From NCBI RefSeq assembly GCF_006151785.1, contig NZ_VDDD01000012.1:1-44752 (forward strand): a stretch of 44,752 nt of DNA, written 5' to 3'. Source of the stretch: Paracoccus marcusii. GTDB lineage: Bacteria; Pseudomonadota; Alphaproteobacteria; Rhodobacterales; Rhodobacteraceae. The translations under genes and the position numbers were made by a program. This document shows positions 1 through 44,752 of the stretch, piece after piece; the first letter of the stretch is position 1, and every line of letters begins with the position of its first letter. The notes beneath the pieces were generated by a model. The model had not been told where the DNA came from. It was given only the letters and a program-made list of their open reading frames with translations, and did no database searches.

Positions 1-722
1 CGGGCCTCGGCGTCCTTGCGGTCCTGCTCGGCGCGCTCGGCTGCCAGGCGCGCTGCCTCGGCTTGCTCACGCTCGATCCGGGCGGCTTCGTCGGCGGCAG
101 CACGCTCGGCGGCTTCCCGGCGCAGCGTCTCCAGCTCCGCCGCCTCGGCCTCACGCTTCTGGGCCGCGACGAACATGTTGCGCAGCGCGTCCATGGTGGC
201 GGCCCGGGCGCCCTCGGCCGCATCCCGGTCGTCGCCGAAGTCGTCGGGCAGGACGATGCCCTTGATCTGCGCCGCCTTGGCGATGATGTCGGCCGATGCC
301 TCCAGCCCGGTCATGCCGTGGTTGGCCAGCTGCGTCAGGAGCCGCTTGTTCCGCTCCTGGCGGACGGCCTCGGCCTCCTCCCATGCCACCAGCGGGGCGC
401 GGGCCTCATCGCGCAGCGCGTCGAGACGATCACGGATGTTCTTGCGAGATGCGTCGACCAGGTTGATCTGCCTGCGGGCATCCTCGTTCAGCGCCTTGCC
501 GGCATCGTCCAGCATCGTCTTCGAGCGGCTCACCTTGTAGGCCAGCGACTTGATCGCCTCGCGGCCCTTGTTGGTGCTGGTGTCGGGGACGTGGGCGCGG
601 ACCTCCGCCTCGATGCGGGCGATCAGTGGGTCGATCCCGGTACCGTCCTTGAACAGCGCAGCGAGATCCGTTCCGGCAGGGAGCATCAGCCCCGTGCCGG
701 GGGTGTTGTTCATGTCATTCAT
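1..722 (-). CDS. Partial phage early protein with long coiled coil (C-terminus outside window)
   Basis: An uninterrupted frame runs on the minus strand from ATG at 722 through the left edge, so at least 240 residues are visible and the C-terminus is missing. It begins MNDMNNTPGTGLMLPAGTDL. Residues about 25-130 hold an alternating charged helical region (KSLAYKVSRSKTMLDDAGK, RDRLDALRDEARAPLVAWEE). After about 180 it becomes a continuous Ala/Glu/Arg coiled coil of the TolA type. AAGGA lies 10 bases before the start, and the gene follows the 102-aa gene by 13 bases in the leftward early operon. Proteins of this build usually sit in phage recombination modules next to RecT/Erf-like annealing proteins or nucleases; that placement is family knowledge, and the partner would be left of the window. 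Function is unknown. Confidence 0.8.
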   Translation of the reverse strand, partial: MNDMNNTPGTGLMLPAGTDLAALFKDGTGIDPLIARIEAEVRAHVPDTSTNKGREAIKSLAYKVSRSKTMLDDAGKALNEDARRQINLVDASRKNIRDRLDALRDEARAPLVAWEEAEAVRQERNKRLLTQLANHGMTGLEASADIIAKAAQIKGIVLPDDFGDDRDAAEGARAATMDALRNMFVAAQKREAEAAELETLRREAAERAAADEAARIEREQAEAARLAAERAEQDRKDAEA

Positions 723-735
723 GGTAGGGTTTTCC

Positions 736-1044
736 TTACTCGGCGGCGAGTTTCAGGGCGGGGTTGTCTTCGAGACGGCGAACCGTCGGCCAATCCAGAT
801 CGCGGGCGATGCAGACGTCCTGCAACTCGCGTTCGAAGGCGTCGGTGACATCGGTGATGCCAGCGGGCAGGCCGTCGGCGGTGGTGATCTGCCAGACACC
901 GACCGGCTCACCCGCATCGGTCGCGCAGGTGAACTGGTCGTACGCCTCGTCGCGGTTCGGGGTGATGTCCGGGCTCCCGATCCCGAGCGGGCCATAGTCG
1001 CGGGCCACCAGGTAGAGGACCGGGGGCAGGGGGGTGCGGTTCAT
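736..1044 (-). CDS. Hypothetical phage early protein, 102 aa
   Basis: The product starts MNRTPLPPVLYLVARDYGPL and is a compact alpha/beta-looking protein with no signal peptide or membrane segment. The ATG at 1044 shares an ATGA overlap with the stop of the 36-aa gene before it; a longer in-frame extension to 1128 lies entirely inside that upstream gene and is not preferred. The middle (EPVGVWQITTADGLPAGITD) and the end (RRLEDNPALKLAAE) suggest a small soluble accessory protein. I do not recognise a domain with assigned function. Translational coupling places it in the leftward early operon under the operator-controlled promoter near 1650. Confidence 0.75.
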   Translation of the reverse strand: MNRTPLPPVLYLVARDYGPLGIGSPDITPNRDEAYDQFTCATDAGEPVGVWQITTADGLPAGITDVTDAFERELQDVCIARDLDWPTVRRLEDNPALKLAAE

Positions 1045-1151
1045 TTCTTCACCTCGCCACGCTCTTTCAGCAGCTGCTGCAGCACGAGGTTCTGGGTCAT
1101 CAGCTTGCCCAGCAGCTCGTTGGCGCACTTGTCCTTGCCGAGGAGGGTCAT
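1041..1151 (-). CDS. Small early protein, 36 aa
   Basis: A very short gene starting MTLLGKDKCANELLGKLMTQ, mostly one amphipathic helix, ending GEVKK. It is supported by position rather than by family: its ATG overlaps the stop of the upstream 76-aa gene (ATGA) and its own stop overlaps the ATG of the downstream 102-aa gene in the same way, so removing it would break a chain of coupled starts. Codon use is like its neighbours. Function is unknown. Confidence 0.6.
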   Translation of the reverse strand: MTLLGKDKCANELLGKLMTQNLVLQQLLKERGEVKK

Positions 1152-1378
1152 GCTGGACCGCCTTTCCGAGTGGCGATCATGGCATCGGCAAAGTCGTATG
1201 CCTGCCGAGCGGCCTCCTTTTCTGTAAGGTTGCTGTGATGGCCAGCGGCAACCCATTGCCCCGCGAACCAGTCGCGCAGGGTCATGCCCATGTCGCCAGG
1301 TTCCGCTCGATAGCTGTCATCGGCCAGCGAAGGGTTCGGAAAAGCCGATCCGCCATTGTCTCTTGCTCGGTCGGTCAC
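1148..1378 (-). CDS. Phage early protein with LRDWFAGQ motif, 76 aa
   Basis: Start is a GTG at 1378 giving MTDRARDNGGSAFPNPSLAD; it overlaps the stop of the 71-aa membrane gene (GTGA). The segment MTLRDWFAGQWVAAG followed by a final helix with YDFADAMIATRK matches a small protein type very common in the early regions of alphaproteobacterial and enterobacterial phages. Those proteins are widespread but have no established role. The upstream in-frame extension to 1432 is composed of arginine-rich shadow sequence and is left out. Soluble, no cysteines. Confidence 0.75.
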   Translation of the reverse strand: MTDRARDNGGSAFPNPSLADDSYRAEPGDMGMTLRDWFAGQWVAAGHHSNLTEKEAARQAYDFADAMIATRKGGPA

Positions 1379-1590
1379 TGTCCCATCTCCGCGATGCAGG
1401 CCGCGACCTCGCCGCCGTAGTACTGGGCGCATAGGGCAGGGCGATCGGCGGACGCGGCGAAGGCATCACTGGTCAGGAGCCAGATCATCCCGAAGATCGC
1501 CATGCAGACGGCCCAGATAGCAAAGGCGCTGGCCACGCCGCAGAAGAAGCAGCCGTCTCGATCATCCTCTTGGTAATTCGTCTGGTGCAT
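1375..1590 (-). CDS. Small single-pass membrane protein, first gene of the leftward early operon
   Basis: A 71-residue product, MHQTNYQEDDRDGCFFCGVA at the start, then a hydrophobic stretch of about residues 16-40 (ASAFAIWAVCMAIFGMIWLL) that would cross the membrane once, followed by a short tail with two more cysteines. CFFC and the later cysteines could be redox active or bind metal, but there is no family evidence. GGAG lies 7 bases before the ATG. It is the promoter-proximal gene after the PL-like promoter at 1642-1670, in the position where lambda-like phages put host-takeover or exclusion genes. Function is unknown. Confidence 0.65.
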   Translation of the reverse strand: MHQTNYQEDDRDGCFFCGVASAFAIWAVCMAIFGMIWLLTSDAFAASADRPALCAQYYGGEVAACIAEMGQ

Positions 1591-1641
1591 GGGGGTTCTC
1601 CATCTCGGCGGACGGCTCGTGTGTCGCGTCCTGTGAAGATG

Positions 1642-1670
1642 AAGTTAAAGGGGACAAATATCCCTGTCAA
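1642..1670 (-). promoter_or_regulatory. PL-like promoter of the leftward early operon
   Basis: On the minus strand, TTGACA (1670-1665) is followed after exactly 17 bases by TAACTT (1647-1642). The 17-base spacer is occupied almost entirely by one operator (1651-1664). Transcription would start near 1635, about 45 bases ahead of the ATG at 1590. Perfect -35, moderate -10. Confidence 0.7.
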
Positions 1671-1692
1671 CGTTAAAGGGGATAAATATCCC
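1644..1692 (-). promoter_or_regulatory. OL-like operator pair
   Basis: Two near-identical 14-bp imperfect palindromes, GGGACAAATATCCC at 1651-1664 and GGGATAAATATCCC at 1679-1692, lie 28 bp apart centre to centre. Each is embedded in a longer direct repeat starting GTTAAAGGGGA. The first sits between the -35 and -10 of the leftward promoter, the second just upstream of the -35. The first is identical to the third site beside the repressor gene (3270-3283), so the same repressor should control both. Confidence 0.75.
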
Positions 1693-1791
1693 GTAAATGT
1701 TGTGCCGCTGATTCGGGGGCGCTATCCTGCCTCTGTCAGCGCCAGGCCGTGGCGCATGAATAAGCCCGCCGAAGCGGGTGGGGGAAGGCAA

Positions 1792-1971
1792 GTGCAGGAT
1801 CAGATATACGAGCCAGGGTGGCCAGGGAGAGAAGCAGAGCTCGCGGAGGCGCAATTGCGCTATCAGCGATCACTTCAGGCGTATCGAGTGAGCCTGGCTG
1901 CAGTTGCGTTCAGCCTCTTTTCTTTGGCCTTTGCATTATACGCAGATGGGTGGTTCGAGTGGCTTTTGTAG
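1792..1971 (+). CDS. Small membrane-anchored protein, 59 aa
   Basis: A GTG at 1792, preceded by GGGGGAAGG, gives a product beginning VQDQIYEPGWPGREAELAEA (initiator read as Met), with a charged helix and then one hydrophobic segment of about 20 residues (SLAAVAFSLFSLAFALYADG) ending in WFEWLL. An ATG at 1756 is in frame but lies at a CCCGC/GCGGG hairpin and has no ribosome site. A tail-anchored topology (N-terminus in the cytoplasm) is likely. It is transcribed divergently from the leftward early operon, between the two operator clusters. No function is recognised. Confidence 0.5.
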   Translation: MQDQIYEPGWPGREAELAEAQLRYQRSLQAYRVSLAAVAFSLFSLAFALYADGWFEWLL

Positions 1972-2045
1972 GACAAACAGTAGCCAGCCTTGGCCAGTGC
2001 GAGATCACTAGGACTGCAGAACCAGAAGTCCCGATCACAAGGGCC

Positions 2046-2207
2046 ATGATCAATGGTGCCGCCGAGGCCGCTGATTTACATATCGACTTCATACGCACCT
2101 ATGGCATGCCTGAAGAGGCGCTCGTCGATATTATACAAGCTGCGCTCGAAGCTGCTCCACGATGTCTCGATGAAGGTCCCGAGCAGCCTCATATGCAACT
2201 TCGGTGA
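2046..2207 (+). CDS. Possible small acidic protein, 53 aa
   Basis: An ATG at 2046 opens MINGAAEAADLHIDFIRTYG and continues to HMQLR. The composition (Glu/Asp rich, two amphipathic helices, MPEEALVDIIQAALEAAP) is protein-like, unlike the arginine/serine-rich shadows elsewhere. A GTG at 1959 in the same frame would add 29 residues and overlap the preceding gene. There is no strong ribosome site and no recognised family, so this is a tentative call; the 3' end converges on the gene at 2227. Confidence 0.35.
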   Translation: MINGAAEAADLHIDFIRTYGMPEEALVDIIQAALEAAPRCLDEGPEQPHMQLR

Positions 2208-2226
2208 TAGCACACACTCGTGCCGT

Positions 2227-2670
2227 CTATTCTACCGTAACAGCATAGGCTGCCGGTACCTTTGCATGCTTGACGGGCTTGTTGCTGCTTGGCGGGACCC
2301 ATTTTCCACGAACCTTGCGGCAGTACACGTTCCCAGATGCGTCCCGATAGAACACACCGTGAGCTAGGTAATCCCGAAAATCCGAAATCCGGGCTAGATC
2401 ATGTATGAAGTTTTCAGCTGTCAGAGCATCAATTGTGCATCCCCGCTGCTCCGCCAGGTCCTCGATCATCGTCCAACGGTCTGACAATCGAGGCGCCCGT
2501 ATCGCGGTGCGCCCCATGGCACTGTCAACGCCAGCGAGAGCATAGATGATGTGCCGCAGCGCCTCTTCTAGATGGCTATGCAGAACAATCATCTGACCAA
2601 TGATAGCATAGATCTCTACCGGCAAATTACTGTTAGGCCGAATGTTGGCCCACTGCACATCATCAGGCAT
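2227..2670 (-). CDS. HEPN-like hypothetical protein in the immunity region
   Basis: A 147-aa protein starting MPDDVQWANIRPNSNLPVEI; GTGGGG precedes the ATG at 2670, and a GTG at 2682 is an alternative start. It is largely helical: helix 1 has IGQMIVLHSHLEEALRHIIY, and residues 99-104 read RDYLAH, matching the R-x4-H motif of HEPN-type nucleases and their catalytically dead relatives, here preceded by a helix and followed by a beta hairpin (GVFYRDASGNVYCRK). HEPN proteins occur in toxin-antitoxin and anti-phage systems; no partner nucleotidyltransferase (MNT) is adjacent. Codon use is AT-richer than the structural genes, fitting an accessory or exclusion gene. The HEPN reading is motif-level inference only. 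Confidence 0.6.
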   Translation of the reverse strand: MPDDVQWANIRPNSNLPVEIYAIIGQMIVLHSHLEEALRHIIYALAGVDSAMGRTAIRAPRLSDRWTMIEDLAEQRGCTIDALTAENFIHDLARISDFRDYLAHGVFYRDASGNVYCRKVRGKWVPPSSNKPVKHAKVPAAYAVTVE

Positions 2671-2884
2671 GACTAACCCCACATCTTGATAAGCAGACGC
2701 TTTCGCACAACATATTGCGCCGTTATGCTCGTTATGCGGTCCCTGACCTGCGAAATGCTAAACCTAGCGGGTAGACAGAACGGTGCGTGCTGCTCTATGT
2801 TCTCGTTATGTTCTTCTTGGTGGGTGATGACGGTAGAAGCTGAATTGAGTGTGAAAGAGGTGCTCCTAGAGTTGCAGGCAATCA

Positions 2885-3205
2885 TCAAGATGCCCCACGG
2901 CTCCGACCGGCACGCCCGTTTGCAGCGTCTCGGAGGAGCTGGCGCTCTTCCGGTGATAGAGAGTTGTATGTCTCGACAACAGCAGCTCGGTCTTCTGCCA
3001 TCTGATCATCTAGAAATTCGTTGAGGGTCATCCCAAAGAAGGAAGCAATCTTAAGGGCATCCTCAGCATTTGTGCTTTGAGACTTACCCTGGCGAACCTT
3101 CTTCAGCTGCTCGTAAGACACGCCGGTTTCATCGGCGACAGCCCTCAGGGAAGGCTTTCCCGCCCCTCCAGCACGCTCAAGCAAGGCGTCTCTGAACGTT
3201 TTCAT
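2885..3205 (-). CDS. CI-like prophage repressor (XRE HTH, no protease domain)
   Basis: A 106-aa DNA-binding protein, MKTFRDALLERAGGAGKPSL at the start. Residues 18-40 form the helix-turn-helix (LRAVADETGVSYEQLKKVRQ), followed by helices with EDALKIASFFGMTLNEFL, a typical XRE/Cro-CI fold. ATG at 3205 is chosen because the longer frame to 3268 would extend across two operators. A second ATG sits directly before it. The C-terminal 45 residues are helical and end in a basic tail; there is no LexA/S24 protease domain, so RecA-stimulated self-cleavage is not expected. It is divergent from the Cro-like gene with three operator sites between them, the classic immunity switch. Confidence 0.85.
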   Translation of the reverse strand: MKTFRDALLERAGGAGKPSLRAVADETGVSYEQLKKVRQGKSQSTNAEDALKIASFFGMTLNEFLDDQMAEDRAAVVETYNSLSPEERQLLRDAANGRAGRSRGAS

Positions 3206-3214
3206 CATCCCTAA

Positions 3215-3283
3215 GGGATAATCGTCACTCCAAGGTCGCGATAGGCGATAATTGTCCCTTGACATCATGGGGACAAATATCCC
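3215..3283 (+). promoter_or_regulatory. OR-like cluster of three operators
   Basis: Three related 14-bp sites lie in the repressor/Cro intergenic region: GGGATAATCGTCAC (3215-3228), GCGATAATTGTCCC (3245-3258) and GGGACAAATATCCC (3270-3283). Centre spacings are 30 and 25 bp. The third is a perfect copy of the leftward operator at 1651; the first is the most degenerate. Three sites here and two at 1651-1692 give the same division as lambda OR and OL. Confidence 0.75.
3248..3276 (-). promoter_or_regulatory. Candidate PRM-like promoter of the repressor gene
   Basis: On the minus strand TTGTCC (3276-3271) is followed after 17 bases by AATTAT (3253-3248). The -35 lies inside the third operator and the -10 inside the second, so occupancy of those sites would block repressor transcription while occupancy of the first (3215-3228), downstream of the start, would also affect it. 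Eight of twelve consensus positions match. Confidence 0.45.
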
Positions 3284-3291
3284 CTTATAAG
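3259..3291 (+). promoter_or_regulatory. Candidate PR-like promoter of the rightward early operon
   Basis: TTGACA at 3259-3264 and TATAAG at 3286-3291 are both good hexamers but are 21 bp apart, longer than usual. The third operator lies between them. The ATG of the Cro-like gene is only four bases beyond the -10, so either transcription is leaderless from a slightly different -10, or another promoter is used. Confidence 0.4.
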
Positions 3292-3294
3292 CGC

Positions 3295-3504
3295 ATGAGC
3301 ACCAGTCAACTTATCAGCGAAGTCGAGGCGCACGCAGAGCGTTGCGGGCTGTCTCCGGCAACTATTATCAGCCGGGCCGTTTCGAACGGACGCCTCTACG
3401 GGCGCCTGAAGAATGGCAATGGTTGCACCTTGGATACCGCAGAGCGCATCCGGGCCTACATGGCCCGGAATCCGCCTGCGCGTCCCTCGGAGAGCGCGGC
3501 CTAA
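3295..3504 (+). CDS. Cro-like small DNA-binding protein
   Basis: 69 residues starting MSTSQLISEVEAHAERCGLS. Helices around AERCGLSPATIISRAVSNGR and LDTAERIRAYMARNP give a short helix-turn-helix of the kind found opposite the repressor in Rhodobacteraceae prophages. It is the first rightward gene and is divergent from the repressor. There is no purine-rich ribosome site ahead of the ATG (upstream bases are CCCCTTATAAGCGC), which fits leaderless translation or weak initiation. A TTG start at 3259 would add twelve residues over the operator and is rejected. Expected role: repress the repressor promoter and commit to lytic growth. Confidence 0.75.
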   Translation: MSTSQLISEVEAHAERCGLSPATIISRAVSNGRLYGRLKNGNGCTLDTAERIRAYMARNPPARPSESAA

Positions 3505-3672
3505 CCCCTGCTGCGCCTCCGCACTCCCCACCATCCGCAACCCGCCCGACCAAGGCGCAGGTGAAACCGATGCCACGTCACACACTCCACTCAGAACCCC
3601 ACCGGCTCCACCCATCATCTGATGCCACGGGCCCGACGGTCAAAAAAGGAAACGCGGTTTCCGGAGGAATTC

Positions 3673-4092
3673 ATGTCTGAACGAGGGATAATCCGCGCCT
3701 TCATGGCCAACCTGATCGAGAAGGCCGGGGGCTTCGATGCCGCTGCCGCCATGATCGGCGCCCGCCTCGGGCACGACATCTCCAAGGGTTCGATCTCCAA
3801 GCGTCAGTCCGGCCAGCTGGATTGGCCGCTGATCGAGATCATGGCTTTGGAGGACGCCGTGGGCGAGCAGCCCGTGCGCCGCTGGCTCATGCAGTCGCTG
3901 CCCGAGGTGCAGGACGCAGCCTGCCTGATGCAGTCCGCCGGCGAGCTTGCGGCCGAAGGCGGCGAGGCCGTCATGGCCCTTACGCAGCTGGCCATGGGCA
4001 AGGGCTGCCGCGCCACCGCGCGCAAGCAGATCGCCGACGTCATCGACAGCGCCAAGCGCACCGCCGCGGTTCTCGTGCGCGAGGACCGGTGA
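3673..4092 (+). CDS. Putative early regulator (CII position), 139 aa
   Basis: The ATG at 3673 has an excellent ribosome site (CGGAGG, 5 bases away), itself preceded by a GGAAAC/GTTTCC hairpin. The product begins MSERGIIRAFMANLIEKAGG. Residues 15-70 (FDAAAAMIGARLGHDISKGS, SKRQSGQLDWPLIEIMALED) look like a helix-turn-helix that reads a short DNA element. Residues 75-139 form two long helices, likely for oligomerisation. Second gene of the rightward operon, where lambda-like phages place CII. Similar proteins are common in Rhodobacteraceae prophages, but I know of no tested role; regulator is inferred from fold and place. Confidence 0.65.
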   Translation: MSERGIIRAFMANLIEKAGGFDAAAAMIGARLGHDISKGSISKRQSGQLDWPLIEIMALEDAVGEQPVRRWLMQSLPEVQDAACLMQSAGELAAEGGEAVMALTQLAMGKGCRATARKQIADVIDSAKRTAAVLVREDR

Positions 4093-4280
4093 TGTCGGTT
4101 CCAGAGGCGCTTGGATCTGTAAAGGTTGAGGAGGGGATGGCAGTCATCCGTATCCCACTGTCCGAGGTGCATGGGCTCCGCGTTGCCCTGCAGCCCTGCC
4201 CTTGCGTGGGTCCGAAGTCGATTGCGACCGCTGATGTGCGACAGCGCCTGGCTGTGGCGCTTGGCCGGATCAGGGCATGA
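4092..4280 (+). CDS. Small early hypothetical protein, 62 aa
   Basis: Starts MSVPEALGSVKVEEGMAVIR, with the ATG sharing one base with the preceding TGA and its own TGA overlapping the rusA start (ATGA). A short beta segment (GMAVIRIPLSEVHGLRVALQ) is followed by CPC and a helix ending LAVALGRIRA. Function is unknown; the coupled starts on both sides are the main support. Confidence 0.65.
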   Translation: MSVPEALGSVKVEEGMAVIRIPLSEVHGLRVALQPCPCVGPKSIATADVRQRLAVALGRIRA

Positions 4281-4738
4281 AGGTGGTCATCACCATCCCG
4301 GGCAAGCCATTTGCCAAGAAGCGGGCGAGGGGGTTCTACAACGCCCGCCTCGGCCGTGCCGTCACAGTCAACGACCCGGCCAATGCCCGGTTCGAGGACG
4401 TGGTGCGCCAGCATGGAATGGCGGCCTTTCCCCAGCCCCTGACAGGGCCGGTGCGCCTGACAATCACCGCGATCTTCGAGCCTGCGTCCAGCTGGTCGAA
4501 GAAGCGCCGCGCCGCGGCCATGGGCAACTGGCACGTCCAGAAGCCGGACGGGGACAACCTGCTGAAAGCGGTGAAGGACGGCCTGAACCGCGTCGCATGG
4601 ACGGACGACTGTCAAGTGGCCGACGCCCGGGCCGTGAAGATGTGGGGCGAAGCCGCAGCGACCGTGGTCGAGATCGAATCCTTGCCGCTGACGGACAGCC
4701 AGCTGCGCGCCCTGATCGTGGGTGGGGGTGCCGAATGA
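4277..4738 (+). CDS. rusA: RusA-family Holliday junction resolvase
   Basis: 153 aa, close to the usual length of the family. RusA enzymes are homodimers that cut four-way junctions symmetrically using a cluster of aspartates that bind Mg2+. Here the motif KPDGDNLLKAVKDGLNR lies at residues 89-105, supplying D91 and D93 and a following lysine (K97), and a further acidic pair is at D110-D111 (AWTDDCQVADA). The N-terminus MKVVITIPGKPFAKKRARGF matches the first beta strand and basic DNA-binding loop. Start overlaps the 62-aa gene by ATGA, and its stop overlaps the next gene. In a phage it would resolve recombination intermediates before packaging. Confidence 0.9.
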   Translation: MKVVITIPGKPFAKKRARGFYNARLGRAVTVNDPANARFEDVVRQHGMAAFPQPLTGPVRLTITAIFEPASSWSKKRRAAAMGNWHVQKPDGDNLLKAVKDGLNRVAWTDDCQVADARAVKMWGEAAATVVEIESLPLTDSQLRALIVGGGAE

Positions 4739-4893
4739 GCCGCCCGGGCCCCACCAAGGAACAAACCCTTGCCGCCCTGGCGCGCGTGAGCCGCGGCGAG
4801 GTCTGGAACCATACCCCCCAGCCTGACCACTGGCGCAGCGTGGGCGACCTCGACGCCGAGCAGGTCTGGAAGAAATGTGAGGCAGCAGAATGA
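4735..4893 (+). CDS. Small early hypothetical protein, 52 aa
   Basis: MSRPGPTKEQTLAALARVSR at the start; ends WKKCEAAE. The ATG overlaps the rusA stop and its own stop overlaps the helicase start, both as ATGA, so it is translationally embedded between them. Predicted to be a short helical pair with a Trp-rich stretch. No family with assigned function recognised. Confidence 0.65.
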   Translation: MSRPGPTKEQTLAALARVSRGEVWNHTPQPDHWRSVGDLDAEQVWKKCEAAE

Positions 4894-6284
4894 ACGTCGT
4901 CACCGCCATCCGGCCGGACACCGGGCACCACTCTCTCGAAGCGGAACAGCAGCTCCTCGGGGCTCTGCTGATGAATGACCGCCTGACGCCGATCGTCATG
5001 AGGGCAGGGGGCGCGGAGCTGTTCTACCATCCGCTGCACGCCGAGATCTACGATCTGATCGAGACCCGCGCGAACCGAGGTGATCTGGTCAGCCCGCTGA
5101 CCCTTAAGGCTGACCTGCAGGGCTCGCGCGACCTCGAGGAAGTAGGTGGCCCGGCATACCTGACGCGGATGCTCTCGAACGCCCTTTCCGGCCGCCGGGA
5201 TGTGGTACAGGGCATCGCCGAGATGCTGGCAGAGCATGCCCGCAAGCGCGCCCTGACTGCAGCCATATCGGAAGCCCAGGTTGGACTGCTGCGCGGCGAC
5301 ACGCCGGCGCGCGATATAGCCCTGCAGCTAGAGCGGCAGATCGTGGCTGCAGAGTTCGCAAGCCAGGCAGATCGGCCCACCTCCATGCTGGCGGCGGTGA
5401 CCGAGGCAATCGCTCAGTCTGTAGAAGCCTATCAGGGCAACAACGATGACCTCGTGCGCTTCGGCATCCCCGCGCTCGATGACATCATCCCGGGCCTTTA
5501 TCCTGGCGAGCTGACCCTCCTCGGCGGGCGCCCGGCCATGGGCAAGTCCGCGGTGGCGCTGACGATGGCGCTGAACGCCGCACGGGCGGGGCATGGGGTC
5601 GCCATCGCCTCGCTGGAGATGACCCCTGCTGCCATGGCGCAGCGGGCGCTGTCGGAGGCTACGGCGCGCGACGGACGGGCGGTGCCCTATGTGAACATGC
5701 GCAGCGGCGACATGACCGAGGACGAAATGCGGGCCGTGGTCGAGCTCGGCCGATCAGTCGGCAATCTGCCCATCACCTTCCTGTCGCGGTCCTATTCGAA
5801 CGTCGACGCCTTGGTCGGCGGCGTCCGCCAGATCGCCCGCGCCACCCCCAACCTGCGGCTGCTGATCGTGGACTATGCTCAGCTGCTTAAGGCCCAGGGC
5901 AAGGACCGCTACCAGCAGGTCACGAACATCAGCCTCGCACTCAAAGGCATGGCCATGTCGCTCAACATCCCGGTGCTGGCCCTGTCGCAGCTGTCCCGCT
6001 CGATCGAGAGCCGGGAGGACAAGCGCCCGGTCCTGTCCGACCTGCGCGAGAGCGGCCAGCTGGAGCAGGACGCCGACAGCGTGCTGTTCTGCTACCGGCC
6101 GGAATACTACCTCGCGCAGGAGGAGCCGGACCAGGACGACCAAGACGAGTATGCCGACTGGCTCCTCGATATGGAGGCCGCCCGCGGCAAGCTGGAAATA
6201 GGCGTCGCCAAGCAGCGCATGGGACAGACCGGCACTGCCCGTTGTCGTTGCGCCCTCTCCACCAACACCGTTTGGTCGGAGTAG
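4890..6284 (+). CDS. dnaB: DnaB-like replicative DNA helicase
   Basis: 464 aa, the normal DnaB size. The N-terminal helical domain spans about residues 12-155 (HHSLEAEQQLLGALLMNDRL), a linker follows, and the RecA-like ATPase spans about 185-455. Walker A is GGRPAMGKS at 212-220; Walker B is LLIVDYAQLL at 324-333; LSQLSRSIE (365-373) and SDLRESGQLEQDAD (383-396) are the H3/H4 motifs contacting ssDNA and the neighbouring subunit. All key residues are present. As a hexamer it unwinds DNA 5' to 3' at the phage fork. A phage-encoded helicase plus the O-like gene next door means the phage can load its own replisome, needing host primase and polymerase. Confidence 0.93.
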   Translation: MNVVTAIRPDTGHHSLEAEQQLLGALLMNDRLTPIVMRAGGAELFYHPLHAEIYDLIETRANRGDLVSPLTLKADLQGSRDLEEVGGPAYLTRMLSNALSGRRDVVQGIAEMLAEHARKRALTAAISEAQVGLLRGDTPARDIALQLERQIVAAEFASQADRPTSMLAAVTEAIAQSVEAYQGNNDDLVRFGIPALDDIIPGLYPGELTLLGGRPAMGKSAVALTMALNAARAGHGVAIASLEMTPAAMAQRALSEATARDGRAVPYVNMRSGDMTEDEMRAVVELGRSVGNLPITFLSRSYSNVDALVGGVRQIARATPNLRLLIVDYAQLLKAQGKDRYQQVTNISLALKGMAMSLNIPVLALSQLSRSIESREDKRPVLSDLRESGQLEQDADSVLFCYRPEYYLAQEEPDQDDQDEYADWLLDMEAARGKLEIGVAKQRMGQTGTARCRCALSTNTVWSE

Positions 6285-6288
6285 GATC

Positions 6289-7074
6289 ATGAGCATCAAG
6301 GTCATGTCATGGGTTTGGGATAACGGGCCGAAGGACCCCACCGAGCGTCTGACACTGCTGGCCCTCGCTGATTGGGCCGACGACGCAGGCAGCTGCTATC
6401 CGAGCATGGTTGGTATTGCGGAAAAGACGGGCGTCACCGAGCGCGGGGCGAGAGGCATCGTCCGCCGTCTGGAAGCATCGGGATGGATCACGATCAAGAC
6501 CGGCGGCGGCCGAGGCGGCAAGAATGTTTACCGGATTATGATGCTGAAACCCGGAACATCAAACCCGGAACCAGAAACCGGGAATGAGACGAAAACCCGG
6601 AACGTCACGACACAAAACCCGGAACGTGACTGCACTAAACCCGGAACCGCCGTTCCGCCGAACCGTCAGGAACCGTCAGGGAACCGTCAACGACTGCGCG
6701 CGAGCGATGCCAACGTCGTCGATCAGGGGCAGGACAGCAGAAGGGAGGAGGTCCTCACCCTCATGGGATGCAGCGCCGCGGGCGTGACCCCTGAGGGCCG
6801 ATGGACCGGCACGACCAACGACCTGCAGGAACTGCCGAAATGGGATGCTCTTGGCCTGAGCAGATCAGAGCAGGATGCGAAAATCCGGGAGATGCTCGCT
6901 AAGCAACGCAGCAAGTCTCCGGGCTTCATGCCGAACCGCTGGTCCTGGTTCACCGCAGGCATGAGCGATCTTGCCAATGCCAAGTCTGCGCGACCGGCAG
7001 CAGGCACGCCTAGTGCACCAGCCGAAACCCCAGAGCAGCGTCGTGCCAGGCGCCGCAAAATGATCGGAGGCTGA
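6289..7074 (+). CDS. O-like replication initiator with winged-helix domain
   Basis: 261 aa, starting MSIKVMSWVWDNGPKDPTER just after the helicase stop. Residues 1-85 are a winged helix-turn-helix of the phage replication type (ERLTLLALADWADDAGSCYP, GIAEKTGVTERGARGIVRRL, wing ITIKTGGGRGGKNVYRI). Residues 88-140 are low-complexity Asn/Pro/Thr/Glu sequence produced by DNA repeats (see iterons). The C-terminal part (about 150-261) is helical and basic, ending EQRRARRRKMIGG, and probably contacts the helicase. By analogy with lambda O, the N-terminal domain would bind iterons located inside its own gene. Replication role is well supported by domain and by the adjacent DnaB; exact mechanism is inferred. 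Confidence 0.8.
   Translation: MSIKVMSWVWDNGPKDPTERLTLLALADWADDAGSCYPSMVGIAEKTGVTERGARGIVRRLEASGWITIKTGGGRGGKNVYRIMMLKPGTSNPEPETGNETKTRNVTTQNPERDCTKPGTAVPPNRQEPSGNRQRLRASDANVVDQGQDSRREEVLTLMGCSAAGVTPEGRWTGTTNDLQELPKWDALGLSRSEQDAKIREMLAKQRSKSPGFMPNRWSWFTAGMSDLANAKSARPAAGTPSAPAETPEQRRARRRKMIGG
6547..6692 (+). repeat. Iteron array inside the O-like gene, likely replication origin
   Basis: Five exact copies and one variant of an 11-bp unit, AAACCCGGAAC, start at 6547, 6561, 6575 (AAACCGGGAAT, variant), 6593, 6615 and 6637. A second set of three GAACCGTCAG repeats follows at about 6660, 6670 and 6682. Spacing is 14, 14, 18, 22 and 22 bp. The array sits in the hydrophilic linker codons of the initiator, the same location as the lambda origin. 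Confidence 0.7.
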
Positions 7075-7077
7075 CCT

Positions 7078-7821
7078 ATGGCCACCCACCACCCCAACCC
7101 CACCAAGAGGAACCCGACAGTGAGCATCCATTTCTCAAGCATGACCGTCACCGAGATCACCGACCGCGCCCACAAGCTGATGCAGGAGGGGACCGCCCTC
7201 GCTCTGCTGGCAAACGCGCTGACCGAGTTTGAGGAGGCCACGGGCCGCAAGCTGTTCGTCAGTGAGGCCGACCAGGGAACGCAGTATGTGGGATCGCCGG
7301 CGCCGGTCGAGATCCGCTTGCAGCCTGACCACGGCCTGACGCTTCCAGAAGTTGTAGCCAAGGTCGATACTCCCGCCGAGACCGCACCGGTGCAGGAGCC
7401 GATAAAGAACGCAGCGCCAGCGATTGCTAAGCCTGTACCCCCGAAACCGACCCGCGCTCAAAACCCGATCAAGAAGCCCGCGGCACGGCCCTTCGCAGCT
7501 CCAGCCGCCGCCAAGCCGCAGACTGCCGATCGCCCCTGGGGTGCACTGAGCCTGCCCGAGCGGGCCATCGTGAAGCACCTGGAAAAGATGGCCCCGGCAT
7601 TCACGCCGGCGGAGGACCTGACCATCGCGGAACTGCTGATCAGCGGCAACAAGATCGAGGCCGTCGCGCTGCAGCTGGAGGTCCAAGCCTCGATGGCGCT
7701 GGCTCGCTGGAAGGCGTTCCTGTGCGGCGAAGTGCTGGGCGAGAACGGCAAGCCCTCGATGGACGGCCAGCAGCGGCTTCTGGCGGCGCTGCGGTACCGG
7801 AAGGACCATGCCAATGCGTGA
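7078..7821 (+). CDS. Early protein with Pro/Ala-rich linker, 247 aa
   Basis: GGAGG lies 7 bases before the ATG at 7078. Three parts are visible: an N-terminal helical segment (about residues 20-65, TVTEITDRAHKLMQEGTALA), a Pro/Ala/Lys-rich flexible linker (about 95-160, PAIAKPVPPKPTRAQNP), and a C-terminal helical domain (about 165-245) containing LSLPERAIVKHLEKMAPAFT and AEDLTIAELLISGNKIEAVA. The last domain resembles a helix-turn-helix reader, so a late-gene regulator is possible given the place at the end of the replication block, but I do not recognise the family and no Q-like protein is otherwise visible. Confidence 0.7.
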   Translation: MATHHPNPTKRNPTVSIHFSSMTVTEITDRAHKLMQEGTALALLANALTEFEEATGRKLFVSEADQGTQYVGSPAPVEIRLQPDHGLTLPEVVAKVDTPAETAPVQEPIKNAAPAIAKPVPPKPTRAQNPIKKPAARPFAAPAAAKPQTADRPWGALSLPERAIVKHLEKMAPAFTPAEDLTIAELLISGNKIEAVALQLEVQASMALARWKAFLCGEVLGENGKPSMDGQQRLLAALRYRKDHANA

Positions 7822-7857
7822 GGGATTTTCGGACGCTATAAAACGGGGGGCGGCGGC

Positions 7858-8217
7858 ATGAGCGACGTAACTGGACCTATCTCCACGCTGCCTGGCAGCT
7901 TTCACAGCCTGCCTACTGGTGCAGTGTGTGACCTCCACCCCGACCGCCCGGCGGTCGCCCGCATTCAGGGTGAGACGGATTCGTTTGGGTCGGAAATGAT
8001 CGACTGCTGTGCGGAGTGCATTCGCCAGCTGCGCGAAGAAGCGAAGCTGGCACGCGTTGGCCGCTGCGATTGGTGCTGCACCGATGCCGATGATCTTAGG
8101 GATCGTAGGGATTATGACGAGGGCATGCGCGGGCCAGTCTATCGGGTCTGCGGCGGCTGCGCTGGTCGCTCTGACGAACGTCTGGCAGCTGAACTTGATC
8201 AGTCGGGGTGGGCATGA
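7858..8217 (+). CDS. Cysteine-rich putative zinc-binding phage protein
   Basis: 119 aa starting MSDVTGPISTLPGSFHSLPT. Cysteine pairs occur as CDLH, CCAEC, CDWCC and CGGC, enough for two zinc sites; the spacing CDWCC...CGGC near residues 70-104 looks like a treble-clef or HNH-like zinc core, but no catalytic His is obvious. Its stop overlaps the next ATG (ATGA). Zinc-binding and DNA or RNA contact are inferences from the cysteine pattern. Confidence 0.7.
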   Translation: MSDVTGPISTLPGSFHSLPTGAVCDLHPDRPAVARIQGETDSFGSEMIDCCAECIRQLREEAKLARVGRCDWCCTDADDLRDRRDYDEGMRGPVYRVCGGCAGRSDERLAAELDQSGWA

Positions 8218-8870
8218 GCCTGCACGACCCGATCAAGACCGGATCCCGCATCACCCGCGCCATGTCGATCACCGACGCTCTGGCGTGGGCTTTCCTCACC
8301 GAGAAGGCTGTGCTCGACTTCGACCAATACGGCGCCCACGAGTTCGACCGGCCGGGCGTCGACACGCTCTGGATCATGGCCGAGCGGCACAAGGTCGGTG
8401 TCACCGTCGACGGGGGAGGGACCAGCGATCCGCACCGGGACGCCCAAGTCATCGCTGCCGCAGTCGAGGCGCTGCCGGATCACGTCGGCGGCCGACGCAT
8501 GGCCACGCAGATCGCCGAGCTGGCCCGCGCCCGCAGCGCGCCGGACTGGGGGCAGGGGGATCGCATCAGCATCACGCCCTGCGGTTGGGACTGGAGCGAC
8601 GAGGAGGGGTGCTTCGTGGCCGGTGTGTCGCGCAATGGCAGCACCTGGGTGTGGCGCGACCGGCACCGGAACCGGCATGAGCGCAAGGGCGACGTCTGCG
8701 CCATCAGCTACTCCGGCACTGCCAGCATGGTCGCGGCCAAGCGACGGAACTACCTGGCATGGTGTGGGGCGTTGCTGGACCTCTGGGCCGTCCTGAGCAG
8801 GCCGGGGATGCTGGACACGGTCGAAATCACGGGAGCGCTGCCAGCGCTGGCGCCATGGCATGGTTCGTGA
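8214..8870 (+). CDS. Hypothetical early phage protein, 218 aa
   Basis: Starts MSLHDPIKTGSRITRAMSIT at the ATG overlapping the preceding stop; a GTG two codons earlier is an alternative. The protein is rich in Trp, Arg and Asp with a central segment SITPCGWDWSDEEGCFVAGV and WVWRDRHRNRHERKGDVC. It resembles other unassigned proteins in the early regions of alphaproteobacterial siphophages. No signal peptide, no membrane segment, no catalytic motif that I can name. Confidence 0.7.
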   Translation: MSLHDPIKTGSRITRAMSITDALAWAFLTEKAVLDFDQYGAHEFDRPGVDTLWIMAERHKVGVTVDGGGTSDPHRDAQVIAAAVEALPDHVGGRRMATQIAELARARSAPDWGQGDRISITPCGWDWSDEEGCFVAGVSRNGSTWVWRDRHRNRHERKGDVCAISYSGTASMVAAKRRNYLAWCGALLDLWAVLSRPGMLDTVEITGALPALAPWHGS

Positions 8871-8934
8871 TCTGTGCGAGCTCGCGGCAGTGTTCGCCGT
8901 ACTGGTCATAATGCTGTCGTGGGCGGGGTTGTGA
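8860..8934 (+). CDS. Possible 24-aa membrane peptide
   Basis: An ATG at 8860 overlapping the end of the preceding gene opens MVRDLCELAAVFAVLVIMLS and ends WAGL. The product is one hydrophobic helix with a charged N-terminus, a type of micro-protein frequently found at this place in phages. There is no good ribosome site, so it would depend on coupling to the upstream gene. Confidence 0.4.
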   Translation: MVRDLCELAAVFAVLVIMLSWAGL

Positions 8935-9056
8935 GCGATGGTGTCCAATAGCTCGGCGGATAAGCGGCGTTCTGCCTTCAGTGCGAAACCAATGGAACAG
9001 ATCGGTTCACCTATTATTGTCTGCATACCGTGCAGGTACCATAGGAGTGGCAAGTT

Positions 9057-9260
9057 ATGCCCCAGATGACGCTGACCAGAATGCCGTCAGGCGAACCCGT
9101 GGTGCTGACCTTCACAGAAGCAACCGAATTTAACATCGACAATGGCGCTGAAGGTGCGACGATCTTGGCGCTCTATCAGAACGGCTCCCAGCATATCGTC
9201 CATGTACGAGAGACTCGGCAGGAAATCCTCGATGCGCGCAGGGCAGCACTGGAAGACTAA
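9057..9260 (+). CDS. Small hypothetical protein, 67 aa
   Basis: AGGAG lies nine bases before the ATG. The product, MPQMTLTRMPSGEPVVLTFT at the start, is a beta-rich N-terminal half (TILALYQNGSQHIVHVRET) and a final helix. Weak TTGTCT/CATAGG hexamers upstream might give it its own promoter. It is the last rightward gene before the cargo block. Function is unknown. Confidence 0.65.
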   Translation: MPQMTLTRMPSGEPVVLTFTEATEFNIDNGAEGATILALYQNGSQHIVHVRETRQEILDARRAALED

Positions 9261-9301
9261 ACAGCAGCGATCAGGTACACTTGCATAACATTCATTCTGA
9301 C

Positions 9302-9502
9302 TTACTTCGTTTGATCATAGCGCCGTTTCGCATCTGAGAGCTGAGCTAAGGCCGCTATCAGCTCACGCCGCAGTGAAAGCAACTGGAGTTGATTCTGCGC
9401 AATCGCCTTTTCGCACATCTCCACCTTCGCATGCGCTTCTGACAGCGCTGAAGCGAGCCTCTTACGGCGGGCATGGTCTAGGTTCACTGTCAAGTTGGCC
9501 AA
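9302..9502 (-). CDS. Small coiled-coil protein with unclear start
   Basis: The minus-strand frame reads (M)ANLTVNLDHARRKRLASAL and continues as a leucine-rich coiled coil (HAKVEMCEKAIAQNQLQLLS) to DAKRRYDQTK. The only starts in frame are TTG at 9502 and GTG at 9487, neither with a ribosome site. About 30 bases upstream there is a perfect AGGAGG followed six bases later by ATG (9531), but that ATG is in another frame and stops after 22 codons. Either the gene uses a weak start, or one base is missing in this copy. Coiled-coil call is safe; the 5' end is not. Confidence 0.5.
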   Translation of the reverse strand: MANLTVNLDHARRKRLASALSEAHAKVEMCEKAIAQNQLQLLSLRRELIAALAQLSDAKRRYDQTK

Positions 9503-9684
9503 ACTTGGCAGCCTGAACTGGCATGTTCATACCATCCCTCCTGGCTAAACCGCAAACACTCCTGCCGCGTTCGTATTTGCGCGGCTACCGCGGATCATGA
9601 CGCTGCCAAAATTCGCGGCGAACCTTGACGACGTGTCCCTGCTATGTTCTCCCGATAGAACTCTGAAAAGAACAGGACGAGTAA

Positions 9685-10275
9685 ATGACGAGCAACCTAT
9701 CGCTGGCGAACATCGATTCTAAAATCAGGTTTGCTCGAAAAATATCAGAAATTGACAGTTTTCGGCCCTATGGATCGAATGAAGACATAGTAAGCAACTA
9801 TGCTTATCTTGGGCATTTCCTTGTTCTCTGTAATCAGCTTGGCGCAGTGAACTATGCTTTATTCAGACGATGCTTTCATGCTGATAAGCTGGAAGCTGAA
9901 AGAGAGTATTTCTCCAGCTTTTCTGAAGCAGAGCAGAGGCAAAAAGCAAGAAGCGCAATCCTGCTAAAAATTAGCGAGAACCCTGAATTGACGTCGGGAA
10001 TTACTGAGGAAGTTAATTCCGTGTACGATTCAATAGATGATTTCTTTGTGGGCTTGGCTGCCAAAAAGTTTAAAAACGCAGAGCACATTCGGAGTATACA
10101 GTTCTGCGAAAGCGTATTTGGAATGCCTTGCTCTGAAAACTATGAGAAAAACATTGCGGAACTGCCGATAAAAACGGCTTCAATGTATGTCCTTCTGCAG
10201 CGGATTTCGAACATCCATGACACGATCTCCTCCCATTATGGTTGGGAAGAAAAGGTCGAGAGCGGCTTCACTTAG
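9685..10275 (+). CDS. AT-rich cargo gene of unknown function, 196 aa
   Basis: Starts MTSNLSLANIDSKIRFARKI. Codon use is strikingly AT-rich (many AAA, ATT, GAA, TTT) against the GC-rich phage genes, indicating separate acquisition. The protein is soluble and mostly helical, with two cysteine-bearing stretches (LGHFLVLCNQLGAVNYALFR and IRSIQFCESVFGMPCSENY) and no transmembrane segment. A strong terminator hairpin follows directly, shared with the convergent sulfotransferase gene. This build, a single gene with foreign composition at the end of the early region, is typical of morons that protect lysogens, but I do not recognise the family and assign no function. Confidence 0.75.
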   Translation: MTSNLSLANIDSKIRFARKISEIDSFRPYGSNEDIVSNYAYLGHFLVLCNQLGAVNYALFRRCFHADKLEAEREYFSSFSEAEQRQKARSAILLKISENPELTSGITEEVNSVYDSIDDFFVGLAAKKFKNAEHIRSIQFCESVFGMPCSENYEKNIAELPIKTASMYVLLQRISNIHDTISSHYGWEEKVESGFT

Positions 10276-10280
10276 TGTAA

Positions 10281-10314
10281 GGCCTTGGGGGCTTCTCTAG
10301 CGCCCCCTTGAGGC
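10281..10314. terminator. Bidirectional terminator between convergent genes
   Basis: GGGGGC (10287-10292) pairs with GCCCCC (10302-10307) around a nine-base loop, with an outer GCCT/AGGC extension. It lies between the stops of the plus gene ending 10275 and the minus gene ending 10322. There is no long T run, so efficiency is uncertain. Confidence 0.55.
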
Positions 10315-10321
10315 AAACGCA

Positions 10322-11779
10322 TCAGCGCCGTCGGATTATTCGACCCAACACGCGGACCGGTGCACTCACGCGCCATGACGTGCTTGACAGAAACTCCTGG
10401 CGCTGCGCGGCTATCTGGCCGCGCAATGCCTCAATCTCGTTCCTGGACTGCTCCTGCTGCAGGCGCGCGGCCTCGGTTGCCGCGTTGCGCTCCTGTTCCA
10501 GCTGCTCGGCACGTTTCGACATTGCCAAAGTGTCGCGACGGATCGCAGCCAAGGTGGCGTCACGGTCGATCAGGCGGTCGGTGAGCATGTCCAACTCTTG
10601 CAGCTGTCGGGCCTGCTGGGCCTCGGCCTCCGCTTGGGCTTTGCGAACAGCATCGCGGTCACGTAAGGCCTCGTCGCGAGCCTGGCTGGCAGCGTCGCGA
10701 TCTTGCAAGGCTTTATCTCGGGTTTGGCTGGCGGCGTCGCGTTCGCGTAAAGCCTCATCGCGTGCCTTGGTGATCTGAGTAAGGTTTTCGTCCAGCATGG
10801 CCTTATCCTTGCTTGCTTGGGTCAAGCGCGCCTCGAGCGCAGCCTTTTCCGTTTTAAGCGCCTCTTCCCGCGCACGCGTTGGCGCCAGCTGTGCAGAGCG
10901 GCTTCTCAGAGCTTCCATTGCCCCTGCAAACAGCTCCTCGGCCTGATCGAAGGCTGTAGTGATACCATCTAGCCGAGGGTAATCCTCAACCTGCTCACCT
11001 TGAGCGACCCACCGCTCCAGGATCTCCAACGTCTGGCGGACTAGCTCTGGCACACGAGCATCCTCCAGTGCAGCCCGTGCACCGCTATCATGATGGCGAA
11101 GAGTACGGTTAACTCGTCCTGCCCCAGCTTCGACCGGCCGTGGCCAAGGAAAACCGAAAGCCGTCTCAGCAGCTTCGGCGACTGCAGCGGGATCGTGCAG
11201 TAGCGTTTCGTAGGAGGTGAAGTGCCGCGTGTGCCCGCGGCTATGACGCTCAGCCTGTAATACCTGCGATGCCCAAGCCAGCAGCGACAAACCGGGATCA
11301 ATTCCATCGCGTCGTTGCAGTGATGCTGCGATCTCAGAGGGACTGCGATGGGTGTGTAGATAGACGCTATGGTAACCTACTGCTTGGAGAACTTGCTGCC
11401 AGAATGGCAGCAGCATGCTGATGCGAGGGTCTTTTAGATAGATCAGCGAGCTGTCACCATATTCGGCCTTGATCACGTTGCATGCCTTGTCATGGAACTC
11501 GGCGAGGCGAGGCGAAAGGTGAACGTCGGAGCGCAGCGGGCGCCAATCATCCCACCGTGAGCCTAAGGCAGTAAGGATCGAATCATTCAGTCTAAAGACC
11601 GGCAGTGACTCGAAATAGCCTGCGGCATTCGCGTCCGTCCCCGGCATCGGCGTCGCCGGCCCGCGGCAGCCCAGCCCGTCCAGCATCCCTGCAAGCGAGG
11701 AGGTCCCCGAACGGTGCATTCCTAGGACGATGACCGCCACCCGTCCGGGGCGGTCCATGATCGGTGCGTCGTTCATCAT
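10322..11779 (-). CDS. Sulfotransferase-family protein with C-terminal coiled coil
   Basis: 485 aa. Residues 14-35 hold the phosphosulfate-binding loop VIVLGMHRSGTSSLAGMLDG of the PAPS-dependent sulfotransferase fold, and THRSPSEIAASL near residue 145 is the second (3'-phosphate) contact. About residues 1-260 are the catalytic domain. About 285-455 are a long coiled coil that includes three 14-residue repeats, and the end reads STSWRVSAPVRVLGRIIRRR, a tail seen on many surface-glycan glycosyltransferases and probably membrane-associating. The first ATG overlaps the stop of the glycosyltransferase gene upstream (ATGA), so the two are coupled. Likely role: sulfate or related transfer onto the glycan made by the neighbour, or a non-catalytic partner. 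Base composition is lower in GC than the structural genes. Confidence 0.8.
   Translation of the reverse strand: MMNDAPIMDRPGRVAVIVLGMHRSGTSSLAGMLDGLGCRGPATPMPGTDANAAGYFESLPVFRLNDSILTALGSRWDDWRPLRSDVHLSPRLAEFHDKACNVIKAEYGDSSLIYLKDPRISMLLPFWQQVLQAVGYHSVYLHTHRSPSEIAASLQRRDGIDPGLSLLAWASQVLQAERHSRGHTRHFTSYETLLHDPAAVAEAAETAFGFPWPRPVEAGAGRVNRTLRHHDSGARAALEDARVPELVRQTLEILERWVAQGEQVEDYPRLDGITTAFDQAEELFAGAMEALRSRSAQLAPTRAREEALKTEKAALEARLTQASKDKAMLDENLTQITKARDEALRERDAASQTRDKALQDRDAASQARDEALRDRDAVRKAQAEAEAQQARQLQELDMLTDRLIDRDATLAAIRRDTLAMSKRAEQLEQERNAATEAARLQQEQSRNEIEALRGQIAAQRQEFLSSTSWRVSAPVRVLGRIIRRR
10645..10772 (-). repeat. Three 42-bp tandem repeats in the coiled-coil region
   Basis: Three imperfect in-frame copies encode the units KARDEALRERDAAS, QTRDKALQDRDAAS and QARDEALRDRDAVR, exactly 14 residues each. 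Such repeats can change copy number by slippage and so alter the length of the stalk of the sulfotransferase-family protein without breaking its frame. Confidence 0.75.
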
Positions 11780-14700
11780 CTTACCTGCCGGATGAGAGTC
11801 TGCGGGTTCTGAGCCTGCAAGACCTGTAGCTGCTGCTGTTTCTCCAGCATACGCTGACGTATGATTGCATGATGAATGGGACGTGCAACAGCAAGAGCAC
11901 CTGCGCGGGTAGCAATCGCCTGCTCTAATTGCCCCACTTGATCAGCTCCTGTCCAAACGCTGGATGGATTAAGGCGATACACCCCCATCACCTTGTCGAT
12001 AAATCCGATCTTTCCAATTCTGTCGAGATAGAAGGCTAAGGCAATCTCGCTTAAGCGCGGATGATAAATTGATGATGGTAGGCCCAGCAGCATGCTACGC
12101 TGGAACATCATAGATGAGAAATTAACGATAAGGTTAAGATGCTGGTTTAGCGTGAAATGTTCGCCGGTCAGTAGTGACGGCAGGTCGTCCTGACGTTTGA
12201 GTACACGGCGACTGTTTTTGGCCATGTCAAACAGCTCGATTCGAGAAAAAACCGCACCCGCATCGGGCTGGTTGGCTAGGAAATCAGCCTGGCGCGCGTT
12301 CTTCTCCGGGTCGGTCCAATAGTCATCACCTTCTAGGATGGCGATGTAGTTACCCGCTGCCTCTTTGAAGCAATGTTGATAGTTGGCCGAAACGCCTAGG
12401 TTGCCGCCAGTGCTGATGTTGCGAATAAGTGTTGGATATCGCGCAGCATAGCGCGCCATGATCCGCGCCGTCCCGTCCGAGGATCCATCATCAGCCAACA
12501 GGATCTCATGAGTGAAGTCGCCGCGCTGTTCTAGCGCGCTCTCGATGGCCTCAACGATAAATTCCTGATGATTGTAGCTAAGAATTGCTGTGGACACTGT
12601 AGGGCGCGGTGAGTGCTTGCTATGTACTGCGACCTTAGCCCGCAGAAAGGATTCACGGACCGAAATGCGGTCAGTACTTTGTCCCATTTCGTCGTCGCTG
12701 TAGTCCAAAAATACGCGTGGTAAGAATACCGGATCCTGATGTGCGGTTAGTCGGATTATCAAATCCCAGTCCACCAGACGACGTAGATCTGGATCAAAAC
12801 CACCAAACCGCTGGATCAGCGATTTCCGATGTGCAAAGACGCCAAGGTCAATGTAATTGCCTCTAAGTATATCACTTCGGACGAAGCTATTTCCTACTAC
12901 AAGACCAGTGCTGCGATTGATGATCTGACCAAAGAAGCAATCCTTCGCAGGGTGCTCGACAATTGCATTTGCGATTACAGTTAAAAAGTTGGGCCGCAGC
13001 TGATTGTCGCTGTCTAAATAGGTGATCCAGTCGTGACGCGCATGGGCAATACCAACGTTGCGCGCCCCGCATACGCCAGTTGCCTCTGCCAAACGTACAT
13101 ATCGGATCGTGCCGTCCTCTATCTGATTGCCAAAATCGCGATCGATAATTTCGGCCGTGTCATCATCCGACCCGTCATCAACAATGATTAGCTCAAAGTT
13201 TCGATGGGTCTGGCGCAGTGCCGAGCCAATGGCCTCCGAGATGCACCAGCCACGGTTACGCGTCGGCATAATCATTGAAAAGCCGATGCGTCCAGTATCC
13301 TGGAACCGAGCAATAGTGAAATCGGCTAGAGCGGTCTTATGAACTTTAGGGGCGTTCTGGAACAGCCACTCTAGTGTGAGATCTGAACCTTCTGCATTAC
13401 TTTCAGAATGGCGCAGCGCTTTGGCCTTAATTAAAGGCAGCCCCAACTGCATCGCAGTGATCGGATGTTCGGCAATGTTACGATAGGTTGGGTCGAGGGG
13501 ATGTACGCCCTCTAACCGATTTTCGACCATCGCACCCCAACTGTATCCTGCCCCGGCCAGTATCTTCGTCAGCCCAATCTCGTATTTTTTTATAACCTCG
13601 TGAACATTAGGCTGCTTTGTGATGCTGCCTATAAACTCGCGGAAAGTTGGCGACTGGAAGACATGCCAACTAAGCACCACGAAGTAGCTTTGCAGATGCG
13701 GATGGATTTCTTGGCTGTCCGTAGCACCCCAAAAATCCAGATGTCGCCCATCCATGTGTGTGAACATGGGTGCGAAACTACCTACTGGTCCGAAGCAGCT
13801 ATCGTTGCATAGGATCAAGTCGTCTGCATCATCCAACCAGCCTGCATCACGGGCCCAAGCCTCGCCGCGTTTGTAGGAGCCGAAGTCGTATTCGCCATGT
13901 CTTCCGGTGATCACATGGTCGGCCAGTCCCAACAGACAGGCGCGCTGATCGGGGGCGAGGTCGTTATCGCAGACCACTACGATACGCTCGACCAGTGGAC
14001 GTAGGCCTTCAAGATACGGCTGTACCTGAGGGGGCAGCACCCCGTCTGCGCTGTAGCTTGCGAAAACCGCGACCCGACGGCGCATTGTCACTTTGCTACT
14101 GCGTTGGCGACGGCGGCGTGCAGCCTCCAGATCGGTTAGGGTATCTGTAATAGGAATGCGCTCGCGTGACAGACTAGCCGGAAAGCCGGGTACAGGCTGT
14201 GGCAGGGACGCGCTGTCGCGCTGATCGGTAAGCAGCACGATACCTCCGTCGATAGCAACCAACATACCGAACATACGTTCAAGTACATGGGCGGGCGTTC
14301 CGTCATCGGCATAGGAGCCAGGCTGCCAGTCGATCTGCAGCGCTTTGAGCCGCAGCAGAATGCTAGTGCGGATCCAGAAGCAAGTGCCTGCGACAAAGCC
14401 CCAGTCTTGGCTTCGAAAGTCAAATCCCTGCAGCAACGATCCCGCCAGTTCATCAATTCCGCCAGCATTCCGCCATAGATAAGCTGGGCCATAGAGGAAC
14501 AGCTGCCGCGCGCCTGCCAACATTACCTGCGGATCGTCGCGAAAGCCCGCGATTATCATGTCCACTTGCCGGCGCGATCCAAGCACGCCACCTAGCAGCG
14601 TGCGCCGCCAGGCCTCTGGCATTTTGAGGCCTTTCTTGGAATGGATCTTACAAACAAAGTCGTAGTGGTCCAAGTCTACTTGGTCCATCAACTGCATCAG

Positions 14701-14958
14701 CGCGCCGACATCTTGGCCCACATTACGCACCGCGACCAGATGCGCTCCGACAAAGCAATCGGCGATACGCTTACGATCCTCGAACGGGAGACTATCAGCA
14801 AAAGTCACGAACCGGTCAGCCCCTGCCGGAAAATTCTCGCAGGCCGCGGATAGATCTTCCATCGTGTCCAGATGCCAAACATGGACAATCAACGCGAACG
14901 CACCGGAAGCGCTGTCGGTGGGTGTAGGCAAAGTCAGGTCTGGAGTATCTTCAGGCAC
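11776..14958 (-). CDS. Multidomain surface-polysaccharide glycosyltransferase (RgpF-like plus two GT2 domains)
   Basis: 1060 aa from a GTG at 14958 with AGGAG ten bases upstream. Domains in order: rhamnan-synthesis-F-like region (about 20-500, with IVHVWHLDTMEDLS, RNVGQDVGALMQL, VCKIHSKKG and later GEYDFGSYKRGEAWA, LILCNDSCFGPVG); first GT-A/GT2 domain (about 559-760, FSMIMPTRNRG, VDDGSDDDTAEI at 593-604, LDSDN at 648-652); second GT2 domain (about 787-1000, STAILSYNHQEF, ADDGSSDGTARI, EGDDYW at 875-880). Both GT2 domains keep the nucleotide-sugar Asp motifs and look active. RgpF/GT2 fusions build rhamnose-rich or O-antigen-like polysaccharides on undecaprenyl or lipid carriers. Located on the opposite strand to the phage structural genes with lower GC; a lysogenic-conversion role is inferred. 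Confidence 0.88.
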   Translation of the reverse strand: MPEDTPDLTLPTPTDSASGAFALIVHVWHLDTMEDLSAACENFPAGADRFVTFADSLPFEDRKRIADCFVGAHLVAVRNVGQDVGALMQLMDQVDLDHYDFVCKIHSKKGLKMPEAWRRTLLGGVLGSRRQVDMIIAGFRDDPQVMLAGARQLFLYGPAYLWRNAGGIDELAGSLLQGFDFRSQDWGFVAGTCFWIRTSILLRLKALQIDWQPGSYADDGTPAHVLERMFGMLVAIDGGIVLLTDQRDSASLPQPVPGFPASLSRERIPITDTLTDLEAARRRRQRSSKVTMRRRVAVFASYSADGVLPPQVQPYLEGLRPLVERIVVVCDNDLAPDQRACLLGLADHVITGRHGEYDFGSYKRGEAWARDAGWLDDADDLILCNDSCFGPVGSFAPMFTHMDGRHLDFWGATDSQEIHPHLQSYFVVLSWHVFQSPTFREFIGSITKQPNVHEVIKKYEIGLTKILAGAGYSWGAMVENRLEGVHPLDPTYRNIAEHPITAMQLGLPLIKAKALRHSESNAEGSDLTLEWLFQNAPKVHKTALADFTIARFQDTGRIGFSMIMPTRNRGWCISEAIGSALRQTHRNFELIIVDDGSDDDTAEIIDRDFGNQIEDGTIRYVRLAEATGVCGARNVGIAHARHDWITYLDSDNQLRPNFLTVIANAIVEHPAKDCFFGQIINRSTGLVVGNSFVRSDILRGNYIDLGVFAHRKSLIQRFGGFDPDLRRLVDWDLIIRLTAHQDPVFLPRVFLDYSDDEMGQSTDRISVRESFLRAKVAVHSKHSPRPTVSTAILSYNHQEFIVEAIESALEQRGDFTHEILLADDGSSDGTARIMARYAARYPTLIRNISTGGNLGVSANYQHCFKEAAGNYIAILEGDDYWTDPEKNARQADFLANQPDAGAVFSRIELFDMAKNSRRVLKRQDDLPSLLTGEHFTLNQHLNLIVNFSSMMFQRSMLLGLPSSIYHPRLSEIALAFYLDRIGKIGFIDKVMGVYRLNPSSVWTGADQVGQLEQAIATRAGALAVARPIHHAIIRQRMLEKQQQLQVLQAQNPQTLIRQVR

Positions 14959-15231
14959 CGGTCAGGGCTCCTCTAGGCGGCGGTCAAAAAAGGGCGACCG
15001 CGTGTCGTCCATTGTGCAGAGCGGTAAGAAAGCCCAATCTGGCCTTACTGAACGTCATGCATACTGCCCCATATCACCGCCGTACATGATACCACCAGTA
15101 GTTGCGAAAGGATCGAGGTTAACTATGCTTGCCCAGTGTCCTTCGTGAGCAAAAAAGTGAGAGGATGCGCAGCAATCAGCGCAATCACGTCGTAAGCGCA
15201 AGGTGGCTCCGATAAACGACATTGCCTTAAA

Positions 15232-15259
15232 TTTACAAAGGCATTCACGTTTGTGTACT
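15232..15259 (+). promoter_or_regulatory. Candidate late promoter
   Basis: TTTACA (15232-15237) and TGTACT (15254-15259) are 16 bp apart and match nine of twelve consensus bases. Transcription would start near 15266 and meet an intrinsic terminator within about 90 bases, before the late genes begin at 15466. Confidence 0.4.
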
Positions 15260-15280
15260 GGCATGCGCAAAGTAGATGTT

Positions 15281-15354
15281 GCCCGCGTAGCTCAGACTTG
15301 CTAAGACACACGGGCAGAAGTACGCGCCGAGGGTAAAGCCCTGCGGCGCTTTTT
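15281..15354 (+). ncRNA. Candidate structured late leader / small RNA ending in an intrinsic terminator
   Basis: Two hairpins in a row. The first pairs GCCCG (15281-15285) with CGGGC (15311-15315) and inside it TAGC (15288-15291) with GCTA (15300-15303). The second is a terminator: GCGCCG (15324-15329) with CGGCGC (15344-15349), an inner GGG/CCC, then TTTTT (15350-15354). The layout resembles the short leader of lambdoid late promoters, where an antiterminator is needed to read through. No antiterminator is identified. Confidence 0.45.
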
Positions 15355-15465
15355 CATTTTCCATACCTAAGCCAATCATCCCATCCGCCTTGATCCTCCC
15401 GGGCGGGGAGGGCGTGGTCCCGGCCCCTCGCCATGCGGCCCCCCTCCGAAACCAACGAGGCCAGC

Positions 15466-15630
15466 ATGACCGTCTGCAAGAAATGCCAGGGCAAGGGCGC
15501 GGTGAAGGCTGCGTCCTATCCGTCCCGACGCGACCTGCCGTGCTTCTGGTTCGCCGAGGGCGCGCAAACCTGTCCTAGCTGCGACGGTACGGGCGAGACG
15601 GAGGATGGAGGCCGGGATGGACGCACCTAA
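15466..15630 (+). CDS. Small DnaJ-type zinc-finger protein, 54 aa
   Basis: MTVCKKCQGKGAVKAASYPS begins the protein. Two CxxCxGxG units, CKKCQGKG and CPSCDGTG, separated by about 27 residues, match half of a DnaJ cysteine-rich zinc domain and would bind one zinc. The start at 15466 is taken in preference to an upstream ATG at 15433 because the zinc motif begins immediately. Such mini-proteins are common next to phage terminases; a role in folding or in holding a partner is possible but unproven. Overlaps the metallopeptidase gene by 14 bases. Confidence 0.7.
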   Translation: MTVCKKCQGKGAVKAASYPSRRDLPCFWFAEGAQTCPSCDGTGETEDGGRDGRT

Positions 15631-16243
15631 GCGGCCCATGCCTCCCGTGGAGCAGGTCGAAGGTTTCGAGGCATGGTTCGGCCCTGCGCCCGACCTGGCC
15701 GAGTGGGCCTCGGCTTCGTTCATCGACGACGCCGCGCCGCTGCGGAACTCGGATCACGAGCATCTGCGCTCGGCCTCGATCGGCTTCCTTTGGACCAACG
15801 TGTCCAACGCCAAGAAGGGCCAAATGGTGATCGGCACTGCCGAGCCGGGCGCACCGCATGGCGCAATGGGAAAATGGGGCCGCGCCAAGGCCAGATTGCA
15901 GGTGACGGACTGGTTCGGGATGGTCCCGGACTTCATCATCACCATCGACGCCACCTGGTGGGTGCAGGCATCCGACGCCGAGGCCTGCGCGCTGATCGAG
16001 CACGAGCTCTACCATTGTGCCCAGGACCGCGACGAGTACGGCGCGCCGAAGTTCAACCGGCAGACCGGGCGGCCTGTCTTCGCAATGCGCGGACACGACG
16101 TCGAGGAGTTCATCGGCGTGGTGCGTCGGTATGGCGCGGACGCCGCGGGGATTCGGGAACTGATCGAAGCCGCAGAGGCCGGGCCGGAAATTGCGGCGGC
16201 CGGCATCGCACAGTGCTGCGGGACATGCCTGCGGACTAATTAG
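15617..16243 (+). CDS. Putative phage zinc metallopeptidase (HEXXH)
   Basis: 208 aa. GGAGG is placed five bases before the ATG at 15617, which makes it preferable to the ATG at 15605. The central feature is HELYH at 129-133 in LIEHELYHCAQDRDEYG, an HExxH zinc-binding active site, with a downstream GHDVEEF that can supply the third ligand. The flanking beta region (DFIITIDATWWV) and length fit the predicted phage metallopeptidase family. Substrate is unknown; a cytoplasmic protein (no signal peptide). It precedes the terminase genes, so either head maturation or host-protein cleavage is conceivable. Confidence 0.8.
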   Translation: MDAPKRPMPPVEQVEGFEAWFGPAPDLAEWASASFIDDAAPLRNSDHEHLRSASIGFLWTNVSNAKKGQMVIGTAEPGAPHGAMGKWGRAKARLQVTDWFGMVPDFIITIDATWWVQASDAEACALIEHELYHCAQDRDEYGAPKFNRQTGRPVFAMRGHDVEEFIGVVRRYGADAAGIRELIEAAEAGPEIAAAGIAQCCGTCLRTN

Positions 16244-16559
16244 GCGTTATCTCCACAGTGTAGTGCCCTAACTTCGGAGATGAGCCAGAAATTAATAGCG
16301 TTTTTCCCCGTAATTTGAAATTTTGAAAATTAATCAGAAACTCAGTGTGGATACGCTCGGAAGTTATACCGCTGGTTTCTGAAAGGACGACCGGGGTATC
16401 GCCGGTCCTTCGGCTTATTCGAACGTCCGTTGTCTCGTGAGCGACTTCAGAGCTGCTCTTAAAGTCGACTAAAGCGCGGAATATCCAGCGGCCGTCTGGC
16501 GCCTGCTCAATCCCATTACTGGCTATAAAATCAGTTAATGCCTGCCAATTACTTAACAT
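16236..16559 (-). CDS. Antisense-oriented small gene of unknown function, 107 aa
   Basis: Starts MLSNWQALTDFIASNGIEQA with GGAG ten bases upstream and ends KLGHYTVEITPN. It is a beta-rich protein (RWIFRALVDFKSSSEVAHET, FLINFQNFKLRGKTLLISGS) with no cysteine, signal or membrane segment. Its composition is lower in GC than both neighbours and it is transcribed against the late operon, its stop overlapping the end of the metallopeptidase gene by 8 bases. Likely a moron transcribed in the lysogen. No family recognised. Confidence 0.6.
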   Translation of the reverse strand: MLSNWQALTDFIASNGIEQAPDGRWIFRALVDFKSSSEVAHETTDVRISRRTGDTPVVLSETSGITSERIHTEFLINFQNFKLRGKTLLISGSSPKLGHYTVEITPN

Positions 16560-16591
16560 TTGCTGAATTCTCCAACTTAGGCTTTTGCATC

Positions 16592-17101
16592 ATGGCACAA
16601 GGAAAGCTGACTGAGGAGGTCAAAACCTTCATTGTACAAGCTGTGGCGTGTTTCGACAGTCCTTCCACCGTGGTCGCATCTGTCAAACAAGAGTTCGGCG
16701 AGACGATCACACGCCAGACCGTAGAAAGCTATGATCCAACGAAGCGGGCGGGACGGCGGTTGGCAGAGAAACGGCGGCAGATCTTCGAAGAGACGCGGGC
16801 GGCATTTTTAGAAGACACTGCCAAGATTGGCATCAGCCACCGCGCCGTGCGCCTCCGGGGGCTGCAGCGCATGGCCGAGAAGGCCGAAACGCAGGGTAAC
16901 ATGGTCCTGGCGTCTTCGCTGCTGGAGCAGGCCGCCAAAGAGATGGGCGGGGCATTCACCAATCGGCGCGAGGTGACCGGCAAGGACGGCAAGGACCTTG
17001 CCCCGCCTGTCACCATCGATGCGGGGAAGCTGAGTACGGGGGCCTTGCGGGAGTTGCTGGGGGCGTTTGATGACGACACGCCTTCACCTGACACCGGCTG
17101 A
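16592..17101 (+). CDS. terS: DUF2280-family putative terminase small subunit
   Basis: MAQGKLTEEVKTFIVQAVAC begins the product of 169 aa. The first 60 residues (CFDSPSTVVASVKQEFGETI, TRQTVESYDPTKRAGR) form the helix-turn-helix of DUF2280 proteins, encoded directly before large terminases in many phages, and the C-terminal half is helical (RAVRLRGLQRMAEKAETQGN). An ATG at 16538 in frame is discounted since the conserved MAxGKL start comes later. It overlaps the terL start by 32 bases. Expected role: recognise the packaging site and hand it to TerL. The symbol reflects position and family trend. Confidence 0.75.
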   Translation: MAQGKLTEEVKTFIVQAVACFDSPSTVVASVKQEFGETITRQTVESYDPTKRAGRRLAEKRRQIFEETRAAFLEDTAKIGISHRAVRLRGLQRMAEKAETQGNMVLASSLLEQAAKEMGGAFTNRREVTGKDGKDLAPPVTIDAGKLSTGALRELLGAFDDDTPSPDTG

Positions 17102-18533
17102 CCGGATCGCGATCGAGCGCGAACTGTGCCGCCGGTCACTGGCGGACTTCGCCAAACGCGCCTGGCACGTTCTGGAGCCTGCCACCCCGCTCAAATGGGG
17201 TTGGGCACTGGACACCATCTGCGCGCATCTGGAGGCCGTCACCCGCGGCGAGATCACCCGGCTGCTGATGAACGTGCCGCCGGGCACCATGAAGTCGCTG
17301 CTGACCGGGGTGATCTGGCCCGCGTGGGAATGGGGGCCTGCAGGGCTGCCGCAGCATCGCTTCCTCGGCACCAGTCACCTGCAGAACCTCGCGGTGCGCG
17401 ACAACCTCAAGTGCCGCCGCCTGATCGAGAGCCAGTGGTTCCAGAACCGCTGGTCCGTCGCCATGACGGCGGACGAGAACCGCAAAACCAAGTTCGAGAA
17501 CACCGCAACCGGCTTCCGCGAGGCGATGGCCTTCACCAGCATGACGGGCGCGCGCGGCGACCGGGTGATCCTGGACGATCCGCTGAGCGCACATGCCGCG
17601 AACAGCGAGGCCGAGCTTCTGGACGCCGAACTGGCGTTCCTCGAAACCCTGCCGACCCGGATCAACAACGACCGATCCGCCATCGTGGTCATCATGCAGC
17701 GCCTGCACGAGCGCGACACCTCGGGGCTGATCCTGTCGAAGGGCCTACCTTATACGCACCTCTGCCTGCCGATGCGCTTCGAGGCCGAACGGCGGTGTCG
17801 GACCTCGATCGGGTTCACCGATCCGCGCACGACCGAGGGCGAGCTGCTGTTCCCGGACCGGTTTCCGGAGCCGCAGGTCGCGGAACTGGAACGGACCTTA
17901 GGCAGCTATGCCACGGCTGGACAGCTGCAGCAGCGGCCCGTCCCGCGGGGCGGGGGTCTGTTCAAGAGGAGCTGGTTCACGCCCGTCAAGGCACTGCCAG
18001 TGGGCTGCCGGTTCGTACGGGGATGGGACCTGGCGGCAACCGAGGACAAGGAAGCGGCGGCCACCGCTGGCGTGCTGATCGCACGGGCGCCGGACGGACG
18101 GTTCATCATCGTGGATTCGACACGAGAACAGCTGGGGCCCATGGGCGTAGAGCGGCTGATGAAGGCGACGGCCGAGCAGGATCGGGCCGCGTATGGGGCC
18201 GTCCGCGGCTCCTACCCGCAGGACCCCGGACAGGCGGGCAAGGCGCAGGCGCAGCACATCATGCGCCACGTCCTGACCGGCTTCGACTATCACTTCAGCC
18301 CCGAGAGCGGGGACAAGGAGACGCGCGCCCTGCCTCTCGCCGCACAGGCCGAGGCAGGCAACGTGTTCCTGCTGGAGGGGCCCTGGAATGATGCCTTCCT
18401 CGATGAGGTCGCGGTGTTCCCGATGGGCAAGTGGAAAGACCAGGTCGACGCGGCCAGCCGCGCCTTCACCGAACTGACGACGGCACCGAAGCCGACCGAG
18501 ACCAGAACGACGACGATGGTAGGGATGTACTGA
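17070..18533 (+). CDS. terL: Terminase large subunit
   Basis: 487 aa, normal for the family. ATPase domain: a Walker A-like NVPPGTMKS at 68-76 (atypical; most relatives have NVPPRHGKS) in LLMNVPPGTMKSLLTGVI, Walker B RVILDDP at 165-171. C-terminal RNase H-like nuclease: GWDLAATED with catalytic Asp at about 320, and a late acidic cluster FLDEVAVFPMGKWKDQVDA. The protein translocates DNA into the prohead and cuts concatemers. The start (ATG at 17070; TTG one codon earlier) lies within the small-subunit gene, a translationally coupled arrangement. Portal follows after three bases. Confidence 0.92.
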   Translation: MTTRLHLTPADRIAIERELCRRSLADFAKRAWHVLEPATPLKWGWALDTICAHLEAVTRGEITRLLMNVPPGTMKSLLTGVIWPAWEWGPAGLPQHRFLGTSHLQNLAVRDNLKCRRLIESQWFQNRWSVAMTADENRKTKFENTATGFREAMAFTSMTGARGDRVILDDPLSAHAANSEAELLDAELAFLETLPTRINNDRSAIVVIMQRLHERDTSGLILSKGLPYTHLCLPMRFEAERRCRTSIGFTDPRTTEGELLFPDRFPEPQVAELERTLGSYATAGQLQQRPVPRGGGLFKRSWFTPVKALPVGCRFVRGWDLAATEDKEAAATAGVLIARAPDGRFIIVDSTREQLGPMGVERLMKATAEQDRAAYGAVRGSYPQDPGQAGKAQAQHIMRHVLTGFDYHFSPESGDKETRALPLAAQAEAGNVFLLEGPWNDAFLDEVAVFPMGKWKDQVDAASRAFTELTTAPKPTETRTTTMVGMY

Positions 18534-18536
18534 GCG

Positions 18537-19874
18537 ATGACAGGCACCGTCAGCACCAAGCACCCGGACTATCTCGACCGGGTCGATGAATGGGCCCTCA
18601 TGCGCGACTGCGCGCGCGGGGAGACTGCGGTGAAGGCCGCGGGCGAGCGGTACCTGCCGATGCCCTCCGGCTTCCGCGTCCAGGAAGACGGTGGCGCCAA
18701 GATGTTCGAGGCCTACCAGACGCGGGCCCAGTTCTCGGAGATCCTGGCCCCGACGATCCGCGGCATGATCGGCGTCATCCACCGCACCGAGGCGCAGATC
18801 GACATGCCACCTGCCATGCAGGGGCTGTGGGAGCGCGCCACTGCCGATGGCCTGCCGTTGGAGGCCCTGCACCGCCGGATCACGGGCGAGCTGCTGCTGA
18901 CCGGGCGGTACGGGCTGCTGGCCGATGCCGCGTCGGAAGGCTCGGACCTGCCCTGGTTGGCGGGCTATACCACCGAGGCACTGATCAATTGGTCGCCGTC
19001 CCGCGACTTCTTCGTGCTGGACGAGAGTGGCCTGTCCCGAGATGGCTTCTCGTGGAAACAGCACAAGGCATACCGGGTGCTGCGGATCGATGAAGGCCGC
19101 TACTCGGTGGAGAAGTACGACGGTGAGGAGCAGAATGGCGGGCCTGTGCAGCCGACCGCGCGCGGCGGGGCGGCCCTGACGGCCATTCCGCTGGTGGTCA
19201 TGGGCCCGCAGGATCTGTCCGTATCCCCTCAGGAGCCGCCTCTGATCGGTGTCGCCCGCGCCGCGCTGGCCATGTACCGGCTGGACGCGGACTATCGGCA
19301 CCAGCTGTACATGACAGGCCAGGAGACGCTGGTCATCATCAACGGCGACGCGCCTGCGGCCGTCGGTGCCGGGGTCGTCATCAGCCTCACGGCGAGCCGA
19401 GAAGATCACGCACCCGATGCCAAGTATGTCGGGCCATCCGGCACGGGCATCGAAGCGCATCGCACTGCGATCCTTGACGAGCGCGAGAACGCCGCCTCGG
19501 CTGGCGCGCGCCTCTTCGACAGCGAGAAGCGGTCAGCGGAGAGCGGCGACGCGCTGCGCATCCGCTACGCGGCGCAGACCGCCACGCTGACCTCTGTCGC
19601 CCTGACCAGCGCCCAGGGGCTGGAGAAGGGTCTGCGGCACATCGCGGTGATGATCGGCGCGGACCCCAACCGGGTCGTGGTCAAGCCGAACCTGTCCTTC
19701 GTGGACGCGGGCATGACGCCCGAGCAGGCCGAGGCACTCGTCCGGATCTGGCAGGCTGGCGCGATCAGCTACCAGACCCTTTATGAGAATTTACAGCGCG
19801 GAGAGTTGGCCAGCGCGGAGCGGAGTTTCGAAGATGAGATGACGCGCATGGATCCTCCTGACCTGTCAGCGTGA
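18537..19874 (+). CDS. Portal protein (DUF4055 type)
   Basis: 445 aa starting MTGTVSTKHPDYLDRVDEWA. The N-terminal clip/wing region carries the family pattern RYLPMPSGFRVQEDGGAKMF and AYQTRAQFSEILAPTIRGMI; the later GEQL-like segment GYTTEALINWSPSR and the stem helices EKGLRHIAVMIGAD are also typical. Portal dodecamers form the DNA gate of the head. It follows terL by 3 bases and should be cotranslated. Ends ERSFEDEMTRMDPPDLSA; the usual head genes are interrupted right after it by a minus-strand secreted-protein gene. Confidence 0.88.
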   Translation: MTGTVSTKHPDYLDRVDEWALMRDCARGETAVKAAGERYLPMPSGFRVQEDGGAKMFEAYQTRAQFSEILAPTIRGMIGVIHRTEAQIDMPPAMQGLWERATADGLPLEALHRRITGELLLTGRYGLLADAASEGSDLPWLAGYTTEALINWSPSRDFFVLDESGLSRDGFSWKQHKAYRVLRIDEGRYSVEKYDGEEQNGGPVQPTARGGAALTAIPLVVMGPQDLSVSPQEPPLIGVARAALAMYRLDADYRHQLYMTGQETLVIINGDAPAAVGAGVVISLTASREDHAPDAKYVGPSGTGIEAHRTAILDERENAASAGARLFDSEKRSAESGDALRIRYAAQTATLTSVALTSAQGLEKGLRHIAVMIGADPNRVVVKPNLSFVDAGMTPEQAEALVRIWQAGAISYQTLYENLQRGELASAERSFEDEMTRMDPPDLSA

Positions 19875-19913
19875 TGGTTTTGGGCTTCGCCTCCAACAGG
19901 CATCGAACGTCGT

Positions 19914-20477
19914 TTACGCTGGAGGAACATGCTGTCTGATTTTGTCCTCGACAGACGGTTCGTCGACACCACACCGGAATCCCGCGGCTTGGTCTGACAC
20001 CACCCTGGCACGCTCATTCGCGCTTCCGCCTTCATTTGCGGACACGTAGCCGACGATGCAACCCACGCTGTCTGGTTGAGCAACTTTCGACACGACGAGG
20101 ATCTGGGTGGTCCATTCGCCGTCGCCATCGGAGAGCGAGAACCGTTGGATAGCTGCAACTGGCACAACTTCGCCGTTCAACGTACCCATCCGCCATTCGA
20201 CAGTCGGGTGCGCATAGTTGAATGCGCCGAAGGTGGGCATGCTTGAGTGCTCGGAAGATCCGTATGTGACCGACTGACGACCATCGCTGTCGCGGATCAT
20301 GTAAGTATAGCCTGCAACGCCGGGGCAGCGAATATCGACCCAGAAACCCTCATTATCTGGAGAGCTCGCTACTATCTCGCAGTCACGGTCGACATGGTTC
20401 CGGGTGTATTCGCTGGTGAGTTCCGCCGCAGCCGCAGGCATGGCTGCGAAGGCAGCAGCAACGATCAAAAGTCTCAT
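19914..20477 (-). CDS. Secreted protein moron between portal and scaffold genes
   Basis: 187 aa with a clear signal peptide: MRLLIVAAAFAAMPAAAAEL, cleavage likely after AAA. The ATG at 20477 has GGAG seven bases upstream; the extension to 20507 has none. The mature protein has four cysteines (RDCEIVA, DIRCPG, VGCIVGY, FRCGVDE), consistent with two disulfides in the periplasm, and the repeated sense of beta strands (GYTYMIRDSDGRQSVTYGSS). Similar small secreted proteins with this C/GY pattern occur on chromosomes of Rhodobacteraceae and Rhizobiales without known function. Reverse orientation within the late operon, with a terminator on the plus strand next to it, fits a lysogen-expressed moron. 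Confidence 0.75.
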   Translation of the reverse strand: MRLLIVAAAFAAMPAAAAELTSEYTRNHVDRDCEIVASSPDNEGFWVDIRCPGVAGYTYMIRDSDGRQSVTYGSSEHSSMPTFGAFNYAHPTVEWRMGTLNGEVVPVAAIQRFSLSDGDGEWTTQILVVSKVAQPDSVGCIVGYVSANEGGSANERARVVSDQAAGFRCGVDEPSVEDKIRQHVPPA

Positions 20478-20543
20478 GGGGTCACTCCATTTGCGAGCAG
20501 CCTGCATCGCAGATGCAACTTAGACAACACTTGTATTTAGCTC

Positions 20544-20588
20544 GCCCGGTTTACCGCGGCGGGCTTTTTCATGCCGGCAGTGACCGGC
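20544..20588 (+). terminator. Terminator plus second hairpin upstream of the scaffold gene
   Basis: GCCCG (20544-20548) pairs with CGGGC (20560-20564), followed by TTTTT (20565-20569) and CATG, then GCCGG (20573-20577) with CCGGC (20584-20588). The same two-hairpin layout recurs at 42131-42171. On the plus strand it would attenuate read-through from the portal into the head operon. Confidence 0.65.
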
Positions 20589-20608
20589 ACAACCAATGGA
20601 GACGGCCA

Positions 20609-21388
20609 GTGGCCCTGAAAGCAATCATCGACAGCCTCGACAGTGTCGAGGAGCAGTACCGTGACCTCTACGAGGAGAAGGACGGAAAGTACGTCCTCGC
20701 CGTTGAGGGAATCGAAGCCCACCCCGGAGCCGCCGCTCTGAAGTCGGCGCTGGACCGGGTGCGCGGCGAAAAGCGCACGCTCAGCGAAAAGCTGACGGCG
20801 GTGGAGGGGCGGCTCGACGGCCTCCCCGACGACTTTGATGTCGACGAGTACGAGCGCTTGAAGGGCACGGCCGAGGGCAAGGAGCCGCCGAAGATCGACG
20901 AGCGGCTGGACCGGCAGAAGGCCGAGTTGGAGAAGAAGCACAAGGCCGAGCTGGAGAAGCGCGACGCCCGGATCAGCAAGCTGGACAGCACCCTTCGCAA
21001 GTCCCTCGTCGATGACGGCCTGACCAAGGCCCTGATCGATTCCGGCGTGTCGAAGGAGTTCCTGTCGGCGGCCAAGGCGCTGCTGAAGGAGCGCGGTGCA
21101 GTCAAGCTGATCGAGGAGGATGATGAATTCCAGGTCCTCGCAGACGACGGCATCGATGATCGCATGCCGCTGACCAAATTCGTTGCCAACTGGGTTGGCG
21201 ACGAGGGCAAGCACTTCGTCGCCAAGGCCACCGGCGGCGATGCCAAGGGCGGAGAGGCGAAGCGGTTCACCGAGAACCCCTTCGACCCCAAGAACCCGAA
21301 CCGAACGAGACAGCAGGAGCTGATCGTCCAGAACGACACCAGGGCCCGCCAAATGGCCGAGGCCGTGGGCGTGACGCCCTACTGGTAA
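20609..21388 (+). CDS. Putative scaffolding protein
   Basis: A GTG at 20609 (GGAG about nine bases upstream) gives (M)ALKAIIDSLDSVEEQYRDLY, 259 aa. The middle is a long charged coiled coil (RLDRQKAELEKKHKAELEKR, ISKLDSTLRKSLVDDGLTKA), the C-terminus is basic and ends PNRTRQQELIVQ...VTPYW. Acid/basic helical proteins immediately before the capsid gene are scaffolding proteins, which guide capsid assembly and leave or are degraded. An ATG at 20513 in frame lies upstream of the terminator and is not used. Confidence 0.75.
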   Translation: MALKAIIDSLDSVEEQYRDLYEEKDGKYVLAVEGIEAHPGAAALKSALDRVRGEKRTLSEKLTAVEGRLDGLPDDFDVDEYERLKGTAEGKEPPKIDERLDRQKAELEKKHKAELEKRDARISKLDSTLRKSLVDDGLTKALIDSGVSKEFLSAAKALLKERGAVKLIEEDDEFQVLADDGIDDRMPLTKFVANWVGDEGKHFVAKATGGDAKGGEAKRFTENPFDPKNPNRTRQQELIVQNDTRARQMAEAVGVTPYW

Positions 21389-21480
21389 AACCCCGCGCCA
21401 GTGGCGCTGATCTCGAGGCCTGCGCCCAGTGGGGCAGCCTACCCGACCCCACTCTTTGCAACCCGAAATAGGAGCCTCAC

Positions 21481-22485
21481 ATGGCTACGACCCGCCTGAG
21501 CGACGTCATCTATGGCCCGCTCTTCCTCCCCACCACCATCCAGCGCATCGCCCAGCTGTCGCGCATCCGCAACTCGCCCATCGTCTCGACCGATGCCGAG
21601 CTGCAGCGCTTCGCCAACGGTCCCGGCGACCTGGTGCAGATGCCGTTCTGGAACGATCTGACCGGCAACTCGAACGTCTCGACGGACGATCCGGCCCAGA
21701 ACGCCATCCCGAACAAGCTGACCCAGGGCCAAGACATGGCCCGCAAGATCCGCCGCAACAACGGCTGGCAGTCGGCCAACCTGGTCGCCTCGATGCTGGC
21801 GGAGGATCCGCTGGACGCCGTGGCGCAGCTGATCGCCGAGTATTGGGTGCGCGAGGAGCAGCGCATCATGGGCCTGCAGATGCGCGGCGTGTTCGCCTCG
21901 CCCGGCATGGCCGGCAACGTGCTGGACGTGGCCTCCGAGGACGGCGCCGTCACCCCGGTCCGCTTCGATGCCGAGATTGCGTCGAACGCCTATGCGCTGC
22001 TGGGTGAATACGGCACCACCCTCTCGGCCGCCCTGATGCATTCGCGAGTGTTTTTCAACCTGCGCGCCGCCCGGGCGATCGAGCGGTTCAAGGACCCGGC
22101 CACCGGCCTGGAGTTCGACACCTGGGACGGCAAGATCGTCTACGTCTCGGACCAGTGCCCCCGCGAGCCCGGCGACACCAGCGGCTTCAAGTACACCACC
22201 TACCTCTTTGGCAACGGTGCCATCGGCTACGCCGAAGCCACCGGCGAGGGTGGTCCGAAGAAGCCCGTCGAGATCGAGAGCAACGCCTCGGCCGGCAACG
22301 GTGAAGGCGTCGAGACGGTCTGGTACCGCCGGCACTGGGTCATGCACCCCCGCGGCGTGTCGTTCAGTGGCACCCCGGCCTCGGCATCGGGCGTCAACGA
22401 CACCGAGCTGGGCGGCGGCGCGAACTGGACGCGGGTCTACGATCCGAAGCTGGTCCGCATGGTCGCCGTCGTGACCAACGGTTGA
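21481..22485 (+). CDS. Major capsid protein
   Basis: 334 aa, MATTRLSDVIYGPLFLPTTI at the start, ribosome site AGGAG eight bases upstream. The order after portal and scaffold, the abundance-type codon use (near-total G/C at third positions) and stretches such as GDLVQMPFWNDLTGN and TLSAALMHSRVFFNLRAARA fit a coat protein of the HK97 or related fold. The sequence ends ANWTRVYDPKLVRMVAVVTN. No prohead protease is seen, so the protein is probably not processed by a phage-encoded protease unless the scaffold gene provides it. Confidence 0.85.
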   Translation: MATTRLSDVIYGPLFLPTTIQRIAQLSRIRNSPIVSTDAELQRFANGPGDLVQMPFWNDLTGNSNVSTDDPAQNAIPNKLTQGQDMARKIRRNNGWQSANLVASMLAEDPLDAVAQLIAEYWVREEQRIMGLQMRGVFASPGMAGNVLDVASEDGAVTPVRFDAEIASNAYALLGEYGTTLSAALMHSRVFFNLRAARAIERFKDPATGLEFDTWDGKIVYVSDQCPREPGDTSGFKYTTYLFGNGAIGYAEATGEGGPKKPVEIESNASAGNGEGVETVWYRRHWVMHPRGVSFSGTPASASGVNDTELGGGANWTRVYDPKLVRMVAVVTNG

Positions 22486-22539
22486 GGGCAGGGGCCTCGG
22501 CCCCTGCGTCTTCCCCTTTCAGAGACACGGAGAAGCATC

Positions 22540-23073
22540 ATGGACACCCATGACAACGACCCGCTGCTTGCCGAGGCCATCGCGCGCCGCAACGAGAGCC
22601 GGGCGATGATCCTGCAGTCGCGCGCCCAAGCCGGCGGCACGGCAATGGACCGAATGGCCGACGCGTTCAGCAAGATGGCCGATCAGGCGACCGCCGAGGC
22701 CCGCAAGTCGGCCGAGGCCGCGGACAAGGTCGAGCCGGTGCGCCCCGACCCCGAGGGCACCGCCCGCCTGCTGGCGGACAGCGAGGGCAACTTCGCGCCC
22801 AACGCCGAGGTCGCGGCCACCGGCGGCACCGGCATCAAGGCCAGCAACACCAATGTCGAGACCGGCAAGCCCGCGACCAGCGCGGACGAGGCAGGCGAGG
22901 CCATCACCGAGGGCGCGCAGGCCATCATCGGCGACCAGCTGGTTGGCGACGACCTCGACACCCTGTCCGACGAGGATCTTCGCGCGCGCTACCAGGACGT
23001 GCTGGGCGAGAAGCCCCACCACGCCGCGGGCCGCGCGACGATGATCGCGCGCATCGCCGACAAGCAGGGCTGA
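22540..23073 (+). CDS. Head-associated protein with C-terminal HeH-like module
   Basis: 177 aa starting MDTHDNDPLLAEAIARRNES. The N-terminal 70 residues are an Ala-rich coiled coil, the middle (about 75-120) is Gly/Ala/Thr-rich and flexible, and the end (LSDEDLRARYQDVLGEKPHH, AAGRATMIARIADKQG) resembles the helix-extension-helix modules found at the C-termini of phage head proteins. Position between capsid and connector suggests a head-completion or decoration role. No catalytic residues seen. Confidence 0.65.
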   Translation: MDTHDNDPLLAEAIARRNESRAMILQSRAQAGGTAMDRMADAFSKMADQATAEARKSAEAADKVEPVRPDPEGTARLLADSEGNFAPNAEVAATGGTGIKASNTNVETGKPATSADEAGEAITEGAQAIIGDQLVGDDLDTLSDEDLRARYQDVLGEKPHHAAGRATMIARIADKQG

Positions 23074-23131
23074 TCTTCGGTGCGGGGCTGGCCGGTCTAG
23101 CCCCCATCCAAAGCACAGCGGAGGCAGGCAC

Positions 23132-23548
23132 ATGCTCAGCTACACCGTCCCGGCCGTCACCCAAGCCGAGGCCACCGACTACACCAGCGCGGCAGGCGTC
23201 ACCCCGCAGCCGGGCGCGACCGACCTGATCCGTGGCCAGCGCTACATCGCCGCGCGCTTCAACAGCCGGTGGCTGTCTGAGTGGGAGGACGACGTGGTCC
23301 CGGAGGCGGTCAAGCACGCCATCATCGAGGCGGCGGTCATCGAGACCCGCACGCCCGGTGTCCTGTCGCCCGTCTCGACCCCGGCCACCGACAAGGTGCT
23401 GGTCGGCGCGGGCAAGCTGACCTGGGAGCGTGTCAGGGGTGCGTCCGGGCCCGATGCCTACATGCCCCGCTCGGCGATCATCGACGGGCTTCTGGCAGGG
23501 CTGGTGCGGTCCGCCATGGGTGGTGTGTCGTTTCTCATGAGGGCCTGA
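23132..23548 (+). CDS. Head-tail adaptor, DnaT-like family
   Basis: 138 aa starting MLSYTVPAVTQAEATDYTSA. Helical; segments RGQRYIAARFNSRWLSEWED and KHAIIEAAVIETRTPGVLSP match the family annotated as DnaT-like ssDNA-binding protein, which structurally behaves as the adaptor that plugs onto the portal (gp6-like). Since it is two genes after the capsid in the connector cluster, the adaptor role is more likely than DNA replication. The end (SAIIDGLLAGLVRSAMGGVS) carries a hydrophobic helix. Confidence 0.75.
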   Translation: MLSYTVPAVTQAEATDYTSAAGVTPQPGATDLIRGQRYIAARFNSRWLSEWEDDVVPEAVKHAIIEAAVIETRTPGVLSPVSTPATDKVLVGAGKLTWERVRGASGPDAYMPRSAIIDGLLAGLVRSAMGGVSFLMRA

Positions 23549-23581
23549 CCGGCTCGGTTTTTCTCACAGTTCGGGGGGCAC

Positions 23582-23992
23582 ATGGCTGATATCGTTCAAT
23601 TGCAGCAGCCGCAGCCGATGACATGGGTCTGCGAGTGCGGCTGCTCGACCTTCACCCTGCTGTCGGATGGAACAGCGCAATGCGCGGGCTGCGATGCAGA
23701 CCATGAGGCGCTCGGCTCCGGTTGGCTGGACAGATCGAAGGATCGCCGCACTCTCTATGAGGAGGCCGACACGTTCACGGATGTCCAAGGCAATGGGTCC
23801 ACCATCTTTGCCCGCCGCCGCATCGCGCGGATCGCTGCAGATGAGGACGCTGCTATGATCGTTGTCGCGAAAGAGGATGGCAGGATTTCGGCATGGTCAA
23901 TTGCTGAGACCGAGGACCAGGTCGCGTGGGCGCACAAAAAGCTGACCCAAGCTGCAGATCTTATCGGTCGAAAGGATGTGTCCAATGGCTGA
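23582..23992 (+). CDS. Zinc-ribbon-like hypothetical protein in the connector cluster
   Basis: 136 aa, MADIVQLQQPQPMTWVCECG at the start. Cys residues in CECGCSTFTLLSDGTAQCAG and CDADH form a small zinc ribbon in the first 45 residues. The remainder is one alpha/beta unit (AAMIVVAKEDGRISAWSIAE). It is unusual to have a zinc ribbon inside a head-tail connector block. Composition is slightly lower in GC than the flanking genes. The stop overlaps the next start by 8 bases. Confidence 0.65.
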   Translation: MADIVQLQQPQPMTWVCECGCSTFTLLSDGTAQCAGCDADHEALGSGWLDRSKDRRTLYEEADTFTDVQGNGSTIFARRRIARIAADEDAAMIVVAKEDGRISAWSIAETEDQVAWAHKKLTQAADLIGRKDVSNG

Positions 23993-24335
23993 GGACTGGC
24001 AGGCCATTGCAGCCGAGGTGGCGGAGGTGCTCGGCGATGTCGGACACACCGCTACCCTCCTGCGACCGACCTTCACGGGCCCCGATCATGACCGGCAGCC
24101 CGGGCCCGATCTACCGATCCCGGTCAGGCTGCTGGGCGACACGCTGGCACTGGGTCTGGTGAACGGAACTGCCATCCAGGCCGGCGACCGGCGCGAGATG
24201 ATGGCGGCCGAGGGCACCACGCCCACGCCCGCCGACCGCCTGCGCATCGGCACAACCAGCTATGCCATCATCCGTGCCGAGCCGTTCGCACCTGGTGGGG
24301 AGGCAGTGTACTTCGACCTGATCCTGAGGGCCTGA
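23985..24335 (+). CDS. Putative head closure / connector protein, 116 aa
   Basis: Starts MAEDWQAIAAEVAEVLGDVG at the ATG overlapping the upstream stop. Small beta-rich protein with LPIPVRLLGDTLALGLVNGT and DRLRIGTTSYAIIRAEPFAP, matching the size and place of connector proteins that stopper the head after packaging. I infer the role from gene order; sequence identity is not decisive. Confidence 0.65.
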   Translation: MAEDWQAIAAEVAEVLGDVGHTATLLRPTFTGPDHDRQPGPDLPIPVRLLGDTLALGLVNGTAIQAGDRREMMAAEGTTPTPADRLRIGTTSYAIIRAEPFAPGGEAVYFDLILRA

Positions 24336-24336
24336 C

Positions 24337-25413
24337 ATGGTACGACTGCCCAAGCCCATTCAGGCGGCGCTCGATCGACTGGAGCCCGCGATCCGGAATG
24401 CCTTCATCGAGGCCATCGAGCAGGTCACCAGCGCCATCCGTCTCCAGCAGCTGGAGGACATGATCGCCGCGGGCGACATCCTCGGAGCGATCCAAGCATT
24501 GCGGCTGGAGCAGGGCTTCTTTGGGCCGCTCTATGAAGCACAGCGCCTGACGCTTCTGGAAGGCGGCGCGCTGATCATGGCCGAGGTGCCGCTGCGCAAT
24601 CCCTATGACGGCAGCAAGTTCGTGTTCAGCTTCAACGGACGCCATGACCGGGCGGAGCGATGGATCAGGGAGCAGTCGTCTCAGCTCATCACCAAGGTGA
24701 TCGAGGAGCAGAAGGAGCAGGCCCGCATCGTCATCCACGAGGCAGCCGAAGCGGGGCAGCACCCGCGCGACACCGCCCGTGCCATCGTGGGGCGCGTCAA
24801 CCGGGCCACCGGAAAGCGCGAGGGTGGTTTCATCGGTCTCGACGGTCGCCGCCGAGGCGTATACGACAAGGTCCTGGGCGGGATGACGACGCCGGAGGGT
24901 GTCCGCGACCTGGTCACTGTTCCGCGCGACGGCAAGCCGCCCTTCGTGACGCTGGAGAGCGTCAACGAGGCCACCAAGCAGCGCATCCTGCGCGCCTACC
25001 GCGCCGGGGAGGCTGTGAGCGACGCGGACATCGCCATCAGCCGCAAACAGCTCAAGAACAAGCTCCTCAAGGACCGCGGGGACACCATCGGGCGAACCGA
25101 GGCGCTGAACGGCCTGCGCGCCGGCCGGCATGAGGGCTTCGAGCAGCTGGTCGAGAGCGGCACCGTCCGACAGGATCAGGTGCGCATCCGCTGGCAAGCG
25201 ACCCTGGACGGGCGGGTGCGGGACAGTCACCGCCACCTGCACGACCAAACGATCAGGATCGGCGAGTTCTTCAGTCCTGCCCCGGGCGTCTTCATGCAGT
25301 ATCCCGGCGACCTGCAGCACAGCCCCGGCAACCCGAAAGGGCTGGCAGCGAACGTTATCCAGTGCCGCTGCCTTGCTGTGTACCGGATCAAGTCGGACCT
25401 ATTAAAAGACTAG
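24337..25413 (+). CDS. Mu F-like head morphogenesis protein (minor capsid)
   Basis: 358 aa. The C-terminal half carries the phage Mu gpF/SPP1 gp7 domain: IGRTEALNGLRAGRHEGFEQ, RIRWQATLDGRVRDSHRHLH, GEFFSPAPGVFMQYPGDLQH and the closing NVIQCRCLAVYRI, where the conserved RTE, DGxVR and CRC elements are visible. The N-terminal part (MVRLPKPIQAALDRLEPAIR) is helical. These proteins are minor head components needed for early assembly or DNA exit. Coupled closely to the connector gene, 1 base after its stop. Confidence 0.85.
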   Translation: MVRLPKPIQAALDRLEPAIRNAFIEAIEQVTSAIRLQQLEDMIAAGDILGAIQALRLEQGFFGPLYEAQRLTLLEGGALIMAEVPLRNPYDGSKFVFSFNGRHDRAERWIREQSSQLITKVIEEQKEQARIVIHEAAEAGQHPRDTARAIVGRVNRATGKREGGFIGLDGRRRGVYDKVLGGMTTPEGVRDLVTVPRDGKPPFVTLESVNEATKQRILRAYRAGEAVSDADIAISRKQLKNKLLKDRGDTIGRTEALNGLRAGRHEGFEQLVESGTVRQDQVRIRWQATLDGRVRDSHRHLHDQTIRIGEFFSPAPGVFMQYPGDLQHSPGNPKGLAANVIQCRCLAVYRIKSDLLKD

Positions 25414-25471
25414 ATGGATGATTTGATTTCTTCTTAAAGTTGCGAACATCAGCAGCCAGAGGAAGGTCGTC

Positions 25472-25660
25472 ATGGAAGTACGCACTACCCGCCGGGGCAT
25501 GGACGTGAACACCGCCAAGCTCGATGCTCAGATCGTTCGCAATATTCGAGAGCGCTTGGCGGCTGGTGAGTGCGGGAAGGCGATCGCTTCCGAGTTCGAG
25601 ATTTCACAGCAACAGGTCTCCGCCATCAAGAACCGACGAAGTTGGGCTTGGGTCAAATGA
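25472..25660 (+). CDS. Stand-alone HTH protein (moron-like), 62 aa
   Basis: MEVRTTRRGMDVNTAKLDAQ begins the product, and IVRNIRERLAAGECGKAIAS followed by EFEISQQQVSAIKNRRSWAWV is a homeodomain-like helix-turn-helix of the kind appended to HNH homing endonucleases and found alone in phages. GAGGAAGG precedes the ATG. An AT-rich leader (25411-25440, GATTTGATTTCTTCTTAAAG) may hold its own promoter, and a perfect terminator follows within five bases of the stop. Promoter, one gene and terminator inserted between head and tail genes is the textbook moron layout. DNA-binding is likely; the regulated target is unknown. Confidence 0.7.
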   Translation: MEVRTTRRGMDVNTAKLDAQIVRNIRERLAAGECGKAIASEFEISQQQVSAIKNRRSWAWVK

Positions 25661-25664
25661 CGCT

Positions 25665-25689
25665 GGCCGCCTCAGGGCGGCCTTTTTTT
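25665..25689 (+). terminator. Intrinsic terminator after the HTH moron
   Basis: GGCCGCC (25665-25671) pairs with GGCGGCC (25676-25682) around a TCAG loop, followed by TTTTTTT (25683-25689). A strong rho-independent terminator; the tail genes beyond must be read by antitermination or from another promoter. Confidence 0.85.
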
Positions 25690-25702
25690 ATTGGGGTACC
25701 AC

Positions 25703-26155
25703 ATGGCAGACCGATCCTTCGCCGCCTCGATTGCGGCCTTTGCCGACAAGACCAGGGCCCAGATGCAGGCGGTCCTGTCCGAGAGCATCCAGGACGTCAT
25801 GGACATCGCGCAGACCCCGGTTGCCAATGGGGGCCGAATGCCGGTCGATGACGGCCACCTGATCAACAGCGTGGTGACTGAGCTCAACGGCTCGCAGATC
25901 GGACAGGCCAGCGATGTGGCCGATACGAGCGGGGCCAGTTCATCGGCCAACATCGCCCTGCTGGTCACCCAGATGCAGCCCGGCGACATCGCCATCATCG
26001 GATGGACCGCGGCGCACGCCATGCGCCAGCACGAGGGCTTCGTGGGCGAGGACAGCCTCGGCCGCACCTTCAACCAGGAAGGCAAGCACTGGGTCGACGC
26101 CGCCGCCGCCCAGTGGGAGCAGATCGTTGCCCGCAACGTCGAGAGGCTGAAATGA
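25703..26155 (+). CDS. HK97 gp10-like neck/tail component
   Basis: 150 aa starting MADRSFAASIAAFADKTRAQ. The pattern TPVANGGRMPVDDGHLINSV followed by a late GWTAAHAMRQHEGFVGEDSL and ending AAQWEQIVARNVERLK is that of HK97 gp10-like/Mu gpG-related minor tail proteins, which bridge connector and tail. The stop overlaps the next start (ATGA). Role assigned by family pattern and order. Confidence 0.75.
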   Translation: MADRSFAASIAAFADKTRAQMQAVLSESIQDVMDIAQTPVANGGRMPVDDGHLINSVVTELNGSQIGQASDVADTSGASSSANIALLVTQMQPGDIAIIGWTAAHAMRQHEGFVGEDSLGRTFNQEGKHWVDAAAAQWEQIVARNVERLK

Positions 26156-26553
26156 GCGTCGAAGCGATCGAGGCCGCGCTGCGGGAGCGCCTGGCAGGGT
26201 TCACCGCCTTGCCCAAGGCATGGCCCAATGAGGACTTCGACCCCAAAGCGCCGGGCAACATGCCCTATGTTTCCTGCGATCTGGTGAAGGCTGCGACCAC
26301 CGACCAGACGCTGGCCGCCACGGCACCGGAGATGGTCGGCCGCCTGATCGTGACAGTGGTGGTCGCCAAGGGCTCCACGTCCCGCCCGGCCAACCGTCAT
26401 GCCGATACCATCGCGGCGCTGTTCCCCGCGGGCGCGCGCTTCGCGGCAGGCAGCCAGATGATCACCATCACCCAGCCCCCGCACACGCGCGAGGGCATCA
26501 GCGACGGGGCTTATTGGCGCGTCCCTGTCGTGATTCCGTTTCTCGCCGCCTGA
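26152..26553 (+). CDS. Tail terminator-like protein (DUF4128 type)
   Basis: 133 aa starting MSVEAIEAALRERLAGFTAL. The pattern PYVSCDLVKAATTDQTLAAT, GRLIVTVVVAKG and YWRVPVVIPFLAA with small beta strands matches phage tail terminators (DUF4128), which cap the tail tube once its length is set. ATG overlaps the preceding stop. Codon use and position right before the tail-tube genes are consistent. Confidence 0.75.
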   Translation: MSVEAIEAALRERLAGFTALPKAWPNEDFDPKAPGNMPYVSCDLVKAATTDQTLAATAPEMVGRLIVTVVVAKGSTSRPANRHADTIAALFPAGARFAAGSQMITITQPPHTREGISDGAYWRVPVVIPFLAA

Positions 26554-26638
26554 CAGCCCGTCACGGGCCGCCTGCGGCACAACTGTCCAGCTTCACCAAC
26601 AGCCCTGACAAGGGCCCAACCAGCGAAAGGGGCCGCTC

Positions 26639-26983
26639 ATGGCCACTATTGTCAAAACGTCCATGGGCGGCCCCGGTCAGCGGCCCGTGACGGAGGTCAC
26701 CCTGACCGCAACGAACGTGCTGACCTACGAGCCCGGCACCGGCCAGGTGCTGATCCTGCGCAACCCCACGGCAGGTGCGGTGTCTCCCGTCATCGACGGA
26801 GCGGACGGGACCACCGTCAGCTACCCCGGCGCGCCGAACATCTCCGTCGCGGCGGGCTTTGCGGTCGGTGCGATCCCGGCCGGCGGCGTCGTGGCCGTCC
26901 CGCTTGATACCATCTCGGCCTACCTGCAGGGCGCCATCAACGTGACCGGCACCGGCCTCGTTGCCGTACTCCTGGGGAACTGA
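26639..26983 (+). CDS. Small structural protein, paralogous to the N-terminal domain of the 36350 tail protein
   Basis: 114 aa starting MATIVKTSMGGPGQRPVTEV. The sequence is a beta-rich single domain with VLILRNPTAGAVSPVIDGAD and VPLDTISAYLQGAINVTGTG. Residues 1-112 align without large gaps to residues 1-112 of the 864-aa protein at 36350 (sharing LTATN, LILRNPTA, FPGAP/YPGAP, IPLDT/VPLDT, GLVAVL), clearly more than half identical by eye. The domain may therefore dock on a common virion surface. Located between tail terminator and tail tube. Confidence 0.75.
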   Translation: MATIVKTSMGGPGQRPVTEVTLTATNVLTYEPGTGQVLILRNPTAGAVSPVIDGADGTTVSYPGAPNISVAAGFAVGAIPAGGVVAVPLDTISAYLQGAINVTGTGLVAVLLGN

Positions 26984-26985
26984 TC

Positions 26986-27288
26986 ATGGCGAGCATCACC
27001 AACAACACCCGTGAGGCGGTGATCCTGCCGACCGGACACACCGTGGCCCGGCTGGGCCGCCTTGAGACCACGAACGCGGTCCTGCGCAGTGCCGACAATC
27101 TCCGCACCATCACCACCATGGTCGCGGCCAGGATGATCGACATCGAGTACGACCCCGACCCGATCGAGGAAGCCGCCGAGGCCACCGCGTCGGTGATCGA
27201 TGCGCCGGACCGCAAGCCGTCTCCGCAGATCCCGCTCTCCCCCACCGAACGGGCCGCCGCGCCTGCTGAAACCAAGAAGGACGCCTGA
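26986..27288 (+). CDS. Hypothetical protein in the tail-tube block, 100 aa
   Basis: MASITNNTREAVILPTGHTV begins the product; three beta strands (TGHTVARLGRLETTNAVLR) precede a flexible acidic and Pro/Ala-rich tail (EEAAEATASVIDAPDRKPSP). The ATG follows the preceding stop by two bases. Small beta proteins between terminator and tube are common but uncharacterised. Function unknown. Confidence 0.65.
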   Translation: MASITNNTREAVILPTGHTVARLGRLETTNAVLRSADNLRTITTMVAARMIDIEYDPDPIEEAAEATASVIDAPDRKPSPQIPLSPTERAAAPAETKKDA

Positions 27289-27290
27289 TC

Positions 27291-27728
27291 ATGGCACTCA
27301 TCACCTATATCGGCGCTCTGATCGCCGTATCCGCGGGCGTTCCCGCAACCGTCGACGCAGCAGGCTTCGTCGGCAGGAACTTCACCACGGTCGGCAAGAT
27401 CACCGAGTGGGGCGAGACGGGCGACCAGTCCGAGGACGTGACCGAGACCACCCTGGCCGGGCGGACCTATCACGCCAACGGCGCCCTGGACGGCGGATCG
27501 ATCCCCTTCACCTTCCTGATCGACGGCCCCGATGCCGGGCAGACGATCCTGAAAACCGCCAACAACACCAACGACGAGGTCTCGGTCCGGATCACCGATC
27601 CCGATGGCCAGATCATCTACTACCACGGCAAGGTCGCCAACCTGCGCGACCGCGCCCGCAATGCGTCGACCATCAAGGGTCTGAGCGGCGAGTTCCGCGT
27701 CAACTCCGGGACGGTCCGCGTCGGCTGA
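27291..27728 (+). CDS. Major tail tube protein
   Basis: 145 aa starting MALITYIGALIAVSAGVPAT. The beta-sandwich pattern FVGRNFTTVGKITEWGETGD, VTETTLAGRTYHANGALDGG and SVRITDPDGQIIYYHGKVAN is that of short siphophage tail-tube proteins. The position directly before the frameshifted chaperone and tape measure genes supports the assignment. Hexameric rings of this protein would stack along the tape measure. Confidence 0.82.
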   Translation: MALITYIGALIAVSAGVPATVDAAGFVGRNFTTVGKITEWGETGDQSEDVTETTLAGRTYHANGALDGGSIPFTFLIDGPDAGQTILKTANNTNDEVSVRITDPDGQIIYYHGKVANLRDRARNASTIKGLSGEFRVNSGTVRVG

Positions 27729-27826
27729 TCCGGTCGGCCTCGGCTGATCGGTAAGGGCTGGCGATTTTCGGGTGTGTGGATCGCCAGCCCACCACCATCC
27801 AACACACCCCATGCAAAGGACGCACC

Positions 27827-28327
27827 ATGGATATTCTGAAGCAATACGACGCGCGCGGCGCGGCCGAGACCGCACGTCCGCTGGAGCTGCGCGATCAAGC
27901 TACGGGCGAAGTCATCGAGAACAGCGGCAAGCCCTGCATCGTCATGGTCAAGGGCGCATCCAGCCGCGCCGTGCAGGCCGAGCTGCGCCGCGACGAGATG
28001 GAACGGGCAAAGAAGGCCAAGGTCGCCGCCAAGACCGGCACGCAGGTTGACACGAACACTGCACAGGACATGCACGAGGCGACCGTGAAGGCCGCGCTGC
28101 GCCTGATCGTGGGCTTCGGCAACATGCAGACCACCGGCGAGGACGGCAAGGCACGCGACCTGACCGTCGAGGATGCGCCGGCGCTGCTTGACCTGAACTT
28201 CATCAGCATGGCGCACCTGATGCGCGAGAAGGACGCCGAGCACTGGACCAAGCCGAGCTTTGCCCAGCAAGTCCTGGACTTCGCCCAGGATGACGCGGAT
28301 TTTTTGGCGGCGTCCACGAAGCGCTAG
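27827..28327 (+). CDS. Tail assembly chaperone, G-type short product
   Basis: 166 aa starting [20 protein letters not shown]; ribosome site AAAGGA six bases upstream. Helical, with [20 protein letters not shown] and [20 protein letters not shown]. In lambda-like phages the short G product coats the tape measure during assembly, and a fraction of ribosomes shift to make G-T. Here the last 6 codons before the stop contain the heptamer T TTT TTG (28300-28306). The stop is at 28325-28327, so most ribosomes end here. Confidence 0.8.
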   Translation: MDILKQYDARGAAETARPLELRDQATGEVIENSGKPCIVMVKGASSRAVQAELRRDEMERAKKAKVAAKTGTQVDTNTAQDMHEATVKAALRLIVGFGNMQTTGEDGKARDLTVEDAPALLDLNFISMAHLMREKDAEHWTKPSFAQQVLDFAQDDADFLAASTKR

Positions 28328-28677
28328 TCCTCTACGCCAGACAGCTGGCATTCCTGCACGGGACGCCGAAGAGCTGGAAGGAGACCAGGCTGCAGTACGC
28401 CCGCAAGAAGGGCCGTGACGTCGACATGCCCCCCGTCGCCGCGGGGGCATACCTGATCGATGCCATGTTCCGGCTCGGCCCGGTCCGAGCGGACGTCAAC
28501 GGCACCCGAGGCGTGGACTGGACCGAGCTGGACGCCTTCGCGCGCTTGACACGGGCGATCAGCGAACCGTGGGAGGCGGAGGCACTGCACGCGATGTGCG
28601 ATGCCTATGCTTTGGAGGCCGACGAGGGCGCGGATACGCTACGAGAGCCACCATTTCCTGGGTCTTGGTGGGTCTGA
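27827..28677 (+). CDS. Tail assembly chaperone, GT-type -1 frameshift product
   Basis: join(27827..28306,28306..28677): after GAT TTT TTG the ribosome would slip back one base and continue GGC GGC GTC CAC GAA, giving 283 aa rather than 166. The second-frame portion ([20 protein letters not shown], then [20 protein letters not shown] and the end FPGSWWV) is typical of T-domain proteins of tail chaperones and has no start codon of its own near the junction (first ATG at 28426, without ribosome site). The fused form would recruit tube protein to the tape measure. Shift efficiency cannot be read from sequence. Confidence 0.78.
28300..28306 (+). other. Slippery heptamer for -1 frameshift
   Basis: TTTTTTG in the zero-frame phasing T TTT TTG. 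Both tRNAs can re-pair one base back. It lies 18 bases before the zero-frame stop (28325). No strong pseudoknot was worked out downstream. Confidence 0.75.
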
Positions 28678-29170
28678 ACTCGCACTGCCGTGCCTGATGC
28701 AACTAACATTACCATACTGCCAGAAGCTGATAGTTCGACGTAGTCTAAGTCCACACCTACGACTGCATTTGCACCAACCAAATAAGCTTCGCGCCTTAGT
28801 TCCGATAAAGCCGTCTTGCGTGCGTCGCGCATTGTGTTTTGAACAGCTCTGGACCTACCGCCGAAAATGTCGCGAGCACTGGCAAACAGATCTTTAAATA
28901 TGTTCATGCCAAAAGCACACTCAGCCGTCACGATGTCGATCCGCTCAATGATGATAAGGTCTGACGCTACTTCTGTAGTTAAAATGACCGCATCTATCTT
29001 CTCTTGATCACTGCTTGCAGTTTCATACTGAAGAATCTCTGCAGCGCGATCGGCTCCGTGCTCCTGTGTGAGCAGGTGCAAGCGCATGAATCGCTGGTTG
29101 CATGATTTACACCGCCATTGATTTGCTGGAAGAAACCGACCTCTCGTCCGCAGTCTGCGCATTCCCTCAT
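28605..29170 (-). CDS. YbjQ/UPF0145-family protein with zinc ribbon, apparently frameshifted
   Basis: Minus-strand gene convergent with the chaperone and overlapping its end by 73 bases. A good ribosome site (GGAGG, 7 bases) precedes ATG at 29170, which reads [20 protein letters not shown] and then loses frame. The other frame picks up [18 protein letters not shown] and continues through the YbjQ-like domain: [60 protein letters not shown]. Joining the two frames near 29112-29120 restores a CxxC...CxxC zinc ribbon. One base is therefore missing in this copy, or a shift occurs in translation. The YbjQ domain itself is complete. AT-rich relative to its neighbours and in reverse orientation, so a moron. 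Function of the family is not well established. Confidence 0.7.
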
Positions 29171-29235
29171 CGTCAATCCTCCACTTGCCCTGCGCCATCC
29201 TGCGGGGCTTTTGCACATGGGCCAAGGATAAACAA

Positions 29236-32200
29236 ATGACCGCAGGTCCGACGCTCCAACTCATCGTCGACACCACCCGCATGGCGCCTGGCGAAAAGGC
29301 TCTCGACAGCCTTGCTCGCAAAGGTGAGCAGACCGAGCAGAAGATCATTGCCAGCATGTCCGATATCGAGCGAGCAATGGCGAAGTCTGGGGTCGCGACG
29401 GGTCGTCTTGGCGCGGGCATGGGCCAGCTCGACAAGGCCATGATCCAAGCAACGGGCGACCTCCGCCCCCTGACCAGGGAGCTTGATCAGACGGGGCGCG
29501 CCGCGGAGAAGGCGGGCGGCGCATTCGCGGGCATGGCCGGGAAGATCCGCCTGATGCTGGGAGGCCTCGGCGCGGCCTTGGGCGTCCACCAGCTGGTCAA
29601 TTACGCGGATACCTGGTCCGACATCTCTGCGCGTGTCGGCCTAGCTGTGGGTGACATGGACAACGCGGCCCCGACGATGTCCCGTCTGTCCGACATGGCG
29701 CGGCAGACCTATTCGTCGCTGAACCTGACGGCCGAGGGCTTCATCGCCAACAGCGTCAGCCTGCGCGAGCTGGGCCTGAACACTCAGCAGCAGCTGGATT
29801 ATACCGAAGCGCTCAACAATGCCCTGGTCGTGTCCGGTGCTCGCGGTGAGCGCGCCGAAAGCGTGAACCGTGCGCTGGCCGCATCGATGGCGATGGGCAA
29901 GATGCAGGGCGACCAGCTGAACACCGTGCTGACGTCCGGCGGTCGCGTCGCACAGGTCCTGGCCGCTGAACTGGGCACGACCACGAACGGCCTGCGGCAG
30001 ATGGCAACCGACGGCAAGATCACCTCCGACGTGATCTACAATGCCCTCGTCGGGTCGATGGGCGCGCTTCGTGATGAGGCCGCATCCATGCCTGCCACGA
30101 TGGGCGACGCCTTCACTCTGATGGGCAACTCCATCCTGACGCTCGTCGGGTCGTTCGATCAGGTGACGGGGGCAAGTGCCGCCATGGCCACGGGCATCAT
30201 CAAGGTGTCGGACGGCATAAAGTATCTTGCCGCGAACTCGAACATTGTCATCGGCGCGCTTTCCGGAATCACCGCAGCACTCGTCGCGTCGTTCATTCCT
30301 GCGGCATATGGGGCTGTCACAGCACTCGCTGCACAGACAGGCGCGTTCATCCTGCTGAATGGTGGGATCTGGGGCTCCGTGGCCGCTCTGATCGCTATGC
30401 GCGGCGCGCTGATCGCCTCGGGCATCGGGGCCATAGCCGTGATCGTCGGTCTTGGCGTGAAGGCGGTTCTGGACCTCTCAGACGAGCTTGGCGGCCTCAA
30501 TGGTGTCTGGAAGCTCATGGGGATGGTAGCCACGGACGTGTGGCAGCGCATCAGCGCTGGCGGATCCTGGCTCGTCGGTAGCTTGCAGGGGTTCTTCGGG
30601 ACCATTCGCGCCAATTGGAACGTCATGCTTTCGGGCATGCTGACCGATTGGGGACAGGCCATGACCAAGATCGCACAGGATCTGTCGTCGCGGAATGTCG
30701 CGAAGCTCCCTTGGGCGACCGACCTCATCGAAGGTATGAACGAAGCCGGTTTTGCAATCCAGGCGACTGCTGGGCAGATGGCAATCGATGCCTCCAGCGC
30801 CTTGGATACCATCGCGGAAGGAGCCGTTTCTACCGCGGCCGCCTTCGACCGGATGATGACGCCCACGCCCATCGCGAACATGAAGCTCGCGATCCAGGGC
30901 CTCATCCCAACTGTCAAAGAGGCTGAGGCAACTGTCGAAGACGCAGTCATTCCGACCCTCAACCTCGGAGGTGCAGCCACCGGAGCTGGCAAAGCCGCAT
31001 CGGGTGCGGCCAAGGGCGTGAACGAACTGTCCCAAGCCGCTGATCGTTGGCGCCAGAAGTTGCAGGGCGCCCTCGGCCCCATGGCCAGCTACAACCGCGA
31101 CATGACCGAGCTGGCGTCCCTGCATAAGGCGGGTGCGCTGAACGCGGCCGACTATGCCAAGGCGCAGGCGTTGGTCACGGGTGAGCTGGCTGACGGACTG
31201 CCCATGGTCGGTGACGTCTCCAAGGCGTTCGGCGACTTCATCGCGGGCGGCCTGCGCGATGCCAAGGGCGCGTTCGACAGCATCCTAGGCAGCTTCAAGA
31301 ACATGCTCTCCCAGATGATCGCCATGGCTGCCAGGAACCGCATCATGCTGTCCATGGGCTTCAGCGGGGGTGCTATCGGTGCAGCCGGAAGTGCCATGGC
31401 AGGCATGCCGGGCGCGGCCGGGGCGCCCGTGGGCGGTCTGACCGGCGTCGGTGGCGTTCTGGGCGGCATCGCGTCGCTCGGCACGGCGGCCATGTCCGCC
31501 TTCACGGGTGGCCTGCAGGCGGCCATGGGCGGCATCAGGTCGATCACCCAGTACACGAGCTTGATGATGGGTGGCGCGACGACGAGCCTTGCCGGTCTCG
31601 CCTCGGCAGCCGGGGCCATTGCCGTTCCCCTGCTGGCGGTCGCCGCGGTGTTCTCTTTCTTCAGGAAAAAAACAAAAGAGTTGGACGCCGGTCTGCGCAT
31701 CACCGTCGACGGCCTGAACACCGCGGTCGACACTTTCCGCAAGACCGAGACGCGCCGGTTCTGGGGCCTGTCGAAGAAGACCCGCACCAGCTACGACCGC
31801 GCCGATCAGGAGACCCAGGACGCGCTTTCCAGCATCGTGGGCAGCATCCAGACCGGTGTCATGGATGCCGCCGCGGCGCTCGGCTTCGGTGCAGAGACCT
31901 TCGCGGGTTTCGCCCACCAGATGACCATCAGCACCAAGGGCATGAGCAAGGAGGATGCGCAGCGCGCCGTCGAGCAGGCCCTTGCGGGTCTCGGCGATGG
32001 GTTCGCCGGCATGATCCCCGGCCTCAATGCCCTCCGCAAAGATGGCGAGAGCACCACGGAGGCGCTGAACCGCCTGTCCACGTCGCTGACCGGGGTCAAC
32101 GGCATCATGGACACCCTGGGGCACCGCTTCCACGCCGTGGGCCTTGCCGGTGCCGATGCGGCGTCGAAGATCGCCGAGGCGTTCGGCGGCCTGGATGCGA

Positions 32201-33948
32201 TGGTGAGTGCCACGCAGCAGTACTACCAGGCGTTCTACACCGATGCCGAACGACTGGCCGTCACCACCCGCCAGACCTCGGCCGCGCTGGCGGAGCTCGG
32301 CATCGCCATGCCGCAGACCCGCCAGGAGTATCGCCGCATGATCGCGTCCCTGGACCTGACCACCGAGGCGGGCCGCGAGGCCTATGCCGCGCTGATCGGC
32401 CTGTCGGGCGCCTTCGACCTGATCCTGCCGCAGATTTCGGGCTTCACCCGGGAGATGACGGCATTGCAGGATCGGGTCGTCGCCTCGATCGGCACCGTCA
32501 TCGGCGGGCTGTCCGAAGCGATCCGCCTGAACACGTCCGCCGCGGCCGACTGGCGCAAGGCGGGCGACGGCATCCGCGACTACCTGGACAAGCTCCGGGG
32601 CACGGCCTCGGCACTGTTCAGCCCTCAGCAGGCGCGCGCCTACAACCAGGCGCTCTATCAGCGTACCTTGAGGCAGGCGAACAGCGGCGATGTGGAGGCG
32701 GCGGGCCGTCTGCCAGGCGTGGCCGACAGCTACCTGTCCAGCGTCAACGACATGGCACGGTCCAGGACCGAGTCCGCGCTGGCACAGGCCCGCGTGGCCG
32801 TGGCGCTGAGCAAGGTCGCGGTCAGGACCGACACCACCGCGACTGCACTGGAACGGGTCGCGGCGCTGCAGCAGCGGCAGGTCGACATCCTGACCGGCGT
32901 GCAGAACCACCTGGCGGCAGGCAACACCCTGACGCAGGCGGGGATCACGCGCCTACTGGGTCAGCTGGGCAGCCTGGACGATCGCATCGCGCTGCGGGCC
33001 GGCGATGCCCGCACCATCGTCGCGGGCGTCAGCGGGGCCTTGGGCAATGCCAACGTCACGGCATCGCTCACGGGCGCGGACGGACTCCGCACCAGCATGG
33101 GCACGCTGCGCACGTCGCTGGTGGATCTGCGTCAGGCCATCGCGGCCGAGACGGCGCGGAGCGAACGGCAGCGGAAGGTCGCGGCCCTGAACACCTATGT
33201 CGGTGGCCTCACGGCCAATGCCGCGGGCAACCACTTCGTGGACGATGCCGATCTCACGGCGATGTCGCGGGCCGCGGGGATCAACACGGCCGGGCTCAAC
33301 ACCAGCCAGGTCCGAAATCGGCTGGCGGCCTTCGACGGCGGCGACCTGCTGCGGGGGACGGTCTACGATCCCACGGGCAACCTGGAGCGCAACTACCTGG
33401 AGAAGGAGCGCCTGAAGCAGGAGGTCAGCGGCATCTACGGCACCATCCGGCAGATGATGACCCAGTATGGGGTGACCACGGCCAACCCGTTCGTGCTGAA
33501 CGACAAGGGCGTGCGGTCCAACCCGCACACCGGGCACTTCTTCATCAACGGGCGGCACATCACCGACCACAACCACCCGTTCTGGAACACCCTCTGGGGT
33601 TCGGGCGGGCTGTGGGCGCGGTTCACGTCCGCCGAGACGGCGCTGCGCAACACGCCGGGCTTCGCGACGGGCGGCACCCACCTCGGGGGCCTCCGCATCG
33701 TGGGCGAGAACGGTCCGGAACTGGAAGCCACCGGTCCGAGCCGCATCTTCAGCCACCGCCAGAGCCGCGCCATGCTGGATAACAGCGAGGTGGTGCGGGA
33801 GCTACGCGCGGTCCGCGCCGAGCTCGCGGAGATGAAGGCGCACGCCCGTGGCACGGCCGAGAGCACGAAGGACACGTTCAAGACGCTGCGGGAGATCAAT
33901 TCCGTCGGCGTCGGGATCGACCCTGACCGGAACAAGGTAATCACGTGA
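29236..33948 (+). CDS. Tape measure protein
   Basis: 1570 aa, the longest gene, starting [20 protein letters not shown] after AAGGA; the earlier frame to 29185 is not used. Residues 80-300 match the tape-measure N-terminal domain ([38 protein letters not shown]). Hydrophobic segments at about 335-425 ([40 protein letters not shown]) can cross the host membrane on ejection. Further Gly/Ala/Met-rich stretches occur at about 700-830, and the rest is helical. The C-terminal [20 protein letters not shown] is a widespread phage tape-measure end motif. At roughly 1.5 angstroms per residue it predicts a tail of roughly 200 nm or more, an extrapolation from the family. Confidence 0.9.
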
Positions 33949-34838
33949 AGATCATCGAGCCGTACGACGTCACCCCCGCAATGATGCTGACCAGCAATGT
34001 CCCGGAGACCGACCATGCCGCGTGGGCCGCCGGGACGAGCTACGGGAACGGCGCGCGGGTGATCCGGCAGAACGCCATCTGGGAAAGCCTCCAGGCGGCC
34101 AATGTCGGGCATGATCCTCTCACGGACGTGGTGTCGGAGTGGTGGTTCCGGATCGGGGCCACCAACCGCTGGCGCGCCTTCGACAACCGGCTTGGCGGGG
34201 TCACCCGCCAGCCCGGCAACATCACCTACACGATCCGCCCGCCGCGGACCCTCAACAGCATCGCGTTCTTCGGGCTCGATGCGCAGAGCGTCCGGATCAG
34301 GGTCACCACCCCGGGCGCCGTGCTGATCTACGACCAGACCTTCCAGCTCGCCTCGCGCGACCAGGTGGGGACGTTCTGGGAGTACATCTACACGCCCTTC
34401 ACGGTGCGCTCGGACCTGATCCTGACAGGTCTGTCGCTGCCGTCCGGGTCCTCGATCGAGATCACCGTGGCCTCGACCGGCTCGGCCGAGGTCGGCGAGA
34501 TCATGATCGGCAACCAGATCGACATCGGCATCACGCTGATGGGATCGAGCTTGGGCATCGTGGACTATTCCCGGAAGGACCGGGACGAGTTCGGGGGCGT
34601 GTTCATCGTCCCCCGGCCTGTCAGCGAGACCGTCCGGTTCCGCTTTTCGGTGCCCTCCGGCGGGGAGGCCCGCGTGCAGCAGATCATCAGGCGGATCACG
34701 TCCAAGATCTGCGTCTTCTACGCCATCGAGGGCGAGGACCGGTTCGGGATGACCATCGCGGGCATCCTGCGCGACTACGACCTGACGATCGGCGCGGGCA
34801 AGTCCTTCGGGACCATCGACGCAGAAAGCCTCGTTTAA
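33945..34838 (+). CDS. Distal tail protein with carbohydrate-binding-like module
   Basis: 297 aa from GTG at 33945, overlapping the tape-measure stop (GTGA). Residues 23-70 have the pattern HAAWAAGTSYGNGARVIRQN and IWESLQAANVGHDP of chitin/carbohydrate-binding modules (CBM5/12-type) with aromatic residues spaced for sugar contact. The rest is a beta sandwich (FEYIYTPFTVRSDLILTGLS-like strands, MIGNQIDIGITLMGSSLGIV). Its position after the tape measure is that of the distal tail protein, which forms the hub for adsorption proteins. The sugar-binding module would give early surface recognition. Confidence 0.72.
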   Translation: MKIIEPYDVTPAMMLTSNVPETDHAAWAAGTSYGNGARVIRQNAIWESLQAANVGHDPLTDVVSEWWFRIGATNRWRAFDNRLGGVTRQPGNITYTIRPPRTLNSIAFFGLDAQSVRIRVTTPGAVLIYDQTFQLASRDQVGTFWEYIYTPFTVRSDLILTGLSLPSGSSIEITVASTGSAEVGEIMIGNQIDIGITLMGSSLGIVDYSRKDRDEFGGVFIVPRPVSETVRFRFSVPSGGEARVQQIIRRITSKICVFYAIEGEDRFGMTIAGILRDYDLTIGAGKSFGTIDAESLV

Positions 34839-34886
34839 CAGCTTTATCCATCATCTCAGGAGCGCCCGTCACCCGGGTGATTTCGC

Positions 34887-35588
34887 ATGGCAATTACCCC
34901 ACCGCCCACGCCGCCGAACACCGGCAACCCTGCGCAGCTGGAAGAGCGGGCTGACGCGTTCTTCGGCTGGTTTCCGACATTTGTCGCGGACTACAACGGC
35001 CACCTGCCCCTGCTGCGCGGGAAGACCTATGCCACCCGCGGCGGCACGGCGAACACGATCACGCTGAACGCCGGGGGCGTGGCACTTACGACGGGCATGC
35101 AGGTCCGGTGGCGGGCCGCGGCGGCGAACACCGGCCCGGTCACGATCAACGTCGACGGGCAGGGCGCGATCGAGGCGCGGACCATCACCAACGTCGCACT
35201 GCCCGCCGGCTACATCCGCACCGATGCCGACACGGTCGCGACCTATGACGGGACGCGATGGATCGTGGACCGCCAGATCGAGAGCGGGATCAACGCCAAC
35301 GGGGCATTCCAGCGCACTGCGGACGGCACGCTGCTGTGCTGGGGCTTCGTGACAAGCAGCTCAACCGCCGAAACTGCGGCGACCTTCCCGGCGGCCTTCG
35401 TGGCGTCAAACGCTGCCAGCGAGATCATGGTGTCATTGGGGGTCAACTCCAGCAGCGAGACCTTTGCGATCACCGCGCGTTTCACCGGCATGACCACCAC
35501 CGGCATGAGCGTGTCCGCGTTCCGCGCCCTGACCGAGGCTCGCATCTCCGTGCGCGTCACCTTCATCGCAGTCGGCCGCTGGTACTGA
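34887..35588 (+). CDS. Tail fibre-like protein, 233 aa
   Basis: Starts MAITPPPTPPNTGNPAQLEE. The first 40 residues and the region GGTANTITLNAGGVALTTGM, RTITNVALPAGYIRTDADTV are common to phage tail fibres that join their C-terminal receptor part through a beta-helix. A GTWIVDRQIESGINANGAFQ-like linker leads to a final Ser/Thr-rich region (TFAITARFTGMTTTGMSVSA) ending VTFIAVGRWY. Beta-rich, no enzyme motif. A 12-bp perfect palindrome (34869-34880) lies just upstream of its start. Confidence 0.72.
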   Translation: MAITPPPTPPNTGNPAQLEERADAFFGWFPTFVADYNGHLPLLRGKTYATRGGTANTITLNAGGVALTTGMQVRWRAAAANTGPVTINVDGQGAIEARTITNVALPAGYIRTDADTVATYDGTRWIVDRQIESGINANGAFQRTADGTLLCWGFVTSSSTAETAATFPAAFVASNAASEIMVSLGVNSSSETFAITARFTGMTTTGMSVSAFRALTEARISVRVTFIAVGRWY

Positions 35589-35599
35589 GGATCACCCCC

Positions 35600-35914
35600 A
35601 TGAAGATCACGTTCACCCCGCAACTGCGGGCAGATGCCCTGTCTCTGTCCCTCGATGGCGACATGCTGACCGTCAACGGTGCCGCTTACGACTTCGGCCC
35701 GCTGGCCGAGGGCGGCACGCTGCCCCGCGAGGCTGTCGGCTGCCCGTTCCTAGCCTCGGACGTCACCCGTGAGGGCGGTCATATCACCCTGACGCTGATC
35801 CTGCCCCACGGCAGCGACGCGCCGGAGGAGGCCCGGTTTCCCCAGCCCATCACCGTCACCCAGACCGGGCCGATCCCGCTGCCCGTGACCTATGCCGAGG
35901 AGGCGCCCGAATGA
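35600..35914 (+). CDS. Small tail-associated protein, 104 aa
   Basis: MKITFTPQLRADALSLSLDG begins the protein; beta strands dominate (DMLTVNGAAYDFGPLAEGGT, ITLTLILPHGSDAPEEARFP). It ends PLPVTYAEEAPE, and its stop overlaps the next start (ATGA). Such short proteins between tail fibre genes act as fibre adaptors or chaperones in siphophages, but none is recognised here. Function is unassigned. Confidence 0.65.
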   Translation: MKITFTPQLRADALSLSLDGDMLTVNGAAYDFGPLAEGGTLPREAVGCPFLASDVTREGGHITLTLILPHGSDAPEEARFPQPITVTQTGPIPLPVTYAEEAPE

Positions 35915-36288
35915 TCGACTGGAGCCAGGTCGTCACCGCCGAGCAGCAGCAGGGGACGGATCGCCAGGCGCTGCGCGATCTGATCGCGTTCCGCCGCCAT
36001 GAGGCGATGTGCGCCGGGATCAGCATCGCGGGGATGTCGGTCGCAACCGACGACGTCAGCCAGACCCGTTTCGCCGGGGCCGCCGTCAGCGCCATGCTGG
36101 ATCCCGGCTATGCCGTCCGATGGAAGACCGGCGACGGATCGTTCCGGCTGCTGTCCGGTGCCGAGATCATCGCGATTGCCTCCGCCGTCCGGGCGCATGT
36201 GCAGGCGTGCTACGACCGCGAGGCCGACCTGCTGGCAGCACTGGACGCGGGCGAAGCCGTCGATCCGGACACAGGCTGGCCCGGCTAG
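35911..36288 (+). CDS. DUF4376-like tail protein, 125 aa
   Basis: Starts MIDWSQVVTAEQQQGTDRQA. Its pattern AEQQQGTDRQALRDLIAFRR followed by GAAVSAMLDPGYAVRWKTGD and LLSGAEIIAIASAVRAHVQA and ending AALDAGEAVDPDTGWPG is that of DUF4376, a small tail-tip domain usually encoded between fibre genes. Helical. Coupled to the previous gene (ATGA). No catalytic residues. Confidence 0.7.
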   Translation: MIDWSQVVTAEQQQGTDRQALRDLIAFRRHEAMCAGISIAGMSVATDDVSQTRFAGAAVSAMLDPGYAVRWKTGDGSFRLLSGAEIIAIASAVRAHVQACYDREADLLAALDAGEAVDPDTGWPG

Positions 36289-36349
36289 AGCAGCCCGCCC
36301 GACCATCGCGACTACCACCCTGCGAGGGGCACAATCACCGAGAGGGGCC

Positions 36350-38944
36350 ATGGCCAACATCATCAAGACCTTCGTCGGGGGGGCCGGTGCGCGGCCCGTC
36401 ACGGAAATCGTCCTGACCGCCACCAACGACCTGACCTATGAGCAGGGAGCGGGTCACGTGCTGATCCTGCGCAACCCGACCGCGGCATCGATCGACTGCG
36501 TGCTGCGCGGCGCTGACAGCACGACCGTCAATTTCCCCGGCGCACCGTTCATCTCCGTCGCCGGCGGCTACTCCACCCCCGTCCCGGCCGGTGCCGTCCG
36601 CGCCATACCGCTCGATACCGTGGCCGCCTATCTCAAGGGCCCTGTGGCCGTCACCGGTGTTGGCTTGGTCGCGGTGCTGATGCGCGCGGTGAACGGGCGT
36701 GGCGCCAGGTCCATTTTCAACGATCCCCCGGCGGCCGTGCCGGGCGAGGTCGTGGTACCGACTGCGCCAGCAGCCTTCGCGACCGGCGATTGGTCGGTGG
36801 CGACCGGCCCGGCCCCTAACCGGGTGGTGATCACCGTCAACAACCTGCCGAACGACGGTGGGTCCCCCATCACCGCTCTGCAGTACAGCAACGGCGGCAC
36901 CTGGACGAACCTGAGCGGCACGGGTGTTGGCCAGTACGTACTCGACATGCCTGCGGCGGGTACCGAATACCCGATCCGGATCCGAACCCGGAACGCCATC
37001 GGGATCAGCGGGCCCGGCGTGACCAAGACAGCAACCAGCGGGGCGGCTGACACCTCAGCACAGCGCGTTATTCTGGTAACTGACTACGCCGGCGATTGCG
37101 ATGACGCTCCCGCCGTACTGATGGCTTGTGACGCTCACGAGCGAGGCGACATCAGCCTGCTAGGTATCGTCGCCTCATCGACGGTGGCGACATCAGCCCC
37201 TGGCGTCTATGGGCAGCTGGCTGCGTACAACATGACCAGCATCCCGGTCTATGCGTACCAAGGCGCCATCGGAACGTACAACAACCGGATCAGCGCCCCC
37301 GTTCGGGATCGGTTCGGTATGGCGGGACAGACCCGCACAGCATTCCCGGATGACGTGACTGGACTGCGCACCATGCTGGCGGCAGCGCCGAACGCTTCGG
37401 TGAAGATCATCGACGTGGGCGCACCCATTTCCACCTCGCGACTGCTGGACAGCCCTGCAGATGCCATCTCGCCCATGACGGGGCGTGAACTGGTCGCGGC
37501 CAAGGTCGTCGGCCTGTGGATGATGGCGGGCGAGTTCACCAGCACCCGCGTCGAGTACAACGCGGATCGCGATGTGGCATCGACCCAAAACGTCTATCAG
37601 ACGTGGCCAACGCCTATCTATGCTCACGGCGCTGAAGTCGGCGGAACGGTTCTTACTGCGCCGATGGCAGATGCAGACCCGTTGATCGACCCGGTTAAGG
37701 TGGCATTCGACGCCTTTGATGCCGCCTCGCCCTCATCTCTGCAGATGTATCTTGGCCGCAGGGCGCGGTGGTCGTGGGACCCTATCTGCGTCCATCATGC
37801 AATCTACGGCAACCAGAACCTGTACAATCTGGCGGGCGCGAACGGAACTATCACGGTTTCTGGAACCGGGGTCACTAGCTGGTCGGCTACGCCAGCGGGA
37901 AACAAGTCGTATGTTGGCAAGGTGGCATCAGACGCGACCATCGCCGCGGCAATACAGTCGATCATCGACAACACCACCGTCATGCAGAACCTTGACGCCA
38001 GCGTTCCGGCGCAAGTGGCTCAGCCTTCGGTCAATGGTACCACGTCCACCCGCGCAATCTCATGGACAGCCCCCGCCAATGGCGGCAGCCCGATCCTTTC
38101 CTACACCATTCGCCGCAATGGCGTGACTGCCGGGACTGTGGCGGGGAACATCCTGTCTTTCACCATCGAGAACATCCCGGATGGCACTCATACAGTCACG
38201 GTTTCGGCAACGAACCAGCGGGGCGAGGGCCAGCAGTCTACGGCGCGGGAGTTCACCGTTGAACCGGCTGGAGCAGTGACGCCGACTAATGTCGCGTGGC
38301 CGCTTCAAGAGGGGTCTGGCGTTGCTATCAGCAGGACCGGAACCCAAGCCGACATAGTTGGCCCTGTGTGGGAAGCCTCGCCGGCGCGGATTACATTCAA
38401 CGGAACGTCTCACTACGCATTCTCCCCGCCGCCTGCCGTGGCAGACCGGGGGACCGATTACGTCCTTTCGGCTCTGGTCAGGCTTACAAACGTGACGGGA
38501 ACGCGGTGCATCCTATCGAGAAACGGGAACGTTTCGGCCACAACTCGCGTGTTCCAGTTCCGGTCGAATGGTGGTGCGCTGGAGTTTGTCTCGTCAACCG
38601 ACGCGGGCGCATCCGTGGTCGTTTCGGCGCCCGCAGGAACGGTTCCCATCAATACCTGGGTGCTGGTTTCGGCCTATGTCACCCTTACGGGCGTAGAGAT
38701 GCGGGTGAATGGCGATGACGTAGCGACCGGCGCATTTCCGGCTGAAAACCGATCCTCGGTAATTGATAACGTCCGCTACGAATGGGGCTGCCGCGTCAAT
38801 TCCTCGAACGGAAGTCGCACAGACTTCATGGCCGGATCAATGGCGGCAGTTGCCATCGTCAACTCAGCAACTGCTCAGACGCTGCCGGCTGTTGAAGCCG
38901 AACTTCGCGCCATTGCCACGGCCAAGGGCATCACCCTCCCATAA
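36350..38944 (+). CDS. Tail protein with nucleoside-hydrolase-like domain, FnIII repeats and LamG-like end
   Basis: 864 aa starting MANIIKTFVGGAGARPVTEI; ribosome site GAGAGGGG upstream. Domains in order: residues 1-115, a docking domain paralogous to the 26639 protein; about 137-232, a fibronectin III module (DWSVATGPAPNRVVITVNNL); about 238-545, a nucleoside-hydrolase-like fold opening with VILVTDYAGDCDDAPAVLMA (245-260), where D245, D249, D251 and D252 fit the Asp-rich calcium motif; about 552-640, a second FnIII; about 648-864, a LamG/concanavalin-like sandwich (WPLQEGSGVAISRTGTQADI). In the family the fold hydrolyses ribonucleosides; the same fold also occurs in surface proteins. Whether it is active or only binds a ligand is not decidable by eye. 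Confidence 0.78.
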   Translation: MANIIKTFVGGAGARPVTEIVLTATNDLTYEQGAGHVLILRNPTAASIDCVLRGADSTTVNFPGAPFISVAGGYSTPVPAGAVRAIPLDTVAAYLKGPVAVTGVGLVAVLMRAVNGRGARSIFNDPPAAVPGEVVVPTAPAAFATGDWSVATGPAPNRVVITVNNLPNDGGSPITALQYSNGGTWTNLSGTGVGQYVLDMPAAGTEYPIRIRTRNAIGISGPGVTKTATSGAADTSAQRVILVTDYAGDCDDAPAVLMACDAHERGDISLLGIVASSTVATSAPGVYGQLAAYNMTSIPVYAYQGAIGTYNNRISAPVRDRFGMAGQTRTAFPDDVTGLRTMLAAAPNASVKIIDVGAPISTSRLLDSPADAISPMTGRELVAAKVVGLWMMAGEFTSTRVEYNADRDVASTQNVYQTWPTPIYAHGAEVGGTVLTAPMADADPLIDPVKVAFDAFDAASPSSLQMYLGRRARWSWDPICVHHAIYGNQNLYNLAGANGTITVSGTGVTSWSATPAGNKSYVGKVASDATIAAAIQSIIDNTTVMQNLDASVPAQVAQPSVNGTTSTRAISWTAPANGGSPILSYTIRRNGVTAGTVAGNILSFTIENIPDGTHTVTVSATNQRGEGQQSTAREFTVEPAGAVTPTNVAWPLQEGSGVAISRTGTQADIVGPVWEASPARITFNGTSHYAFSPPPAVADRGTDYVLSALVRLTNVTGTRCILSRNGNVSATTRVFQFRSNGGALEFVSSTDAGASVVVSAPAGTVPINTWVLVSAYVTLTGVEMRVNGDDVATGAFPAENRSSVIDNVRYEWGCRVNSSNGSRTDFMAGSMAAVAIVNSATAQTLPAVEAELRAIATAKGITLP

Positions 38945-38962
38945 GTTCAGAAAGGACATTTC

Positions 38963-41900
38963 ATGCCCACCGCTAAAATCGCGGCGCGCCTCGGCACGAT
39001 CAGTGGCGAGAGCGCCCGCCCTTTCATCAACGCCTTCAAGCAGGCCTGGCAGTGGCAAGGCGGCCAGTCGTGGAGCGCCCTTGTCTCGGCAGGGCACGTC
39101 ACGGTAGGCGGCCAGCTTCGGTCGATCCCTTCCGGCTCAAACGGCTACAGCACGCGCGTGTTCCACAACATGCCTGCGCAGGCGGGCGGCTCTGGCCGCT
39201 GGCGGCTGCGGTGGGAAGGCTCAGCTGAATGGACCGTGAACGGCGGCCGAAACGTCACCCGCGCGCCGAACGAGATCCAGTTCGACTTCACTGCAAACGG
39301 TTCGTCCTGGATCGATCTTTCGGTCCGCAGCATCGACCCGGCCGGCGGGTTGGTACGCAACATCTCTCTGGTTCATCAGGATGACTGGGCAGACGCCGCC
39401 CGGGGCCGCATCTTCCGGCGACAGTACCTGACCGAGGTCGCGCCTTATCATGCCCTGCGGTTCGATGAATGGCTGGGCATCCTTACAGCCGAGCATCAGG
39501 GCGGCCTGAGCATCACGTCGTGGGAAAGCCGCCCGCTGCCCACAGACGAGATGTTCTACCGCTTCGTGCCCTACGAGTGGATGGCGGCGCTCTGCCGTGA
39601 GGTCGATGCCGACATGTGGCTGTGCCTGCCGACCGCGGCGACCGACGATCACATGCACCAGTGCGCAGCCCTGATCCGCGACCTGATGCCCGCGCCGCGG
39701 CAGGTCTATGTCGAGTACAGCACCAAGACCTGGGACTTCTCCGGCACCCCACAGGCGCACTACTGCGCCGCCCGGGGCCGCGAGGCCTTCGGCACCAGCA
39801 CCGGGTCCGAGTTCCGGAACTGGTACGGCATGTGGTCGGTACAGATGGCGCAGATCTGGCGGCGTGTCTGGGGCGGGGACGAGCGGCTGCACACCGTCGT
39901 CCAGCACCAGGCGGACTGGGTCGGCGGCGAGGCCGACATCCTGCTGGCGCCGCTGTGGCGGGACCGCAGCGGGACGCGAGGTCTTCCGGTCTACGTCGCG
40001 CCGCACTCGGTGATCGACATGCTGACCGTGCACGCGCAGATCGACGGCGGCATGGCCTATGGCGGCCGGGCCTCGCAGCTGGAGGGCTGGCGTACCTCCC
40101 TGTCACAGGGCGCGGCCTTCGACCGGATCCGTGACCAGCTGCTGACAGGCAACGCATGGGGCGCAGACCGCACGGTGCGTAGCATGGTGCCCAAGTGGCG
40201 GCACTACCGCACCGAGGCGTCGAAGTACGGCATGGAGCTGGGCGCCTACGAGGTCGGCAACCACATGAACGGTGTCGGCGGCAGCACCGCCTTGCGTGCC
40301 TTCATCCACGCCTTCTCAGTCAGCCCGCAGATGGGCGAGGTCTATGCCGCGACCTTCGCCGCTCTCGATGCCGCAGGCTTCGACGGGCCGCTGGCCATGT
40401 CGGTCGAATGCCGGATGCCCGACCAGAACATTATGCACGGCCTGCAGCGCTGGTTGGGCGACCGCAACCCGGCCTGGGCCGCGGTGCGGGCGCTGATCGA
40501 GGATGCGCCCGTCACGGTGCCTGAGCCGACGCCTGTGCCGGATAGGGAACCCATCCCCACGCCCGCGCCTGTTCCAGAGCCAATCCCCACTCCGGTCCCC
40601 GTGCCGATTGATCCAACCCCCGAGGAACCCGATATGAGTGCCCGCCAAAAGCTGACTGAACTCTTGAGCGTCCTTCAATCCACCACCGCAGACCTGCAAA
40701 CCTATCTTGCCGCCGATCCTGTTGGGACGCCGCCCGATGTCGTTCCGCCGGTGGTCCTTCCGGTCTCGCCGCCCGTCGCCGCACCGGCAGGGCCGATCTG
40801 GGACCAGTACAAGCAACCGGTTCTCAGCATTCCGGCGGAGATAACCGTGCCTGCCGGTTCGGCTGACATCTACATTCCCGTGTCCGTTGATCAGTGCGAC
40901 CGCAATTCTTTCATGGCGTACGTTGATCGTCTGGTGAACCTCACGGGCGGCAGCATCAACGTCGGGTCTGCGGACTCGCAACGCGCGAAGTTTGCCGGCA
41001 TGGACGTGGTGTATCACTGGTCCCCCGGTGACGATGTCCTGCACTGGATCAAGATCACGCCTCGCGACCGCCACGCCGACGGTCAGGCGTTCCAGGTCAG
41101 CATCCGGGTCAAGGGCCTCGGGGATAAGCAGAAGGGCCGTACCGTCAAGGTTCGCTTCTCTGCGGCAGTTCCCACGCAGGTCATCACGCAGCCGTTCCAC
41201 CGCCCTCTGCGCCGCCTGGACCTTTCCCGCGCGACACGCAAGAACACGTTCGACCCTGCCACGCTGACGCACAACCCGACAGGCGATGGCGGCGACTGGA
41301 TGTCTGCCCTGAGCCACGGGCGGTCGCAGGACGGCAACCAGGAGACGGGGCTCTATGCCGATGCTTCGATCGCAGGGGCAGACAATCCCATCAGCTACGA
41401 TGCTGCCGAGAAGGCGATCCGGCTGCATTCTGTTGGATATGCGAGCCGGGTAGAATGGGACAAGCGCAACTGGAGCTATCAAGCTGCTGTGCTTCAAGGC
41501 CTGCATCGGGATGATGTCTGCGGGGTCGAGGGGGTCTGGCGCATCGAGGCCAAGATCCCCGTGCGCCGCTACAGCTGGCCAGCGTTCTGGCTCGTCAATC
41601 GTTCCAAGGCCTCTGCCGGGTTCTACTACAGCCAGTGGCCCGGCGAGATCGACATCCTGGAGAAGTTCAACCATGCATGGGGCGCGGCTGATACACCCTA
41701 CACCAGCTCGTTCGCGCAGCATTTCGGTCCGATCAACGAATGGCAGAACAAGAAGGGCGCTTTTGGAAACGACTTCGAGGTCGACCAGTACGGCTCGCCT
41801 CGCACACCGCTGGACGAGGTCTACACATCCTGGGCGGTTCATGTGGCATACGATCCGGTGGATACCACTAAGTCAGAGGTCACGTTCTTCGTGAACGACC

Positions 41901-42103
41901 GCGAGGTGGGCTGCCAGATCCTGCACGCACGACACCAGGATCTGGCCCGCAAGATCGAGTTCTACCCGATCTTCAATGTCGCCGTGAAAACGCCGTCAGG
42001 TTACACTCCGGAGCGGTACAATACCGACGACGGGCGCGGCCGAACCGGTGACATGCTGGTGCGGGATGTGGCTTACTACTCGACGGGCGCACAGTTCACC
42101 TGA
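38963..42103 (+). CDS. Tailspike with GH-A-like domain and active-site-intact GH16 glycanase
   Basis: 1046 aa. N-terminal 140 residues form a beta capsule (MPTAKIAARLGTISGESARP). About 155-520 is a TIM-barrel glycosidase-like region; its usual acid/base motif (YSNExW) reads EYSTKTWD at 251-258, so it looks degenerate, while a later GAYEVGNH (E430) resembles the nucleophile region. A proline-rich linker (about 518-557) and a beta insert follow. About 800-1046 is a GH16-type concanavalin fold with WPGEIDILEKF at 893-902, where E895 (nucleophile) and E900 (acid/base) are in the GH16 order E-I-D-I-L-E. Such enzymes cut beta-1,3/1,4-glucans, galactans or related polysaccharides. Expected role: degrade host surface glycan during adsorption. 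Confidence 0.85.
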   Translation: MPTAKIAARLGTISGESARPFINAFKQAWQWQGGQSWSALVSAGHVTVGGQLRSIPSGSNGYSTRVFHNMPAQAGGSGRWRLRWEGSAEWTVNGGRNVTRAPNEIQFDFTANGSSWIDLSVRSIDPAGGLVRNISLVHQDDWADAARGRIFRRQYLTEVAPYHALRFDEWLGILTAEHQGGLSITSWESRPLPTDEMFYRFVPYEWMAALCREVDADMWLCLPTAATDDHMHQCAALIRDLMPAPRQVYVEYSTKTWDFSGTPQAHYCAARGREAFGTSTGSEFRNWYGMWSVQMAQIWRRVWGGDERLHTVVQHQADWVGGEADILLAPLWRDRSGTRGLPVYVAPHSVIDMLTVHAQIDGGMAYGGRASQLEGWRTSLSQGAAFDRIRDQLLTGNAWGADRTVRSMVPKWRHYRTEASKYGMELGAYEVGNHMNGVGGSTALRAFIHAFSVSPQMGEVYAATFAALDAAGFDGPLAMSVECRMPDQNIMHGLQRWLGDRNPAWAAVRALIEDAPVTVPEPTPVPDREPIPTPAPVPEPIPTPVPVPIDPTPEEPDMSARQKLTELLSVLQSTTADLQTYLAADPVGTPPDVVPPVVLPVSPPVAAPAGPIWDQYKQPVLSIPAEITVPAGSADIYIPVSVDQCDRNSFMAYVDRLVNLTGGSINVGSADSQRAKFAGMDVVYHWSPGDDVLHWIKITPRDRHADGQAFQVSIRVKGLGDKQKGRTVKVRFSAAVPTQVITQPFHRPLRRLDLSRATRKNTFDPATLTHNPTGDGGDWMSALSHGRSQDGNQETGLYADASIAGADNPISYDAAEKAIRLHSVGYASRVEWDKRNWSYQAAVLQGLHRDDVCGVEGVWRIEAKIPVRRYSWPAFWLVNRSKASAGFYYSQWPGEIDILEKFNHAWGAADTPYTSSFAQHFGPINEWQNKKGAFGNDFEVDQYGSPRTPLDEVYTSWAVHVAYDPVDTTKSEVTFFVNDREVGCQILHARHQDLARKIEFYPIFNVAVKTPSGYTPERYNTDDGRGRTGDMLVRDVAYYSTGAQFT

Positions 42104-42130
42104 TCTGATCTCCATCGTTCCGACCAACTA

Positions 42131-42171
42131 GCCCGCCACAGCGCGGGCTTTTTCATGCCCGGTCGCCGGGC
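42131..42171 (+). terminator. Terminator with following second hairpin after the tailspike
   Basis: GCCCGC (42131-42136) pairs with GCGGGC (42143-42148), then TTTTT (42149-42153) and CATG, then GCCCGG (42157-42162) with CCGGGC (42166-42171). Same layout as at 20544-20588. It separates the tail genes from the lysis cassette. Confidence 0.7.
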
Positions 42172-42202
42172 GTGAACCCCACCCCATTTTACGGAGGCCG
42201 TG

Positions 42203-42250
42203 ATGGCTGTTGACACCACCCGCCGTCGCACGGCCGGGCCGATACCATGA
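42203..42250 (+). CDS. 15-aa leader peptide upstream of the holin-like gene
   Basis: A strong ribosome site (ACGGAGGCCGTG) precedes ATG at 42203, which encodes MAVDTTRRRTAGPIP and stops at 42250, overlapping the ATG of the next gene (ATGA). Arg-rich. Since the next gene has no ribosome site of its own, this ORF probably couples its translation. Functional as a leader or simply a relic of a longer N-terminus. Confidence 0.5.
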   Translation: MAVDTTRRRTAGPIP

Positions 42251-42522
42251 ATGAGCTGATGACCCTCGTCCGGGAGGTGGGCGGCGGCCTCGCCGGTGTC
42301 GTGATCGTCGTCCAGGGCTGGGCCAACTGGATCCAGTACAAGCGCAACGGCGAGTTGCAGGACAAGATGCTGGAGATGGCGCAGGCGATGGTGAAGGAAA
42401 GCCGCGACCTGATCACCGACACGAACAAGACCACCGCGGCAAACACCGAAATCATGGGCCGGGCTGTCCGGCTCTTGGAGGATCGCCGGAGCGAAACCCG
42501 GCTTCTGGAGGATCGGCGATGA
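42247..42522 (+). CDS. Small membrane protein of the lysis cassette, 91 aa
   Basis: Starts MNELMTLVREVGGGLAGVVI and has one hydrophobic segment (about 11-30, VGGGLAGVVIVVQGWANWI) followed by a long charged helix with two copies of the RLLEDRRSETR motif at the end. One-pass proteins of this size preceding small soluble genes are typical of phage spanin/holin-type cassettes. Coupled by ATGA to its neighbours on both sides. The terminal LLEDRR repeat (positions about 73-91) is a small tandem duplication. Confidence 0.6.
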   Translation: MNELMTLVREVGGGLAGVVIVVQGWANWIQYKRNGELQDKMLEMAQAMVKESRDLITDTNKTTAANTEIMGRAVRLLEDRRSETRLLEDRR

Positions 42523-42698
42523 TGGGGCGGCTCATTCGACAGCTGACCGGCCACGGGCGCAGGGCCGAAGAGGCCGACACGATCATGCGCGAGCACATGA
42601 ATGAATCGGCCCCGGAGAAGCGGGCCATCAAGGCGCGGGTGCGGGCAATCGAACGCCTCGTGGAGCAGCTGGAGAAGGACACGCAGACATGGCACTGA
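42519..42698 (+). CDS. Small soluble helical protein of the lysis cassette, 59 aa
   Basis: Starts MMGRLIRQLTGHGRRAEEAD (the ATG overlaps the preceding stop) and ends LEKDTQTWH. It is a highly charged helix with a predicted coiled coil (KRAIKARVRAIERLVEQLEK). The stop overlaps the following gene by 10 bases. Short coiled-coil proteins in this position can be anti-holins or spanin components; this is positional inference. No signal peptide is visible. Confidence 0.55.
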   Translation: MMGRLIRQLTGHGRRAEEADTIMREHMNESAPEKRAIKARVRAIERLVEQLEKDTQTWH

Positions 42699-43081
42699 CA
42701 ATCGGGCTGATCGCCGTCATCAACGCGCTCGGCTATTTCGCCGTGATCTGGGCATTCCGCGCCAGCTTCCGCGAGCTGAGGTCCGCGACCTGGTGGTTCG
42801 CCACAGGCTTCATGATCCTCGCCGGTGCCATCATCCTGCGCGGAGCCTATTGGGACGTGTTCATGCCTCTTCTGAGGCTATGGGCGCCAGATGCGGCAGC
42901 TTGGCTTTCCGATCACGTTGGGCGCTATGCCAACATCGTCTTCGGCCTGATGAAGATGGCGTCGTTCTTCTGCGCGCTGAAGTGTCGGCAGATGCTCATC
43001 CCACAAGAGGAAAGGCATCACTGGCCGATCTGGAAGGCCTGGTTGCACCCGACCAAGATCCGGCTGCTGCCGTGGCGGTGA
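42689..43081 (+). CDS. Polytopic membrane protein, possible holin, 130 aa
   Basis: MALTIGLIAVINALGYFAVI begins the protein. Hydrophobic segments lie at about 4-24, 36-56 (GFMILAGAIILRGAYWDVF) and 80-100 (ANIVFGLMKMASFFCALK), giving three membrane crossings, with a basic C-terminus (HPTKIRLLPWR). Size, topology and position at the end of the late region fit a class I holin. Sequence family is not recognised, and no endolysin follows. A perfect terminator comes 30 bases after its stop. Confidence 0.6.
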   Translation: MALTIGLIAVINALGYFAVIWAFRASFRELRSATWWFATGFMILAGAIILRGAYWDVFMPLLRLWAPDAAAWLSDHVGRYANIVFGLMKMASFFCALKCRQMLIPQEERHHWPIWKAWLHPTKIRLLPWR

Positions 43082-43112
43082 TTGGAGCAACAAACTCTAA
43101 TTGTGTGTTTGC

Positions 43113-43142
43113 AACATGAGGCTAGCTCTGCCTCATGTTTTT
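43113..43142 (+). terminator. Perfect ten-base-pair terminator ending the late operon
   Basis: AACATGAGGC (43113-43122) pairs with GCCTCATGTT (43130-43139) around TAGCTCT, then TTT to 43142. It terminates the rightward late transcript. The stop codon of the convergent hydrolase gene (43133-43135) lies inside the 3' arm of the stem. Confidence 0.88.
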
Positions 43143-44248
43143 AGAAGCGCCGTCATTTCGTTACCGATTATCGAGCATAGCCCATCTAAGTCAGGTGGAA
43201 TATGCCCTGCCTTTTTATCGTGATACTCGATAAAATTGAAAGCAGCCCTTCGGAAGCGTTTTTCAACCGAGCTTCGAAATGGTAAATAATGCTCTTTAAA
43301 GTGGTGTTCGTCATCCACATTCTGAACATATATTACAGACGCTTGAAACCGCATGCTTGAATGGTCATAATCAATAAGGTTTGTTTGGCAAGGTGTATTC
43401 AGTCGCTTTCTTTGGAACGCCTCAACCGCTGATCTGACTTCGAACCGAAGTGCGTCAGTCTGTGGGTTGATTGCAATGGCCTGATCTATGCACCCTAGAA
43501 GGGTCGCGCCAATCGCGGCAAATCCGCCTCCCGAACTACCAAAACCCACAATTTTTGCTTGTGAGCTTATTTTTCTTATCTGATCAACAACTGGTTGTAG
43601 CGTCTGAGGAAGGCTGTTTTCACCACTGTTTCCTAGGTACCAACCAAGGACAATTCTATCTTTTCCCACCGTAAGAGGATCTACTACACAGAATACAGGA
43701 TGCTTGAAACGTTTTGCCCATGACCAGCGCTGAAATGGAGCTTTTTCTGCTTCAAGCTTCGCGTTTGTTAATGCTCCATTGAAAAATATAATTACTTTAG
43801 ACCAATCAGTGGCATTGTGAAAATATACTCCGCCGCAAGCGCCCTCTGATGATTGAGTTAGTTCCTCTAACGATTTATATTCTGTAAAGTTATGGGGTTT
43901 TCTTGACGTAATACTACGCACCCAGACTGGGCCATCGCCATAATCAAAACCTAGCCTAATTTTTTCATGATGCGGGATTGTTATTGAAAATCCATGATTG
44001 TCGTCTTCAACTTCAACATCGAGCCGTTCTTTCAGATGTCTCGACACATCTGCTCGGGGTTGGCGCACTTCCAGCCTGTGAAGTTCCGAACCAGTATCAA
44101 TCACAAAAGTAGGTTTTGTAGTGGTAGCGTCAAAAGCCCAACCAGAGATTTTCAAATGGTCGCAATCAACAACTTGACCCGCCTTGGGATTATCAATGAA
44201 ATATTTGAGCCCATCGATAGTATCCAACTCAACACACTTATATTCCAT
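43133..44248 (-). CDS. AT-rich alpha/beta hydrolase-like cargo protein, 371 aa
   Basis: Starts MEYKCVELDTIDGLKYFIDN with AGGAG upstream; a TTG four codons earlier has no site. About residues 20-120 are a beta module with KISGWAFD, VIDTGSELHRLEV and VWVRSI, a type often attached to surface-glycan enzymes. About 140-371 is an alpha/beta hydrolase fold: nucleophile elbow VGFGSSGGGFAAI (S239 in G-x-S-x-G), NPQTDAL with the acid and DKKAGHIPPD with the His. No signal peptide. Codon use is AT-rich, unlike the phage genes. Transcribed opposite the late operon, it is likely an independent cargo gene. Deacetylase or acyl-hydrolase activity on a glycan is a guess from domain company; substrate is unknown. 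Confidence 0.72.
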   Translation of the reverse strand: MEYKCVELDTIDGLKYFIDNPKAGQVVDCDHLKISGWAFDATTTKPTFVIDTGSELHRLEVRQPRADVSRHLKERLDVEVEDDNHGFSITIPHHEKIRLGFDYGDGPVWVRSITSRKPHNFTEYKSLEELTQSSEGACGGVYFHNATDWSKVIIFFNGALTNAKLEAEKAPFQRWSWAKRFKHPVFCVVDPLTVGKDRIVLGWYLGNSGENSLPQTLQPVVDQIRKISSQAKIVGFGSSGGGFAAIGATLLGCIDQAIAINPQTDALRFEVRSAVEAFQRKRLNTPCQTNLIDYDHSSMRFQASVIYVQNVDDEHHFKEHYLPFRSSVEKRFRRAAFNFIEYHDKKAGHIPPDLDGLCSIIGNEMTALLKT

Positions 44249-44641
44249 TGATATTACCAACTCCTATACTAACAATTTTCGTTCGGATGAACGGCTTCCG
44301 CCGTTTGTACCTCTCTTCTGCGAGGGGAAACATCGCACCTAAACGTCGTCATGCTCGGCATCACCCGCAGGTTGTTTGATGTCCAGAGGCTAAGGGTGAA
44401 CTGGTTAGAGGTTAAGAAAGAAAATGTCCCGCTGGCAGGCGGGGCGAGAACAGAAGCATAGGTAAATACACTACTGTCTACGGACCCCCAGCGACACCCG
44501 TTCCAGTACGTTCCGTCCTAAGTTTTCCTGAGAGACTAGCGGCGGTCCCAGATCGGGCAAGACAGGAACCGCCTGACCGAACGACAACGAATGAGCACGT
44601 ATCGGCTACGTGCACATTAATCGCCTGCAAATGAAAGCCAA
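44249..44641. other. Gene-free, hairpin-rich stretch
   Basis: About 390 bases with no plausible gene on either strand. It includes the 5' region of the minus-strand hydrolase, CCCGC/GCGGG inverted repeats near 44430-44450, GGCGGT/ACCGCC in the 44530-44570 region, and a perfect GCACGTA (44595-44601)/TACGTGC (44607-44613) hairpin. Attachment-site, packaging-site or small-RNA functions are all possible, and nothing here decides between them. Confidence 0.4.
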
Positions 44642-44671
44642 GCCTGCCTGCTCTGACCGGTGGGCTTTTTT
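44642..44671 (+). terminator. Terminator ahead of the last partial gene
   Basis: GCCTGCC (44642-44648) pairs with GGTGGGC (44659-44665), including two G-U pairs, followed by TTTTTT (44666-44671) and ATGCCC. It closes off whatever plus-strand transcript runs through the gap. Confidence 0.65.
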
Positions 44672-44743
44672 ATGCCCATTGACGTTGCCCCCTGCGCCTA
44701 ATCCAGTTTGAGGTAGACTCTGGCCCAACCAAGAGGACCAGAG

Positions 44744-44752
44744 ATGAAGCGC
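44744..44752 (+). CDS. Start of a truncated gene at the right edge
   Basis: AAGAGGACC lies upstream of ATG at 44744 and three codons (MKR) are visible before the window ends. It is preceded by a terminator and a TTTGAGGTAGACT promoter-like stretch, so it begins a new transcription unit. Identity unknown. Confidence 0.45.

What the first reader, a model, noticed from the sequence alone, without database searches (positions are those of the whole stretch)
37061..37984. Nucleoside-hydrolase-like domain embedded in a tail protein
The segment opening VILVTDYAGDCDDAPAVLMA carries the Asp-rich calcium motif of nucleoside hydrolases, in a virion protein between fibronectin modules and a LamG-like end. 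A phage tail enzyme of this type is unusual. It may hydrolyse extracellular nucleosides, or be a binding module that has kept the fold.
Basis: partly seen in the sequence, partly recalled or inferred. Interest (0 to 1): 0.62.

Follow-up and report, generated by a model that had tools for sequence, protein, structure and literature searches.

The report
Nucleoside-hydrolase domain displayed on phage virions
A bacterial virus carries, on what is very probably a structural protein of its particle, a domain derived from a secreted enzyme that frees ribose from nucleosides, with its metal- and sugar-binding site largely intact, and a few other phages do the same, which suggests an unrecognised way for phages to grip or cut ribose-bearing molecules at the cell surface.

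Summary
Window 37052-38005 (+), inside an 864-aa probable virion protein (36350-38944), encodes a nucleoside-hydrolase (NH) fold between an fn3-like module and fn3-LamG. Pfam's PF01156 does not score it directly. A profile of 59 cellular NH relatives alone finds it at E=7.9e-38, with 0 of 1000 shuffles hit. The AlphaFold2 model (63 sequences, pLDDT 92) superposes on Crithidia NH at Z=30.2, 2.7 A, 277 residues.

By alignment the Ca-ligand Asps and ribose-site Asp, Glu and Asn are kept. The catalytic His is Trp, as in group II NHs. The fingerprint is DXXXDXDD, the HopQ1 variant, not canonical DxDxxxDD.

It is not a one-off: eight distinct virus or prophage proteins fall on one supported branch (95/80); 6 of 8 keep the Ca Asps, 2 look degenerate; 5 of 8 show LamG evidence. 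The nearest cellular relatives look secreted (74 of 79), and 11 of 79 lie near sugar-transport or ribokinase genes.

Best reading: a virion-displayed riboside-binding, probably hydrolysing, module recruited from secreted riboside hydrolases for adsorption. Activity, substrate and particle location are untested.

The parts
36350..38944 (+). 864-aa probable virion protein: anchor - fn3-like - NH-like - fn3 - LamG (ATG start inferred; the ORF is open from 35999)
36350..36751 (+). N-terminal anchor module (134 aa as cut); its first 117 aa match, at 62% identity, the stretch 26639-26992 of the same contig
   Evidence: 95% identical in the sister prophage L015
36752..37051 (+). fn3/Ig-like module, similar to modules in a Paracoccus phage structural protein and a Desulfofustis phage major tail protein
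   Evidence: 54% and 42% identity; PF00041 only 0.077
37052..38005 (+). nucleoside-hydrolase-like domain (318 aa)
37082..37105 (+). DYAGDCDD, Ca-site fingerprint (DXXXDXDD form): D11, D15, D17, D18 of the domain
   Evidence: motif type from PMC3608555
37553..37561 (+). EYN, equivalent of the ribose-site E..N of NHs (E168, N170)
   Evidence: role by alignment and recall
37775..37780 (+). W242-D243: Trp in place of His, then the last Ca-ligand Asp
   Evidence: roles from PMC8910321
38027..38251 (+). fn3 domain
   Evidence: PF00041 E 3.2e-9
38402..38869 (+). LamG-like (concanavalin A-like) domain
   Evidence: PF13385 28.6 bits, cutoff 27.6
26639..26983 (+). stand-alone 114-aa ORF, paralogue of the N-terminal anchor (62%); no PHROG hit of its own; lies between tail terminator and major tail protein genes
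38963..42103 (+). next gene, 1046 aa, with a GH16-like beta-glycanase region (EIDILE, motif recalled); possible depolymerase partner
   Evidence: NCBIfam EglC E 7.1e-5, 21.9 bits against a cutoff of 700; no Pfam hit; no PDB hit

Best explanation
The segment is a nucleoside-hydrolase-fold domain displayed on the phage particle. It descends from a lineage of secreted bacterial riboside hydrolases and has become a phage lineage of its own, joined to different virion anchors and often to a LamG lectin-like domain. It most likely binds a ribosyl group on the host envelope through a Ca ion held by D11, D18 and D243 and ribose contacts from D17, E168 and N170, with W242 stacking on the leaving group, and probably cleaves that ribosyl bond during adsorption. 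Homology, predicted fold and retained site residues are shown by computation. Virion location is inferred from gene neighbourhood and anchors. Metal binding, catalysis, substrate and role in adsorption are inferred.
For: Homology: cellular-only profile E 7.9e-38 with clean controls. tblastn of the sister domain L015 finds three plasmid-borne relatives at 5e-24 to 5e-18, and all three pass PF01156 (55.6-73.5 bits, cutoff 34.2), as does the phage protein L138 (37.1 bits). Fold: pLDDT 92, pTM 0.92; the 50 Foldseek rows shown from PDB are all NH or NH-like; Z 30.2 to 2mas. Site: D11, D15, D17, D18, N170 and D243 identical in 63 of 63 rows, E168 in 58 of 59 and W242 in 55 of 59 cellular rows. Selection: window-L015 dN 0.29, dS 2.1, saturated; dS could not be computed for the other two pairs. 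Virion: tape measure, tail terminator, major tail and tail-fibre-type genes around it. In sister prophage L014 the same module is fused to a major-tail-protein-like N-terminus (E 3.7e-10) that is 94% identical to a separate open frame about 9.3 kb away in the same genome. L142 lies between major capsid and tail sheath genes, L138 among tail/baseplate genes and L052 among tail genes. Secretion and ribose context: hydrophobic leader in 74 of 79 relatives versus 3 of 27 canonical NHs; rbs-like genes in 11 of 79 loci; a Parabacteroides relative follows ribokinase and ADP-ribosylglycohydrolase genes. The variant fingerprint does not rule out activity: a later paper states that XopQ1 hydrolyses 2',3'-cAMP (PMC9963460, passages).
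Against: The first Asp of the fingerprint (D in 59 of 59 cellular rows) is Val here, and an Asn kept in 59 of 59 is Ser. XopQ, of the same NH-like type, is described as inactive on common nucleosides (PMC8910321), and no HopQ1 activity was detected on standard substrates (PMC3608555). Two of 8 phage relatives have lost Ca-site residues, and a third (L138) has Asp for E168 and Phe for W242, so the fold can persist with a changed site. No proteomics places any of these proteins in a particle. The model's alignment includes NH relatives, so the predicted fold is not independent of the homology. rbs neighbours are a minority (11 of 79), the count has no control, and NCBIfam transporter scores are below their cutoffs.
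Confidence: 0.5

Rival explanations
1. Catalytically dead ribosyl-binding module: the fold and metal site are kept as a lectin-like grip on a ribose-bearing receptor, without hydrolysis, next to a LamG lectin.
For: XopQ keeps Ca, binds ADP-ribose and is described as inactive on common nucleosides (PMC8910321); V9 and S127 depart from 59 of 59 cellular rows; L144 and Tunturi_5 gp338 have lost site residues; fn3/LamG company is typical of binding proteins (recalled).
Against: Ca-site Asps, E168, N170 and Trp-Asp are kept in the window, L001 and L015 domains despite 24-35% divergence; HopQ1 has Ala where the window has this Glu, and Tyr before the last Asp (PMC3608555; the correspondence of positions is my reading), so this site is more complete than HopQ1's.
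Confidence: 0.33
2. Scavenging enzyme on released particles or in lysate that degrades free extracellular nucleosides (or NAD/ADP-ribose) for the lysogen's or infected cell's benefit.
For: Cellular relatives look secreted and some sit near sugar uptake and ribokinase genes.
Against: Fusion to virion-type anchors, fn3 and LamG is not needed for scavenging; the DNA identity drop to a sister prophage covers this cassette, as is usual for host-contact parts (recalled).
Confidence: 0.09
3. Structural spacer or decoration domain: the fold is kept only for shape and stability of a tail or head protrusion.
For: Degenerate members exist; the module is joined to different anchors; the upstream fn3-like module is kept about as well (63%) as the NH domain (64%) against L015.
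Against: A spacer has no reason to hold the metal and ribose ligands in the window, L001 and L015 domains while its LamG partner falls to 29-33% identity.
Confidence: 0.07
4. Chance Asp-rich motif in an unrelated domain.
For: No direct Pfam, NCBIfam or named PHROG NH hit.
Confidence: 0.01

Closest known systems
Secreted-looking PF01156-type nucleoside hydrolases, mostly of Planctomycetota, Acidobacteriota and Verrucomicrobiota (genome loci L058-L136); also Parabacteroides L053 and Gemmatirosa L054
   Same: 24-31% identity to the window domain for the 59 genome loci in A6; same spacing DxxxDxDD and Trp (55 of 59) before the last Asp
   Different: Free-standing with a leader in 74 of 79; have the extra first Asp and an Asn (59 of 59) that the window domain lacks
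Rhizobium rhizoryzae 41-kb plasmid protein WP_165137779.1 (L052; 100% identical NH domain in IMG/VR L057)
   Same: NH + LamG among phage tail-type genes; NH domain 31-33% identical to the window's; RefSeq already names it 'nucleoside hydrolase'
   Different: Keeps the first Asp and the Asn; scores on PF01156 directly; no fn3 hit
HopQ1/XopQ effectors (NH-like)
   Same: DXXXDXDD fingerprint and aromatic (Tyr) before the last Asp in HopQ1; XopQ keeps its Ca site; fold Z 27.9-28.0
   Different: Injected into plant cells; HopQ1 lacks the ribose-site Glu by my reading; the A6 profile scores XopQ (31.4 bits) below NHs (54.9)
Group II purine NHs (Trypanosoma vivax IAG-NH)
   Same: Trp immediately before the last Ca-ligand Asp; fold (1hp0 Z 28.4)
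   Different: Metabolic enzyme with the canonical fingerprint (recalled); 13-15% identity
Tunturiibacter phage Tunturi_5 gp338
   Same: NH-like region in a protein annotated as virion structural, among tail genes
   Different: Ca-site Asp18 is Asn, Glu168 is Gln; weak match (tblastn 0.05; profiles 6.4e-5 and 1.7e-4); no Pfam LamG

Membership tests
Nucleoside hydrolase superfamily (fold and descent) | NH fold over the whole domain | tested here: met
   pLDDT 92 model, Z 30.2, 277 aligned residues to 2mas; a prediction, and the alignment used included NH relatives
Nucleoside hydrolase superfamily (fold and descent) | significant profile similarity to NHs | tested here: met
   cellular NH profile E 7.9e-38; A6 profile hits 20 distinct PDB sequences, all NH or NH-like
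Canonical nucleoside hydrolase (PF01156) | PF01156 score over the curated cutoff | tested here: not met
   no hit for the window protein or domain, nor for L001, L015, L014; relatives P0003 and L138 pass
Canonical nucleoside hydrolase (PF01156) | DxDxxxDD fingerprint | tested here: not met
   window has V-T-D-YAG-D-C-D-D: first Asp lost, two residues longer
Canonical nucleoside hydrolase (PF01156) | three Ca-ligand Asp residues | tested here: met
   by alignment only: D11, D18, D243; geometry and metal not measured
Canonical nucleoside hydrolase (PF01156) | leaving-group residue before the last Asp (His group I, Trp group II) | tested here: met
   Trp242 by alignment; groups from PMC8910321
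Canonical nucleoside hydrolase (PF01156) | hydrolysis of N-ribosides | not testable with these tools
   needs an assay
HopQ1/XopQ-type NH-like proteins | DXXXDXDD fingerprint | tested here: met
   DYAGDCDD or DFAGDCDD in the 3 window-type domains; motif from PMC3608555
HopQ1/XopQ-type NH-like proteins | closest sequence relationship to XopQ | tested here: not met
   NCBIfam XopQ model does not hit the window; A6 profile scores NHs up to 54.9 bits, XopQ 31.4
Sde182 NH-like (PF07632) | PF07632 score over the curated cutoff | tested here: not met
   no hit
Phage virion protein | detected in purified particles | not testable with these tools
   inferred from neighbourhood and anchors

The most novel reading that the evidence does not exclude
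A phage-specific lineage of the nucleoside-hydrolase fold has become a virion-borne furanosidase: with its LamG partner it finds and cuts a ribofuranosyl (O- or N-linked) decoration of the host's surface glycan, a receptor-destroying or receptor-trimming activity on a fold not, to my knowledge, counted among phage depolymerases.
Probability: 0.25. Interest if true: 0.82.

Novelty: new variant of a known kind. Interest (0 to 1): 0.62.

Why it matters
Virion enzymes known to me act on polysaccharides, peptidoglycan, acyl groups or sialic acids (recalled). A displayed ribosyl-recognising or ribosyl-cleaving domain would add a new chemistry to phage adsorption, point to ribose-bearing receptors, and give a direct, simple enzyme test. 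It also shows a metabolic fold captured as an exchangeable particle module, with intact and degenerate members in one family, and in at least one prophage a copy of the phage's own tail protein as its anchor.

Tried and rejected
AlphaFold2 with only window + L001 failed (pLDDT 29.1); the second job with 63 rows succeeded. The weak hit L003 in G019 (E 1.4e-4) has two stops and lies antisense among housekeeping-type genes by eye: rejected. G338 L013 (E 9.4e-4) was not followed. tblastn of the window domain alone in phage records gave one record, at E 4; of L015's domain, seven at E 7-10, not followed; of P0003, none at E<=0.1. NH-like hits among phage records with a canonical NH query (11 records, 10 of them without annotation) were not examined or counted. 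G215's weak PF01156 hit (L139) is in a 621-aa protein that by eye resembles secreted Sde182-type proteins; no phage genes were sought there. G1208 L051/L056 (E 9.7e-5) and G945 L055 are by eye free-standing cellular NHs. BFVD gave 4 hits at E<=1e-3, all giant viruses. Early hhalign with thin profiles was weak (58.5% for canonical NHs, 67% for the Sde182-like set) and is not relied on. The family is rare where sought: 2 of 125 genomes of the genus, and in the family and class draws only the window's own genome had a phage-type match; scans of viral contigs with L015 and Tunturi queries and the first genome-contig scan found no relative.

Dropped or limited: one search kept the best 80 of 492 relatives of the query, so the 79 cellular loci are a sample biased towards the query; A6 uses 59 of them. 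Trees use 33 and 22 cellular, 8 and 5 of 27 canonical, 6 and 8 phage rows. The neighbour pipeline recovered the NH itself in 69 of 79 loci and many flanks are cut by contig ends, so neighbour counts are rough. L143 is the same contig as L001, L137 the same as L057; L014 and L015 have the same NH domain; each counted once. Long branches (Tunturi_5, L144, G945, Parabacteroides) leave a single origin of the phage group likely, not shown.
Full report
WHAT IS THERE. The frame 35999-38944 (+) holds, from ATG 36350, an 864-aa protein. Pfam finds fn3 at aa 560-634 and Laminin_G_3 at aa 685-840, and no family within aa 135-552 at E<=0.1. Direct family searches of the domain fail: no Pfam hit at E<=10, no NCBIfam hit at 0.1, no NH among PDB chains by single-sequence search, and one unnamed weak PHROG hit (E 0.014).

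RELATIVES. A 77%-identical domain lies in an IMG/VR contig (L001). Another genome, listed as the same species (G285), has two places with one and the same NH domain, 64-65% identical to the window's, which I take for prophages. tblastn with that domain then reached three plasmid-borne relatives at E 5e-24 to 5e-18, two of them annotated as nucleoside hydrolase. One is on a 41-kb Rhizobium plasmid that carries terminase genes and whose NH domain is also in an IMG/VR virus contig (L057). The three pass PF01156, which closes the gap between the window and the NH family.

PROOF OF HOMOLOGY AND FOLD. A profile from 59 of these 79 cellular sequences, without any phage row, hits the window domain at E 7.9e-38 (132.7 bits). 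Of 1369 sequences tested, the only hits are the phage NH sequences given (window, L001, L015, L057, L138, Tunturi_5) and the window frame itself; 0 of 1000 shuffles and not the reversed domain. AlphaFold2 with 63 rows gives pLDDT 92.0, pTM 0.92. The 50 Foldseek rows shown from PDB are all NH or NH-like. VIA-align gives Z 30.2, rmsd 2.7 A over 277 residues to Crithidia NH with an inhibitor (2mas), and 27.9 to XopQ with ADP-ribose (4p5f). The A6 profile hits 20 distinct PDB sequences, all NH or NH-like. The alignment contains NH relatives, so model and profile are not independent.

THE SITE. Numbering within the domain (37052 = first base of residue 1). D11, D15, D17, D18, N170 and D243 are identical in 63 of 63 rows; E168 is Glu in 58 of 59 cellular rows; W242 is Trp in 55 of 59. 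The review PMC8910321 (outline with abstract, sections 2.3.1, 2.3.4 and 2.3.5, and passages) gives the Ca ligands as two Asp of the fingerprint plus one far downstream, and the residue before the last Asp as His (group I) or Trp (group II). The phage domain thus has a group II-like Trp. Its fingerprint DYAGDCDD is the DXXXDXDD form described for HopQ1 (PMC3608555, passages), where the first and last Asp of the motif and a late Asp are assigned to calcium and the one before the last to ribose; I carry these roles over by alignment. Departures: V9 replaces an Asp found in 59 of 59 cellular rows, and S127 an Asn found in 59 of 59.

A PHAGE LINEAGE. Eight distinct NH-like virus or prophage proteins were found: window; L015/L014; L001; L057/L052; L138; L142; L144; Tunturi_5 gp338. 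They fall on one side of a branch (95/80, 94% of bootstrap trees; 93/77 with six rows). Six of 8 keep D11, D18 and D243; of these L138 has Asp for E168 and Phe for W242. L144 has lost D18, D243 and E168; Tunturi_5 has Asn for D18, Gln for E168 and Tyr for W242. LamG evidence in 5 of 8: Pfam over cutoff in the window and P0003, under cutoff in L001 and L015/L014, BLAST only in L142. L138 and Tunturi_5 show no Pfam LamG hit; L144 was not tested.

VIRION CONTEXT. Around the window protein are the tape measure, tail terminator and major tail protein and tail-fibre-type genes. L138 lies between tail and baseplate genes, beside a GH5 cellulase. L142 lies between a major capsid gene and a tail sheath gene. 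L052 follows genes with tail-fibre and tail-assembly hits. In L014 the module's N-terminus scores as a major tail protein (phrog_13196, E 3.7e-10) and is 94% identical over 147 aa to a separate open frame about 9.3 kb away in the same genome. In the window the anchor is 62% identical to 26639-26992. So in both cases the module is joined to a relative of a gene of the same contig's phage region. DNA identity to the sister prophage L015, in 150-base steps, is 83-96% up to about 36,800, 54-73% from there to 38,000, 22-41% from 38,000 to 38,900 (the second fn3, which L015 lacks, and LamG), then 85% and 71%; blastn gives 90% from 38,883 on. At protein level the NH domain is 64-77% identical to L015 and L001, the upstream fn3-like module 63% to L015, and LamG 29-33%. 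dN 0.29, dS 2.1 between window and L015 (saturated; not computable for the other pairs) speaks for purifying selection.

WHAT THE CELLULAR RELATIVES DO. A hydrophobic stretch precedes the domain in 74 of 79 cellular loci against 3 of 27 canonical NHs (crude rule: an 11-residue mean Kyte-Doolittle of at least 1.8 within 70 residues upstream in frame). In 11 of 79 loci a neighbour belongs to one of four clusters that look like ribose-type binding protein, sugar ABC ATPase, ribose-type permease or ribokinase. Eight representatives were scored by NCBIfam: the two ribokinases pass a cutoff; the binding proteins, ATPases and permeases score well on several sugar-transport models but below their cutoffs. 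A Parabacteroides relative follows ribokinase and an ADP-ribosylglycohydrolase gene. This points, without a control for the neighbour count, to riboside cleavage outside the cytoplasm.

MECHANISM. Shown by computation: homology, predicted fold, retained metal and ribose ligands, a phage-specific lineage, modular anchors. Inferred: virion display, ribosyl binding, hydrolysis, role in adsorption. The next gene (38963-42103) has a weak GH16-type match, and L138's neighbour is a GH5 enzyme, so the NH protein may act with a glycan depolymerase. Hydrolysis and binding-only remain close rivals: the intact Glu/Asn/Trp favour hydrolysis; V9, S127 and the lack of activity on standard nucleosides in XopQ and HopQ1 favour binding, although another paper says XopQ1 hydrolyses 2',3'-cAMP (PMC9963460, passages).

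IN PRINT. Searches for 'nucleoside hydrolase' with phage tail (5 papers), with at least 3 of 4 terms incl. tail fiber, bacteriophage, virion (20 listed of 1,408), with prophage and tail (7), and for the long enzyme name with phage (9) listed no paper that, by title and start of abstract, deals with an NH in a virion protein. The one passage I opened (PMC9228384) lists an NH among phage metabolism genes. In the Tunturi paper (PMC11924767, passages) the words 'nucleoside', 'mass spectrometry' and 'ORF338' do not occur in the main text; gp338 was not searched for. The library holds only open-licence papers. RefSeq already labels the Rhizobium protein nucleoside hydrolase.

Noticed in passing
window 38963-42103 (+): 1046-aa neighbour with a GH16-like region (EIDILE; EglC E 7.1e-5, far below its cutoff; phrog_17064 over aa 603-1041) and an N-terminal part without any hit; possible depolymerase.
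   Followed up: partly
window 11776-14958 (-): 1060-aa RgpF plus GT2 glycosyltransferase on the opposite strand in the phage contig; perhaps changes the host's surface glycan in the lysogen.
   Followed up: no
L014:10041-12098 (-): In the sister prophage, a 685-aa protein with a GQSNA motif that recalls sialate O-acetylesterases (by eye, recalled).
   Followed up: no
L138:7890-9008 (+): GH5 cellulase (PF00150, E 1.2e-40) directly next to the NH protein of a phage with baseplate genes.
   Followed up: partly
G285 C1, about 1.75 and 2.06 Mb (L014, L015): Two prophage-like regions in one genome share 3.5 kb at 97% identity over the fn3-like/NH/LamG part and the first part of the next gene, with different anchors: recent exchange.
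   Followed up: partly
L053:7293-11822: Parabacteroides plasmid run of ribokinase, ADP-ribosylglycohydrolase, NH relative and a sugar transporter: a possible ADP-ribose/riboside use operon.
   Followed up: no
L139:7576-9441 (+): 621-aa NH-like protein in a genome of the window's genus, weak PF01156 hit; by eye Sde182-like with added domains.
   Followed up: no
L008:5116-6924 and L144:5323-6960: Both degenerate phage NH-like proteins begin with a leader-like hydrophobic stretch, unlike the other phage members (by eye).
   Followed up: no
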